From the NCBI GenBank assembly GCA_942159475.1, contig OW804095.1:54898773-54962772 (forward strand): DNA of 64,000 nt, written 5' to 3'. Origin of the DNA: Sthenelais limicola (Eukaryota > Annelida > Polychaeta > Phyllodocida > Sigalionidae). The position numbers and the translations under genes are program-made. The notes beneath the pieces are model-generated. The model had not been told where the DNA came from. It did no database searches and worked only from the letters and a program-made list of their open reading frames with translations. Shown here in pieces: positions 1 through 64,000 of this stretch (its first letter is position 1; each line of letters starts with the position of its first letter).

Positions 1-3000
1 TCTAGCAATTTGGTTAGGTTGAACTGGATTTTGAACTTTATTTTTGTCTGAAATTTGGATTATTTGAGAGGATTTGTGAAGCTGAATTGTACATTTTCTG
101 GCGATTTCACCCATATATGAGGACGAATCAAGTCCAATAAGTTTTCGATTATTGCAGGCGAGTTCCAGTCTACATTTATTATAATATATGAGCATAAGAC
201 TTGGTGTGTAATCACAAATGTATCGTGTATAAATCTGAAAAAAGTAGCCGACTTTGTGACAAAGTAGTTCATATAGTATACGTAGGCCTACGCGTGCTAT
301 ATGAATATGTTTATAGCACCCTATTTATAGCACCTCTCATATGGAATGCGCATATAATAATGTGTGTTCGAGCTTGAGAATAAACTCTCTTTAGAGGTCC
401 ACTCAATCTGGATTTGTGTTTTTATTATAGCTTTAGAGTATTAATTAGTCGGACACCACATCTTTATATGCATGTTTCTCCCAGTACCTCTAGTTAGCGC
501 TAGTCTAACTCTAGTATAGGTGACGGCATGATCATTGAGTAGAGGCAGGTTCGACTGACTAAGTACCTCCAGTAGTATGCATTATGAATAGCTCATTTAA
601 TTGCACCATCAGTTACCAAACTCTTTTTTTTTTCATGCGCTCTGTATCACTGAATGCATACTACTACCTCCCCATTTTTTTTTTGTTTCTTGAAAACAGC
701 ATGGTGATATTGCTGCTGCTCCACCGATGTCCTCTAGCCGAGGCCACCCATTATATTATAAACCTTATCGACTGGCAGATACCAGATACAATTGACACCA
801 CCCTAATACACCTGCTAACACATATAACAGTCATTTTAGCGCACCACCCTTTGTGCGTGAAAATAAATCCTGCGCGTAAGATATAATTATTGCATAACAA
901 GGAGTGAGGCTGAATTCCTTGCTGCGCGAATGTAAATCCGCGCGAAAAGGTGTCAATGTAGGCCTACTTAATGCACAGAAATTGACAGCACGAAAATAAA
1001 TACGTTTAGAGTATTATTGTAAATGTATTTATTTTCGGGCATTGGCCATCTTCACACATTTTCGCGCGCTAACAATCCCTCCTAAGTCAACAATGACACG
1101 ACTTGATATTTGCGCACACTTTAAATTCTCAAACATGTGCATAGATCTAAGGGTGTGTGCGAAAATCAATACAGCGCAGGTAAAATGCAGTATGCAGGTG
1201 AAAGAAGTACCGTAGTAGTATAAGAAAATTGCGCACAATGCACGGCACTGCAAATGTCTGTAAATAAACTAAACGAATCTAGTCTTGTGATAGTACGAAC
1301 CTGGACGGAATTCGCTACACACACATACAAACCCTTGTTGTGACACCTAAATTTAATGTATCAATTTTAAGGGTTATCAGACACTGCAATGTTGTGCTTA
1401 ATTTATTGAACCCCTGATTCACCGATGGCCTATGCGGTATTAATCCCTAGTTAGTATGCTGTGAAATGTATATGTACTGTACAGATCTTTTGTTAGCTTT
1501 TGTTTTGTATTATAATCTTACCATTTTCAACCAGCTCCACTATATATCATTATATTCAAGTGAGCTTCAACGTGTATCCATGAACTCAATGCCCAAGGAT
1601 AGAAACAATATTATATTGATCAATGGGTCTCTTGTGAAGTACAGCCTATGAAGAGAACACCTCAGGCCTATGTAGCATATCAATATCCACATGGGGGGTA
1701 TATCAAAAGAAATAGTATCAGGCCATGCATCCGTGCATTCAATATCATAAAGTTGCACTGGCTTTTCTGCCTAACACATTTTATTTACTCGAGAACTGAC
1801 ATTGCCGGGTTTCACTTCGCTTTTTTTGATCATTCCAATTTAGAGTTTATGCTTACGTAATTTACAATTCAAAGTACTCATCTAAATTACCTATATATAA
1901 AATCTTGTCACTGTTTTTGGAGAACATCATTGGACAAACATCTGCAAACAAGATACTTTTTTCAAATGTTCTGTGTATTTCAACGAAAGATAATTTTTCC
2001 AATAATTTAATATTGAAGAAATAACATGCACTTCATTTAAACCTTGCCTAATTACACATATTATTTCCTTTTATTGAGAATGTACAAGGTAAAGCCATTG
2101 TTATAATGGATGTAATATAAAGGAGTGAAGAACGTGTAGGGTATGAGCGATGTTTATTGTCGTAGATGTAATGATGTATACCTTATGTAATTGGTAATGG
2201 CAAGTGGTCCATTAGTACGGTAGGTGCGCGAGGCACCTGTTATATACCTTCAAGGTAATAGGCAGGTGCAGCGTGACCAATAGTTAAGCTAGAGAAATTG
2301 AATATTAGGGACAAAATGAGGTATAACAGCATCTCCTTTTGTTAAGAATATACCTACCTGTTGGCTCACAAATGAGACATATTCAATAGTACCTGTTGGC
2401 GGGTAATCTGCCCTCTATAGTGTTGCCGTATTTCTTTACAATAATATTGATCAGCTATCAAATGCACTCACTTCAAATGCTTACCATATATAAGTCTCCA
2501 CACAATTAAGGCGGTTTTTTTATCAGATTACATTGTTACTGTTCTATGGAAATAGATTATTTCTGGGCGGGTGACTTGGATATAAGGATCAAAGCATACC
2601 GAGTGTATCTGTGCGTGGGAATCGTTTCATATTTTCCAAACCAAAGAAATGTTTATTTGATGATACTGCCTTTCATACGTGTGCTCAGAAACATCCTTTA
2701 TCTTGAGTTGGTTCCAATTTTACTTCAGACAACATCGGGTGTTGTGAAGCATCAAAAGAACACTGTCACAAAGTGTGCGTGTGTGTGTGTGGGGGGGGGG
2801 GGGGGGGGGCAACGTTTTGTTTTATACAGGCAGTAGCACAGCTCCTGCCCTGCCCAGGCCTTTCATCCTGAAAATAAAACCAAACCGAATTGAGACTTAA
2901 GGACAATGATCAACGGTCACTCGCTGAAATTGCTACACACACACGTGAAATATGTAACACCAGGATCGCCTTCGGGCAATTTTGTCTATCATTTGATTTG

Positions 3001-3068
3001 GAAGGATGTCATATTTTTTATATGCATCTAACAATCACGTTAATGGATACTGTTCTTTTCCTTTGCAG
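1..3068. other. Upstream region, no gene seen
   Basis: AT-rich DNA with only short, unconvincing open frames on both strands. It holds a (GT)n stretch at about 2776-2790 that runs directly into 19 G at 2791-2809. The end of this stretch is probably an intron or 5' flank of the elongase gene that follows, because a good splice acceptor (pyrimidine tract, AG at 3067-3068) lies just before its start codon. I could not identify a 5' UTR exon. Confidence 0.5.
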
Positions 3069-4040
3069 ACAGGATGGTCTCGTACCAAGGGATTAAAACA
3101 TTTCTGGAAGCAGTCTACTTTCTTCCTTCTTTTACCATATTTTGCCTCTATTTACTTATGGTGTGCTGTGCTCCAATATGGATAAAATTGACGAAACCCT
3201 TCAATCTCAAATGGGTAAGTACCTAGTAATTGAGCTACTGCATGTAGACGTAGACCAGGGTATATTTAATTGCTGCCAATATGCTGAGCCTAAATCGATG
3301 ACAATACCGAATGATGACCTAATGACTTCTATTTATACCATTGAACTAAAGAAATGTATGAGAACGATGAATTTATTCACATTTCCCCCTAATTAAGGCT
3401 TTTCCTTTAGATACACTAAGATACGGTATTCTTTCATTTGTATTCACAGGTGCTTGTCGTTTACAACTTCGTATGCAGTTTCCTGAGCTTCATCACTCTC
3501 GCAGGCTTCATCCACGGAGTCTACAAGGCAGATTTCGTATACCAAAAGAGCAACACAGAGGCATTAAGAAACGTCTACCTACTCTACTGGCTGACGAAAA
3601 ACATTGAGTTATTTGACACAGTGTTTATGATTCTCAGACATCGCCAAAGACAGATATCTTTCCTTCATATCTACCACCATGCATCCATGGTGCTCTTATC
3701 TGACTATTCCTACAGGTATGCAGCGTGGCCGGCAATAGCTGTCATCCTTGGTCTCAATTCTTTTGTCCATGTATTCCTTTATTTTTACTATGGACTAACA
3801 GCATACGAATCAAACAGAACTCCAGCCTGGAAACAGAGGCTAACAGAGCTACAAATTATCCAGTTTTTCTTAGATATGATCTATGCTGCTTATGGATACG
3901 CCCACCATGGGTTCTGTATATATGGTTTCATTTATGGCTTCCTTATGATTTATCTTTTTTCCAATTTTTATTATCATGCATATATCAGAAAGAGAGGCAA
4001 AAATACAAATGTACATATCAGTGATAAAAAGTCTGATTGA
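3069..4040 (+). CDS. ELOVL-family very-long-chain fatty acid elongase
   Basis: Predicted condensing enzyme (3-ketoacyl-CoA synthase) of the ER fatty-acid elongation cycle, using acyl-CoA and malonyl-CoA. Two coding exons are seen: 3074-3214 and 3450-4040, joined in phase 0 across a 235-bp GT-AG intron, giving 243 residues. Family signatures, with residue numbers: KNIELFDT at 97-104, the catalytic histidine box HIYHH at 120-124, NSFVHVFLYFYY at about 150-161, and TELQIIQF at 179-186. Several hydrophobic membrane segments fit a polytopic ER protein, and the C-terminus KKSD matches a KKXX dilysine ER-retrieval signal. The ATG at 3074 lies 5 nt after an acceptor, so a noncoding 5' exon is likely upstream. 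The protein is somewhat shorter than the usual 260-320 residues because the leader before the first membrane segment is short; an extra N-terminal exon cannot be excluded. The ELOVL subtype is unresolved. Confidence 0.9.
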
Positions 4041-4744
4041 TTAGTAGTTTAGTTTTTCGAGAAACCCGATTATTGATTTCTCAGTTTTATTATAGAGTAG
4101 TAATCAATAATATCTAACCGAGATATTGGTATATTTTTATCATACTCTATAACTTTAGAATTTACAACGAATCGTTATTAAAGAAATCAAAGAAGGAATT
4201 CAGAAGATTAATATTTAGCTAACAACTGATAACTGGATTATCTAGCAGACGTATACGGTTTACAAAAAGTAAGAAAATCAGAGTTCTACTTCATATTATA
4301 AGTGTAAATATTTTTAGATCATGGCTAAATTTTCCAGTAAAAGGGGAAGAGGCTGTAAAAATGTATGTAGTGCTGGCTAAGGCGGTTGGTTTTGGCTGGG
4401 TTGGCACTAATGACCGTGTAACTGGGCGCTTCCTGACCCCAGTTTTCCACCGGGCTGTGGGATGGTGCTGTAGACAGAACAACCCAGGTTTTGAGGCAGG
4501 AGTGATATTCAATGCAACATAGGTCAAGGATATTAGCCCGCAACCTTTGTTACATTGAATATCACGATGCCAAGAAACTATAAGGGTTGTTCTATATTTA
4601 TCCCAACCCTCTGATAAAGATTACTTAAATATCTATCTTTATAAGTCTGATAATGATGCTACAATGCAAAAATAAAATGATTTTACACAAATATTAGGTG
4701 TCAGTAATCTTCATTGCAATTAAAAGGTACAATTCAGATAGAAG
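4041..4744. other. 3' flank of the elongase gene
   Basis: No coding signal. A polyadenylation signal AATAAA at 4671-4676 would give a 3' UTR of about 640 nt for the elongase. An inverted repeat lies at 4502-4514 and 4553-4565: 13-bp perfect arms, extending to 18 bp with one mismatch, around a loop of about 38 nt. Confidence 0.4.
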
Positions 4745-5105
4745 GTTTTGATTTTAGATCTAGTGCTAATCAGCGCTGATATAAGATATTTTTGTATTCT
4801 TGTGGCAGCCATAGTGAATTTTGAACTTGAAAAAAGACCTTGAAACAGAAAAATAACATCAAAAATGGAATCCTGACACGTTAGAACCTAGTAAAACTGG
4901 CATTATACATAAATCTAGTGCTAATAAGAGCTGAGATATGACTTAAATTTCTTATCTCATAACCAAAGTGGACTGTCTGTCGATTTAATGTCACGATACA
5001 ACACAACGGTCTTGGATTTTGAAATAGAAAAATTATTTCAGAAATGGATTCCTCATGCCTTAAAACCTAGACAAATTATCATCATACATGGATATAGTCC
5101 TAGTG
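4745..5105. repeat. Diverged tandem repeat next to the gag fragment
   Basis: Two diverged copies of a unit of about 180-190 bp. Shared blocks are 'tctagtgctaat..gctgat', 'gaaacagaaaaat..aaaaatgga' and a 'cat.atacat' segment. The second copy breaks off near 5105, where the retrotransposon gag reading frame begins. An inverted, about 90% identical 51-bp piece (4961-5013) occurs again at 8701-8752, so the unit belongs to a dispersed family. Confidence 0.6.
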
Positions 5106-6933
5106 TCGACGACGGTTGATTTCCTCCATTACCCTGCCATTGCTGTTGGTCTTGCTGCCGCCACTGTTGCTGGTTCCCTTGTTGGTTGCCCCAGGGCTGC
5201 TGATTCCAATGATTCGGATTGTTGTTCTGCTGTGGCCATTGGTATTCGTTCTGATGCCAACGCTGGCCCTGATTCTGATCATTTCGGCCCTGATTTTGGT
5301 TTGGTACTGCTGCTATGGCTGTTGCTTGGCTTTTGAACGTGGCCTCTAATCGTGCTATGTTCTTTTCCATGCTCTTTTCCATTGATTTTTCCATGGATTT
5401 CTCCATGGATTTCTCCATAGCCTTCTGCACCTTCTTTAAATCGTCTGCTGTCATTTGATGTGTCGGCGCACCCTTTTCTCTCTGAAGTAGATGTTCCATC
5501 ATTTTAGTCACAGTGAGCGCTTGCTTAGTTAGCAACATCGTTCTGTATCTTGGAAGAAGGGACGCTAAGAAATGTTCTTTTATGTTGTCTGCATCATTCA
5601 CTTCCGCCTTCACCATTCTGGTCTGGAAATCTTTGAAGAAATCTGCCAGTTTTTCCCCTTCGACCATATTCACCTGCTTTAGCGCCTTTCTGTCCATATC
5701 GGACATGTGTTCATATCTGTCCAGAAAAGCTTTCTTCAGATTTACCCAGTTGTCGTATGGGTCCGGAGTCTCCAGTAATCTCAACCAGTGTCGAGCCGAA
5801 CCGCCTAAATACGTTGCAAACTGTCTGCAGAACTGGTTCAAATCATCTGGGTACAATCGTTGTGCTATGGCTGTGCAATCTTCCATGAAGGTTCTTGGAT
5901 CTTCTCCATCATTATTTGAAAACTTTGGGGGTGCTAGTAGGGTCTGGACTCGATTCTCGAACAACGCCATTCCTTCTTCCTCTGCTTGTTCTTCTTCTTC
6001 TTCTTCTTCTTGAATCACGATCTCGGGTCTATGTTGTCCGTTTTCCCGTGGCGGTGGCCCGTTGAGTACAGGATCGGCGTTCTGGTTTTCTACTATGGGC
6101 GCTGGATGCCCGTTCTGATGTTGGGGCACGCCGTTTATTCCCTGTGTCTGTTGTCGGCCGTGTGCTTCAGCGTTCTCCCGGGCTCGCTGTAGTCTTTGCT
6201 CGTGTTCCTCTTCTTCTGCCTGTATTCTGTCGGCTTCTGCTTGTCTCTGTCTTTCTGCTCTATCTTCTTCTTCCTGAGCTATTCGCCGTCTGTCTTCCTG
6301 TTCTTCCTCGGCCAACTGTCTGTCTCTCTCTCTCTGCTGTTCGCGCTGTAATTCTTCCTGCCGTTGTTGTTCCAGCTCTCTTTCTTCCTGTTCCTGCTCT
6401 TGCTGGAGCTGTTCTTGTTGTTGCTTATTTAACGGCTGGTTTAGCTCTGCGTCTCTGAGTTTTCGCAATTCGGCACCCAATTCTTTCTGTAACTGCCTGG
6501 CAGCTTCGTCTATTCCACGTGGTTCTGTTTCCTGCTTCTCCTGATTTTTTCGTGGCGTGACTGCCCAAACCCCTTGGTGGGTATCTTCTTCTGCCAGTAT
6601 GAGGGTTTCTTCCTCGGCCACTAATGTATCTTGGCTGTCTATGCTGCTTTGGTCGTCTATGTTTTCTAATTCTTCTTCCGATTCGTGCCCTGCTCGAGCC
6701 AAATGTTCAAATTCCCCGTGAATTATATCGGCTTTATCGTGTAGTTTTTCTGTTATTTTCTCTGCGACCAGTAATTTTGTATCTTCGACTTGTTGTTCTT
6801 TCTCTGCCTTCTTGCTTAGCTGCGGAGCTATGTCTGGAATGCCCGCGTCAGTGTCCTTGAACCCTCCTCTAGTCACACAATTTAATCTGAAATTTGCTCT
6901 TGATTTAGGTCTCGCCTTTTCATCGTTCGCCAT
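5053..6933 (-). pseudogene. Ty3/gypsy-like gag, 3'-truncated LTR retrotransposon
   Basis: A 626-codon frame on the minus strand. Residues from about 80 to 300 are extremely Glu/Gln/Arg-rich and should form coiled coil. Residues from about 320 to 480 look like a Retrotrans_gag capsid region, with hydrophobic and Trp spacing such as 'YLGGSARHWLRLL' and 'DNWVNLKKAFLDRYE'. Then come five tandem MEKS repeats and a Gln/Asn/Trp-rich tail. No CCHC zinc knuckle, protease, reverse transcriptase or integrase follows. The last ~17 codons are encoded by the flanking repeat, so the frame is chimeric and the element was cut at about 5105. The 5' LTR and primer site lie just upstream. A domesticated gag is possible, but the broken tail argues for a dead fragment. 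Confidence 0.8.
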
Positions 6934-6974
6934 TCGGCATTATGAAACGGAATATGTCCATATCAAATCTCCAG

Positions 6975-6992
6975 GCCCGGGTTCTTTCACCA
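6975..6992 (-). other. Primer-binding site of the LTR retrotransposon
   Basis: On the minus strand the sequence TGGTGAAAGAACCCGGGC starts three bases after a CA that ends the presumed LTR. A TGG start and 18 nt of potential complementarity to a tRNA 3' end are what is expected of a retrotransposon primer-binding site. The leader to the gag ATG at 6933 is only about 40 nt. The primer tRNA was not identified. Confidence 0.6.
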
Positions 6993-6994
6993 AA

Positions 6995-7600
6995 TGTTGG
7001 TGTCTGTAGAGCGTAGACACTACATGCAATTAGGGATTACTACTAATGGATTTCGGAGTTACTCTAATCACTCGGATCTCTCGCGATATACTTATAAATA
7101 GGGGTAGCTTCGATTGGTTAGACGTCTCAATAGGGATATAGTGCTTGGCTTGTAGTTTCAGTAGGTATAAGGTAAGGCGTGGAGTACAGAATGGCTTCTT
7201 TTATTAGGCTTCAATATAACACAGTGTTCATGTATAGCAAGTTATAGCATGGTCAGTGTTCAAGGTGGCAGGGCTTCCAGTCAGTTCATCATCATACAGC
7301 ATACGGTAGTACAGCTCTCCAGGAGAAGTCTGCCTATACAGTGACTGGGGGCCCTTATATATTCTAGGTATTGCACCAGACCTGGGATGCATTTCATCAT
7401 CTTTCCCGGGCGTACTGCAATGGTCAGGAGGCATTTCGTCAGCCACCAGGGCTGTTGAGCATGCGCTGGCCCTTGCATCAGCCTCCAGGTTAATGGCGGA
7501 GTAGCTCACATGCAATGTCGCCGGGGGATTTCATCATCCGGAGACATTGCATCAGCTCTCTCCGCCCAGGGGTTAGACCCCCTCCCTACCACCGTTCATA
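6995..7600 (-). mobile_element. 5' LTR of the truncated retrotransposon (outer edge approximate)
   Basis: On the minus strand this region reads in LTR order: a TATA-like box (complement of 7353-7363), a polyadenylation signal AATAAA (complement near 7199-7206), and a 3' end in CA at 6995 next to the primer-binding site. That implies U3, R and U5 in a unit of about 600 bp. The outer end near 7600 is a guess, because the matching 3' LTR is missing from the window. Confidence 0.55.
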
Positions 7601-9530
7601 AGATCGACCAGTAAATAAGTAAACAATCGACACACATATAAATATAACACACACATAGGCTTAAATATTATTAAAAATAAATTGGGACATTAACACTAGT
7701 AGGATTTAACCCTGAGTTATGGTACGGTATCTAAAATTGTTAGTGGTGGCCATTTTTGTTTTTGCGTTTTTTTTACTTTCCTGTGTTTTGTCTAACTTTT
7801 GATTTGTTGTTCAGCATTCATTAAATCTAAAGTACTAGAATAAACCAAATGTGTTGCAATTTTTTGGATTTAAATCGTAGATTGCCTCTACTATAAGGGC
7901 CATTCTCAGAAAAGTCTGAAAAAAAAATGGAACGATTTTCCATACATCGTTGATTAAATCGAGAGGGTTGGGGGTATTATTTCCTGAAAATATGTATTCT
8001 CTATGTAAGCCTAAACAAATTGACATTCGGGCTAAAATATTAAGAATCTAGAGCCCAAAACGTGAGAAAAGGTCTTTTTGTAATTTTTACATACAAATTG
8101 ACATACATAAAATATATCACAAATAAATATGTAATAATGATCAAAATTGAATATGTAATCATAATAAATATAGTGTCAGAAAAATTGCCGCAGTCTTGCG
8201 AGATCTTCACCGATTTGGATCATTCAAATACTACATGATGCTGACAGTTTCACGTTTTATTTTACTGAACGTGAACTTTATAGCTTTATCACTTTATAGC
8301 TTAAAGAATCATTCAGCTACGCAACTGCGACGCGTATAATTACCAAAAATTCTGTGTTGAATCGTGACTGTCATATCGTGACATTTTCACCAGTTTCTGT
8401 ATATGACAGGCAAAATAATAGACAGACGTAATTTGTATACCTGTTTTGTCATAGCATCGATAGACCTACAAATCCTCATAATTGGAATAATTCCATATCT
8501 AATATCCCCTGGAGGGCCGTGCAATATTGTGACATGCTTAAAAAATTGGTATTTATGTCCCTTCTTCAAGCCCCTACCAGTCCTATGATAATACAAGGAG
8601 GATCATTTAATATAATCATAAGAATACATTGATGTGAGGGCAAGTAATTTTCTTATTTTTTATGAATACATATTACTAAATACTAACCACAGGTCACCTA
8701 GACCGTTGTGTTGTATCATGACATTAAATCAACGGACAATCCACTTTGGTTATTCCAATTGGAATTTAAATATCAAGAAAGGAATTCTTCCTTTTTTCAT
8801 GAGTTCAGAATGTATTCTATTGGTTTATGATGGTTTTCCATAATTTTATTCTATTTTTTTTAACTTTTTACAACTGCAAATATTGACGCCCTACGGACAT
8901 GCTATTTTAGGGGGGGGGGGTCTCCATACTTACCCCCGTAAATGACCAATGATCCGGCCCTTAGAGATATACAAAACTTTATGTAAAAAAACGCTGATGA
9001 TGTGTAGAATTAATATCAAATAAATAACAAATTAAATAGATATTTTCCTCAGCTCTACAGAGCTATAACGACCAAAGACACCATTTGCAATACTTTACTG
9101 AGAATGGCCCATAAACCGAAATCCAACTCTCCTGGGCGACATGATGAAAGTCTCCGTGGGGCCGGGAAAAGGTGGTAAAGCCTTAAATTTCGAAAACTGA
9201 ATTCAAGGCCTGGAAAATGGGCATATTGGTCAAAGGGCCTGGAAAATCCTTTTATTGGCCTTGAATTATGTTGGAAACTATTAAATGGCCTTGGAATTTT
9301 GAAAGATGCTATGTTTCCCACTGTACAATTTCCCCTAACTGACCACTCCCACATCTTACAGTAGGCCTAAATGACTTGCAAAGTATAAGTTGAAAATCGG
9401 TTATTGATATAACATCTGAATATAAAACTTATTAAATACATCATTGGTCTGTTAGTCCCGTAATTTGGGCTATGATAAATCCCTGAAATGGGCCTGGAAA
9501 GGTCTGTAATTTCTTCGATACCCTGGATGA
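7601..9530. other. Intergenic, no gene seen
   Basis: AT-rich sequence without a credible gene. It contains an inverted copy (8701-8752) of the repeat at 4961-5013, a G run near 8911-8920, and at 9140-9500 several scattered 'ggcctggaaa' words that look like an old repeat. Confidence 0.4.
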
Positions 9531-10165
9531 CTTCCCAAAGAAAATGGTCTGATAATTTGATGTATTCAATGCACAGTGTTTGCTGATGATTTTTTTAGTT
9601 TTATTCTCAGAATCCTGAATACACCAGGGAAAAATAACAAGATTCATTGCCAATGACTTCGTTCAAGAGCAACTGAAGCAGAATTTGGTTAAATTGTGCA
9701 AAGCAGTCAATCTTTGACATAATGTGGTCAACAATGAAATCGCCAAGAAAATGGTAATTTGATGTATTTAACACCATACACAATGTTTGCTGATGACTTT
9801 TTTACAGTTTTATTCTCAGAATCCTGAATACACCAGGGAAAAATAACAAGATTCATTGCCAATGATTTCATTCAAGAGCAACTGAAGCAGAATTCGGTTA
9901 AATTGTGAAAAGCAGTCGATCTTTGACATAATGTATAATACCATCGATGAAATCTCCAAGAAAATGGTAATTTGATGTATTCAATACACAATGTTTGCTG
10001 ATGACTTTTACCGTTTTACTCTCAGAATCCTGAATACACCAGGGGAAAATAACAAGATTCATTGCTGATGATTTCATTCACGAACAACTAAAGCAGAACT
10101 CGGTTAAATTGTGCAAAGCAGTCAATCTTCGACATAATGTATAATACTATCGATAAAATCTCCAG
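9531..10165. repeat. ~208-bp tandem repeat, about three copies
   Basis: The block 'cagaatcctgaatacacc' recurs near 9608, 9818 and 10024. It is embedded in longer similarity that includes 'aatggtaatttgatgtatt', 'caatgtttgctgatgac' and 'gagcaactgaagcagaa'. The period is about 206-210 bp, with point differences between copies. It lies just downstream of the LAMTOR3 stop codon and may be part of that gene's 3' UTR. Confidence 0.85.
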
Positions 10166-10289
10166 ACATTTCTCATTCATCCATAACAACAGCACGCATA
10201 TCTTGAACAGATGGGCGAATTATTCTGATATACAATAAAATCCGATTTACTCGTATCCCTTCATTCATAGTGAACACAGTAGTTTCACT

Positions 10290-12442
10290 TTAGGAGACAT
10301 CCACAACTGTGCGCAGAACCTGGAGGCTATCTTCCATCTCTTTCTCTAAACTGAGAATCATTCCTGAAAGGAAAAGCAACCATGTTGAAAAAAAATGTCA
10401 ATAGTAATAATCTAATTCAAAATAATTCTCTACACTAGATGGGCCTTGGATCAGAGTCCTTTATAGAGAATAGGATTGTGACGAAACCTAGCTCTAATTG
10501 GGAAAACTAAAATGAAAGGGTTCATATTGTAAAGTTTTATTCAGCTATCCTCTGTTTTGTTTTGCATAATTTGCTGTGAATCAGTCCATCCATTCTAATA
10601 GTAATCCTTTTAATTATCAGTTCAAAGAACCAAATTCATTGCAGAAAATGTCTCGAAACTAAAGATATATGTCATGGCAATCCTCTAGCTGTGTATCCAT
10701 ATTCGGGGGTATTACACAACTGCCTGTCTTTTACTTACCTGTATTTGCGTTACTATTAGCTACAAGGGTGACGAGGAGTGGGGGCTTTGTCAAGCACACG
10801 ACCTAGATGTGGAGGGAAATAAATACATGAAGGAAAAGACTGATTTTCTTGACATTAACAAAATAATGCAATTAGAGAATTGTCGTTTAATACGAGAAAT
10901 TTAGCCTATAACTTAACAAAATGATTACTTAATCCTCACCTGGTAATTGTCGTAGACTGTAACAATGCTTTTATTTAACCCAAGACCTAGTTTGCTGGCT
11001 TGTTCAGAAGTCATACCATATGTCGATAGGAACCTTGACCTCATGGCTAACTCAGGAGCATGTTCATCTGCAACTGATTGAAATGAAATAGAGATGAGAA
11101 TTATCATAATGTAAATATATTTACATTCGAATAAGTCAAATTAGACATGTGAGGAAATTTAGAACAGCACATACGACAGAGATTTGATGCTTTAGGTGTA
11201 AACCAGAAGCATTGACCATAAAAATTAATATATTATCACTCAACGTAGACAGAAGCATAGGGCCCCTTGAAGGAGTGATACTCAACTTAGACAGAATCAA
11301 AGGGCCCATTGAAGGAATGAGACTTGTTTATATAGTATGATTTACCTTTCAGTAGTGGTACTCCATCTCGATCAGTAACGATGATGGAATGTAATCCATC
11401 CACCCTGTACAGAAAGATATTCTATTTGACTTGAGGGGATCCAAACAATGAAAAAATAATATCGACACCATCATTCGAGAAAAAGAGTTAAGATGGAAAT
11501 GACTGGAATTTACATAGCGGATGCGATTTAACTAGGAAAATAACAGATAGAAAAAGGTAATCACATAAAAGGTTCTGTAATGAACTTACATTTTCATTAA
11601 TCGTGTGAAGAACCGTTTTATTTCCTGCAAGGGAAATAATGACAGGTAAGCTCTCGTAAGTGATAGGCCTACGGTATATCCATAAGGATAGATTAGATTA
11701 TTACGATGGATTTTATGTTTCAATGGTCATTGTGCACTATTTATATAAACTCTAAATAATAAATTTCCAAACTCCACTAATGAATAATGAAAACATCATA
11801 CAGACCACCAAACGGGAATCATTTATCTAAAATTAAACTAATGTTTCTTTAAATATCTCAAATTTATCTAGGAATGAACAGGGAAATGTGTGTGTGTAAC
11901 TAAGTACACTAATTACGGTCCGTGTGTAGAACCGCCTAATCGTGCCGTGTTATGATTCTTTGAAGCTATGAGTAAAGTCTAGAGACCCACAACTTTAGTA
12001 CGGTAGTTTATGCCTTATCATCAGGCTTATGGCAATTATGCACTCTTATTTCAAAACAATCACAATTAATATTGAATGATTAATAGATCATTACATTAGC
12101 ACATGTAAGTTAATATAGGGAGAGAAGCAGACCGATAGGAGATAGTCGTCGATAAATTCAATGATTAGCACATGTAAGGGAAGTAGCCTGTGTTATCAAT
12201 CTCGTCCCGATACTCTAGTCTGACGGCTACAGCCGAGTACAGGCTACAACACAGTACCGATCGGAAACAGAGTCGTCGATAATAGGGGAACGTTGATTTA
12301 GAACATAAATATTAATTGATTCAATTGTCCGGTCATGCCAATTGTTTCATCTATGTAAATATTAGTTGGCTACGGTATCTATAGGTGAACAAAACGCCAT
12401 ACGATGTTAGAAATTGGAAATGTATCGACACACCTCTACCAT
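10290..12442 (-). CDS. LAMTOR3: LAMTOR3 (MP1), Ragulator subunit
   Basis: Roadblock-type scaffold protein. With LAMTOR2 it forms part of the Ragulator complex on late endosomes/lysosomes, which recruits Rag GTPases for mTORC1 and also scaffolds MEK1-ERK. Six exons read from high to low coordinates: 12442-12434, 11624-11590, 11404-11346, 11073-10940, 10802-10739, 10363-10290. All have GT-AG junctions and matching phases, giving exactly 124 residues, the length of human LAMTOR3. Diagnostic stretches are 'VDGLHSIIVTDRDGVPLLK' in exon 3, 'ADEHAPELAMRSRFLSTYG' and 'SKLGLGLNKSIV' in exon 4, 'LVTLVANSNANTG' across exons 5 and 6, and the Glu-rich C-terminal helix ending VVDVS. The first exon codes only M-V-E, with a good Kozak context. 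The gene is head-to-head with the VOPP1-like gene, 70 bp between start codons. Confidence 0.95.
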
Positions 12443-12512
12443 CGTACAGCAGCTGATGGGCGATAACCGCATCACATGACCGCTGTAAATCATGTGACCT
12501 GATAATGACAAA
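12443..12512. promoter_or_regulatory. Bidirectional promoter with inverted E-boxes
   Basis: Only 70 bp separate the LAMTOR3 start codon (minus) from the VOPP1-like start codon (plus), so the 5' UTRs and core promoters must overlap. Two 8-bp sites, TCACATGA at 12472-12479 and TCATGTGA at 12490-12497, are exact inverted copies 10 bp apart. Each is a CATGTG E-box with the T/A flanks preferred by MITF/TFE bHLH-Zip factors. AAAATGGCGGGC over the plus-strand start codon resembles a YY1 site. No TATA box is seen. Factor binding is inferred from motif knowledge only. Confidence 0.6.
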
Positions 12513-15500
12513 ATGGCGGGCATTGTAGGAAGTGCATACCTTTTACTGGTGGTGTTATTGTTGATAGCTTTATTAAGCCCAAGTGAGGTGAGTAAAGTAA
12601 CAACTGACAGTGTCAGATATGTGGAATAGCACACTTAGTTTGCATTACTTATTAGATTTTGGGCATGTTTGTTCGGAATATCTCTAACTCACAGACAGTG
12701 TGAGTGTCGCAGACCTGAGAGTGGGAGTGAGACAAGTGTCAGTGAGAGTGTTAGGGGCAACGCTGGATGTAAGGGCCCAAACTCGCGTTAGCGTTGGACA
12801 AATATCTATATATAGGCCTCTGATCGTGTAGGCCTACAGAGGAGTGGTTTCTCTGATACTGAAAAGGTCGATTTCTCTATAATGTTGTCTCCTGAATCAG
12901 ACATACACAAGACACAAACACCAAAGTCCAAACACTGCCAGTGCCACTGGGAGTGATTTCTCTGCGGGCTCCTGTTACTCTCACCAGAACACTGTCACTC
13001 ACTGTCAGTGTCCTTAAACAACAAAGACGTCACATGTCATTAATGATGGGAGATAATGAAATTTTACACCAAGAAGAACAGTTCAAAATCCTTTAATATT
13101 CAATCTCCTAAGACTCCAGTTGTTTATAGAGCCCTATAATTAATGCACTCCCAAATAAGTATAGTATAGTGACTCTAAGTCAATTTTGATTTTAATTTTC
13201 TGAAACTTTGTTTATAAAAAACGAAAATATCAAACACTTAAGCAAGTCTACTGGGAATGCAGCTTTAAACAACATATGGCCATATGTAGGCTATGTATCA
13301 ATCTTTCTCCACTTCAAAACTTTTGGGCTGGGTCACGGTAAAGATAAATGAGGAAAGTGCTAAACAAGAACTTAAACCATGGTCGCAGCCAGGGGAGAAT
13401 TTGCGAAAAATTCTTGTGCAAAATTGTATGACCTCCCCCCTTAAAGTCTTGTGTATGACAACAACTAACTACGATTTGAGGGATATTTAGGGCCTACACA
13501 TGTTCAAGATGACTATTTTGTGTCCGGTGCCAACACATTAGAATTTTAAATGCGTTCTTCCAAAATACATGATTTTAGTTTTGATTTTAAGCAGTCCACT
13601 ATTTTTTAATGGTAATATCGTTCCCAAATTTTCAGGATGCACCCAGGGCCACCATACCTTAGCCTATAGGCCCTATGTACCATAAATTAAACTGCGTTTT
13701 AAGAAGTTTCAATTTTTTGCTAAGTTTGGGGTAAATTCTCCCCAACGGTAGACTTGACAATATTATAATGTATAAACACATGGATAGCTTAAAGAGAATT
13801 ATGGATTGTTAATTAAGTGTTAATTAAGTGTCTGCCACATTTTTATAAGAAAATGTGCACATAGTTGCATTAAAATCAACACTGATATCATATTGGCTCA
13901 TATACACTTTAGATATTTGATTTGTCATACCTTGGAGAAACGTCATGTACCATCCTGGAAATGTTATACAATATACTTTTTGTTTTTATTTATAGGCCAT
14001 CTCATGCGGGCTGGAAGTATGCACAGGTAATAACATTAATTTGTGTTGGAGGTCCATACCTGACCTATCTTATCCATAAGTATTTGGTTGCCATGGTTAC
14101 ACCTATTCTTGCTATGGACCATATTTGTTAACGACCTACGGGTTACGTCACAAATCAGTTAACACTCTCCATTTTAACCAGTAGGTCACCGTGTAATTCT
14201 TGTACTTGTAATACTACTAGCTTAAGATGGAAAATTCAAGAAAGATTTACTTTTCTACCCCAAATTTCAAATCATAGACCATTGCAGTGATTTCATGCAT
14301 GATCTTCTGTGTGCTTCTGGTTGCCTTTCTCCAGGGCGCCTTATGATGCGGATAAGGTCATAAAATCATAGTTTTATGGTGAAGCGTAGATTTGGCAATA
14401 TCGCCATGTTGACCTGTACCAGAGTGGGGCTGGTCAATGACCCAGATGTTTCTTGATGTTTCTAAAGACGGGCGTTGCTTGGCTGTATGGAAGCTGACCA
14501 AATGACCAGTGATACAAATAGATGCATGCTCTGCACAAAGTGAATACTCACTCTGACCTAAATGGTCCATTCAACAAAGATGGATACTCTTGTCTAGCTA
14601 TGTACCATAGGAATCTCGCTCTATACTAAGATCAGGTCCATACCACCTATATTCAATTGTAAAAGAATTCCCCATGTTGTGACGGGCAGAGGGGATGTGG
14701 GGGGGGGGGGGGGCGGATCCGAGGAGGGAACTGTCTGAAGTGGCTGAATCCATAGGGTAACCCCAGAATTTGGTAGGATTTAATTAAGATAAAGCATGAA
14801 AATGTGCATTATGTGGGAAATCTTGTCCGAAGGCAGTTATTGATCCTCTTGGCTTCGTCTTAAGACATCTAACTGCACTCAGACCCGAGCACCAAACATT
14901 CTGGAGGATCCTAACTATCTATTATAGAGTGCACTAAACTCCCCATCTTTTACAGTTACTCCAAACCAACATGCACTACCTCCCCCCACATCTTACATAC
15001 AGGCCCTATTCAGAACAAACTTCAAACTTCGCCCACCAACTTTTAATCACTGCCTTGAAAGTGTTGGGGCTATAACCACCCAAGGCCGAGATTAAAGAGA
15101 TTAATAACCTCCATTTCGGGCCTGCTGGTGCACTATTTATAAAGGTTTACTATCACATCAAACCTCGATCAGGTCAAAACTCTCAAAAAGAAGAAGCTTT
15201 TTTGTATTCATACTTTAGGATTAGTTTACTACTTAAGGATTAGATTTATGTAAACATACGGTACCTATAGAACTATATTGTCAAGTGCTCTGTATACATA
15301 ATACTTAAAATATTAATCTTATTTGTATCGGTCACTTAAATACTGTCTATCAAGGTACAACGAAAATCATTTAATATGTCAAAAAAGGCCATCCCTTTTT
15401 CCACTCCGCTAGCGAGAGCAAGAGGCTACCCCTTTGGTCTCCCAATCATATTTACCAAGCAGCCTCACTTTCATTTTTTTTTCTGAATACCAAACCCTTC

Positions 15501-16940
15501 CTAGTATTTATAATCCAGTTTAATCATAACTCATACACTTAATTATGTGATCCTGAAAACCGTTTTAGGCTTTCCTTGTCATTAATTATCTTAGTAAATT
15601 ATCATTGTCATCATCATATCTGACATAGCCAAACATTATATTCTTATTACTTTGTAGGAGACGGCGCATTCTGTTGTGGAAGTAGATGTTGTTTCTCCCC
15701 TAAAAATGATGTCTGGGATTTCTGGTGTAAGAAAATGCATTGCCATATTTATGGCTTTGAAATTGAATGTTTACGGGTAGATCTGTTAAGCTTGTAGTCT
15801 ACATTATAATGTTTATATACATCAAACAAATATTATACATCACTATAGAGGTAGAACTGGCAGATCGCACATGGCTAATTATAATTCTCTTACCATAGGG
15901 ATTTTTTCAAACTTTCAAACGTTAAATCTTATATTCAGACTTGTATAAAATAATACATGTATACTAACAAAAAGTCACTGTATCTTGTACCTAGGGTTCT
16001 GGATGTTATGGGTATTCATCTTCCTCTTCATGTTGTCTTGCGGATTTTGTTGTCACCGTCGCCGCCGTAACCCAGAGTACGTCTTAGTGAGAGGACCCCA
16101 GAATGTGTATGGTCAACCTGTTTACGGAGCAGTGAGCACAACTGATGCTGCACCTATTCTTTACGGCCAACCGGGAACCATGGTCCCTGGTCACAATGGC
16201 CAAGATGCAGCGGCACCCTATATGCAGGTTTATAGAGCTGCAGTAAGTAGTCAATAGATATTATTTCTTCCATTTCTTTCCTTATTTACATTTTTGCTAC
16301 AATAAGCTCACAGTACCCAGAACAATAACATCTGATATATATACTGTATTACTCCATTCTCAAACCTAGTTCAATTGGGGGGGGGGGGGGGGGGGGACCA
16401 CTAATAGGCCCTGATAAGATAAGGTACTGGAGGAGAGAAAGGGCTCATCATCTCCCCTTTTGAATTAAACTAAAAAGTTATCAATCAACAGCAGCAGCAA
16501 AAATAATAGTGTTGTCTGCGAATATTTGATAAATGAATCAAATCTGGTATTTCATATGTTTATAATCCTAATCTGCCCCACATTGAATATATATATAATT
16601 TCATGGAAAGTCTAAATGCGTTACTAAGGTACCACCAATGTTGTCTTTGAATATTTGATGAATGAATCAAATCTAGTATTTCATGTTTATTGTCCTACTC
16701 TACCCCACATTGAATACATAATTATATTTTCGTGGAAAGTCTAAATGCGTTACTAAGTTACCACCTCTCTAATTATATTGAGCAAAGCAGCTGACCACCT
16801 GTTTCAATTGTCAAATTATTGAAATATGAGATAATACAAATAATAGATAATCTTTCTTTACTTTTCAGCCTCCGGCATATACACCCCAGACAAAGCCACC
16901 TGATTATTCTCCTGTTGCACAAAATGAACAACCAAGATGA
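12513..16940 (+). CDS. VOPP1/WBP1-like WW-binding membrane protein
   Basis: Small type-I membrane protein with a Cys-rich lumenal part and a PPxY tail. Five exons: 12513-12587, 13996-14026, 15658-15726, 15995-16242, 16869-16940. All have GT-AG junctions and consistent phases, giving 164 residues (human VOPP1 is 172). Residues 1-25 are a signal peptide. Cys29 and Cys34 come from the 31-nt microexon. CCGSRCC (41-47) is the hallmark of the VOPP1 family. A Trp-rich membrane helix spans about 55-78, followed by HRRRR, the expected stop-transfer sequence. The tail is Tyr/Pro/Gly/Gln-rich and ends with PPAY (142-145) and PPDY (151-154), ligands for WW domains of NEDD4- or WWOX-type proteins. VOPP1 is reported at late endosomes/lysosomes. 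WBP1/WBP1L are the main alternative assignment. The four introns make up about 3.9 kb of the 4.4-kb gene. Confidence 0.85.
16508..16767. repeat. 129-bp tandem duplication in the last intron of the VOPP1-like gene
   Basis: Two adjacent copies begin at about 16510 and 16639. They share 'gaatatttgat.aatgaatc', 'taccccacattgaata' and 'ggaaagtctaaatgcgtta', with scattered substitutions. It lies upstream of the last coding exon (16869) and downstream of a 20-G run at 16377-16396. Confidence 0.85.
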
Positions 16941-17325
16941 AGACACAAACTGGAGTCACTGTTTGAGAGTATTTTGAATAAGTAATTTGTTCTAGAGCAT
17001 TGCTTCACATGTTCAAATTTACTGGATAGCCAGGATACTAAGTATTGAGGAAGGTCATGCATGTATATTTTGGTCACGAAAGCTGGCCTTTCTATATTCC
17101 GTCTAATGAAGCAATATGACAAATAATGCTGTGATAAATAATGATTTGCAAATTATGCCAATGATGCGGTGAGGGTTTCACTTGATAGTACTTGAATGAA
17201 CTACTAACACATTGCATGTTAAATGTATGGCCAGATTTGGAACTAGATACAGGCGAGTATTCGGTTCTTTCTTCAATGTTTTCATTTATTGGTAGCATTG
17301 AATGTTGGCAAAATTATTTTTAGGG

Positions 17326-17331
17326 AATAAA
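17326..17331 (+). promoter_or_regulatory. Polyadenylation signal of the VOPP1-like gene
   Basis: AATAAA lies 386 bp after the stop codon at 16938-16940 and before the satellite array. It is the first canonical signal I noticed downstream, so the 3' UTR is probably about 400 nt. Confidence 0.5.
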
Positions 17332-17640
17332 ATGATACGAAAACTGTGTAGGTACTTGGTGTCTGGTTTATCTCCTTTAATGGAGTGTTGATTTCATGAC
17401 ATTGTATGACCTTTGTTCCAAGAACAATGTACAATTTAAGTGCTGTTTTGTAGGGGGAAAATTTGTTTGTATCATTATGTGTGTGTTGAATTGGGCCCTA
17501 GATTCAGTTGCTGTTACCGGGTCAAGGTGGGGACGATCAATTGGAAGAAAATAATTTCGTTTTTCTTAATGGATCGAATAAAAAAAATGGGGCGGTAATT
17601 GCCCCGTGCTTTTGACAAAAAATAAAAAGTCATGTCACAG

Positions 17641-20600
17641 GTTGTTCTAATACATGCTGTGCATGCTTCTCGTTGCCTTGTCTGCTTCATCAGCAGTCTT
17701 CCTCTTGCCAGGTTTCGGGGCTTAGACTGTACCTGGTGTTCTTCAAGAGGTGCCCCAGCAGAGCTGATCAGGCTCCACTTAGCGACTGCAGGTTTCCAGG
17801 GCCCGCGCCGTAAGTGAACCCCCTTCCACCTACAGTCATGGCCATTCCAGATGTTATCCTCCAAGGCAATGCCGTTCTTTTGAAGTTGTGGTATAGGCTA
17901 TAAGCGCTATGGTGTGTGTCCAGGCTTGTCTCCTATGCTGTCTCACATCCATTTCTGGACTGCATTCCACAACTTAACCTCCTGTGCAGCCCCATGGGTG
18001 TTCCGGACCGTGTTTCATGCCCGCAGAGCCCACCGGCAAAAGCTGCACAATTTGAACCCAGTCTCTCCCGGTGTCACTAGTCTTTCCCAGTTGTCAGCTA
18101 GCCTATTCCTAGTCGTCAGTCAGCCTTTCCCAACAGTCAGCCGTAGCAGGTTCGGTTGTTCTAATACATGCTGTGCATGCTTCTCGTTGCCTTGTCTGCT
18201 TCATCAGCAGTCTTCCTCTTGCCAGGTTTCGGGGCTTAGACTGTACCTGGTGTTCTTCAAGAGGTGCCCCAGCAGAGCTGATCAGGCTCCACTTAGCGAC
18301 TGCAGGTTTCCAGGGCCCGCGCCGTAAGTGAACCCCCTTCCACCTACAGTCATGGCCATTCCAGATGTTATCCTCCAAGGCAATGCCGTTCTTTTGAAGT
18401 TGTGGTATAGGCTATAAGCGCTATGGTGTGTGTCCAGGCTTGTCTCCTATGCTGTCTCACATCCATTTCTGGACTGCATTCCACAACTTAACCTCCTGTG
18501 CAGCCCCATGGGTGTTCCGGACCGTGTTTCATGCCCGCAGAGCCCACCGGCAAAAGCTGCACAATTTGAACCCAGTCTCTCCCGGTGTCACTAGTCTTTC
18601 CCAGTTGTCAGCTAGCCTATTCCTAGTCGTCAGTCAGCCTTTCCCAACAGTCAGCCGTAGCAGGTTCGGTTGTTCTAATACATGCTGTGCATGCTTCTCG
18701 TTGCCTTGTCTGCTTCATCAGCAGTCTTCCTCTTGCCAGGTTTCGGGGCTTAGACTGTACCTGGTGTTCTTCAAGAGGTGCCCCAGCAGAGCTGATCAGG
18801 CTCCACTTAGCGACTGCAGGTTTCCAGGGCCCGCGCCGTAAGTGAACCCCCTTCCACCTACAGTCATGGCCATTCCAGATGTTATCCTCCAAGGCAATGC
18901 CGTTCTTTTGAAGTTGTGGTATAGGCTATAAGCGCTATGGTGTGTGTCCAGGCTTGTCTCCTATGCTGTCTCACATCCATTTCTGGACTGCATTCCACAA
19001 CTTAACCTCCTGTGCAGCCCCATGGGTGTTCCGGACCGTGTTTCATGCCCGCAGAGCCCACCGGCAAAAGCTGCACAATTTGAACCCAGTCTCTCCCGGT
19101 GTCACTAGTCTTTCCCAGTTGTCAGCTAGCCTATTCCTAGTCGTCAGTCAGCCTTTCCCAACAGTCAGCCGTAGCAGGTTCGGTTGTTCTAATACATGCT
19201 GTGCATGCTTCTCGTTGCCTTGTCTGCTTCATCAGCAGTCTTCCTCTTGCCAGGTTTCGGGGCTTAGACTGTACCTGGTGTTCTTCAAGAGGTGCCCCAG
19301 CAGAGCTGATCAGGCTCCACTTAGCGACTGCAGGTTTCCAGGGCCCGCGCCGTAAGTGAACCCCCTTCCACCTACAGTCATGGCCATTCCAGATGTTATC
19401 CTCCAAGGCAATGCCGTTCTTTTGAAGTTGTGGTATAGGCTATAAGCGCTATGGTGTGTGTCCAGGCTTGTCTCCTATGCTGTCTCACATCCATTTCTGG
19501 ACTGCATTCCACAACTTAACCTCCTGTGCAGCCCCATGGGTGTTCCGGACCGTGTTTCATGCCCGCAGAGCCCACCGGCAAAAGCTGCACAATTTGAACC
19601 CAGTCTCTCCCGGTGTCACTAGTCTTTCCCAGTTGTCAGCTAGCCTATTCCTAGTCGTCAGTCAGCCTTTCCCAACAGTCAGCCGTAGCAGGTTCGGTTG
19701 TTCTAATACATGCTGTGCATGCTTCTCGTTGCCTTGTCTGCTTCATCAGCAGTCTTCCTCTTGCCAGGTTTCGGGGCTTAGACTGTACCTGGTGTTCTTC
19801 AAGAGGTGCCCCAGCAGAGCTGATCAGGCTCCACTTAGCGACTGCAGGTTTCCAGGGCCCGCGCCGTAAGTGAACCCCCTTCCACCTACAGTCATGGCCA
19901 TTCCAGATGTTATCCTCCAAGGCAATGCCGTTCTTTTGAAGTTGTGGTATAGGCTATAAGCGCTATGGTGTGTGTCCAGGCTTGTCTCCTATGCTGTCTC
20001 ACATCCATTTCTGGACTGCATTCCACAACTTAACCTCCTGTGCAGCCCCATGGGTGTTCCGGACCGTGTTTCATGCCCGCAGAGCCCACCGGCAAAAGCT
20101 GCACAATTTGAACCCAGTCTCTCCCGGTGTCACTAGTCTTTCCCAGTTGTCAGCTAGCCTATTCCTAGTCGTCAGTCAGCCTTTCCCAACAGTCAGCCGT
20201 AGCAGGTTCGGTTGTTCTAATACATGCTGTGCATGCTTCTCGTTGCCTTGTCTGCTTCATCAGCAGTCTTCCTCTTGCCAGGTTTCGGGGCTTAGACTGT
20301 ACCTGGTGTTCTTCAAGAGGTGCCCCAGCAGAGCTGATCAGGCTCCACTTAGCGACTGCAGGTTTCCAGGGCCCGCGCCGTAAGTGAACCCCCTTCCACC
20401 TACAGTCATGGCCATTCCAGATGTTATCCTCCAAGGCAATGCCGTTCTTTTGAAGTTGTGGTATAGGCTATAAGCGCTATGGTGTGTGTCCAGGCTTGTC
20501 TCCTATGCTGTCTCACATCCATTTCTGGACTGCATTCCACAACTTAACCTCCTGTGCAGCCCCATGGGTGTTCCGGACCGTGTTTCATGCCCGCAGAGCC

Positions 20601-23292
20601 CACCGGCAAAAGCTGCACAATTTGAACCCAGTCTCTCCCGGTGTCACTAGTCTTTCCCAGTTGTCAGCTAGCCTATTCCTAGTCGTCAGTCAGCCTTTCC
20701 CAACAGTCAGCCGTAGCAGGTTCGGTTGTTCTAATACATGCTGTGCATACTTCTCGTTGCCTTGTCTGCTTCATCAGCAGTCTTCCTCTTGCCAGGTTTC
20801 GGGGCTTAGACTGTACCTGGTGTTCTTCAAGAGGTGCCCCAGCAGAGCTGATCAGGCTCCACTTAGCGACTGCAGGTTTCCAGGGCCCGCGCCGTAAGTG
20901 AACCCCCTTCCACCTACAGTCATGGCCATTCCAGATGTTATCCTCCAAGGCAATGCCGTTCTTTTGAAGTTGTGGTATAGGCTATAAGCGCTATGGTGTG
21001 TGTCCAGGCTTGTCTCCTATGCTGTCTCACATCCATTTCTGGACTGCATTCCACAACTTAACCTCCTGTGCAGCCCCATGGGTGTTCCGGACCGTGTTTC
21101 ATGCCCGCAGAGCCCACCGGCAAAAGCTGCACAATTTGAACCCAGTCTCTCCCGGTGTCACTAGTCTTTCCCAGTTGTCAGCTAGCCTATTCCTAGTCGT
21201 CAGTCAGCCTTTCCCAACAGTCAGCCGTAGCAGGTTCGGTTGTTCTAATACATGCTGTGCATGCTTCTCGTTGCCTTGTCTGCTTCATCAGCAGTCTTCC
21301 TCTTGCCAGGTTTCGGGGCTTAGACTGTACCTGGTGTTCTTCAAGAGGTGCCCCAGCAGAGCTGATCAGGCTCCACTTAGCGACTGCAGGTTTCCAGGGC
21401 CCGCGCCGTAAGTGAACCCCCTTCCACCTACAGTCATGGCCATTCCAGATGTTATCCTCCAAGGCAATGCCGTTCTTTTGAAGTTGTGGTATAGGCTATA
21501 AGCGCTATGGTGTGTGTCCAGGCTTGTCTCCTATGCTGTCTCACATCCATTTCTGGACTGCATTCCACAACTTAACCTCCTGTGCAGCCCCATGGGTGTT
21601 CCGGACCGTGTTTCATGCCCGCAGAGCCCACCGGCAAAAGCTGCACAATTTGAACCCAGTCTCTCCCGGTGTCACTAGTCTTTCCCAGTTGTCAGCTAGC
21701 CTATTCCTAGTCGTCAGTCAGCCTTTCCCAACAGTCAGCCGTAGCAGGTTCGGTTGTTCTAATACATGCTGTGCATGCTTCTCGTTGCCTTGTCTGCTTC
21801 ATCAGCAGTCTTCCTCTTGCCAGGTTTCGGGGCTTAGACTGTACCTGGTGTTCTTCAAGAGGTGCCCCAGCAGAGCTGATCAGGCTCCACTTAGCGACTG
21901 CAGGTTTCCAGGGCCCGCGCCGTAAGTGAACCCCCTTCCACCTACAGTCATGGCCATTCCAGATGTTATCCTCCAAGGCAATGCCGTTCTTTTGAAGTTG
22001 TGGTATAGGCTATAAGCGCTATGGTGTGTGTCCAGGCTTGTCTCCTATGCTGTCTCACATCCATTTCTGGACTGCATTCCACAACTTAACCTCCTGTGCA
22101 GCCCCATGGGTGTTCCGGACCGTGTTTCATGCCCGCAGAGCCCACCGGCAAAAGCTGCACAATTTGAACCCAGTCTCTCCCGGTGTCACTAGTCTTTCCC
22201 AGTTGTCAGCTAGCCTATTCCTAGTCGTCAGTCAGCCTTTCCCAACAGTCAGCCGTAGCAGGTTCGGTTGTTCTAATACATGCTGTGCATGCTTCTCGTT
22301 GCCTTGTCTGCTTCATCAGCAGTCTTCCTCTTGCCAGGTTTCGGGGCTTAGACTGTACCTGGTGTTCTTCAAGAGGTGCCCCAGCAGAGCTGATCAGGCT
22401 CCACTTAGCGACTGCAGGTTTCCAGGGCCCGCGCCGTAAGTGAACCCCCTTCCACCTACAGTCATGGCCATTCCAGATGTTATCCTCCAAGGCAATGCCG
22501 TTCTTTTGAAGTTGTGGTATAGGCTATAAGCGCTATGGTGTGTGTCCAGGCTTGTCTCCTATGCTGTCTCACATCCATTTCTGGACTGCATTCCACAACT
22601 TAACCTCCTGTGCAGCCCCATGGGTGTTCCGGACCGTGTTTCATGCCCGCAGAGCCCACCGGCAAAAGCTGCACAATTTGAACCCAGTCTCTCCCGGTGT
22701 CACTAGTCTTTCCCAGTTGTCAGCTAGCCTATTCCTAGTCGTCAGTCAGCCTTTCCCAACAGTCAGCCGTAGCAGGTTCGGTTGTTCTAATACATGCTGT
22801 GCATGCTTCTCGTTGCCTTGTCTGCTTCATCAGCAGTCTTCCTCTTGCCAGGTTTCGGGGCTTAGACTGTACCTGGTGTTCTTCAAGAGGTGCCCCAGCA
22901 GAGCTGATCAGGCTCCACTTAGCGACTGCAGGTTTCCAGGGCCCGCGCCGTAAGTGAACCCCCTTCCACCTACAGTCATGGCCATTCCAGATGTTATCCT
23001 CCAAGGCAATGCCGTTCTTTTGAAGTTGTGGTATAGGCTATAAGCGCTATGGTGTGTGTCCAGGCTTGTCTCCTATGCTGTCTCACATCCATTTCTGGAC
23101 TGCATTCCACAACTTAACCTCCTGTGCAGCCCCATGGGTGTTCCGGACCGTGTTTCATGCCCGCAGAGCCCACCGGCAAAAGCTGCACAATTTGAACCCA
23201 GTCTCTCCCGGTGTCACTAGTCTTTCCCAGTTGTCAGCTAGCCTATTCCTAGTCGTCAGTCAGCCTTTCCCAACAGTCAGCCGTAGCAGGTT
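17641..23292. repeat. 514-bp satellite, 11 head-to-tail copies
   Basis: The unit starts 'gttgttctaatacatgctg' at 17641, 18155, 18669 and so on every 514 bp, and stops at 23292: 5652 bp, within two bases of 11 full units. Copies appear almost identical; I found one clear substitution, G to A at 20749 in copy 7. The unit is clearly more GC-rich than its surroundings. Each full unit holds a 137-codon plus-strand and an 89-codon minus-strand open frame. Because 514 is not a multiple of 3, no frame runs through the array, and neither product resembles a known family. The unit does not look like snRNA, 5S rRNA or tRNA. The homogeneity implies very recent amplification, gene conversion or an assembly effect. 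Confidence 0.97.
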
Positions 23293-25876
23293 GATTGCAA
23301 CCGATATTATAAATTACGTGTCTGTCTCCTTATGTGTTGACTCTCTTGATGAATTCCAATTAGTTAATGCCAGCTGTGGTACATACGATCGACCTCTAGT
23401 GTATACATAAGAAATACATAAAGCACCGTCCCACATGCAGCCCTGGTCACTGCACCCAATGTTGCTGGAGGGAAGCAATCCGTTTGGCCAGTCAGTACCA
23501 GCTGGAAATCCTTACAGTGAAATTGGCAAAAGTTGACAGAAAGTCATTGTTTACAAAATACATCCTTTATAAACTGCATCAATTGCAGCCCCTATAAAAC
23601 GTGGCCAAATGCAGCATTCATTAGATGACACTAAAAGCGCTTATAATAAATAATTTTTCTTTCGATATCAAATCGGTGCTTATTATCCGTTGCAAATGCA
23701 GCAATTATTAAATGTTGCAAATGCAGCAATTTGTATTCCCTGCAACCCCTCGAGTTGTCTCGAAAATATCATAATTTTAATTCAACTTACTACCTAACGG
23801 GTAAGTCTCTCAAAATTCTAAAATATCATTTTCGCTAGTGTAAGTGTTGTGTTCAATGATATAAATTATGTAATGAATTATGAATCTGTGTCCAAATAAA
23901 ATTTTCTAAAAAAACCCCCACTGGAATTCCCATAGGGAAAAAAGATTAAATATTGTGATATTTATTATTAGGATCAAAATAACATATTTAAGCAGAATGG
24001 ATTTAAGTAGAACGAATTTTCATGGTTGTTAAAATGTGGATGTTCAATTTATATGATGACTAATCTAAGAAATTGAATTTGATCGAATTTTTCAATTATT
24101 ATGGTGCATTAAAATATGCTGAATGGCGACATTATCGTGAATCGTGACTTCTCCTTTATTTCTGCTCATAGCAAAGCCATGATTTCCCATAATACAAAAA
24201 TCATATTGCAGTTCGGTAGGGCTCATGACACGGGTAACATAGATACTAACTATTATCAATTTAACATAACGTATTATATTCTGACAAATTATTAATAAAT
24301 ACGGATGTTGAATGGGGACGATTTGCCTACACCACAGCATTTTTGTGCCATTTCACTAATCATATATGAATAAATAAAGACAGTTGAAGGGGTTTCTTTA
24401 TTTTGAAGGATAAACGTTCTCATTTATTACTTAATTTCTTAGCCTCGCCACGGTATAAATAACGGCGACATTTACCTACACCAACAGATTTTGAAGATAA
24501 CCAGAATAATAATTATTAATAAATACATTTTTTTTTGTGATTATTTGATGCCTAATGACATGAGTACTGCAATACCAAAGGAGAAACATTAAATTAGACT
24601 AGGATAATTATATGTACCTTTGTTTCATACAGTCATACTCATTTTTTAAAGAAAAATGGTGTGATGTATATATATACATCCGGTACATGAAGAAAGGATG
24701 TTAATTAACTTAAGCATCTAACCCAAATGTCAACCCACATAGGTTGTGGAAAAATTGTATAAACCAAATGCTGGTTAATAATTTATAAGTTATGTATAAT
24801 GGTATGATTATTAATATAGTGATCGCAATTGTCGATCTTAGGTTATAAGTTAAATAATATAAGTGGGATACTAACACTAGTCAATCAACGCTTACCAAGC
24901 ACTGCCCCGCAGCGCTTTTTAGGGGAGGGGAGGTGTGTGTGTGTGTGTGGGGGGGGTCCTAATATTTTTGTAACTGAAGAACCAACATTTGTCACTAACC
25001 AAATTCCCTTCCCAAACTACCTCTGTCGATATCAACCATAAGAAATAGCAACATCGATTTGTCGATCATGTAAAATAATTTTCGATTATCGATTCTCAAA
25101 AACAAGGCTGTGTCTATTTAAGGCATCCGGAACCCTATTTAATGCAGATGCAGATACAGATGCAAGATAGTCGTAGGATTCGTAACTAAGACATCTTTAC
25201 AAGATTACAAAATCAAATTATTAGTAACGCTTATGTATCTCCCTCAGTATTTGGTGTAATAACCCCTATATTGGTTCAGAAGGAAACAATGATGACACGG
25301 TAACCCTGACATAGGCCTAATCGTATATTTATTACGAGGTGGACTGAATTTTATAAACTTCCAATTAAAGGATTATCACATTCCATGTCACACGGTTATT
25401 TTTCTAACCATCATAACATAAATACAATATACAATATGTATGGTGCTGATGGCAAGTTCTTCACTTAGGAATATATGTTATGTCGACAAAACAATTATAA
25501 TCTGATTTGCGATTTTCTATACTTGACTATTCCTGAAAAGAAACACACGTATACCGCGGTGTAGATGCCCAATAGCAAACGATCGACGTTAACTTACTGT
25601 GACATTCAAATTTGGACCGAAATAATCCGTTTCGCTTGAGGTAAAAATATTAAGCTCTTTTATTGGAGTTTAACTGCAACCTCAAGTCAACCGCGATCAC
25701 AACATTGGAAATTTTCTTTCGATCTCGAATCAGCATTTTCTTGTTATCTATACACTTCTGACAAGATTTTGTTGGAACCCAAAAAGTATGACATTGTGAA
25801 GGTTCATGTTCTGGCCATGCACCATGTCTCCCCACGGATTGTCTTCGAAAATGAACTTGTGGGACCCTAGCAAAAT
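23293..25876. other. Intergenic, no independent gene seen
   Basis: AT-rich. Near 23690-23735 the phrase 'gttgcaaatgcagcaatt' occurs twice. A (GT)n tract followed by a G run lies near 24930-24957. At the right edge (about 25730-25868) the minus strand has a short open stretch that could be an alternative last exon of the membrane-protein gene: a splice from 25911 to 25868 would use a 42-nt intron and continue for about 37 codons to a stop. Confidence 0.4.
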
Positions 25877-28800
25877 TCAAATAATTTCCAAGAATCCCAA
25901 AAACTTACAGACGAGAAATATTGCTGCGCCTGTGTTGAAAAATATGAGTCCACTTGCCTTTTGCCACTCCATCACGACAGCAAGAATGCCTATAGCAAGC
26001 GCAAGGTAGTATTTTAAATTATTTGTCTGTTCGGATTTCACAACTAAATAAACGGACACTACGGCAAAGAACAAAAAGTTTGCCGCTTTTCCTAGAACGA
26101 AGAAGACCACTCCAAGGATGATGAGAAGGAACACAGCATATTTGAGACCCACAAGCAGTAGGAAATTGCGCTGCTCTGCCTTGAAGCGAAAGCGCCACTC
26201 AGCAAGTTGTGTTTGTAGATCCTGATGTTGCCTGTCTATTTCTGCCAGTCGCGATCGATACTCAGCTAAATTCTGAAAATATTAACAAAAGAAAAAGGAT
26301 TTATATCAAAAGGATTTATATTAAGGGCTAGAGGTTAGAAACTTGTGATAGGCCTACTCAACATGGTATTTCCTTGAAAATATTTTAGTTTATACCATGT
26401 TTCTCTACCTTGCCCAGGGGTTATGACCAATTTAGGTAGAGACTAAAACGTTTAATAACCTCCATTTCTGGCCTGCTGCCCTAGTGGTGCATAATAATTT
26501 TTCGGGTTCGCCTTGGGATTATGCATCATCAGTGCACCGGGAGGCCATACATGTCGGGCATTAATCCTTACAGTTAGATATACATATTCTGTGGATATTC
26601 CGCACACATTTAATTCTTTACTTATGTAGACGTTACTTACATTGGCTGATTTTCTAGAAGCTGTGGCGGTTGCCAAGCATGCTGCACCGACAGGTAAATT
26701 TCCGGACGCCGAAAAGACTGAAAATACATAATATTTGTACTATATTCAATCGTGCGGTTGCACCTCACATCTATAATGACGGTAATGTGGCACAGAAAAA
26801 TGAGTCACAAGTCGCAACAAATGGATTATGAGATACCATATTTGAAAAGTTGAGATTAAGTGAGTTCCATCGATGTTAACATTTTGGAAATCTAAAAAGT
26901 ATGTATGTATTTCATGTTAGATATTTCTGTATGTTTGAAAGAAAGTTGAGCAACTGTCATGGGTGCATGCATGTACAATTACTAGTAAAGTAGCTGAATA
27001 TACTCCATAGGATGACCTTAGAAATGCAAAGATATATTTAATACACTATCTTGAGATTTGGTACATACGACTCAAAGCACCAGATATCTCAAAAATGAAA
27101 TCATTCATACCAAGAGATCTTTTGAATAAAACACTATGAGAAATATCAATTTTGCGACTTGTGACTCCTGCATCTGATCCTTCCTCCATTTGCCATCTTT
27201 TTACATGTCATTTTATTTATATTACACTATGCTAAATTGCTTGCAAAATCAAGGCTACTAGAGCATCATTGCTTACCAACACTACAGACTCAGCTCTAAC
27301 AACTCATTCTTATTCAATCTTAACAGTCACAGTATCCAGTTTCAAAATTACTAAACATTTCCATCTGGGAAGCCTGTCTTGGAGGCTACACTGAATGACT
27401 TAGGAATCACTGTTTGAAATCGCTAACTCCTCCACTAGTTTTGATTATGAAAAGTATATAAGCAATAAACTAAACTGGGACAAAAAGAACTTACCAACGC
27501 TTCCTATAAATGCTACATAGGCCAGGATAGACGCGAGCAGATTTTTACCCGCGACATGCGTGTCAAGCTGGTCAGTCATTATGCGTGCCCTCTGCAAACC
27601 ATCTTCACACGTGGACACCAGCGCGGAAATACGGTTCATCTATAAGCATTATTTGGACATATTCCATGAAGTGGGGTCCACGAATATTATAATTATTACC
27701 CAATGGAGCCCAAAGGTTCCTTTATTTCACAAAAAACACATATTTATAAGTCACAATTACATTTGTATAGCCTCAGGCTCCATTTTTGTTGTTTTAAAGA
27801 GCATAATATAAAGATACAAAAATATGAGAACATGTAATATGTTGTATAAGAACTGAAATTCGATTGTGTGACGCGAGTACTATATCATTATAATTATTAT
27901 AGTCATCGTTAATTAAAATGTCAAATTCAAGATCTCAAACAACATCGATAATTACACGCCCAAAAAAAATGTTTTCCCCAAAATAAAATCCTGGAACCTG
28001 CTTTTCTGTTATAACGTATAACGGAAATGAATGGGCTAGCTGTTCCAAATAGTACTAATCCTATATTATTGTCACCACAAAATATATTTTCAAAAAGCGT
28101 AATAAGAAATGAATTACGCGTATAAAAATATTATTTCATCGGATGTGAAGTAAATATTACTATGGCCTCACCTGAAAAGCCAATTTAACAGATGTCCACA
28201 AGCCAATATGTTCTCCTTTATTGATGATTAAGTCGAGGTGACCATCCAGGTCCTGGCCGAAAGCTTCTATGCTCTCTCGAAGAGTTGTCATCTTACCTTT
28301 AATATCTGGGAGGGTAAAAAGTCCTAATGATTAAGAAAGTCTAAACACACATATATATATTATACACACCTTCGAACATCAACCAACAGAACTAACCAGA
28401 ATCTCTTGGTATAATAATCAACTGTAAGAATATATTACCCTCGCCAAACCTTTCTTTGCTTAATGAATTTAACTTTCTATATCCAAAGAAAAAAATTCGC
28501 ATAACTCACCAAGGAGGATCTTTTCAACATATTCTCTGGAGGCATTGTCCACAAGGAAATGTTCTCGGATGGTTTCAGTCAATTCATACGTATCAACTAC
28601 CTGCGAGGAGTTGCATGAAACGTGAATTAATTTACAAATCGGTTGCGAATTTTTGGATTTTCCCAACAAAATTTTTAAGATAGACATAAATTGAGCAATT
28701 CTCACGACGTCACGAAGTTCAAGTGGGTGGGTTCAAGTGGGTCAGTTTAGAATCTGTGAATATCAAACTGTCAGACTGCATGTGTCGAGATTTCATACAC

Positions 28801-31512
28801 TAACTATGAGAATCGGCTTGATGCTGGGCTGCGAATGATTATGACGCCAGTCTATGTCATGCTCAGACATGAATGGGCATGGGGCTTACTCAAAAATGAA
28901 ATATGCAAATAAATATGAACTCGTCACGGTATATTGAATATTACAGCTGTATTTAAGTCCCTTAAATTTCACTCAACACAACTTTCCCACTTATAATTTT
29001 TACTATGGATAAAATTTATATACTTTTATCAACAGGGTAAAATTACAAACTCTTTATTTTGTTATTTGTTGTTAATAAAAAAATAGATATGCCAATTTAA
29101 AAAGGAAGTCCAATGCACAGTAATATTGAATGCTGCAGCTGTAAGTGTCCCCCCCCCCTAAAAAAGCTTTCCATACGGGAGAACATGCATTCTTATCAAT
29201 AGAAAAAATGATAACCTGTCTATTTATTTGTGTATTTTTTCTTAAAGAAAGCCCTACGCTAGTCCATGCGTGACGTAGTCCAGAGCGTGACGTAGACTCT
29301 TGCTGTAAAAAATGCATTTAACAGGTCACCTTCGGAAAACATCGTTTTCATAGTTAGTGTACACAAATTTTACATAAGGCCTAAAAAAACTAGGTGTGTT
29401 TCCGATTTACCCCTCCCCCTACCTAAGCTTATAAAATCAGGAAAATAGGGTTTCCTAACCCGAAACTGTCCAAAAAGCACATTTCCCATGTTGAAAACAA
29501 CTATTGTCATGAATTTACATTTTTTTTCAGTTCCTGGGAGGTGGTCCCCCCCCCCCCCCAAAAAAAAAGTTACCACCCCCCTACCTAGTTTTCAGCCAGA
29601 TAAATCGGAAACACACCTATTTTTTCCCCTAAGTCTTTGACCATACCTTTAGTGCAATTTTGATATTCAAAGAATTCCAGAATGGCCCATTCGACACCCA
29701 GTGGTGAGAATCGCCCAAATACATCCCAATAAAGATAGTAATTAATCGATTAAAGGATCTCATATTTCTTATAGGTATGCCTAACAGCAGTAATTCTTTA
29801 ATGTTTCTAGCGGAAAGATTCTTAGGATTCGTTACCATGGTAATTCATTTTTGCAAACTTACTTTGGCGTACTTGTCCACATTGCTGAGGGCATGCTGGA
29901 CGTATGGCAGAATCCGCTGGAATGCGCGGATGCCACAACGCACATCTCCTTGCCGCAGAAGACGGGAAGTCTCATCCAAGAATTTTCGAACACCACCCCA
30001 TTCTTCATCTTCAGGGATTCTATTTTGTATGTTTTCAGCTAGAAATAGAAAATCACAGCTTACTTCATTTTGCTGTTAGGCTACTTTTACTTCTCAGATG
30101 TTTCCCGCCAAGATATCCACCGGGGAATTATACATAGAAACCTCCTTAGGCAGGATGACTATTGATTCGGCTAAGTCTGAATTATCTCTAGGCATTGTGA
30201 TCATTTCTTGGGGATACTAGTTAAAGTATGACGCGACAGGAAAGATCTATTCAAGAAAACCTTTAAAAGGGTCAGTTTTCAATTCGGACCCATTTCGTGA
30301 GAATCGACCACATTATACGTACCATCGACCATATATAAACTTTACGTGTTAGTGTAAAAGCCATCGGGAATAGGTCTGTCTTGTTTGTACTTTTATCTCA
30401 CTAAATGTATTATGAGAAAGTTGTAGACATATAATCAGTCATTTATCCTAGATACACTTATGTATAACTTACCAAGTTTTGCAAGCTCCTCGGCGGCATG
30501 CCGGGCAATGTGTGCAGTCATAGTGTCAGTTGAGGTTATGTTATAGATACCGAAAGCGAAATTCTGATATTTTACAAAATCCAGTGGTGGTCCCCTGAAA
30601 TGAATAGTAATTTAATGAACGTAGGGCGTACATATACTCTTGAATCTGCCTTTTAATACATTGATGTAAATGTATCTGTATATATAATAACTAGCCCTTC
30701 CGGAGTATAGGCCTATTCGCAGAAGGGCGTGTTATTTCCTCGCGTAGTCTGTGTCCACACTGCACGAAGTTGGTTCATAATTTGGGGCAAATTGTGCAAC
30801 AAAAGTGAGTGAACAATTTTGGCTTCTTATTCAACAGAACGTGGATGCCTCTTTCCAACATTCCATGTACAAATGTTCCTAATTTTGATGTACCGAATAT
30901 AAAGCATCTAGTTTAAATTTAAGTCATGCTAAAGAATATCAAGGAAGGGCTATGTATAACCCGTCACATCATAAACTTGTCTAAAATAGATCTGATTCTA
31001 CATATTCAGTAGTTTCACTCTAGATACTCTACTCACGCTGTACGTATTTATCGGCAATATATATATCTAGAGCCTATAATTACAAATACAAATAATTATA
31101 GTTAAAACCACCCGCATCACGCCACCATATTTTGAAAACATCCATAGGCCTATCTGAAACATCGGCACTATAGAATGGATATCGCAGAAATCAAAGCATG
31201 ACAATCATTGTGAATCAACGATTTCGGGAATCATATCTGTCATCGACTATGTTAATGTTACAATGAATTAAGGCAATAATTATTAGACTCAGGAAGATGT
31301 ATCACAAACAAACATGTATTATCGCTCACCTCGCATCTTGTTTCCTTCACCCTCCAAAATCAATATGGCGCGGTGCATGGAGCTTCTACTCAGTTTAGCT
31401 AAAAATAGAGCGTCTGTGACGTAGGCGTTGGTTGAGATCATGGAAAATGCTGCAAACCCTCTCCTGTGCAGAGTATGGGGATAGCTCACGTTTATAGTAT
31501 CTGGGACGAATT
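25877..31512 (-). CDS. Multi-exon gene, unrecognised helical membrane protein
   Basis: Eight exons on the minus strand: 31512-31330, 30594-30473, 30038-29863, 28600-28510, 28305-28172, 27639-27495, 26717-26641 and 26272 to a TGA at 25877. All have GT-AG sites. From the second exon on, the phases join perfectly into about 379 residues. The 60-codon first exon (31512-31330) is open but its phase does not fit the second, so an exon is missing between them or it belongs elsewhere. The product begins with about 190 residues of amphipathic, charged helices. Then come a hydrophobic pair (around 'LLASILAYVAFIGSV' and 'GAACLATATA'), a charged coiled coil ('EYRSRLAEIDRQHQDL'), and three or four membrane segments ('YAVFLLIILGVVFFVLG', 'FLFFAVVSVYLVV', 'YLALAIGILAVVM'). 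No family was recognised. The N-terminus is undetermined. Confidence 0.7.
26793..27170. mobile_element. MITE-like element, family B copy 1
   Basis: 378 bp, bounded by inverted ends 'gaaaaatgagtcacaagtcgc' and 'gcgacttgtgactcctg'. It lies in an intron of the membrane-protein gene. Its interior matches copy 2 at 32263-32650, for example 'gatgaccttagaaatgcaa' and 'gatatatttaatacact'. There is no coding capacity. It is best read as a non-autonomous DNA transposon; the superfamily and target-site duplication were not determined. Confidence 0.75.
29381..29626. mobile_element. Short MITE-like element, family C
   Basis: About 245 bp. The left end 'taggtgtgtttccgattta' (in 29381-29407) reappears inverted at the right end (29601-29627). 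The same word CCTAA flanks both sides and may be a target-site duplication. The interior contains a C12 run followed by A9 near 29550. It lies in the intron between the third and fourth exons of the membrane-protein gene. Confidence 0.65.
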
Positions 31513-32262
31513 CTACAAAAGAAGCTTCTGGAAATTAAATAGGCCTAGAGCAGACGATTGAAAACCCCTTTATCTTATACGTTTCACATCGCAGCCTAAA
31601 TATAAATCTATCTCCTTGCTTTTTGCCTGTGAAGTTCGGTTCTTAAGTGGCAACTCTGATGTGTAATAATTGATATACGTTATAAGATCCTCCTTATACT
31701 TGTATGCTCCGTTTTGTTCGGTTGTGAAAGAAGAGTAGCCTCCCTGAACAAGGTTGCTTCAGAGAAAGGGAAGTACACGTGTGTGATGGAGAATGGAGGG
31801 GCTCTTCTTTCGCATCACAACCCGCGAACTTCCGAGAATTGGCCTTCATTCAATAAAGTACTCCCACATCATGTCAGTTTTGCCATCGCCATTGTATATA
31901 ATAACATATATCATCGTTAGGAATAATAGAAACTATATAAGGTTATGATCTATGGTTGCCTATGTTGAACTATATAGTTCTCTCTGTATATTTGACTAGA
32001 CTCACGTTTTAAATATTCAAAACCCGTGGATTTGTCCAAAATATCCCACTCTAATTTGAGAAAGAACAGTAGTAGGCCTAAATATAAATTAGATTGATCT
32101 ATAGGTGTAACCTCTATTGGATTAGTAACTCTAACTCAAAATAACATCGTGACATTGATGTAATGTTATTGATATATTTTAAACTAAAATGTTAATGTAC
32201 ACTTGACATTTCCCCGAGCTAGTTACTCAGACCGTCGGCCTATACTAATTTGCGATGTGTCA
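31513..32262. other. Upstream of the membrane-protein gene, no exon assigned
   Basis: AT-rich. It should contain 5' exons or the promoter of the minus-strand membrane-protein gene, but no reading frame with good splice sites was found. Confidence 0.35.
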
Positions 32263-32650
32263 CCTGAAAATGAGTCACAAGTCCCCGAAAATAGATTTTG
32301 ATATATTCATATTTGCAAAGATGAGATCAAGTGGATTCCAATGATAGTAGGCCTAAACATCTAGGAAATCTAAAAAGTGTTTTCATATTTTATGTTTGAT
32401 GTATTTATGCTTGAGAAAAAGTTTGCAATATTTCTTGTTAGCCAATTACCATGCAGTAACTGATCAAATATACTCGCTGATGACCTTAGAAATGCAACGA
32501 TATATTTAATACACTGTATGGGAATTTGGTACAAACATTTACATACTCAAAGCGCTATAGCCTCCAAACATGAGAACATTCCACCACAGAGATCTTGTGA
32601 ATAGATCACTTCGGAAAATATCATTTTTGCGACTTGTGACTCATTTTCCT
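32263..32650. mobile_element. MITE-like element, family B copy 2
   Basis: About 388 bp with inverted ends 'ctgaaaatgagtcacaagtc' and 'gacttgtgactcattttcc'. It has the same orientation and internal landmarks as the copy at 26793-27170 but is clearly diverged, so the copies are old. Both ends contain TGAGTCA, an AP-1-type sequence. Confidence 0.8.
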
Positions 32651-35600
32651 GTAACTCAATCTCCATTTAGGTGCTCTGCAACACATTGATCTCTCACCCA
32701 GCGCCTCCATGCTCCTCCCCTCGCATACCGACCTAATTAGTATGCAGGTTAGACAAACATACAGCTGGACGCATACCGTAACCAGTTTAATGCCATAGAT
32801 TTAGCATGGCAGAGCTATATCCCATCGCTTTGTCCTTTTATAAATATCATCATTATAGACCTACATGTATCTTTCCTATCCTTCCTATGTATGTTTATCC
32901 TTTTCTGTGTCATTTATTTTTCTCCTATAGTGCTACACCCCAAGTTAGGGACTTTGCTTATTACCCACTTTTTTAAAAAGAATCCTTGATAATTAAAATG
33001 TTTTCCTTGTTCATAAGACTTAAAGGAGAGGATGCATGAACTTTTTTCTTTTATTTATTGGGAAGACGGTTAGTTCCTCTTCCCAATGTAAAAATCTAAA
33101 TCATGTACAAGCAATATTGTCAAAGTTACAAAAGGTTTTATTCATGGAAACTAGAGCTAGGAATAAAACGCATTAACTGCCACCTACCATGACTTTTTGC
33201 CTGTGTGGCGTCACAGGGGTCACTCCCAAAGCCCCATGCAAGCAGAGCTACGTAGTATCCATAGCTCCGATGGCAGTGCATTGGGCCATTTATGTGGGAA
33301 AACACACATCTACATTGTAAATAAATTTGAGCGAAAGATTGCCAGACCCTTTTTGGTAAAGCCAAGAATGTGGGGACAGTGAATCTAAAGAAATGGACGA
33401 GTTTGGAGCTTCAGTTACGTACAGTATTCAGGAGGAAATATGGTATGTCTGACATCATCCCTGCCATCCCTGCCACTACTCCTGACTTCTCCCGACCTGG
33501 GAAGGCACTGCTCCTATATAAACAGCTATAAACCTATACCCATATTATTTGTAACTCTGGTTTAAATCAAATCAATGTTAAGTACCGTAACTTTCATAAT
33601 CTTTACTGTATCCAATCAACTATGGGCCGTAGAACCTTCACAGGGTGTGGGTGCAAGTGTGGTGAGGGAACATGTGTGTACGGTATATGTATGAAGGCTG
33701 TGGGGAGAGGAGGTAGGCCCTACTAGGTGCCTGCCACTGGCCCTGCCACTGCCCTGGCCGTAGGTCAGTCTGGCTGCACCCTACACCGGACCATACACTA
33801 GCCTTTCCACCTTATTCCCCGTTCACAGCTTTGTTTATAGAATTGGGGATCTCCAAATCAATCCCACTCACTGACGACTAGTTTAGAAGCCCCTTACACA
33901 CAGATTGTTTTCACTTAGTCTCTGTATACATGACAGATTTCAGATCATAGCATAGCTTTTGACCATACATATTGAAATCATTCAAGAGTTTTATCGCATT
34001 GTGATGTATGGTTGAATTGGGCCTAACTTTACCCTAAAATGTGTACTCCAGTTTACAGAAATGTAAATTATTTTGTGATACAGAAATTATAGTTGGTGAC
34101 ATAAGACAGCAAAGGCTAGTGCCCTTAAGTGAACCAGTGAAAAATCGAAAAATGGTATTTGTGTGAAAAATATGGGCCTCTGTGTGTCTCATGTTTAGTC
34201 TCATGTTAATCCTTACAATTCCAGATTTCGCCTAAACGGCCATTTTTCAGTGAAGCACTTACAACGTTGCGTCATGAAATGAGCGTCATTGATTGGCGCA
34301 ACTAAATTTACGCAACCAATCAAAATAACGTTGTAGATTGGTTGCATTCGAAAAGCGGATTCCACTAGTGCAATCCAGGCATGTTTATGCCATGGTCTAA
34401 TCTGGCCATGTTTTTGTGGATACGCACAGCTATCATGGCATAAATACAATTATCTATTGGTAATGGACATGGACATAACTTAAACTGTGTTTCAATAAAT
34501 CTTGGCTAAATTCGGGGCAAATTCTCCCCAAAGGTGCACCATAAGTGTCCTTTGTGATGTCGCAAGTGAAAATTTGCAAGTCTCTCGCCCTGCATGTGTC
34601 ATTTTTGCTTGCTCATATTTATAAATGTTAATAATATGAAAATTAAGGTCATGAACCATTGACCACAGGTCATATCCCAAAGCCTTTACATTTGAAATGA
34701 AATTATGAGGAATCTCATGCCCAACAAGCTGAGTGGCTGATTTTTGATGCATACTCGGCATTCCCGGCACTTATTTGATCTTTTTACAAATTTAACAAAG
34801 GCTTCCCATTTTCGTCCCCGAAAAGTAATGGTTTCTTTCCCCTAAATGATCATTGATTTGCAAAGACCCATATCTCTCCTACTTTATCAGTCTATGGTGA
34901 TAAATGCGTATGCACATACACATCGCAAGATGGCGCCACCACTCGATTTTGTCTCGGGTGAAGGAAATACTTTTGGAAAACCACCGAAACTTGAAATGCC
35001 ATTTTTTTTTATATGTTTCAGGATGCTCCAGGAGGGTATGGCTTGCAGTAAGGGGTTGTTAGAAGTGGTCACATGTATCTATGTGATTGTTCAGTACATG
35101 CCTTTCTGAATATTGAATATTTGTCTTTACCTTTAGCAAAATATGTGTATGTTTCAGTATAACTCGGTACATTTTTCTTATTGGGTGTGTGTGTGTGGGG
35201 GGGGGGGGGGGGGGGGGGGGGGCGTGATAGGGGTGTGGTGAATAGTTATAATCTTTAATTAATCATATGTTCTCTATTTTACACACAGTCACTCTGGTAC
35301 CTGGAACTGTATATTGTGACTTTCTGAGATGAGTAACTATAGTGAAGCAATCCTCTTGCGCTTAAGCGTTATTTCATGCAGTAAGTATAATATGTGGACC
35401 AGAAATAAACATATACTTAGCGTTGCGGGTATGTATGTAATGATTTTATTCCTTTATAAACATTTACATTGAAGCGAATTAGTCACCTTCTATAGTAATT
35501 AACAGGTCTTCCAGGCTACCCCACTATACGTCTTCTTTTCTATAGGTGGTCATATAATTTGCCTGTTTTTGTGTTCATAGGGTATGATCGATGAAGAATT

Positions 35601-35819
35601 TGATATAATTCAACTATAGCTTTCTTAACATGAAACCATTATATCTTAATTAACATATGGTAATTCAGTATAATAAAGTACAGCAATATATAGTACAGTA
35701 CATACTATATATGTTATATGAAACATTATAATTATATTATATATGTATAATAGCACGGTTCAGTACAGTACCGTACCTATCATTTTGTGTTTCAAGTCAT
35801 CATTCCACAAATTATTTGT
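32651..35819. other. Intergenic, no gene seen
   Basis: No credible exon. A (GT)n plus 26-G tract ends at 35222 (G run 35197-35222). The segment near 34480-34545 ('aaattctccccaa' and surroundings) resembles 13690-13745, so it is a diverged dispersed repeat. Confidence 0.4.
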
Positions 35820-36600
35820 GCTCTGAATAAAAATGGTAATCTTGGATTTACCATTTCATTTTTCTCTTTTCTTTATTTCTCATCTCTTCACAGGGATTGG
35901 GGTGCAGGTGCTCGCAAGATTTTTCATTTAGATACAATTTGAACTCCTCTATGGAGGAGCATTTCGCCCCTTCTTTTGGGAGGATGTTCCATAAAACTGG
36001 GAGCTGAAAATATACTGATTTTCTGATCTACTCTGTTCGGGATTGAAGTATATATAAGCAACTTCTTCCCTTTAGGTAGGGATCTTAAATCGAGGGTTCT
36101 CTCTTCAATATATTCAGTATATTCAGGGCCATTACTCATCCTAAATGCCATCTCTAGTTGATGGGTAACTCTTCTTTTTTCTAATAAATTTATACCTTAA
36201 ATATTCTTCTTGTTGAATCTCCAATACATTTCCTCTCTTGTCAAGACCAAAAGTTAAGCGAATAAACGAGTTGTGTAATACCTGCAACTTATCTAGTCAG
36301 TTTTAGGTGTAAGATTATAAAAACAATTACTAAAATCTATTATAGGCCGCACTGCTACCTTATATAATAAGCTAATTATATCGTTTGAAGTTAGTGATCT
36401 ATGACTTGTTCGTATCTCTCAGCCTGTTTTATTGAGACTTGGTTAATCTTTTGAGGTAGATGGTTTTTAAAATTAAATTTATTATCTATACACAAACCAA
36501 GGTTTTCGTTTGTTATTTGTTTTGATAAATCTGATGTATATGAGACAGTATCGTCTGCAAACAATTGCAGTTTTGCTACTAATACCACATTTTAAAAATT
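35820..36600 (-). pseudogene. Degraded non-LTR retrotransposon reverse transcriptase, C-terminal part
   Basis: On the minus strand, near 36545, the translation contains 'KLQLFADDTVSY', the A/C-box of reverse transcriptase. It is followed by 'NLGLCIDNKFNFKNHL', the normal next block, though part between them looks deleted. Further on come 'KRRVTHQLEMAFR' and 'SLPKGKKLL', and in another frame 'VLWNILPKEG.KCSSIEEFKLYL', the usual end of jockey/CR1-type proteins. Stops and frameshifts break the frame throughout. It is an old dead copy; exact ends are unclear. Confidence 0.75.
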
Positions 36601-36989
36601 ATTTCTGTATAAAAGATAAATATTCACTCCATACATCGCCCCATCAGAGGTTTAAAGATTATGGTGGACATAAGTGAAATATCTTGGCTCTGTTGATGGA
36701 TATCTGTCTTCAGAACTAAGATTTCTTAAATTATTGATGAAAGAACAGAGAATAATTATGTCCGCAACCCATCTAGACTAACTAATGAACATAGTGTTAC
36801 AGTGAACATTAACACCGTTGCATGTAAGTAACGACTATAGGTAAGGTTTAGATCATTGTACTGTCTAGGCTAAACACATTCTAGGAAGAAGATCAATAAG
36901 GATCTGGATCATTGCTAATGTAATGTTCGTGATGGTTCTCGATCATGACTCCTATCTGAAGTACCAGTCGACGTAATACCGGTGTAACA

Positions 36990-37690
36990 GTTCTAAATTA
37001 CCCCCTCATCTAATATACCCCCGGTAATTTAGACCTTAGGTTTAAATGACCCCCTCTAGGTTCAAATTACCCCCCTTTGTTTCATTGATAATCTTACACC
37101 AGCAATTCTAAAAGAACATATATCAGAAGCTCATATCTAATGCTTATGGGGAATGAATTAAAGATTACTTTGAGGGTCTAATAATGAAATTTATTGTAAT
37201 TCTGTATAATAACCCTTTTTTCTTTCTATTTATTTAAACTGAATATATCATTGTAACTCAATGACTATGGAAGCTTATTGCAAATAAAAAACAAACCAAC
37301 TAACATCTTTCCAGTTCTGTCTATCAGGCCTGTACTGTATTCATTTTTTACTTCATTCATTATTACTTTTATTGTCATAATTAAAAGAATCAATGTTTCA
37401 ATGGGGGTACATCAGTACTAGATTGGTAACACATACTGGGGGTATATTAGACCTAGGTTTAGTTTCCCCTTTAGGGGTACTTTGAACCTGGTGGGCGTAC
37501 ATTTGACCTAGGTCTAATATACCCCGGGGGTACATTGAAACTGGAGGAGGTATATCCAACCTAGGTCTAAAGTACCCCCGGGGGTATATTGGACCTAGGT
37601 CAAATGTACCCCCGGTACATTAGACCTAGGTTAGTTATACCGGGGGGTACACCTGATGGGGGGGGGGGGGTACATTAGACCTGCTACACA
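36990..37690. mobile_element. Fold-back element of CTAGG/TACCCCC words
   Basis: About 700 bp. The left 110 bp ('ctaatatacccccgg', 'gaccttaggttta', 'caaattacccccc') are matched in inverted orientation by the right ~250 bp, where units of about 50 bp repeat around the palindromes GACCTAGGTC and TACCCCCGGGGGTA. An ordinary AT-rich spacer separates the arms. There is no ORF. It looks like a non-autonomous fold-back transposon with expanded ends, including a 13-G run at 37658-37670. Confidence 0.65.
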
Positions 37691-37978
37691 TGCTTAATAT
37701 TTATACAAATACTTAATTAAACCGTTACCTTTATTATATAAACGTATCATCATAACTATTACATAATTATAGTAATAAGGCTTTGCCTAGCTTACATTAT
37801 GGATTCTCGAGGTGATTGGTCCTTTGCTACGAATTATGAACTGATGATGACAATCCAGAAAATACTAACCCAAACTAAATAATTGCTAGCTATTGATGCC
37901 ATGCCATGGCAAGCCTAATTAGTTCTCACATTATTAAAGTCAGAGCAACAACAATCACAAATAGATTCTGGCGTATGA
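37691..37978. repeat. Host repeat interrupted by the LINE, left part
   Basis: Sequence just before the LINE poly-T (about 37895-37976: 'ccatgccatggcaagc', 'gattctggcgta') is homologous to 44840-44925 on the far side. The right side then continues with a second related block. The LINE therefore inserted into a diverged tandem or dispersed repeat. Confidence 0.6.
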
Positions 37979-38188
37979 TTTTTTTTTTTTTTTTTTTAAA
38001 CAGCTTTATTCAATATGTCAACAAATCCTGATTCTCTGGGTCGATAACACATGAGATATACATCGAACCCTTTTCCTCTCCGTAGATAAACCATGTTCTA
38101 TACAATAAGAGTGAACCTATATACATATTAGGTTTTTTGATGGGGAGTTTGTTAAAACAATATTTTACTAGGTAATGGTGGAAGAGTA

Positions 38189-41100
38189 TTAACTGCTTTG
38201 TTCTATTAAACTACTTATATCAGCATGGACCTTTCTCCAGGCCTTTTTCCACTCATTCGAAGTATTTGCTATTTTATTTTGATATAACACACTTCTACAC
38301 CTGCTATCTAGATCAGCAATAAGGTGATTAAACACAAGGTCACCTTTGTAAAACAGTTTCTGCCTGTGAATAAAAGATTTTACTTGCAATATGATCCAGT
38401 TTACTATTTTTTCTCTAATATTGTTAGAGCTCATACCGAAGAGGATATCCTCTGGTTTTATGATTACTTTGTTATTCAATATCTGGAACATTGGCTTGTC
38501 GTTTCTTACAGAGTTAAGATGAGGCATTGAGCATATACATTGGATTATGTTTTCCCATAGCCTTTTAGTTTTGGGACAATCTACTAAAAAGTGGCGAATG
38601 TCATCTCTCTTATTACAAAAAGAACATGTATTTTCGTCAATAATCCTTTTGTTTTTCAAGAACTCATTGCACGTGATTGTTCTATGTAATACCCTGTATT
38701 GGAAATTTTGTAGTCTTGTCTCGGTTGTACACTTATATGGATGAACAAATATCTTTTTCCAGTTAAGGCAATTCATTTCTTCGTCGTTAAAACTCAAAAT
38801 GTCTTTCCAACCATTCAACTTTTCTACTTTAGGTTTCCTTTTCGTTACCAGAGCATTGTATATCATTTTTGCACTTGCAGATCTTATATTCACAATTGTA
38901 TTACTGATTTTAATGTTAATCGAATCATCACTGGGCGATTCATACTCATTTCTAACCATCTTCCACCACTCGACAGGTATGGAGGATATTAGATCCTTTC
39001 TTCCTTCATAAGAAGATTCAATATTGAAGTGTTTTTTAAGCTCTGATATCGACATAAATTGTTTTTTTTCATTTAAGACATCACCAAACACAGAAATGCC
39101 ATTTTTTTCCCACGTCTCATAAATGAACATTTTGCCTTTGAACTTAACATGACGATTGAACCATATTCTCTCTTTCAGCACATCGTTAATATTGTTTGGT
39201 TTGATATTATAGTAATACCTGTTCCAAACTTCGTATACATCTTTGTAAAAATGATTCAATGTGGATATTGGCTTATACCTAGATAAAATGATGCTTTCAA
39301 TATTTCTTCCAGCGTCAGTTTCTACTGCTCTGAAATTATTGGAATTTTTATACTCTAGAAGCAGTTGTACCCATTTTAGTCTATTTGTTTCGACGATTTC
39401 TTTAATACATCTCAGGCCAAGGCCTCCATTTTCAACCTTTTGTACCAAAAAATCGGTACTTATTTTATTCGAGGGTCCCTTCCAAATGAAATTTGAGATG
39501 ATTTTTTCGATTTCTTTTTGGGTTTTACATGGGATGGGGACACAGGCGAGAGTGTATTGAAAGAGTGGGAGTACGAATACGTTTACAACCAATATTCTCC
39601 CTTTCATCGTTAAAGACCTTTTAGACCATAATCTTAACACATTCTTCATCTTGTACATAAGGTGGGAGGTGTTCTCCTTTACAATTTGTTTCTCATCTCT
39701 TGGAGAAGTGAGGGTGACACCTAGTATTTTTATCTGTTTCTCCCAGGAGAAGTTTAACACTTCTTTGTTAGTGAGAGTAATGTTTCCCACATTGAAGCCC
39801 TTAGTCTTCTTGGGATTAAGTTTTAAACCTGATGCAAGATAGAAGTCGTTTATTACTCTAACAGTTTTAACTAAGGATAATTCATTTTTCACAGAAATTG
39901 TTAAATCGTCGGCGAATTGAGTAATTTTGGATTCATAGTCCCCGAAGAAAATACCTTCGATTTCTTTATTTTCTCTCAGGCTTATGGCTAACATTTCCAC
40001 AGCTATGGTAAACAAAATCGAGGAGATGGGGTCCCCCTGTTTTACGCCACGGTTGATATTAAACCATTTGGAGATATGACCATTATTACAAAATGTGGCT
40101 TTGGAATTATGTAACAACATTTTGATCCAATTTCTAAATTTTTCTTCAATGTTATAAGATTTTAACGCTCCATCTAAAAACTCCCAACTCACAGAGTCAT
40201 AGGCTTTAGTGAAGTCGAAAGATACAACTAAACCTTGAAGTTGATTTTTTTCTAAAAAGGAAATCGTATCATCTATTTTTCTGACGGCTATTCCGATATT
40301 TCTATTCTTAATAAACCCAAACTGGTCTTCTCCTATCATGTCATGCATGTATAGTTCCAGTCTTCTAGATATGACTTTTGATATAATTTTATAATCGATA
40401 TTCAATAAGGTTATCGGTCTCCAGTTGCTCAGATATGTAATATCAGAGTCTTTTTTTGGAATGACACATATTAGACCTCTACTTTGACTATCACACATTT
40501 TTCCTGTTTCGAGGCAATGCTTGAACATGGCCATGAAGATATCGTGGATGGCATACCAGAAAAACTTGTAGAATTCGGCGGTAAAACCGTCACATCCAGG
40601 AGATTTGTTATTTTTTAAGTGATCTTTTACAATTTTAGTGACTTCCTCATATTCAACTGGGCGAGATATAATATCATTATCTATTTCGTCCAATTTAAAA
40701 GCATTGTTTTTACTCAAAAACTCAGCTTGACACTCTTGGTCTATCTCCACTTTGTCGTACAACTTCTTATAGAATTTTTCACCTTCTTGCAATATTCTTT
40801 TGGAACCTCTTATCAATTCATTATCTACATGCAATTGATTGATGACCTTTTTTTCAGCGTTGTACTTTTCTAGTGAGCAGAAAAATTTTGAAGGTTTCTC
40901 GCCTTCAATGGCCCATTTCGCCCTGGATCTGACCAGAGCGCCCTGAGCCTTGTCTAATTCCATTTTTTCTAGTATTTTCAGGGATTTTTTTCTGTTTTCT
41001 AGATCGCTCTCTGATAGGTTATTTTTTTTGTCTAAGGCGATAATTATTTGCTGATGTTCACTATTCATGTTCTTTCTAGCATATGCTTTATCTTTACTCC

Positions 41101-41989
41101 TTTTAATAGCAGCTTGTCTTACTTTCATCTTAAAAAGTTCCCATCTAATGATAGGTGAAATATCTTCGTCTACTTTTTGAAAAGCTAACAATTCAACACT
41201 TGCTATAAAATTTTCGTCTTCCAGTAATCTAGCGTTAAGCTTCCAGAAACCTTTACCTCTCTGTTCAGCCGAGAAGGCTGTAGATATCTTGATTATTTTA
41301 TGATCTGATAAAGAGAAAGATTCTGATGTACATTCTACAACATAATTCATCATGTTGTTCGATAGGAATATGTAGTCGAGTCTAGATACAATTAAGTTTC
41401 TACACCATGTTTTTGGTGGATTACCACCATTTTTTGCATAAATCGCATCACATAAATCGAGATCACCTATAAAATCTTGGAGTTGAACACTAGACTTCAG
41501 GTGAGGTTTGTATGTAATATCAGCGTTAAGGTCACCCATTATAACCAGTTCGTCAGTGATTAGATCGTTGACAATACCAACAATCTCTTTCAAAAGAATC
41601 TCTTGGCTTTTTACTTTATCAGCGGTAGGGGCATACATATTGAAAACAGTGGTTGTTTTACCATCTACATTAAGCACAATATATTGCCATCTACCATTTA
41701 CATCTTCTTTGTTCGCAGTTACATAATTCTTGATCTTATTAGAAACCAGTAACATCACCCCTCTGGCTGCAGAGGTGCCATGAGACATATACATTGAGCC
41801 ATGCCATTGCATTGGCCAGAATTTTTCGGACTCTACACATGAATGCGTTTCTTGTAACGCTATTATGGCATTTTCTTCTTTTTTAAATAAATCAAAAATA
41901 GCTTTTCTTCTAACAACGCCATTAAGGCCGCTTGTGTTAAAAGATATGTAATTTAGAATTTCTTTCTTATCATCAGAGATTTGCTCCAT
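38189..41989 (-). CDS. LINE ORF2: APE endonuclease and reverse transcriptase
   Basis: 1266 residues. It nicks target DNA and reverse-transcribes the element RNA from the nick (target-primed reverse transcription). Residues ~12-240 form an AP-like endonuclease, with Asn18 in SFNTSGL, Glu47 in LQETHS, Asp152/Asn154 in GDLNAD and Asp229-His230 in SLSDHKI. Residues ~455-760 form the reverse transcriptase: 'NNKSPGCDGF', 'NWRPITLLN', 'SFDFTKAYDSV' with the first catalytic Asp, 'RGVKQGDPIS', and the catalytic FADD at about 692-695. A long C-terminal region ends in a Cys-rich motif CxxC-x7-H-x4-C at 1122-1138, typical of the L1 group. There are no stops or frameshifts and all key residues are present. 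The ATG at 41989 lies 50 nt after the ORF1 stop, so translation probably uses reinitiation. Confidence 0.95.
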   Translation of the reverse strand: MEQISDDKKEILNYISFNTSGLNGVVRRKAIFDLFKKEENAIIALQETHSCVESEKFWPMQWHGSMYMSHGTSAARGVMLLVSNKIKNYVTANKEDVNGRWQYIVLNVDGKTTTVFNMYAPTADKVKSQEILLKEIVGIVNDLITDELVIMGDLNADITYKPHLKSSVQLQDFIGDLDLCDAIYAKNGGNPPKTWCRNLIVSRLDYIFLSNNMMNYVVECTSESFSLSDHKIIKISTAFSAEQRGKGFWKLNARLLEDENFIASVELLAFQKVDEDISPIIRWELFKMKVRQAAIKRSKDKAYARKNMNSEHQQIIIALDKKNNLSESDLENRKKSLKILEKMELDKAQGALVRSRAKWAIEGEKPSKFFCSLEKYNAEKKVINQLHVDNELIRGSKRILQEGEKFYKKLYDKVEIDQECQAEFLSKNNAFKLDEIDNDIISRPVEYEEVTKIVKDHLKNNKSPGCDGFTAEFYKFFWYAIHDIFMAMFKHCLETGKMCDSQSRGLICVIPKKDSDITYLSNWRPITLLNIDYKIISKVISRRLELYMHDMIGEDQFGFIKNRNIGIAVRKIDDTISFLEKNQLQGLVVSFDFTKAYDSVSWEFLDGALKSYNIEEKFRNWIKMLLHNSKATFCNNGHISKWFNINRGVKQGDPISSILFTIAVEMLAISLRENKEIEGIFFGDYESKITQFADDLTISVKNELSLVKTVRVINDFYLASGLKLNPKKTKGFNVGNITLTNKEVLNFSWEKQIKILGVTLTSPRDEKQIVKENTSHLMYKMKNVLRLWSKRSLTMKGRILVVNVFVLPLFQYTLACVPIPCKTQKEIEKIISNFIWKGPSNKISTDFLVQKVENGGLGLRCIKEIVETNRLKWVQLLLEYKNSNNFRAVETDAGRNIESIILSRYKPISTLNHFYKDVYEVWNRYYYNIKPNNINDVLKERIWFNRHVKFKGKMFIYETWEKNGISVFGDVLNEKKQFMSISELKKHFNIESSYEGRKDLISSIPVEWWKMVRNEYESPSDDSINIKISNTIVNIRSASAKMIYNALVTKRKPKVEKLNGWKDILSFNDEEMNCLNWKKIFVHPYKCTTETRLQNFQYRVLHRTITCNEFLKNKRIIDENTCSFCNKRDDIRHFLVDCPKTKRLWENIIQCICSMPHLNSVRNDKPMFQILNNKVIIKPEDILFGMSSNNIREKIVNWIILQVKSFIHRQKLFYKGDLVFNHLIADLDSRCRSVLYQNKIANTSNEWKKAWRKVHADISSLIEQSS

Positions 41990-42039
41990 GACTTATTCTG
42001 TTTACCTTACATTAAATAAAATATCTATTAGTTATTTCT

Positions 42040-43563
42040 TTAACCGTCGACTTCGGACAGTTCTTCATCCTCCATGTCCTCTTCTTCGCTGGATTCTTCT
42101 TGCGAGGTTTCGTTCTTTAGCAACTCCTCTCTTACTTCCATCCACGACTTGCCAAGGAGATTACCATTTGGAGGCCAGGCTGCAATATTGTAGATCTCAG
42201 GATCATCGAGGGGGATCCCTACACCCCATACTTTGTCCTTGGGAGAGGCTTCGGCGATCTCTTTGGAACCGGTATAGATGAGGTAGTCTCTAACTTCGAG
42301 GTTGTCTCGTACTTTTGCTCTAAGTGCAGACATGAGGAATTCTTTTCTGTTCTGCTCCCATTCTTCTTTGTATTCTGTGACAGCTCCCATAAACGCCTTG
42401 GCATCTTTGGGGTTGTGGGTGTTTAGGGCCATCCTGGTCTTGTCTGCATCTTTACCTGTTTGGGCTCTTTTGTAATATAAGAACTGTTCAATATTATCAA
42501 ACTCGTATCCTTCGCATCTGAAGGGGGCGTAATAGTGATTTGAGAGGGGGTTGTTTTCCGTGAAGAAGGCAACCACCTCATCATTTTCCCTCTTTGTGAG
42601 TTGTGACAAACGTACAGGAGAGGGGACTGCTGCAAGTTCATTGTGCCTATACCAGCGGTCTACATACACGCTGCCTCTACTTACTTTGGCTTTGGTGTAA
42701 CCAATTTTTAGGGCTGCTTCCATGATGACTTTTGCCCTCGCAGACCTTTGTCGCATGAAGTATGGGACGTCTTTTTTAATGAAGATTTTCCCCTTCTCAG
42801 GCTCATGTTGTTTCAGTTTTAGCCTTGCTTCGTATACTTCAACAGCGTCTTTTGTCTGGTAGAATTCAACTTTCAACGGTGCGTCTCTAAAGGTGTTTAC
42901 CCTATATGCTTTTTTTACCTTGATGGTGGGTAGGACTAGCAGGTTCTGTGTAATGTTCAGAATTATGTTCAGAGAGTCGGTGTCGTCTTCATGTTCAGTG
43001 GATTTTATTCCCACAAAAACCAAGTTCTTATCCAATTTAGCCATTTCATCTCTTACCAGTTGTTCATCTTTTAGAATTTCCATCCTCTTCTTCTCTATGT
43101 AGCAGATATTCTTGTTCACTCCTTGCTTCTGTTTTAATATCTTAATATCCGCTTTGCATTCTCTCATTTCCCTTTTGAAATTTGCTCTTTCTCTGTCTCT
43201 TTCGATATTTCCTTCAATGACATCGTCCATATGCATGGCGGTGTCGTTAACCACTTCCTTCATTAGCTCCATATCTTTGAGAGCATCGTAAAGTTGGGTG
43301 AAGCTCTTTTGGTTCGTGTCTGCAATTTCTTTTATCATTTCTGACATATCCCCGTTCAGGTTGTATTTTGGGGGGTCTTTATGCGCCCTGGGAGGGATTT
43401 TTTTTGCTTTCGCTGCTCTGGGCTTACCTCTTCCAGCCATGATTTTCTTTTTAGAGGGATTTGAATCTGGGGATTCACTATGGCTTCTTTTACTCCTTCT
43501 ATTCACAACTAGGGCGAAATCTGAAGCCTTTATGTCTTCGGTACTCCCGGTGGTGGAAGTCAT
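42040..43563 (-). CDS. LINE ORF1: RNA-binding protein with C-terminal NADAR domain
   Basis: 507 residues. Residues 22-58 are very basic (nucleic-acid binding or nuclear signal), ~75-175 are coiled coil (probable trimerisation), ~178-245 resemble an RRM ('KNLVFVGI', 'LKVEFYQ'), and ~255-305 match the C-terminal RNA-binding part of L1 ORF1p ('FIKKDVPYFMRQR'). Residues ~331-482 are a complete NADAR (YbiA-like) domain. It has FFTEN-NPLSN (339-342), the expected catalytic Glu359 in NIEQF, Lys365, PKDAK, Trp402, TGSKEIAEASP (431-441), WGVG (446-449) and NLLGK (468-472). Family members hydrolyse N-glycosidic bonds of riboflavin intermediates or remove ADP-ribose from guanine. An acidic tail (about 485-507) follows. 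The domain is in frame with no break, so it is a true part of the protein. Confidence 0.92.
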   Translation of the reverse strand: MTSTTGSTEDIKASDFALVVNRRSKRSHSESPDSNPSKKKIMAGRGKPRAAKAKKIPPRAHKDPPKYNLNGDMSEMIKEIADTNQKSFTQLYDALKDMELMKEVVNDTAMHMDDVIEGNIERDRERANFKREMRECKADIKILKQKQGVNKNICYIEKKRMEILKDEQLVRDEMAKLDKNLVFVGIKSTEHEDDTDSLNIILNITQNLLVLPTIKVKKAYRVNTFRDAPLKVEFYQTKDAVEVYEARLKLKQHEPEKGKIFIKKDVPYFMRQRSARAKVIMEAALKIGYTKAKVSRGSVYVDRWYRHNELAAVPSPVRLSQLTKRENDEVVAFFTENNPLSNHYYAPFRCEGYEFDNIEQFLYYKRAQTGKDADKTRMALNTHNPKDAKAFMGAVTEYKEEWEQNRKEFLMSALRAKVRDNLEVRDYLIYTGSKEIAEASPKDKVWGVGIPLDDPEIYNIAAWPPNGNLLGKSWMEVREELLKNETSQEESSEEEDMEDEELSEVDG

Positions 43564-44637
43564 GCCGCGCGGGAACTTTAGTTGGGTGTTGTAACGGGTT
43601 GTTCCGGCTCTGAGTCAATGTTAAAGTATGTAAGAACTTTGTGTTTTGCTATTTTCTTGTCTTCCGGCAAGATGGCGGGTGCAGACTTCCGGTTTACGTA
43701 TCACACTTAGTCACTTTTTATTTAAACGTCTAATAAACCATTTCTGGTGTTATGTGGCAATATTTGCCACGTTTCTATGATAATTTTGACTATTTACTCG
43801 ATATTGATGTGATATTCACGATGTTGTTCAAACTTTTAGCTGATTTACACGAGGTGTTTACTTTTCACCGAACGTTCCTGGGTGAAAGAGAAAGGCAGGG
43901 CTCGGTGGCGCCACCTGATGGGTGATACGTGTATTTCCTTCGTTCGGAGGTGGTGTTTGGCACGCCACCTGTTGTGGAACTAGGAACGCTTTCTTCGAAC
44001 AGTTATTTCTTATTAACAGCTAAGCACAGGCATGATATAGATATTATTTCGTGCGATAAGACAACTTTTTCCTTTTAGGTCCACATTTTCATGTACATAT
44101 TGTTCCAGGTTGTGTGATTACAGTTTATATTCCTAGTCTGGTTGAGTCGGAGGTGGGCTCCCACGAGCTGCCTAAAATGGCTTCCACGTGAGGGTTCCTC
44201 CAGTGTTCATGAGTCGGGGTGAGGAAAATATTCCTGAGCCTGTGACAAAATGTCTGCAAACAGTTTTTCACTACTCGATGAGGATACAGGTCCTATGATA
44301 CATGTACACACTTAAATCCTTAGTTCATATGTGAGTAACTCGTGAGTTCCTATGTAGAAACAGGTGTCTGTGTTATCGACTCGAGTGAGCGATAAAGCAA
44401 GATGGCGGTAAATCGATTGACCACTGAGCGGGAAGATTAGAAAAAGTTAATTTCTCCGTCTTTTCCGTTTGTCAGGTGTATAATCGTTATTCCTTATGAT
44501 CTTGGGTTGTTTATGAAGCTTTCACGCTATGAGCGGAAAGATTCCTGCGTTCCAGTCCTGAAAAAAAGAAATAAACTTGGGGAGCGATGCTCCAGTACGT
44601 TTTCTCTCAATCTCGGCTGACCGGAAGTCCTGGTATA
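43564..44637 (-). promoter_or_regulatory. LINE 5' UTR with presumed internal promoter
   Basis: About 1.07 kb between the inferred 5' end and the ORF1 ATG. It shows no open frame of note and is richer in CpG than the flanks, with several 'cttccgg'/'ccggaag' words (ETS-like), at 43687 and 44632 for example. In L1-type elements this region carries the internal promoter; here that is inference. Confidence 0.5.
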
Positions 44638-45040
44638 TTTTATATCTAAAATTGTCAGTTGGATTCATGATATAGTATGTGTAATGGCTTATAACAACTT
44701 TACCTTAAAACCGAAAATGCGTTATCCCGATAATTATTCCATTATGTTGTATCAGAAGTAGCATTTTTGTCAAATACAATGAGCTCAGCCAAAATCCTAA
44801 CATCTTTTTTCATTAAGTGGGATCTTAAACTATGCTCATATATATACCATGCCATGGCATGCTTAATTACCTCGTGCGTTATCACAGTCAGAACAACAAA
44901 CCATCGCAGATAATAGATCCTGGCGTAGTATGTATTTTACATCTAAAAGTGTGCACCGTATCTTACTAATTGTCAGATGAATTCGTGATGTAGTATAATA
45001 GCGTGTTATAACAACTTTATGTCAAATGTACACCACAGGC
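44638..45040. repeat. Diverged host repeat on the 5' side of the LINE
   Basis: 44638-44715 ('atatctaaaattgtcag', 'cataacaactttacc'-like) and 44930-45025 ('acatctaaaagtg', 'ttataacaactttatg') are diverged copies of one block. 44840-44925 is the homologue of 37895-37976. Together they show a repeat unit of about 290 bp that was split by the LINE. Confidence 0.6.
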
Positions 45041-46304
45041 CAGACTGAACATTATACAATGGTGAACTATACCTACCCCTGTCTGTGCCCTTAATCCCCT
45101 CCGGGCTTAGACATGGATATGCCGCCAGGCCTGACAATTGACGCGCCATCCAAACATTGCCCTTCCTCAATTGTTCAACCTCTCCTTTAATCAAGACTCA
45201 ATTAATTATGACGCAATCAATGCACGCGTTCCCACGGAAGGTCGCTAATCACCATCCGTTACAATTTAATTCGCCCTACTCTTTATTGCCTTATTTTCCT
45301 GTGCAACCAGGGTAAAATGAATATTAATAGATTAAATACCTCAATATGGGGATATAATTAGTGTGACACTTGGGGCGGCGAATGAGTACGGGGACCATGT
45401 CGCTTTTCGATACTTCACCCTTCTAATTGGTGACGAGAACTTAATTAAAGGCCGCATGTGCCGCTTAAGAGAAACCATAGACATGGTTATGAACTGTTGA
45501 GTTCTCCATTGAAAGGTGAGGATGATATATATTAGTGAAGATGTGTTCAGCGATATTGTTATAAGAGAGCGACGAGAATGTATTGATTTGCACCCACTGT
45601 CAGTCGTTTTTGACAACCATCGTATGTGGTGTTGGTGTTACCAACGTATCTGTTGCCTGTGATGTCTAACCTACAATGATATTATCCCAAATCTTTCTAT
45701 AATTACTATGGTAATTGTATAGAGAACTATATGAGGCAAGTATTTTATGCGGTGCGGCATGTAAGGGCCTTCTTTCTGTCCACCACTGCGATAACTTTAC
45801 GATTCTCAAGTAAATACATGTTATAGCAAAGATCAAGATTGTGTATGTATATGATAAAAATTATTACTAGGATACCTATGATGGTAACATATCATCTAAG
45901 CTGAAAATATTATACTCGTTACAAGAGCTTCTTAATAATAAGGAAAAAAAACAACCAACAAATTTACTCAGTGGCTCGAAAAGAAGAAAAATCATGCACA
46001 TACGTCAGTATACCACTTAATTATTGTCATACATGCACTCCCCTAAACCATGATCGAACAATGGTGGCTTGGTGTAGTCATTTCATTATTGTATTGTATT
46101 GAAACGGGATTTTATTAAAAATATGTGAAGGCAGTTCTCCAGCAGATTGGGAGGTTTGCCGGCCTTCTCTGGATTTACACTATTATAGCAGTGAACAATT
46201 ATAGTTTTGAATGTATGACGATCAATTTTGATTATTGGATAATGTCCGTTTAATGGTAGTCTAATCTACCAAATTTCCTTGATTAGAATATTCCTGGCTG
46301 TAAA
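45041..46304. other. Intergenic, no gene seen
   Basis: Short open frames only, with no splice-bounded exon or recognisable motif. Confidence 0.4.
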
Positions 46305-46475
46305 AAAAAGAACAAGCCTCGCGAGCCAGGGCTCGAACCATGGACTTGAAACAACTGGCCTGGCTAAAAATAAAGACAAGCAAAATCCTGGGTGGCCTCG
46401 AACCTTTGACCTGAGAGTTTCATTATAACCAATTACACTACCACTAACCACTAACACTAGATCTACCCATGATCT
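46305..46475 (-). mobile_element. tRNA-derived SINE-like sequence
   Basis: Read on the minus strand, an A-box-like TAGTGTAATTGG (complement of 46429-46440) is followed about 36 nt later by a B-box-like GGTTCGAGGCC (complement of 46394-46404). A second B-box-like GGTTCGAGCCC follows (complement of 46329-46339). The spacing fits a Pol III promoter of a tRNA-like unit, but no complete cloverleaf forms, so it is a SINE head or a tRNA relic. Confidence 0.5.
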
Positions 46476-46612
46476 GAGTGGCAAAGTGGTTATTACATTA
46501 TTACATCTATATATTATTATCACTACTTTATTGTACTTAAAAAGTTCAGATACAATACAAAACCACTAACACTACATCGACCCAAGATCTGAGTGGCAAA
46601 GTAGTTAATATT
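46441..46612. repeat. Short direct duplication beside the SINE-like unit
   Basis: The phrase 'accactaacacta', then 'gatctgagtggcaaagt', occurs at 46446-46490 and again at 46562-46603 with few changes. They are two direct copies about 115 bp apart, separated by A/T-rich sequence. Confidence 0.75.
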
Positions 46613-48905
46613 ACTATTGTTATTATGGCCATTGTTATCATAGCCATACTACTATATTATTGTACTTAAAACAATACATTCATTGCACAAAATTGTCATT
46701 ATTCAATCGCACAAACGAACGACCATTGTATATACTTCATGCTTCAAGAATCCAGCTTGTATTATAGAATTCAACAGACCGGAACAGGTGGAAAACCCCT
46801 AAAAGTGGATCTGGTCTCCCAGTATAAATCAAATCTTTAAAAAAAAATGAAATTTGTCCTTGACTTACTTTGTCTCCATTGTTTGTGTGTAAATAGTGTT
46901 AATTTCCTACGTATGTACCTCTGCTAGTTGAGAAGGAAAATTTGTAGGAAAATTCCCAGAGAAATATAGCTGAAACTGTATGGGACTTAAGGAATTCCCT
47001 CGTGAACAACTATTTTTCCTTGCTTAGCTTAGCAGTTGGTAAGGAATGGTTTAGGAAAGGAATAGCCTATGTATACACACAATGCATTTTACCGTAGGAA
47101 TTCCCCACCGTAGGAACTGTCACAAGAAAAATCCTTCCCTAAGCTTATACAACAGGGCCGGGGTATGAATACAAACATAGTCTGGATACAAGCAGGGGAA
47201 AAGGAGTTTTGTTTAGATAAATGGATTTTAATTACAATACCCACAAATTTGGGTTATGTTTTGGGGGGAAAAAATTGACATGGTTATTTTTTCAAATTAC
47301 AAAATTGTGACATTTGAAATTTTGAGAATAAATGCAAATGAAGTGCTGACCACGGTGGTTCATTCTGGCTAAAGGTGAAAGGCCAAAAAGACAGTCTCTG
47401 TAGGAGCAAGCGGAATTTAAATTTGCTCGAATTTATTCCTCATCACAATTGTAACTATATGATGTGATTGAGGAATACTAAAATGCAGGACAATTTTGCG
47501 CGATATGATCAAGGTTGTCGGAATTAAGGTCCCAACGAGTGCATGCATGGGTGGGCCAAATCGTCATGGAGTGTATCTCACTTGAAATTAATGTAAGCCA
47601 ATAATAAAGTTTGTGGCAGATTCAGCAAACTATGTGAGAATATCCACAGCAGTGCAACCAAATGTATTCACTCCTTTTCTTTGATTTGACATGCTAGAAT
47701 GGAGATTATTAGATTCACTTTTCAAATCTTTAGATATGTCAACCCAGCTGATCCCAGCCCCTGCTTGTATTGGGCCTTATTGGAAAAAGGGGAAATTAAC
47801 CTCGTACACTTTTATGATTGTTTCTCCTCATTTGTAAGTCATTAAACATTTGACGATAGTACTTTGAGTTGCTATCGTTAATTAGAATCTGAAGTTTAAT
47901 GGGAATACGTCTTTTATGAAAAAGTCAAAAGGACTTTCACTCTTTAATATATTTTCCTAGTCCTTCAATAACGTGAGAGAGAATCAAGCCATTTTCAATC
48001 AATCCTGATCCTTCAGATCAGGGCCGGGGTATTGGATACATCAAGGTTGGTAAACAGTTAGAACTTGAGACCAGTGTGACATTTATAATATTTTAATTCC
48101 TGATGTTAATGGTCCCAAAGACAATGCAATGTGATAGACCGATTTTTTTTAAACTTCTGACTGCCCGATGATAACACTTTCCCTCTTTCCTAAGGCCTTC
48201 CTCTTCCCCAATCCTGATCAATTTCGGAACGCCTTTAAAGTCACGTATTATTTGCATATGTAAATTAAATAGCTCAAACCACTAATGGTTCCTGAATAAT
48301 TTCTGTAAGAAGTCATAGCGCACGCACCTCGTACAATTAGAGAGCATTGTATTTATACTAGATGACTAGAATTAGGCAGGAGATGGAGGTGTTTTTCGAT
48401 TACGTACCGTTCCATACATTTCAGGAATCTTGATCAAGTTGGACGTGAACGAATCTCCGGTTGTCTTCAGGATATCCACTATCACAGAGTTTTCAGGATA
48501 TCCACCATCACTAAGTTTACTTGTAGGCCTACACCTGTGCCAGATATATAAAGAAAAGGGGACCCGTTGTCCTGACCAGTCCGATTTTATGCTGGTTGTC
48601 ATTTACAATTATAGGCAAATCGATTTGCATAAAGGGGCGTTAATTTATGCCAGGTATGTGTTAGCAGTCGCCAAGTTGTGAATAGGAGCAGACTGCAAGC
48701 ACTGGCATTCCATTAGCTTCTCATTCATTATTCGTCTAATGATTTAGAGAGGACGCTTTAATGGGTGATAATTCGAAAACAATTTAGAATAACTTATAGT
48801 TATACCAGGTTCTTAGAGAAACCATGAGTTGAATCTTAGAGAAAGAGGTACTTCTAAGGTTGAATATAGATTCTAACTTAGATTTACAGACAGGCTCTTT
48901 ACAGT
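46613..48905. other. Intergenic, no gene seen
   Basis: No supported exon, RNA gene or strong repeat. Confidence 0.4.
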
Positions 48906-49170
48906 CTAGGCTCAGAGCCTCTCAGATCAGATAAGATTGTTATGTCAGTGATTAGAATAGAATAGAATAGAATAATTTTTTATTTGTCTAAGCGGTACAT
49001 GAGGTATAGGCAAACAGGTCGCTGATTGGACACCTATTGCGCTAATGGGTTTTCTTGCCCAGGAGTAGGCGCCCTAACGGGATTATTATGGTATTTTGTG
49101 GTCCTAATGGAATTTTAATGGCATTTTGCGGTTTGGAGTGAGTGGCTTTCCCTCAAAATTGAGCCTACAC
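48906..49170 (+). repeat. Dispersed repeat family A, copy 1
   Basis: It begins 'ctaggctcagagcctctcaga', contains a short (aatag)n run near 48955-48975, then 'gcgctaatgg', 'aggagtaggcg', 'ggcattttgcggtt' and 'ggctttccctca'. The same landmarks occur in the same order and strand at 60575-60780 and 62088-62264. No ORF. Possibly a SINE or the tail of a larger element. Confidence 0.8.
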
Positions 49171-52100
49171 TGTTTAGATATCATATAGAAATAGATTCTG
49201 AAAAGGTAGCATATGTGCTGTTGAGAAATATGTTTCTTCTGTGATCTTTTTAAAACATACATGTAAATAAAGGTTGTGATAAGTAGATTCGGTCCGACTT
49301 TATTTGTGCATGCAATAGACTTTTATATGTTGAAGATCTTCAAATGAATTTCAATGGCGTGATCGTATTTTCTCTCCGTCTAAACTCTTGTAAGGTGAGT
49401 TTGCTAAATTGGACAGTTAAGTTTTCCCTGCTAATACACATCAATGTTGATTCCAGAATCTAAACACTAGCGACAATACACACAGCGAATTTAATTTCAC
49501 TAGGGATCACACACAACGCCAGTCATTAATTAGTGTGAAAAACAAGATAGAGTTCCGCCAGACAAAGTAAGATTATCGGAGCCATAAAATCCACGCTTTG
49601 CCAAAGAGAAAAAAACAGGAGTTAAGCACGCAAAAGAAAGCATTCCATTCATAATGAAGACGTCATAACAAACATGAAACATTGCACGGCGTTGACACCG
49701 GAGGAAGGTTCCTCTGGTCTTTTAGATTACCCATTTATGTGTGGAGGCTGGTATGTAGGATCCTGAATTTGGCAGATGATACCGATTAGGTCATGCTTTT
49801 ACAGTGTCCTGGTGCCGTCAGGGAAGGAATCGAATAGTCGCGACAACAAAATATGTAAACTGTGCTCTCGTAGTTAAATTGAGTATTGTTTGTCGGCATA
49901 ACGTCCTCTTTCAGGATCCTATTGAATTGGTTTGATCCTAGCTGGCTACTGGTCGCTTCATTCTTCTTAATGCTACCACCCTGCCCCTCCACACACACAC
50001 ACACACACACTTACATAGCAATTGCTATCATCTATACCTTATACAAGAAGAATACTATTATATAGGTATAATAATGATATGGTCTAGAGCCCTAAGAGCC
50101 AAACAACTGCACTGCTTTCATCAGACATGTTGAGGTAAATCATAAAAATGTCTTAAGAACTATCTACTTCTATGACCCGTCATAATTGCATGAAACACAC
50201 CCAGGGTGTCAAGACCCGCCGCTCCCCCCGCCTTTATGATGAAGCAAAACTGCACTGGAGACATATTTTCTCCTCTTATCTTAATGTTTAATTAATGGGC
50301 GCAGTCGGGTGAAACAATGGTTCTCTCTCCCATTTTCTCTTCTTTCTCCCATCGGCCTAAACGCGACTACAACAAAGGATAAATTCACTGGCAAATCATT
50401 TCTGATACTTATGTCGGACCACTCCGAAGATATTCTTCTAAGTATCTGCTCAGCTGTCACTCAGTCATCATTAGCCTGTCCAGTTGAATCAATGGAGAGT
50501 CTTCACATGCGCGCTGGAGTCAATTCCACAAAGTATTTGGTTATATGGATAATAACTTAGTGGAAGACAAACCTGACAAAACTGTAACTATAAAAAGATT
50601 CATTCGTGTTTGTAATTATATCAGTTCTGGTATTGGGATGTAAAATTAGATAATCGGTGATTGAAAATGCGTTTGATTTGATTAGAAAGTCAACCATACC
50701 AAAAGTGCGTGAAATGATATGACACCGGTTTAATTTGAAGCGCATACATACTGGCTGGAAGGACTAGACACCTCTTTCAGTATCTCAAATCATTTATATA
50801 TTATCGCCTCCACATCAAATTCCATATAAAGAAGGATTATGGACTGCATATAATTGTTACTGCATGTACTTGTTACTGCAACAGCAAGTGTCATGAGGCA
50901 ACTGTACATAGCCATTCGAAGGCTATCTTCGAACATACTTTTGGAATACAGCGCCAGTGTCTCTGACATGACTTTCGTACGCATCCACACCTGTTTGTCC
51001 TAGGTGTAATATAGGTGACCGCTTCACTGACCTGTGCTCGCTCATTAGTCGGCCACCCACTTGAACACATCGGTAATCTCTCTCCAACCGCTGCTTCCTG
51101 AGTATCAGGCATATATAGAAACATCACTGGAACCTGCAGTGCGGTGAATCTACAGCAAAGTGTCTTTCTTCTTGCCATATATATATTGGCATAGACTGAT
51201 ATTAAGTAAGTTTAGATATTTTCATTTTTATAAGCAGTAAGGGATTCAAGTTTGGACTTATTTCTCCCCATACACATGTTTATTTTGTCACACAGAATTT
51301 TGCGAAATGATTTCACATAACGCTAGCTCCATATAGAAAGATCTCCCCGCACGTTTTAAATTTTCCCAAATGTAAATCGGCACTGAATAATATTTGGAAG
51401 GAAACTAAATATGAGATAATCTTTTTTAACTGATTTAGGAATGGACACAAGAAATACGTACTCTCAATCAATGTAGAACGACCATGAAATCCAGCCTGGA
51501 ATATGGAGTAATACATGAAGGCCATTATCATATAGGTTTCTCTCACTTGATACAAGCAGACTCTACAGGAAATATCTATTGTTATAAATCGATTGTTGTG
51601 ACTGTTTGACCCGATACTGGACCTAAATGAAAGGAAACCCAATACTTACTTGAACAGGCACGAGATAGATGCAGCGTGATTTAATGTGATGATCATCTGA
51701 ATTCGGTGCAAACGTGATAGGGTACGGACAGGAATTCTTTCCTTCTGATTGTAATAAGCCAAAACAATTGTGGGGAAAAACGATACTTTTACCCAGCACA
51801 TTTGTGAAAAAGAGTTCAAATGGTAAAACATAAAGTATATAAATACTGAATACTGGCCTTCTCTCTATGTTGCCAATTGAATTCAGACATTCCAAACGAT
51901 CAATTGTTGACGGCGAAAATAGGAATTAACTACTACTTCATGGATGTCGCATAAGGAATGTCATGGAAAAATAGAGGGAACAAACCGGACTTCTAGTTAC
52001 TTGGAAGTAAATACCAACAGACCAGGATATCCAATTGAAGGTAGGGTTTCTTGGATACTTCTTAATGGTGTAAATTTCTTTCTTATCATTATTATTATTG

Positions 52101-54800
52101 TAATTACACTCATTACGATATGCTGTGTGACATCACAACGTAACACGTCGCTGCATTTGGGCCAAGATTCCAGAATGATGCTGAAGACACCTTTCGTATA
52201 CCAAAAACACTATTGATAACTTTCACCGCTATGAATATAGGAATGCACGGTCTCAGCATCAGATATGGACATATATGTTGGTGAAAGTCGAGCGTTTGCT
52301 ACATATATAATAACGGGACATCAAAGTGCACGTCCCGCAAAAAAAAATAACAGCTTTGACAGCGGACAAAGGAATTACATCCAGTAATGGAGACATAACG
52401 GTAGGCAGCGTGATAGAACGATCTATAAAACATTGATAGTATCGTGTGAATTGTACATGGGGCAATATACATTCCTTCCCATCCTTTCCCTCTACACTCA
52501 CCTTGTAATCTTTATACACAAAACATAAATATTATATATATTATATGTAATATATAATATATATAATATACCATATGTTGATACAAGTACAGCCATCATC
52601 CACTATAATGGCAGTGACACCCTCCAGTGAGACATGAGACGACGAATTCAGCCAATTTTTTTTAATATTATCAATATTTTAATGTTCAAGATCATATTAT
52701 ACAGTTAAGAATGATAAATATCGAAATGGTATTATGATGCATGCTGTAGTAGTCTGCATACCATCTTGAAAAGCAATTAGATATTCAAAATATTAAAAGA
52801 TATTCTGGATATTGGAGAACAACTCACGTATACATACTTATTTTCAATATGCACTGGCCCCGTCCCTTTTGATGTTTCTTAAAAAGGAATAAAGAACTTC
52901 GAAGGTAACTGGACAACACTGGTGAAGGATTTCACTTTGAGTTTTATTCTCATTTATAGTCATGTTCAGAGATGTATATGTTATAATAATCATATTATTA
53001 AGCTCCTGTTCCACCAGCAACGATCACATTTGATATTGTAATGCCCACTTTTCTTTATTCTTAATAGTCAGCCAAATTTACATGCTATGATACCGAGATT
53101 GTCATTCTAAAATCCATATTTTTGATGATGCATCAAAATACAATCCGGTAAAAAAAGGGGGGGGGGGACAGTTGGGCCCTATTGTTTTATTTCATTAAAG
53201 GCCGATGTCACGACCTTGACACGGCGCCGATTAAACCCACACACACACTTGTGAATTATTATATAGTAATTATATATATATATAGGATACCGTTAGAAAA
53301 TTTGTTCACTACACATCCTCTTGTCAACAGATGCCTATGTGTGATTTTATTTTCTGAGATGTTGAGGCGACAGAGGTATGGAGGTAGACACGTCTAATCA
53401 CTAATTGACTCATGTAATTAAAGGTACTCAGGCCGCCTTGGGCTTTGTTAACTGTCAGCTATCGTTAAGATAAGGCCTCTTCCCACGTTTTGATTACTCA
53501 AGCATTACCAAGATTATTTGGCAGAAAAATGTATGTCGTACCCCTTATTTGGCTAGAGGCCATCTCTATCTAAATGCACAAAATTTTCATCCAATAATCA
53601 ATATTCCAATAGAAAGAATACTGCGTCAAGTGAAAAACTCCGTGAAGGGGATTTGTACTCCCAGTGTAAATAAAATCTTTAAAAAATACATTATTTCTAT
53701 ACCAGAAAATCAGGGCTCGGGGGTTGGGGCGGGGGCGGGAGATTGATAGTGGATCGACCCAACATATCTGCCCTTTATTGACTTATGCTCCTGACATAGA
53801 AACGAAACTACTGGACATTTCCTTATGTGCATTGCCCTGGACCAACGAAGATATTTATTAATTCCTGATCGGAAATGTTTTCCTTGACGAGCTGTTCCCC
53901 TGATTTAGCTATCGTTATTTGCCTAGAATAATTATATTGGTTCAAATTATTCTTCAAGTTCAATGGATCAGCATCACGAAGCTAAACACGATCTTTAAAG
54001 CAAGCTATTTCAGCCTTGATGATGGTAATTCACCGAACAATAACTTGTATCAGTATAACCATAACTTAAATCAAATTGATGAGCATAGAAGCAGTACATT
54101 TTATATATGTATGAGTGGAGAAAGCCAAGCATGTTTAAGGGCATGCGACCTTCAGCGCGCTAAGCATGCTGCCATCCCATCGGTCTGATTTGAGGTGCGT
54201 TTGCGGGTTTCAATAGTTTAATTCATTGAGTTGTTTCCATTGGCCCCGCTTGCGTTTGAGTGAACACAGCCCAAGAAGCAGTATTTGCCGCATGCGATAT
54301 TTACCGGACCTATGGAAAGGCAGGCTACCATAGGTTTCGCTGCATGCTTCTCTTGTCCAAGTGCATCATCTGCATGCCACTTTTACATGTGATCTCCTGA
54401 AATTACGGTTCACACATGCGTTTTAATTTGGTTCCGAACCTTGTCATTATTTTTAATTCTTTGGCCAGAAATCTACAGCAGGTCATTAGCAATTAATTGA
54501 GGCAGCGTCGACGCTTCACACGATGATATCTGCATCTGTGGTGGGAGACCGACCCTGCAGGCTAGGACCACCCGTATTTTGGGCGCCTAGCTCCCGGCTC
54601 GAGGCACGACCACGGACGGTCTCCGTCCTTGGCAAGCCCCAGGCACTACAATGCCTGCAGCTGGGAGTATAGCCACTTCGCCTGGGTTTGATCATACTAT
54701 AAAACGTCATAGGATGGCCAAAATGTGACAGACAGGCGTTGAAAGTACTGAATGTATTGTAATGGTCTGTATATGAATTACACCAGCCATTATTATATAA
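49171..54800. other. Intergenic, no gene seen
   Basis: AT-rich, with simple repeats: (CA)n at about 49990-50010, alternating AT at 52531-52572, and (TA)n at about 53270-53284. A G run lies at about 53157-53168. A GC-rich, hairpin-prone block occurs at 54515-54690. One 90-codon frame at 51944-52216 has a hydrophobic stretch of Ile residues but lacks any recognisable homology or splice context. Confidence 0.4.
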
Positions 54801-56736
54801 TATATGACCCATTCTCACGAAAGTAGTGCAACCCCCCATTTTTCCCATATATTGGTCAATATCTTGGTCGATATTGATCTTAAATACATAGGAACTGATT
54901 AGCTAAATCCGTCTTGGTATAAGCATTATGAAAATATATACTTTTGTGTATCTGTGATGTATATTTTTTTGATTATGTACTATCAAATCAAGGAAAAGAA
55001 CCCAATAATCACTACCAAACTCACAGTTATGTTGGAAAAAAATATAGTTGAATCAATATGCATAAATAAAATTTGTGCCATAGAATGGAGGACTGTAAAC
55101 CGAATAAAATGATGTATTAAGTTTGAATATAACTGCAGAATTTTTGCTCCTAAGTCAGTTAATGTGAAAATGGCTAAATTGAGGTGTAAAAACGTCGCCA
55201 GATAAAATAGCTGTGCTTTCTAAAATAATTAAATGAATTTTGTCTAAGAAGTGTGATTTCATAAGCATAGGTTGGCAGACACATGTATACCACCATTGGA
55301 ATATTCTCAGACCTTAGGTGACTCTGAACATAATAATCAGTGGAAAAAACGTCGCCACTGGGCGACGTTTTTTCCACAGTATGAGGACGTTTTTACATGA
55401 GAATATAAGCTAAATATCGACCAAATTAAATCATTTTCCACTTATTTACCATTATATCATCTTAGACTTTGTGGGAAACGATCTCCAGAAAATGTTAAGA
55501 TTCCAAAAAGTGAGTTATTTAGACTTTAGATAGGGCGACGTTTTTACAGTTTTCACTCAATATATGACTTGGCAGTGTAAAAACGTCGCCCCTATTTGAA
55601 TCCTTGTACTCAGGAAATAATTTGTTTTTGATGTTTATATCCTGCCCAGTTTTGAGGAATAGGTCCTTAGGTAGCTTCAAATAACAAAATAAAAAAGATT
55701 GATCATCATATTTCATGTATATGAGTGATTATAATACATTGCATGGAAGAGGTACAGACATCAAAGAATGCAACATATTCTTGTCACCATTCTTTGACAA
55801 GAATGTGCAGATATACCAAGGATATATTTAATACACTGTCCTGAAATTTGGTACAGATATTGGCATGATCATTAGCACAAGGCACCCCAAACATGAGAAT
55901 ATTCCAACAAAGAGATCTATTGATTTAAACATCTTGAATAGCACCACTTTTGTGGCTTGTGACTCATTTTCCTGAAACACATCATATATGACTCTACTAC
56001 ATGAAAACGTCACCGTCCTTGGGTGGATATTGTCATGAATGACAAATTTTCAAAATATAATGCTAAAATGGTCTAAAATGGTATCAGTCATGTATTAAAA
56101 TCACCAAAAATAACCATCAAGCTTGATATAATTGACTTAATTTGGCATGGATTGGGCGACGTTTTTTCACTCAGAAAAAACGTCGCCCAAATTTGAAGAC
56201 TTATAATGTGCATATAGACCAAAAATCTGGTTAACTAATCATACTCAGGGGTAAAAGATAATATTTGATCATATTATAACAGAAAAAATAGAACGATTTG
56301 AGAATAATAAATAGAAACACAGTCAATGATAGGATGTTTCATCTGATTGATGTGGGAATCCAGTTTCTGACTTTTGTTGTTATCCCTGATTTGAAAAGTT
56401 TTTATACAGGAAAGAAAAAACTTTCTTGGCTATTACATCAAGAAAACATTAAGTTAGAGAATGGTGATAGAAATAATTGATGATATACAAATTAAATAAG
56501 AGAAATGATCTTTACAAAGAAACATAGGGGTGTGCGACGTTTTTTCACCAACTATTCTACACTAATCTTTGATAACCTCCTGTATGAAACCTAATGGTCT
56601 AATTTAATGGCAAACTCAGATATATCACCGCCTATATATTACCATCAAACCTACCAAATCTCAGATCGATCTAACAAAATATAATTTTTAACTTTTTAGG
56701 ATGAGCTGCACCATTTTCGTGAGAATGGGTCATATA
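54801..56736. mobile_element. TIR element filled with AACGTCGCC motifs
   Basis: About 1.94 kb, bounded by ~30-bp inverted repeats: 'tatatgacccattctcacga' begins the left end (54801), and its complement ends the right end at 56736, both continuing into 'gtgca'. The interior holds about ten full or partial copies of a(n)ACGTCGCC in both orientations. These include near-perfect hairpins at 55340-55377, 55533-55591 and 56152-56190. No long ORF. A non-autonomous DNA transposon is the simplest reading. A family-B MITE remnant (55812-55974) is nested inside. Confidence 0.75.
55812..55974. mobile_element. MITE-like element, family B, truncated copy 3
   Basis: It matches the right half of the family-B copies: 'gatatatttaatacactgt', 'aatttggtaca', 'catgagaa.attcca', 'agagatct', and the right end 'cttgtgactcattttcctg'. 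The left half is absent. It lies inside the TIR element at 54801-56736, so it inserted later or was captured. Confidence 0.75.
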
Positions 56737-57295
56737 TGGTATATATGCCCTTTTCACTAACACTTGTTACATATTACTTGGCTCATCAATTGAATACTAA
56801 TAAAACAAAATATGGCAAGTACACATCTTGCGATCTTCCCTGGACCATTTCTTCAGGGGCTATGTCCCCAGTTATAATGGTTTGAATAGCCTGACTTTAC
56901 ACCTTCACATGTTGTAGCACTTGATTTACTATTTGATAGGCCTACACGCTGGGAAAGATCTCAGGGGTACTCATCATATCTTAGGTACTTGAAATAAACA
57001 GTTAAGAATTGTATATACAAATACATATATCCAGTTGTATATTTAAAACTAATATCAATTATATAGCCCCTGTTCTGTTGCCCTCAGGAAACGCTATGCA
57101 CTAAAAACAGACCATCAGTCAAAGTGCTTGATACAAAATTTCTTTAAACTAACACAATGATATGGATCCATTCTGTAATCTTAACAGGAACATATCGCCA
57201 TATTGCTAGAAATGAATATCACCTTTTTAAATTCTAAAAAGGGGGCAACAAGATCTATGGGGATGTTTTCCCGGGAGGTTCCTCAACCTACTTAA
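56737..57295. other. Intergenic, no gene seen
   Basis: No supported feature. Confidence 0.35.
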
Positions 57296-57880
57296 ACACT
57301 GACTGGGAAGGAGAGTGAGGGCAGGAGAGTGAGGGCAGGAGAGGGAGGGCAGGAGAGGGAGGGAAGGAGAGGGAGGGAAGGAGAGGGAGGGAAGGAGAGG
57401 GAGGGAAGGAGAGGGAGGGAAGGAGAGGGAGGGAAGGGGAGGGGGAGTGAGGAAGAGGGGATGGCCAAATGAGATACATTCAAAGGAGAGGGTGAAGAGG
57501 GGTAGGGAGGGAGAGATCAAAATATAGGGATAGTAGAATGAGGGGTGGAGGGGCAGAAGGGGAAGAGAAGGGGTGGAGGGGCAGAAGGGGGTGGGAGTGG
57601 AAGGGAGAGTATAGAGAGAGGGGCACTGCGATGAGAGAGAAAGGAAGACTGAGAGAGATGTAAATAGAGAGGGAGCCAAGGAGAGAGAGAGGGATGATCA
57701 AGAGATTTATCACATGTATATCAGGAGAAAGGGAGGCTAGGGAGGAGGGCGAGAGGGAGGAGAAGAGGGAGAGGGGGGGGGCAGATAGACAAGGAGAAGG
57801 GAGGGAGGAGTTGAAAGAGTATTTGTGCGAGACGGAGGTTGGAAGGTGGGTGAGCAGAAAGGGGTACCCTGGGATACAGA
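57296..57880. repeat. Purine-rich (GAGGGAAG)n tract
   Basis: The plus strand is almost wholly G and A. A regular 12-bp unit of the type gagggagggaag fills 57300-57440, followed by irregular GA-rich DNA to about 57880. The minus strand shows Pro/Ser/Leu frames up to 150 codons in several overlapping frames. This is what a pyrimidine tract produces by chance, so no gene is called. Confidence 0.9.
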
Positions 57881-60574
57881 TATTTAAAGATTATTATCCA
57901 CAATAATATTATGTGTTTGACTGTCCCTTTTCGTCTGACAACCGTCGCAGACGGGTACATTGCTAGTAACTAATAGTAATAACTAATAGTAATAAAGCTA
58001 GTACTAAATGAAAATGACCACATATATGCAGTTGACAAAATGAAACGCAGGCATACGTAAATAATTGGGCGTTTATATTTATTACTACGATCTCAATTTG
58101 CGCCTCTATTAAAAGGCATTTACAGATTGCTACACACATTATTCATAAACACTAAAGATGAGTAATGCATATCATTTAAATGATGTGAATACCTGTGGTT
58201 GGCCAGTTTTCAAACATCGGTATCCGCGCAGAGTTTCATATATATAGAGGCAACGATAGAGGTGAGAGAACAAGTAGAAATTAGATAAACTTGGCTCACC
58301 AATTGCCCATTTGAGTCTATGTGAGCATAAAAACGCCTTTCATTTTCATATGGTGATTGATTGATAGTTTAGTGGCTTGCCAACTATTTAATTCATTGCC
58401 CTACAACTGTACCTGCAACGGCAGGTCACCTATTTTTTTAATGATAAAATGACAGTCTAAGTATAAACATGGAATAGCCATTTGTTGGGTCCATTTAAGG
58501 GCAAATGGTTTCTTTTTCGATTTTATTCAATTGGTTATGAGTGTGAGCCCATAATGGAATAATGTTTTGAATTTCCACAGAATTGTTTAATTGCAATGTG
58601 TAATAGTTTATATGTGCAATATGCAATTCTGTGTTTTTGCATGGTCACACCAAACACTGACACCGATAGCAAAGTGGACAATGGCAAGGTTATAGAAAAC
58701 TGAAGATCGCATGATCTCCCATTTTTCTGACCACATGCTAAGTGGCGCCGTACTGTGAGACACTACGCAAATATCTGGGGGCGCTGTTGGCCACCTAGTG
58801 GCCATGAATATTTGCTTGGAGTTTGACCTTTGGCCCCATGGGCTTTGGCGATTGTTCGGCCATTTTAATCATTGGTGATTGAGAATTATTTATGATATCC
58901 CCACAGTACTTTGCCATTGAGTCATTACATTTCCTTAGGAACTTACTATGATGAGGAATCGACAATAATATATGCCATTGAAGTAAAATGGAAACTAAAC
59001 GGATGCTTCGGCCTTCTATTCTAGACCCAAACACACAGAGGGCACCACACTAGCTGTCGTTATCTAATGGAGCACTGTATGATCGTGTGGCAACCACATA
59101 GGCCTACTTATTTTGCGTGTTGAATAATGGTATCTGGTAATTATATGTTTTGTATAAATTTGGGAATAGGATAATAGGACAATTCCTTAGAAAGGAATGA
59201 CCTGATAGATCTACGGGAATGATTTACGACCTTAGCATAGGCCTACATTAGCTAGTTAATAGTCTTAATCATGAACCTGTCATCGCTTGGCCCAGCCACA
59301 ATTTCACAAGAATAATTAAAATGTGTGAATATTACCACGTCTGTCCCAATATACTCAGTCTAAAAAAGATAAATTTTCACAAAAGGTTTTCAGAAGGCGA
59401 ACGGATTACTGCATGGCAGCAACGTGGAGGATAGGCGCTGTGAAGTGATTCATAATCATGATGTGAATAGAGGAGTTAATTCTTATGTGTTGACTCTGGT
59501 ATTCATAACAAAGGTGCGACTCACTGATCCCTTTATTTCCAAGGTTGGTTCAAACCTTGTCACGAAATTGCTTACACCACTTCTGGGGTCCACTCGATTC
59601 AGAGATGCATCATATATACACATGTATTTACATGTTCTATAGGTGCCATTTATGGTGGTTGTTGAAGGTGTATTGGCAGATCCGAGCATAATCCCGCCTG
59701 CTTGCAAACCTTCGTGGACGTCTCTTTTACCTGCGGCCCTCCTATTACAGCACAATGCCACTCACAAATTGAAGGCGGCTCAAATTTCACTCTAGATCCG
59801 AACTGCGAACGCTTTCTTTCGACTGCAAAAATAAACCCAATAAAAATACAGACATTCCGAGGCAGACACAGTTTTTAGTTGTCTTGAGTTTGAACGGAAC
59901 GAAAAAAGATGATGGGAAGAATATGATTTGCTACTTTTAAATGTTGATGGAAATAAATCAGGGTTTTTCCAGGTTGCCAAGAGAAGAATCCATATCCGGT
60001 TTTAGAAATTAAACGAAAACACTATAATATCTGGTGCTTAGTAACAACAATATTGCTCGTATGTGGTGTACCTGACGACCGTGAACATGATCTCAGATTG
60101 GAGAGAGTGGGATTTCGCCAGGGCATTTATTCGCAGGAGGCATAATACAGTATTTTGTCGGTGCTATCCCTCGTGCTAGTCAGTTGAGACTAATTCTCGC
60201 AATCTTAAGGGAGCCCACAAGTTGCTTAGGCAGATGTATACTTGACTTCCTGTTCATTTAGCACAAATCGCTCTGACAACAGGACGACAGGGTAACTTCT
60301 GTTGTATTAGAGATTATGGGCAAATATGGCGAGCTTGTCAGGTTTACAACGGCAAGGAAAGCTTCTCAGAGAGCCGTATCCGGGGGGGGGGGGGGGGGGG
60401 GGCGGGCGTATACTTGAAAGTTATTAAATAAATGACCGGAATGGGGTCTTCTCTGATTGGTAGCTAGGTTTGTGCTAGATGAACAAAATAATTATATACA
60501 AGGAAATCGACTTCTGTAAATATTGACTAAATACTGAAGTTATTGAAGAGAGAAAAGAAGATGAGCACAGTCCA
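57881..60574. other. Intergenic, no gene seen
   Basis: No supported exon. A 21-G run lies at 60382-60402. Confidence 0.4.
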
Positions 60575-60780
60575 GGCCCAAACCCTCAGATAAGATAAAT
60601 GGTATGTCAGTGTTTGGACTCCTACTTCGCTAATCGGTTTCCTGGCCTAGGACTAGGCGTTCTAATGGGAATATTATGACATTTTGCAGCCTTTATACTT
60701 ATAATGACACTTTGCAGTTTGAGGCGAGAGGCTTTCCCTTCGTTTGAAGGGACTCTCTCCTCTTTGGGCCTAGACTGAGC
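60575..60780 (+). repeat. Dispersed repeat family A, copy 2
   Basis: It shares 'cctcagataagat', 'ggtatgtcagtg', 'cgctaatcggtttcctgg', 'ggactaggcgttctaatggg', 'cattttgcag' and 'gagaggctttccct' with the copies at 48906 and 62088. Point differences and small gaps show it is old. Confidence 0.8.
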
Positions 60781-62087
60781 AGACATGAGGCCAACTTCTG
60801 GGAGAGGCATGCAGACTGATTTATTGGGTGTCGTTTCACATGAATGATTATCCATTGAGCCATTTGGGGGATTAAGAATTTTGATATTCACTTAATAATA
60901 ATGATAATTTATAATGTTATAATTGGCTAGGCGATATTACGTAATGTTACATAAAAGTTCTGCACGCACTTCTCTGATTGGTGAATTTAACAATTAGTTA
61001 TCGCTCTACCTGTGCCTTGTCAAGAGTCACCGTGGCATCAACCGGACAGTTACTTTTATCTAATGTTCGTAATCAATTATATGATCATATAATGTTATAT
61101 TGTACAATTGGGAAGCTTTTAGTAATGATTTACCTACCGGAGGTAACTTCATGTTATGTTTAACCTAACTTCAGGTGAAGTGTACCTTAGGTATACCGTA
61201 GTAATAGGGAGTGGATCGTGTATAGCAGTATAGTGAAACTCAAGAGTCGATGACTTCGACTTCGTTACGACTTTTTTGGCTGTCCCTCTGCATAAAAAAT
61301 CTTCTAATCGTTCATGATTCATATTGGGGTAACTCCACTATGTTAATTTTTTTTGCGGCTTGTGCGGCCCTCCTTCTGTGGCTAGCAAGGTGAACTTGCT
61401 AAAGCCGCAGAATCGCAGGGAGCGGCGGAGGGCTGGGGGGGGGGGGGGGGGGGGGGGGGGAAGGGACGAGTGCAAAGTTTGTAGGACTTGCGACCCACTG
61501 TACCATCTAACAATTTATATACTTCTACACAGAATATTGGGACAAGTGACTTTTGTGGGTGATTTCGGGTGATTTCAGGAAAATTGAATTCATGCAAAAT
61601 TACAACGACCCGAAATATATTTTGGGAGCACAGTCTCCTCATGCCAATTGGTGCCCATGTGATTGAACATCGCTAAGTCGATCATAGTTTAATAGTCATG
61701 TTGGGACATTTAATGCAATTTGAATTTTATAAAAATCGTAAATAGCTTTCGAGAAATGAGCATGACTATTCAGACATATCATTTTGTATATCATTTTTCA
61801 AGCCTGTCAAAATACCTTACAATTGCGTAATAGCAACGATCGAGAAAATCGGTAGAAATACTATTTATAACTCTGGACGCCTAATAGGAGGTAGGTAATA
61901 TTTATGATTGCTAATCAACACAATCAGTGTTGTTGCAAATACATATATTGCCTCATGGAAAACTACATTATCTTTTTAGCGTTAGCTATTCTATATATAT
62001 ATGAAATTGACTTTTTTGGCCCGATGGAAGGAATGGCGTTTTCTCAATTTGCTATATAAAAAATGTCCATACACAACTATATATAAT
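60781..62087. other. Intergenic, no gene seen
   Basis: No supported exon. A 26-G run lies at 61435-61460. Confidence 0.4.
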
Positions 62088-62264
62088 TCTAGGCTCACAG
62101 CCTCTCAGATCACACAATGGCATGTCAGTGATTAGAGGCCTACTGCGCTAATGGCTTTCCAGGTCCTGGAGTAGGCCTAGGCCTCCAAATGGGATTTTAA
62201 ATGGGATTTTGCGGTCAGGAGCGAGAGGCTTTCCCTCAGTTTGGAGGGACTCTCTCAACTCAAC
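62088..62264 (+). repeat. Dispersed repeat family A, copy 3
   Basis: It begins 'ctaggctcacagcctctcag' and ends 'ggagggactctctc'. It has the same internal order as copies 1 and 2, and its start is closest to copy 1. Confidence 0.8.
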
Positions 62265-64000
62265 TTCAATGTAACCCCATCATTACACAAATTTAATACC
62301 TAGCGTTTTTCAATTAGGACTCTGATAGCACTAATTGTTATACCTCATCTATAGGGAGAATACCTCGGTGGGAAACATTCAGATCTCTATAGAACGTGTA
62401 CATAGGAAGATGGTATAGGCCTACCTCGATACCTGTATCATAAATGAAATAAACTTAATTCGTTTATTAAATGTTTCAAGGAAATAATCAGCACTATCCT
62501 ATAAAATATACAAGTATTATAAACACTCTGTATGTATTATTGTAAAAAAAGGAGTGATAATGTATAGGCCTACATTTGTCTCCGCGGATGAGCTGCAAAT
62601 ATTAAACGTCCGTAAATATGATCTAATTAATGCTGTTGACTGAATAGACTTAAACTTTAACAAAATTGGGACACGCATTTTCTAGCGTGTTGCATTGGGG
62701 TCGTGACAGCAGCAGCAAAAAGTCGGTTTCTTTTTCCTTGCGACACTCCCGGATCCACAGATAGCAGCGATCGTAGAGTCGCCGAGTTGAGCACTGACCA
62801 CCGTAAATGAGAAGTCGCAAACATGTTGCGACCCGGTGGAGTCACAGTATTACCCTCGCACACAACCTGCCCCGTGGATCCAAACAATGATCCAGCCAGG
62901 TCCTAGATAATGAATTTAGGAAGGCTGGGTAATTGATCCAGAATAGATTCAAAACATATTCTAAGGTGCATTTTCCCACTCCCACTTACAGGGAGAGAGA
63001 AAAACCTTTATGTCGCTAGGCCTCTTTTTGCACACACTATACTTTTGGCCTCTTCATTATTAATAACCATCCCATACACTCCACTCTACTCATTGACAAA
63101 AAGCATCAAAATCTATTTGCTCTTACGATGAGACTCTAAGGACTACATGGGGATGTTCGTAACAACAAGAGTACTGTAAGAATTAATCGTGAGAAACAGG
63201 CGTATGAGGTTTACTTTTGTGGCACTTGTTCAGACAGCATTCTATCAATTTGAGGTAAATATTGGACAATTTGCAATGAATGGACTCGCCCAGCAGTCCA
63301 GCTATCTAAACCAAGATTTATTTGTCTGGTTAACAACCTGGAGTTTCAAATATTTTAAGTGGAAGTAAAATGATACTTTTACGTCGCTCGCACTCACAAG
63401 TCGACAAGCCGGCGGGAGTAAATCTTTTGTTCATCTCATTATCTTCTTTCGCATTCTCACACCCGAGTCATTTCTTACTTCTCAAGTGGTCCTTTGGGTC
63501 GCGGTACACAATATCCTGGAGAATCAATAAACAAACTGACACCTAGGATAAGTGATTAACATCACCATTGTGAGACCTAAACTGTTTAAGGTATCACAAC
63601 GGTGTTGTTAATCACTCTGATTTTATAAAGCCGGCGGTCGGTAGTGACGTGGCCCACAGAAAGGGGCGGGAAATATCAGACAGATCTCCCAGCATCCTAT
63701 CAGTGCTGGATCGAATACACAAAAGGCGCGGGTGGGTAGGGGGAAGTGGGTAACTATTCTTCCACTATTTTTATTGCCATCAGATTTGGCCTGAGGCAAA
63801 CCACTTCTCCCCTCGGTTGATGTCAATAAAAGCCGTGATAGAAGCGACGTAGGAAAGGTGCACCGCAGATGGAATTGCAATAGTTTTGAGGATGATGAGA
63901 TACCTCATTAGCAAAATGCTGCTAGTTAGCATAAGGATAAGGCACATCTCTAGAAACGTGGTGAGAAGAGTATAGATCTTTAAGTCAATCATTTTCCGGA
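62265..64000. other. Right edge, no gene called
   Basis: At 63780-63992 the minus strand has a hydrophobic 70-codon frame (MIDLKIYTLLTTFLEM...), which could be a membrane segment of a gene running off the window. It lacks convincing splice sites and homology, so it is left uncalled. Confidence 0.3.

What the first reader, a model, noticed from the sequence alone, without database searches (positions are those of the whole stretch)
42040..43080. LINE ORF1 protein carries a complete NADAR domain
Seen: residues ~331-482 of the intact ORF1 show every NADAR block (PLSN, NIEQF Glu, PKDAK, TGSKEIAEASP, WGVG, NLLGK) after ordinary L1-type ORF1 parts. Known: NADAR/YbiA enzymes cleave N-glycosidic bonds, and some remove ADP-ribose from guanine in DNA as antitoxins to DarT-type enzymes. 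Inference: the retroelement may carry its own de-ADP-ribosylase to protect its RNA/cDNA or to counter a host PARP-type restriction of retrotransposition. I do not know whether this fusion has been described before.
Basis: partly seen in the sequence, partly recalled or inferred. Interest (0 to 1): 0.88.

Follow-up and report, generated by a model that had tools for sequence, protein, structure and literature searches.

The report
Jumping gene carrying an ADP-ribose eraser
A LINE jumping gene carries in its first protein an enzyme domain of the NADAR family, known elsewhere to strip ADP-ribose from guanine bases; its relatives in the same genome keep the domain under selection, so it likely cleans the element's own RNA or DNA copy of a chemical block.

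Summary
ORF1 (window 43563..42040, minus, 507 aa) has a NADAR domain at residues 336-481 (PF08719, E 2.9e-25), in a complete 6,654-bp L1-type LINE (37977-44630) with an intact ORF2. It is no one-off: 80 of 86 ORF1 matches listed in the host genome run through it. All 39 intact ORF1 copies read, in 8 subfamilies, keep both catalytic Glu equivalents and the Asp, and NADAR omega is 0.06-0.18 in 10 of 10 chosen pairs. A NADAR ORF1 also sits on a LINE whose ORF2 is not L1-type. The fusion is already in print in one passage, for Pacific oyster Tx1 LINEs (PMC12477816). Its function is untested. NADARs remove ADP-ribose from guanine in DNA and RNA and clams have guanine ADP-ribosylating activity, so I prefer an eraser of a host-made guanine mark. 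Against it: all LINE NADARs read lack an Arg that contacts the pyrophosphate, the catalytic Lys is often Arg, and no Scabin-like transferase was found in this genome (control silent, inconclusive).

The parts
37977..44630 (-). complete L1-type LINE, 6,654 bp; 5' end at 44630, poly-A tail ending at 37977
   Evidence: Boundaries where near-identical copies stop matching: L089 99.4% over 6,654 bp, L091 98.2% over 6,650 bp, L090 99.5% over 6,273 bp from a 5'-truncated start. L089 and L091 have clean target-site duplications at these element ends. The window flanks, joined in a script, align (77-79%) through to an uninterrupted copy of the surrounding repeat.
43564..44630 (-). 5' untranslated region of the element
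   Evidence: between the mapped 5' end and the ORF1 start
42040..43563 (-). ORF1, 507 aa: N-terminal and coiled-coil-like part, RRM+CTD-like part, NADAR, acidic tail
   Evidence: profile match to LINE-1 ORF1p; NADAR; acidic tail by eye
42598..43056 (-). RRM+CTD-like region, residues about 170-322 (bounds approximate)
   Evidence: hhalign of the pre-NADAR parts of the L1-type ORF1s with those of four other NADAR ORF1s: probability 95.4, E 1.7e-8 over 145 columns; LINE-1 ORF1p RRM entry 2w7a matched by profile, E 0.0014
42121..42558 (-). NADAR domain, residues 336-481; mapped positions E359, R366, K389, W402, R406, E438, D443, W446
   Evidence: PF08719 E 2.9e-25; residue map against 8bau
38189..41989 (-). 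ORF2, 1266 aa: endonuclease and reverse transcriptase, zf-RVT
   Evidence: Exo_endo_phos 3.1e-11, RVT_1 1.4e-41, zf-RVT 6.1e-7; LINE-1 ORF2p 8e-82

Best explanation
The ORF1 protein of this complete L1-type LINE ends in a NADAR domain that keeps nearly all published catalytic residues under purifying selection, and it likely works as a built-in hydrolase that would strip ADP-ribose from guanines of the element's own RNA or cDNA. Shown here: domain, residues, selection, copy number, and the presence of a NADAR ORF1 on a LINE with a non-L1-type ORF2. Inferred: by analogy with LINE-1 ORF1p, the coil and RRM-like part would coat the element's RNA in its ribonucleoprotein and so hold the NADAR next to the template and new cDNA. 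Inferred: the mark to be removed would be N2-guanine ADP-ribose laid down by a host enzyme acting against foreign or single-stranded nucleic acid; CARP-1 of clams makes this mark on DNA and DarT1 on ssDNA, but I know of no such defence in animals. Removing it would let reverse transcription and translation proceed, much as a NADAR antitoxin rescues a cell from DarT1.
For: NADAR call and residue map. Equivalents of E43, K75, W89, R93, E125 and D130 in 39 of 39 intact copies, W133 in 38 of 39, position 50 always basic (R 30, K 9). NADAR omega 0.06-0.18 in 10 of 10 chosen pairs, simulation P at most 0.004. In 11 of 11 pairs the NADAR has a lower nonsynonymous proportion than the ORF1 N-terminus. 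A NADAR ORF1 also precedes a non-L1-type ORF2 (L129/L135). From print: a eukaryotic NADAR removes guanine-ADPr from DNA (PMC11543638, passages and sections 12 and 13 part 1); of the hydrolases tested, only NADARs removed it from RNA (PMC11833690 passages); guanine-N2 DNA ADP-ribosylating activity in six edible clams, CARP-1 described as lacking a receptor-binding domain (PMC11209040 passages); NADARs also in annelid/bivalve picornaviruses and invertebrate nidoviruses (PMC9503650 passages).
Against: I found no activity test of any retroelement NADAR. P. nicotianae R79, which contacts the pyrophosphate, is absent in 39 of 39 copies (G 12, A 15, S 12) and in all 14 LINE NADARs. Catalytic K50 is Arg in 30 of 39; in E. 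coli C7 NADAR the matching K95R kept in-vitro hydrolysis but not rescue. Outside the L1-type group R93 is not kept (6 of 6 differ) and one of the 14 has Asn at D130. The Scabin-like ART family (PF22596) gave 0 matches in this genome (16 candidates scored); the control rang nowhere, so this is inconclusive.
Confidence: 0.45

Rival explanations
1. The NADAR handles the element's RNA in a way unrelated to a host attack: it binds or processes an RNA end, cap or NAD-derived adduct, helping RNP assembly or nuclear export, as the essential NADAR protein SNA-3 works with the cap-binding complex in nematode trans-splicing.
For: [quoted passage not shown] PMC12477816 suggests RNA processing for retrotransposon NADARs (passage). 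The position inside an ORF1p-like protein fits equally well.
Against: NADARs were inactive on phosphate-end ADP-ribose of RNA (PMC11833690 passages). No direct evidence in LINEs.
Confidence: 0.27
2. The domain is a binding module that has lost or changed its catalysis, for example an ADP-ribose or nucleotide reader that tethers the RNP to ADP-ribosylated host chromatin at DNA breaks.
For: Loss of R79 in all LINE NADARs read and K50 to R in most of the L1-type copies.
Against: Both glutamates and the Asp are kept in 39 of 39 intact L1-type copies and the second Trp in 38. A pure reader would not need all of them.
Confidence: 0.15
3. It counters a host PARP that marks ORF1/ORF2 protein or RNA.
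For: ZAP/PARP13 restricts human L1 through its RNA and RNP (PMC4441479 abstract).
Against: A section heading of that paper says the zinc finger domain is sufficient (outline), so no ADP-ribose transfer is implied there. NADARs showed no or negligible activity on PARP10-modified RNA and none on phosphate ends.
Confidence: 0.08
4. A captured passenger without a role in transposition (neutral fusion or metabolic housekeeping such as YbiA-type removal of riboflavin intermediates).
For: E. coli YbiA acts on riboflavin intermediates.
Against: Strong purifying selection in and between subfamilies, and retention in very diverged ORF1s, speak against a neutral passenger.
Confidence: 0.05

Closest known systems
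NADAR-bearing ORF1 of Tx1 LINEs in Crassostrea gigas (Repbase; noted in PMC12477816, passage read)
   Same: Same fusion: YbiA-family NADAR in the ORF1 of L1/Tx1-type LINEs.
   Different: I could not compare sequences: Repbase is not held and Tx1 membership was not tested. Here the anatomy, copies, selection, residues and a non-L1-type carrier are added.
NADAR in Pol of one Gypsy lineage of Ectocarpus (PMC12477816, passage)
   Same: Retroelement with a conserved NADAR domain.
   Different: LTR element; the domain lies in Pol, not in ORF1; brown alga.
DarT1-NADAR (DarTG1) toxin-antitoxin system (PMC11543638)
   Same: NADAR as guanine-ADP-ribose eraser; two acid positions and a basic residue.
   Different: No transferase gene in this element (one search shows only ORF1 and ORF2 among its ORFs of at least 150 aa); no antitoxin role shown; Glu at the E125 site as in YbiA and P. 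nicotianae, where C7 uses Asp.
SNA-3 of nematodes (PMC9303266 passages)
   Same: Animal NADAR protein acting in RNA metabolism.
   Different: Host gene with three NADARs, not a mobile element; its biochemical substrate is unknown.
Human LINE-1
   Same: ORF2p 8e-82 over endonuclease and RT; ORF1p-like coil and RRM by profile; poly-A tail, and target-site duplications in sister copies.
   Different: LINE-1 ORF1p has no NADAR (recalled; NADARs are reported absent from vertebrates in passages of PMC9303266, and PMC11833690).

Membership tests
NADAR superfamily (PF08719) | profile match over the curated cut-off | tested here: met
   89.9 bits against 35.1, residues 336-481; listed for 8 of 8 subfamily members
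NADAR superfamily (PF08719) | conserved acids (P. nicotianae E43 and E125) plus D130 and W133 | tested here: met
   E359, E438, D443, W446; E, E and D in 39/39 and W133 in 38/39 intact copies
NADAR superfamily (PF08719) | YbiA-like fold | not tested
   Structure prediction accepted no jobs
Active guanine-ADPr NADAR hydrolase (functional class, as P. nicotianae and E. coli C7) | phosphate-contacting Lys (K50) | tested here: inconclusive
   Arg366 here; R in 30 and K in 9 of 39 copies. C7 K95R kept hydrolysis in vitro but not rescue
Active guanine-ADPr NADAR hydrolase (functional class, as P. nicotianae and E. coli C7) | R79 next to the pyrophosphate (a contact in the P. nicotianae structure; not shown to be required) | tested here: not met
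   M-G here; R79 absent in 39/39 copies, present in 36/40 viral NADARs compared
Active guanine-ADPr NADAR hydrolase (functional class, as P. nicotianae and E. coli C7) | guanine-ADP-ribose hydrolase activity | not testable with these tools
   needs an enzyme assay
L1-type LINE | ORF2 with endonuclease and RT closest to LINE-1 among solved structures | tested here: met
   LINE-1 ORF2p 8e-82, R2 5.4e-21
L1-type LINE | coil and RRM ORF1 | tested here: met
   profile of eight diverse NADAR ORF1s matches LINE-1 ORF1p at 3.5e-5; a profile of the eight L1-type ORF1s alone did not, nor did single sequences
L1-type LINE | poly-A tail and target-site duplication | tested here: met
   poly-A in the window copy; clean 12-14-bp duplications in L089, L091, L096; in the window copy the duplication is imperfect
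Tx1 clade | RT phylogeny with Tx1 references | not tested
   no eukaryotic LINE reference set is held; Tx1 is a label from the literature lead
DarT-NADAR toxin-antitoxin | linked ADP-ribosyltransferase gene | tested here: not met
   the element holds only ORF1 and ORF2 among ORFs of at least 150 aa

The most novel reading that the evidence does not exclude
Retrotransposons of at least two distant LINE kinds share an ORF1 with a built-in guanine ADP-ribose eraser, the first retroelement counter-defence against nucleic-acid ADP-ribosylation. Its spread, together with NADARs in RNA viruses of invertebrates, points to an undescribed animal immune system that ADP-ribosylates foreign RNA or cDNA.
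Probability: 0.33. Interest if true: 0.9.

Novelty: new member of a known kind. Interest (0 to 1): 0.62.

Why it matters
If LINE NADARs erase ADP-ribose from nucleic acid, there should be a host writer that marks foreign RNA or cDNA in invertebrates, a defence so far known from bacteria (DarT). The element makes this testable: the candidate substrate, the residues and a retrotransposition read-out are all at hand. The fusion itself is in print for oyster Tx1 LINEs. What is added here is copy-level evidence of selection, the residue pattern shared by the LINE NADARs read (loss of R79), and a NADAR ORF1 on a LINE with a non-L1-type ORF2.

Tried and rejected
One-off capture: rejected by 86 ORF1 matches (85 of 5,036 first-look candidates scored), 80 of which reach residue 486 or beyond, and by 150 of 150 scored PF08719 matches over the cut-off, from 5,561 first-look candidates. 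Both counts are lower bounds.

Target-site-specific insertion, suggested by a repeat flanking the element: rejected, since sister copies sit in different targets and the flanks look like the two halves of one interrupted repeat copy.

Donor of the domain: not resolved. In the protein tree (58 rows) the L1-type NADARs form one group (100/100), five NADARs of other ORF1s another (99/92), and P0001 joins the L1-type group (89/88, not starred). Against that last grouping, P0001's part before the NADAR is closer by profile to the other ORF1s (probability 94.8) than to the L1-type ones (24.4). One clade of all 14 LINE NADARs is not rejected (p-AU 0.254, 56 rows after two long ones were dropped), so one capture or two remains open. 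The viral-contig scan with ORF1 confirmed none of 42; with a NADAR alignment 82 of 113, 80 kept. Phage records: 626 of 50,697 hold a NADAR relative, all under 60% identity.

NG86 dN/dS between subfamilies: synonymous sites saturated, so I used only the nonsynonymous proportions; simulation-based counts on mostly closer pairs replaced it. The 10 pairs were picked by me from the 39 copies and some share a sequence, so they are not independent.

Host writer: PF22596 (Scabin-like) in the own genome, 0 matches among 16 scored candidates, control silent; not evidence of absence. The accession was recalled and its name confirmed by the tool's answer.

Not obtained: own-genome searches with ORF2 and with the pre-NADAR part alone, so I could not ask how many related LINEs lack the NADAR; structure prediction (four refusals).

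Dropped before counts: of the 48 own-genome loci, seven (L081, L083-L088) were duplicates of larger fetches, and L093 and L094 were left out of the 39 because a stop codon interrupts ORF1. L134's ORF1 is broken; only its second piece, as it stands, entered the tree. The tree used every second one of the 80 viral loci.

Full report
1. What is there. The window holds one complete LINE on the minus strand, 44630 (5' end) to 37977 (end of the poly-A tail), 6,654 bp. Its limits come from near-identical copies elsewhere in the same genome: L089 (99.4% over 6,654 bp), L091 (98.2% over 6,650 bp) and L090 (99.5% over 6,273 bp, 5'-truncated) stop matching within a few bases of the same points. Sister copies have target-site duplications directly at these ends (L089, L091; L096 of a sister subfamily). 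In the window copy the duplication is imperfect, but the flanks, joined in a script, align at 77-79% through to an uninterrupted copy of the surrounding repeat at about 44844-45019. ORF1 is 43563..42040 (507 aa), ORF2 41989..38189 (1266 aa). ORF2 has endonuclease, RT and zf-RVT and is L1-type: LINE-1 ORF2p 8e-82, R2 next at 5.4e-21. Tx1 membership was not tested.

2. The NADAR domain. PF08719 covers ORF1 residues 336-481, 89.9 bits, E 2.9e-25. 8bau and YbiA are found by sequence alone. Mapped on P. nicotianae numbering (residue roles from PMC11543638, sections 12 and 13 part 1): E43 is E359, K50 is R366, K75 is K389, W89 is W402, R93 is R406, E125 is E438, D130 is D443, W133 is W446; G78/R79 are Met392/Gly393.

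3. The rest of ORF1. No Pfam LINE ORF1 family is listed for any single sequence, and a profile of the eight L1-type ORF1s found only NADAR structures and one chance-level hit. A profile of eight more diverse NADAR ORF1s, however, matches LINE-1 ORF1p (2ykp, positions 127-240, 3.5e-5; the RRM entry 2w7a at 170-240, 0.0014), upstream of the NADAR.

4. Copies in the genome. The own genome (1.13 Gb, 161 contigs, unnamed) gave 86 ORF1 matches from 85 scored of 5,036 first-look candidates, 80 of them running to residue 486 or beyond, i.e. through the NADAR. I fetched 40 regions. 39 intact ORF1 copies (35 distinct proteins, the window's included) fall in 8 clusters at over 90% identity, 43-100% identical to the window's ORF1. 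E43, K75, W89, R93, E125 and D130 equivalents are kept in 39 of 39, W133 in 38 of 39 (one Cys). Position 50 is R in 30 and K in 9. G78 is Met in 39 of 39. R79 is lost in 39 of 39 (G 12, A 15, S 12).

5. Selection. Ten chosen pairs (nine within, one between subfamilies) were compared with neutral simulations: NADAR omega 0.06-0.18 in 10 of 10, simulation P at most 0.004 in each. The N-terminal 135 residues have a higher omega in 8 of these 10 pairs (up to 1.13) and a lower one in 2; the RRM+CTD part ranges from 0.00 to 0.57. Over 11 pairs between subfamilies, synonymous sites are mostly saturated, but the nonsynonymous proportion of the NADAR is below that of the N-terminus in 11 of 11 and below that of the RRM+CTD part in 9 of 11. 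Pairs share some sequences, and copies were chosen for an open frame.

6. Not only L1-type LINEs. A PF08719 search of the own genome scored 150 of 5,561 candidates; all 150 pass the cut-off at 104-119 bits, higher than the window's ORF1 (90 bits). I fetched six of these 150 places and five adjoining stretches. L129 encodes a 648-aa ORF1 with NADAR (7.4e-33) followed by a 972-aa ORF2 (L135) with endonuclease and RT whose best solved relative is R2 (4.3e-15), with LINE-1 at 8.7e-13: not L1-type. This is the only one of these ORF2s that I compared with solved RTs. L133 with L138 has the same layout (NADAR 5.8e-30; ORF2 974 aa, RVT_1 9.3e-30). L131/L136 (NADAR 1.5e-28) and L132/L137 (2e-30) have endonuclease ORFs downstream that run off the fetched stretch, and between them an ORF that looks SGNH-esterase-like by eye but has no Pfam hit. 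The parts before the NADAR in the L1-type ORF1s and in these four are homologous by profile (hhalign 95.4, 1.7e-8, 145 columns). RRM-type ORF1s are common among LINEs (recalled), so this alone does not show that the fusion was made once.

7. Relatedness. L1-type NADARs 100/100; the five NADARs of the other ORF1s (L129, L131-L134) 99/92; P0001 (a 442-aa ORF1-NADAR protein from a 2.2-kb public contig, 26% identical) with the L1-type group at 89/88, although its pre-NADAR part is nearer to the other ORF1s (hhalign 94.8 against 24.4). One clade of all LINE NADARs is not rejected (p-AU 0.254). All 14 LINE NADARs lack R79, while P. nicotianae, YbiA, P0002 and 36 of 40 viral ones have it. This fits either one capture or a shared substrate. 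Outside the L1-type group R93 is not kept, and L133 has Asn at D130. The protein database, searched three times, gave only P0001 and P0002.

8. Mechanism. Biochemistry in print: NADARs, a eukaryotic one included, remove ADP-ribose from guanine in DNA (PMC11543638). Of the hydrolases tested they alone remove it from guanosine in RNA, and they leave phosphate-end marks (PMC11833690 passages). They show no or negligible activity on PARP10-modified RNA (PMC13036486 passages). Guanine-N2 DNA ADP-ribosylating activity was found in six edible clams, and CARP-1 is described as lacking a receptor-binding domain (PMC11209040 passages). Annelid/bivalve picornaviruses and invertebrate nidoviruses also carry NADARs (PMC9503650 passages). 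I therefore prefer an in-cis guanine-ADPr eraser in the LINE RNP as counter-defence (0.45). Steps inferred: RNA binding by ORF1, existence of a host writer, substrate. Against: R79 loss, K50 to R, and no Scabin-like ART found in the genome (control silent, so inconclusive). The main rival is an RNA-processing role as for SNA-3 (PMC9303266 passages).

9. What is known. The fusion is in print in one passage: Repbase Tx1 LINE ORF1s of Crassostrea gigas and one Gypsy lineage of Ectocarpus have YbiA-family NADARs, role unclear, RNA processing suggested (PMC12477816, passages). I found no functional test of a retroelement NADAR and no mention of one on non-L1-type LINEs in the searches (listings seen: 20 of 104, 1 of 1, 20 of 211, 10 of 677, 3 of 3, 8 of 37; open-access library only). 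The window element is thus a new member of a known kind; the selection evidence and the wider spread are the additions. PMC10294476 (bivalve TEs) has 0 occurrences of NADAR in its main text (passages seen). PMC11125620 and PMC4441479 were seen as abstract and outline only.

10. Limits. No structure model, no RT clade assignment against references, host unnamed, no count of related LINEs without NADAR.

Noticed in passing
L130 (G000:C1:94854500-94856500), NADAR ORF at 749-1234 minus: A stand-alone 162-aa NADAR ORF (109.2 bits) beside an ORF that looks like a viral/Polinton-type DNA polymerase by eye but has no Pfam hit; three places have a 162-aa open frame, so it may ride on another mobile element.
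   Followed up: partly
L131/L136 and L132/L137: NADAR ORF1, a middle ORF resembling an SGNH-type esterase by eye, and a separate endonuclease-bearing ORF: a three-ORF layout.
   Followed up: partly
window 18060-23272: The same two TRF rows occur 11 times, every 514 bases: a tandem array of about 514-bp units.
   Followed up: no
window 5053-6933 (-): 626-aa Q/E-rich ORF that looks like a retrotransposon Gag by eye.
   Followed up: no
window 37474-37640: Direct and inverted copies of a short repeat next to the LINE.
   Followed up: no
window 3438-4040 (+): 200-aa open frame that looks like part of a fatty-acid elongase (ELOVL) by eye.
   Followed up: no
phage collection: 626 of 50,697 phage records hold a relative of the LINE NADAR (all under 60% identity); the 20 rows listed are nearly all 'hypothetical protein' or unannotated.
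   Followed up: no
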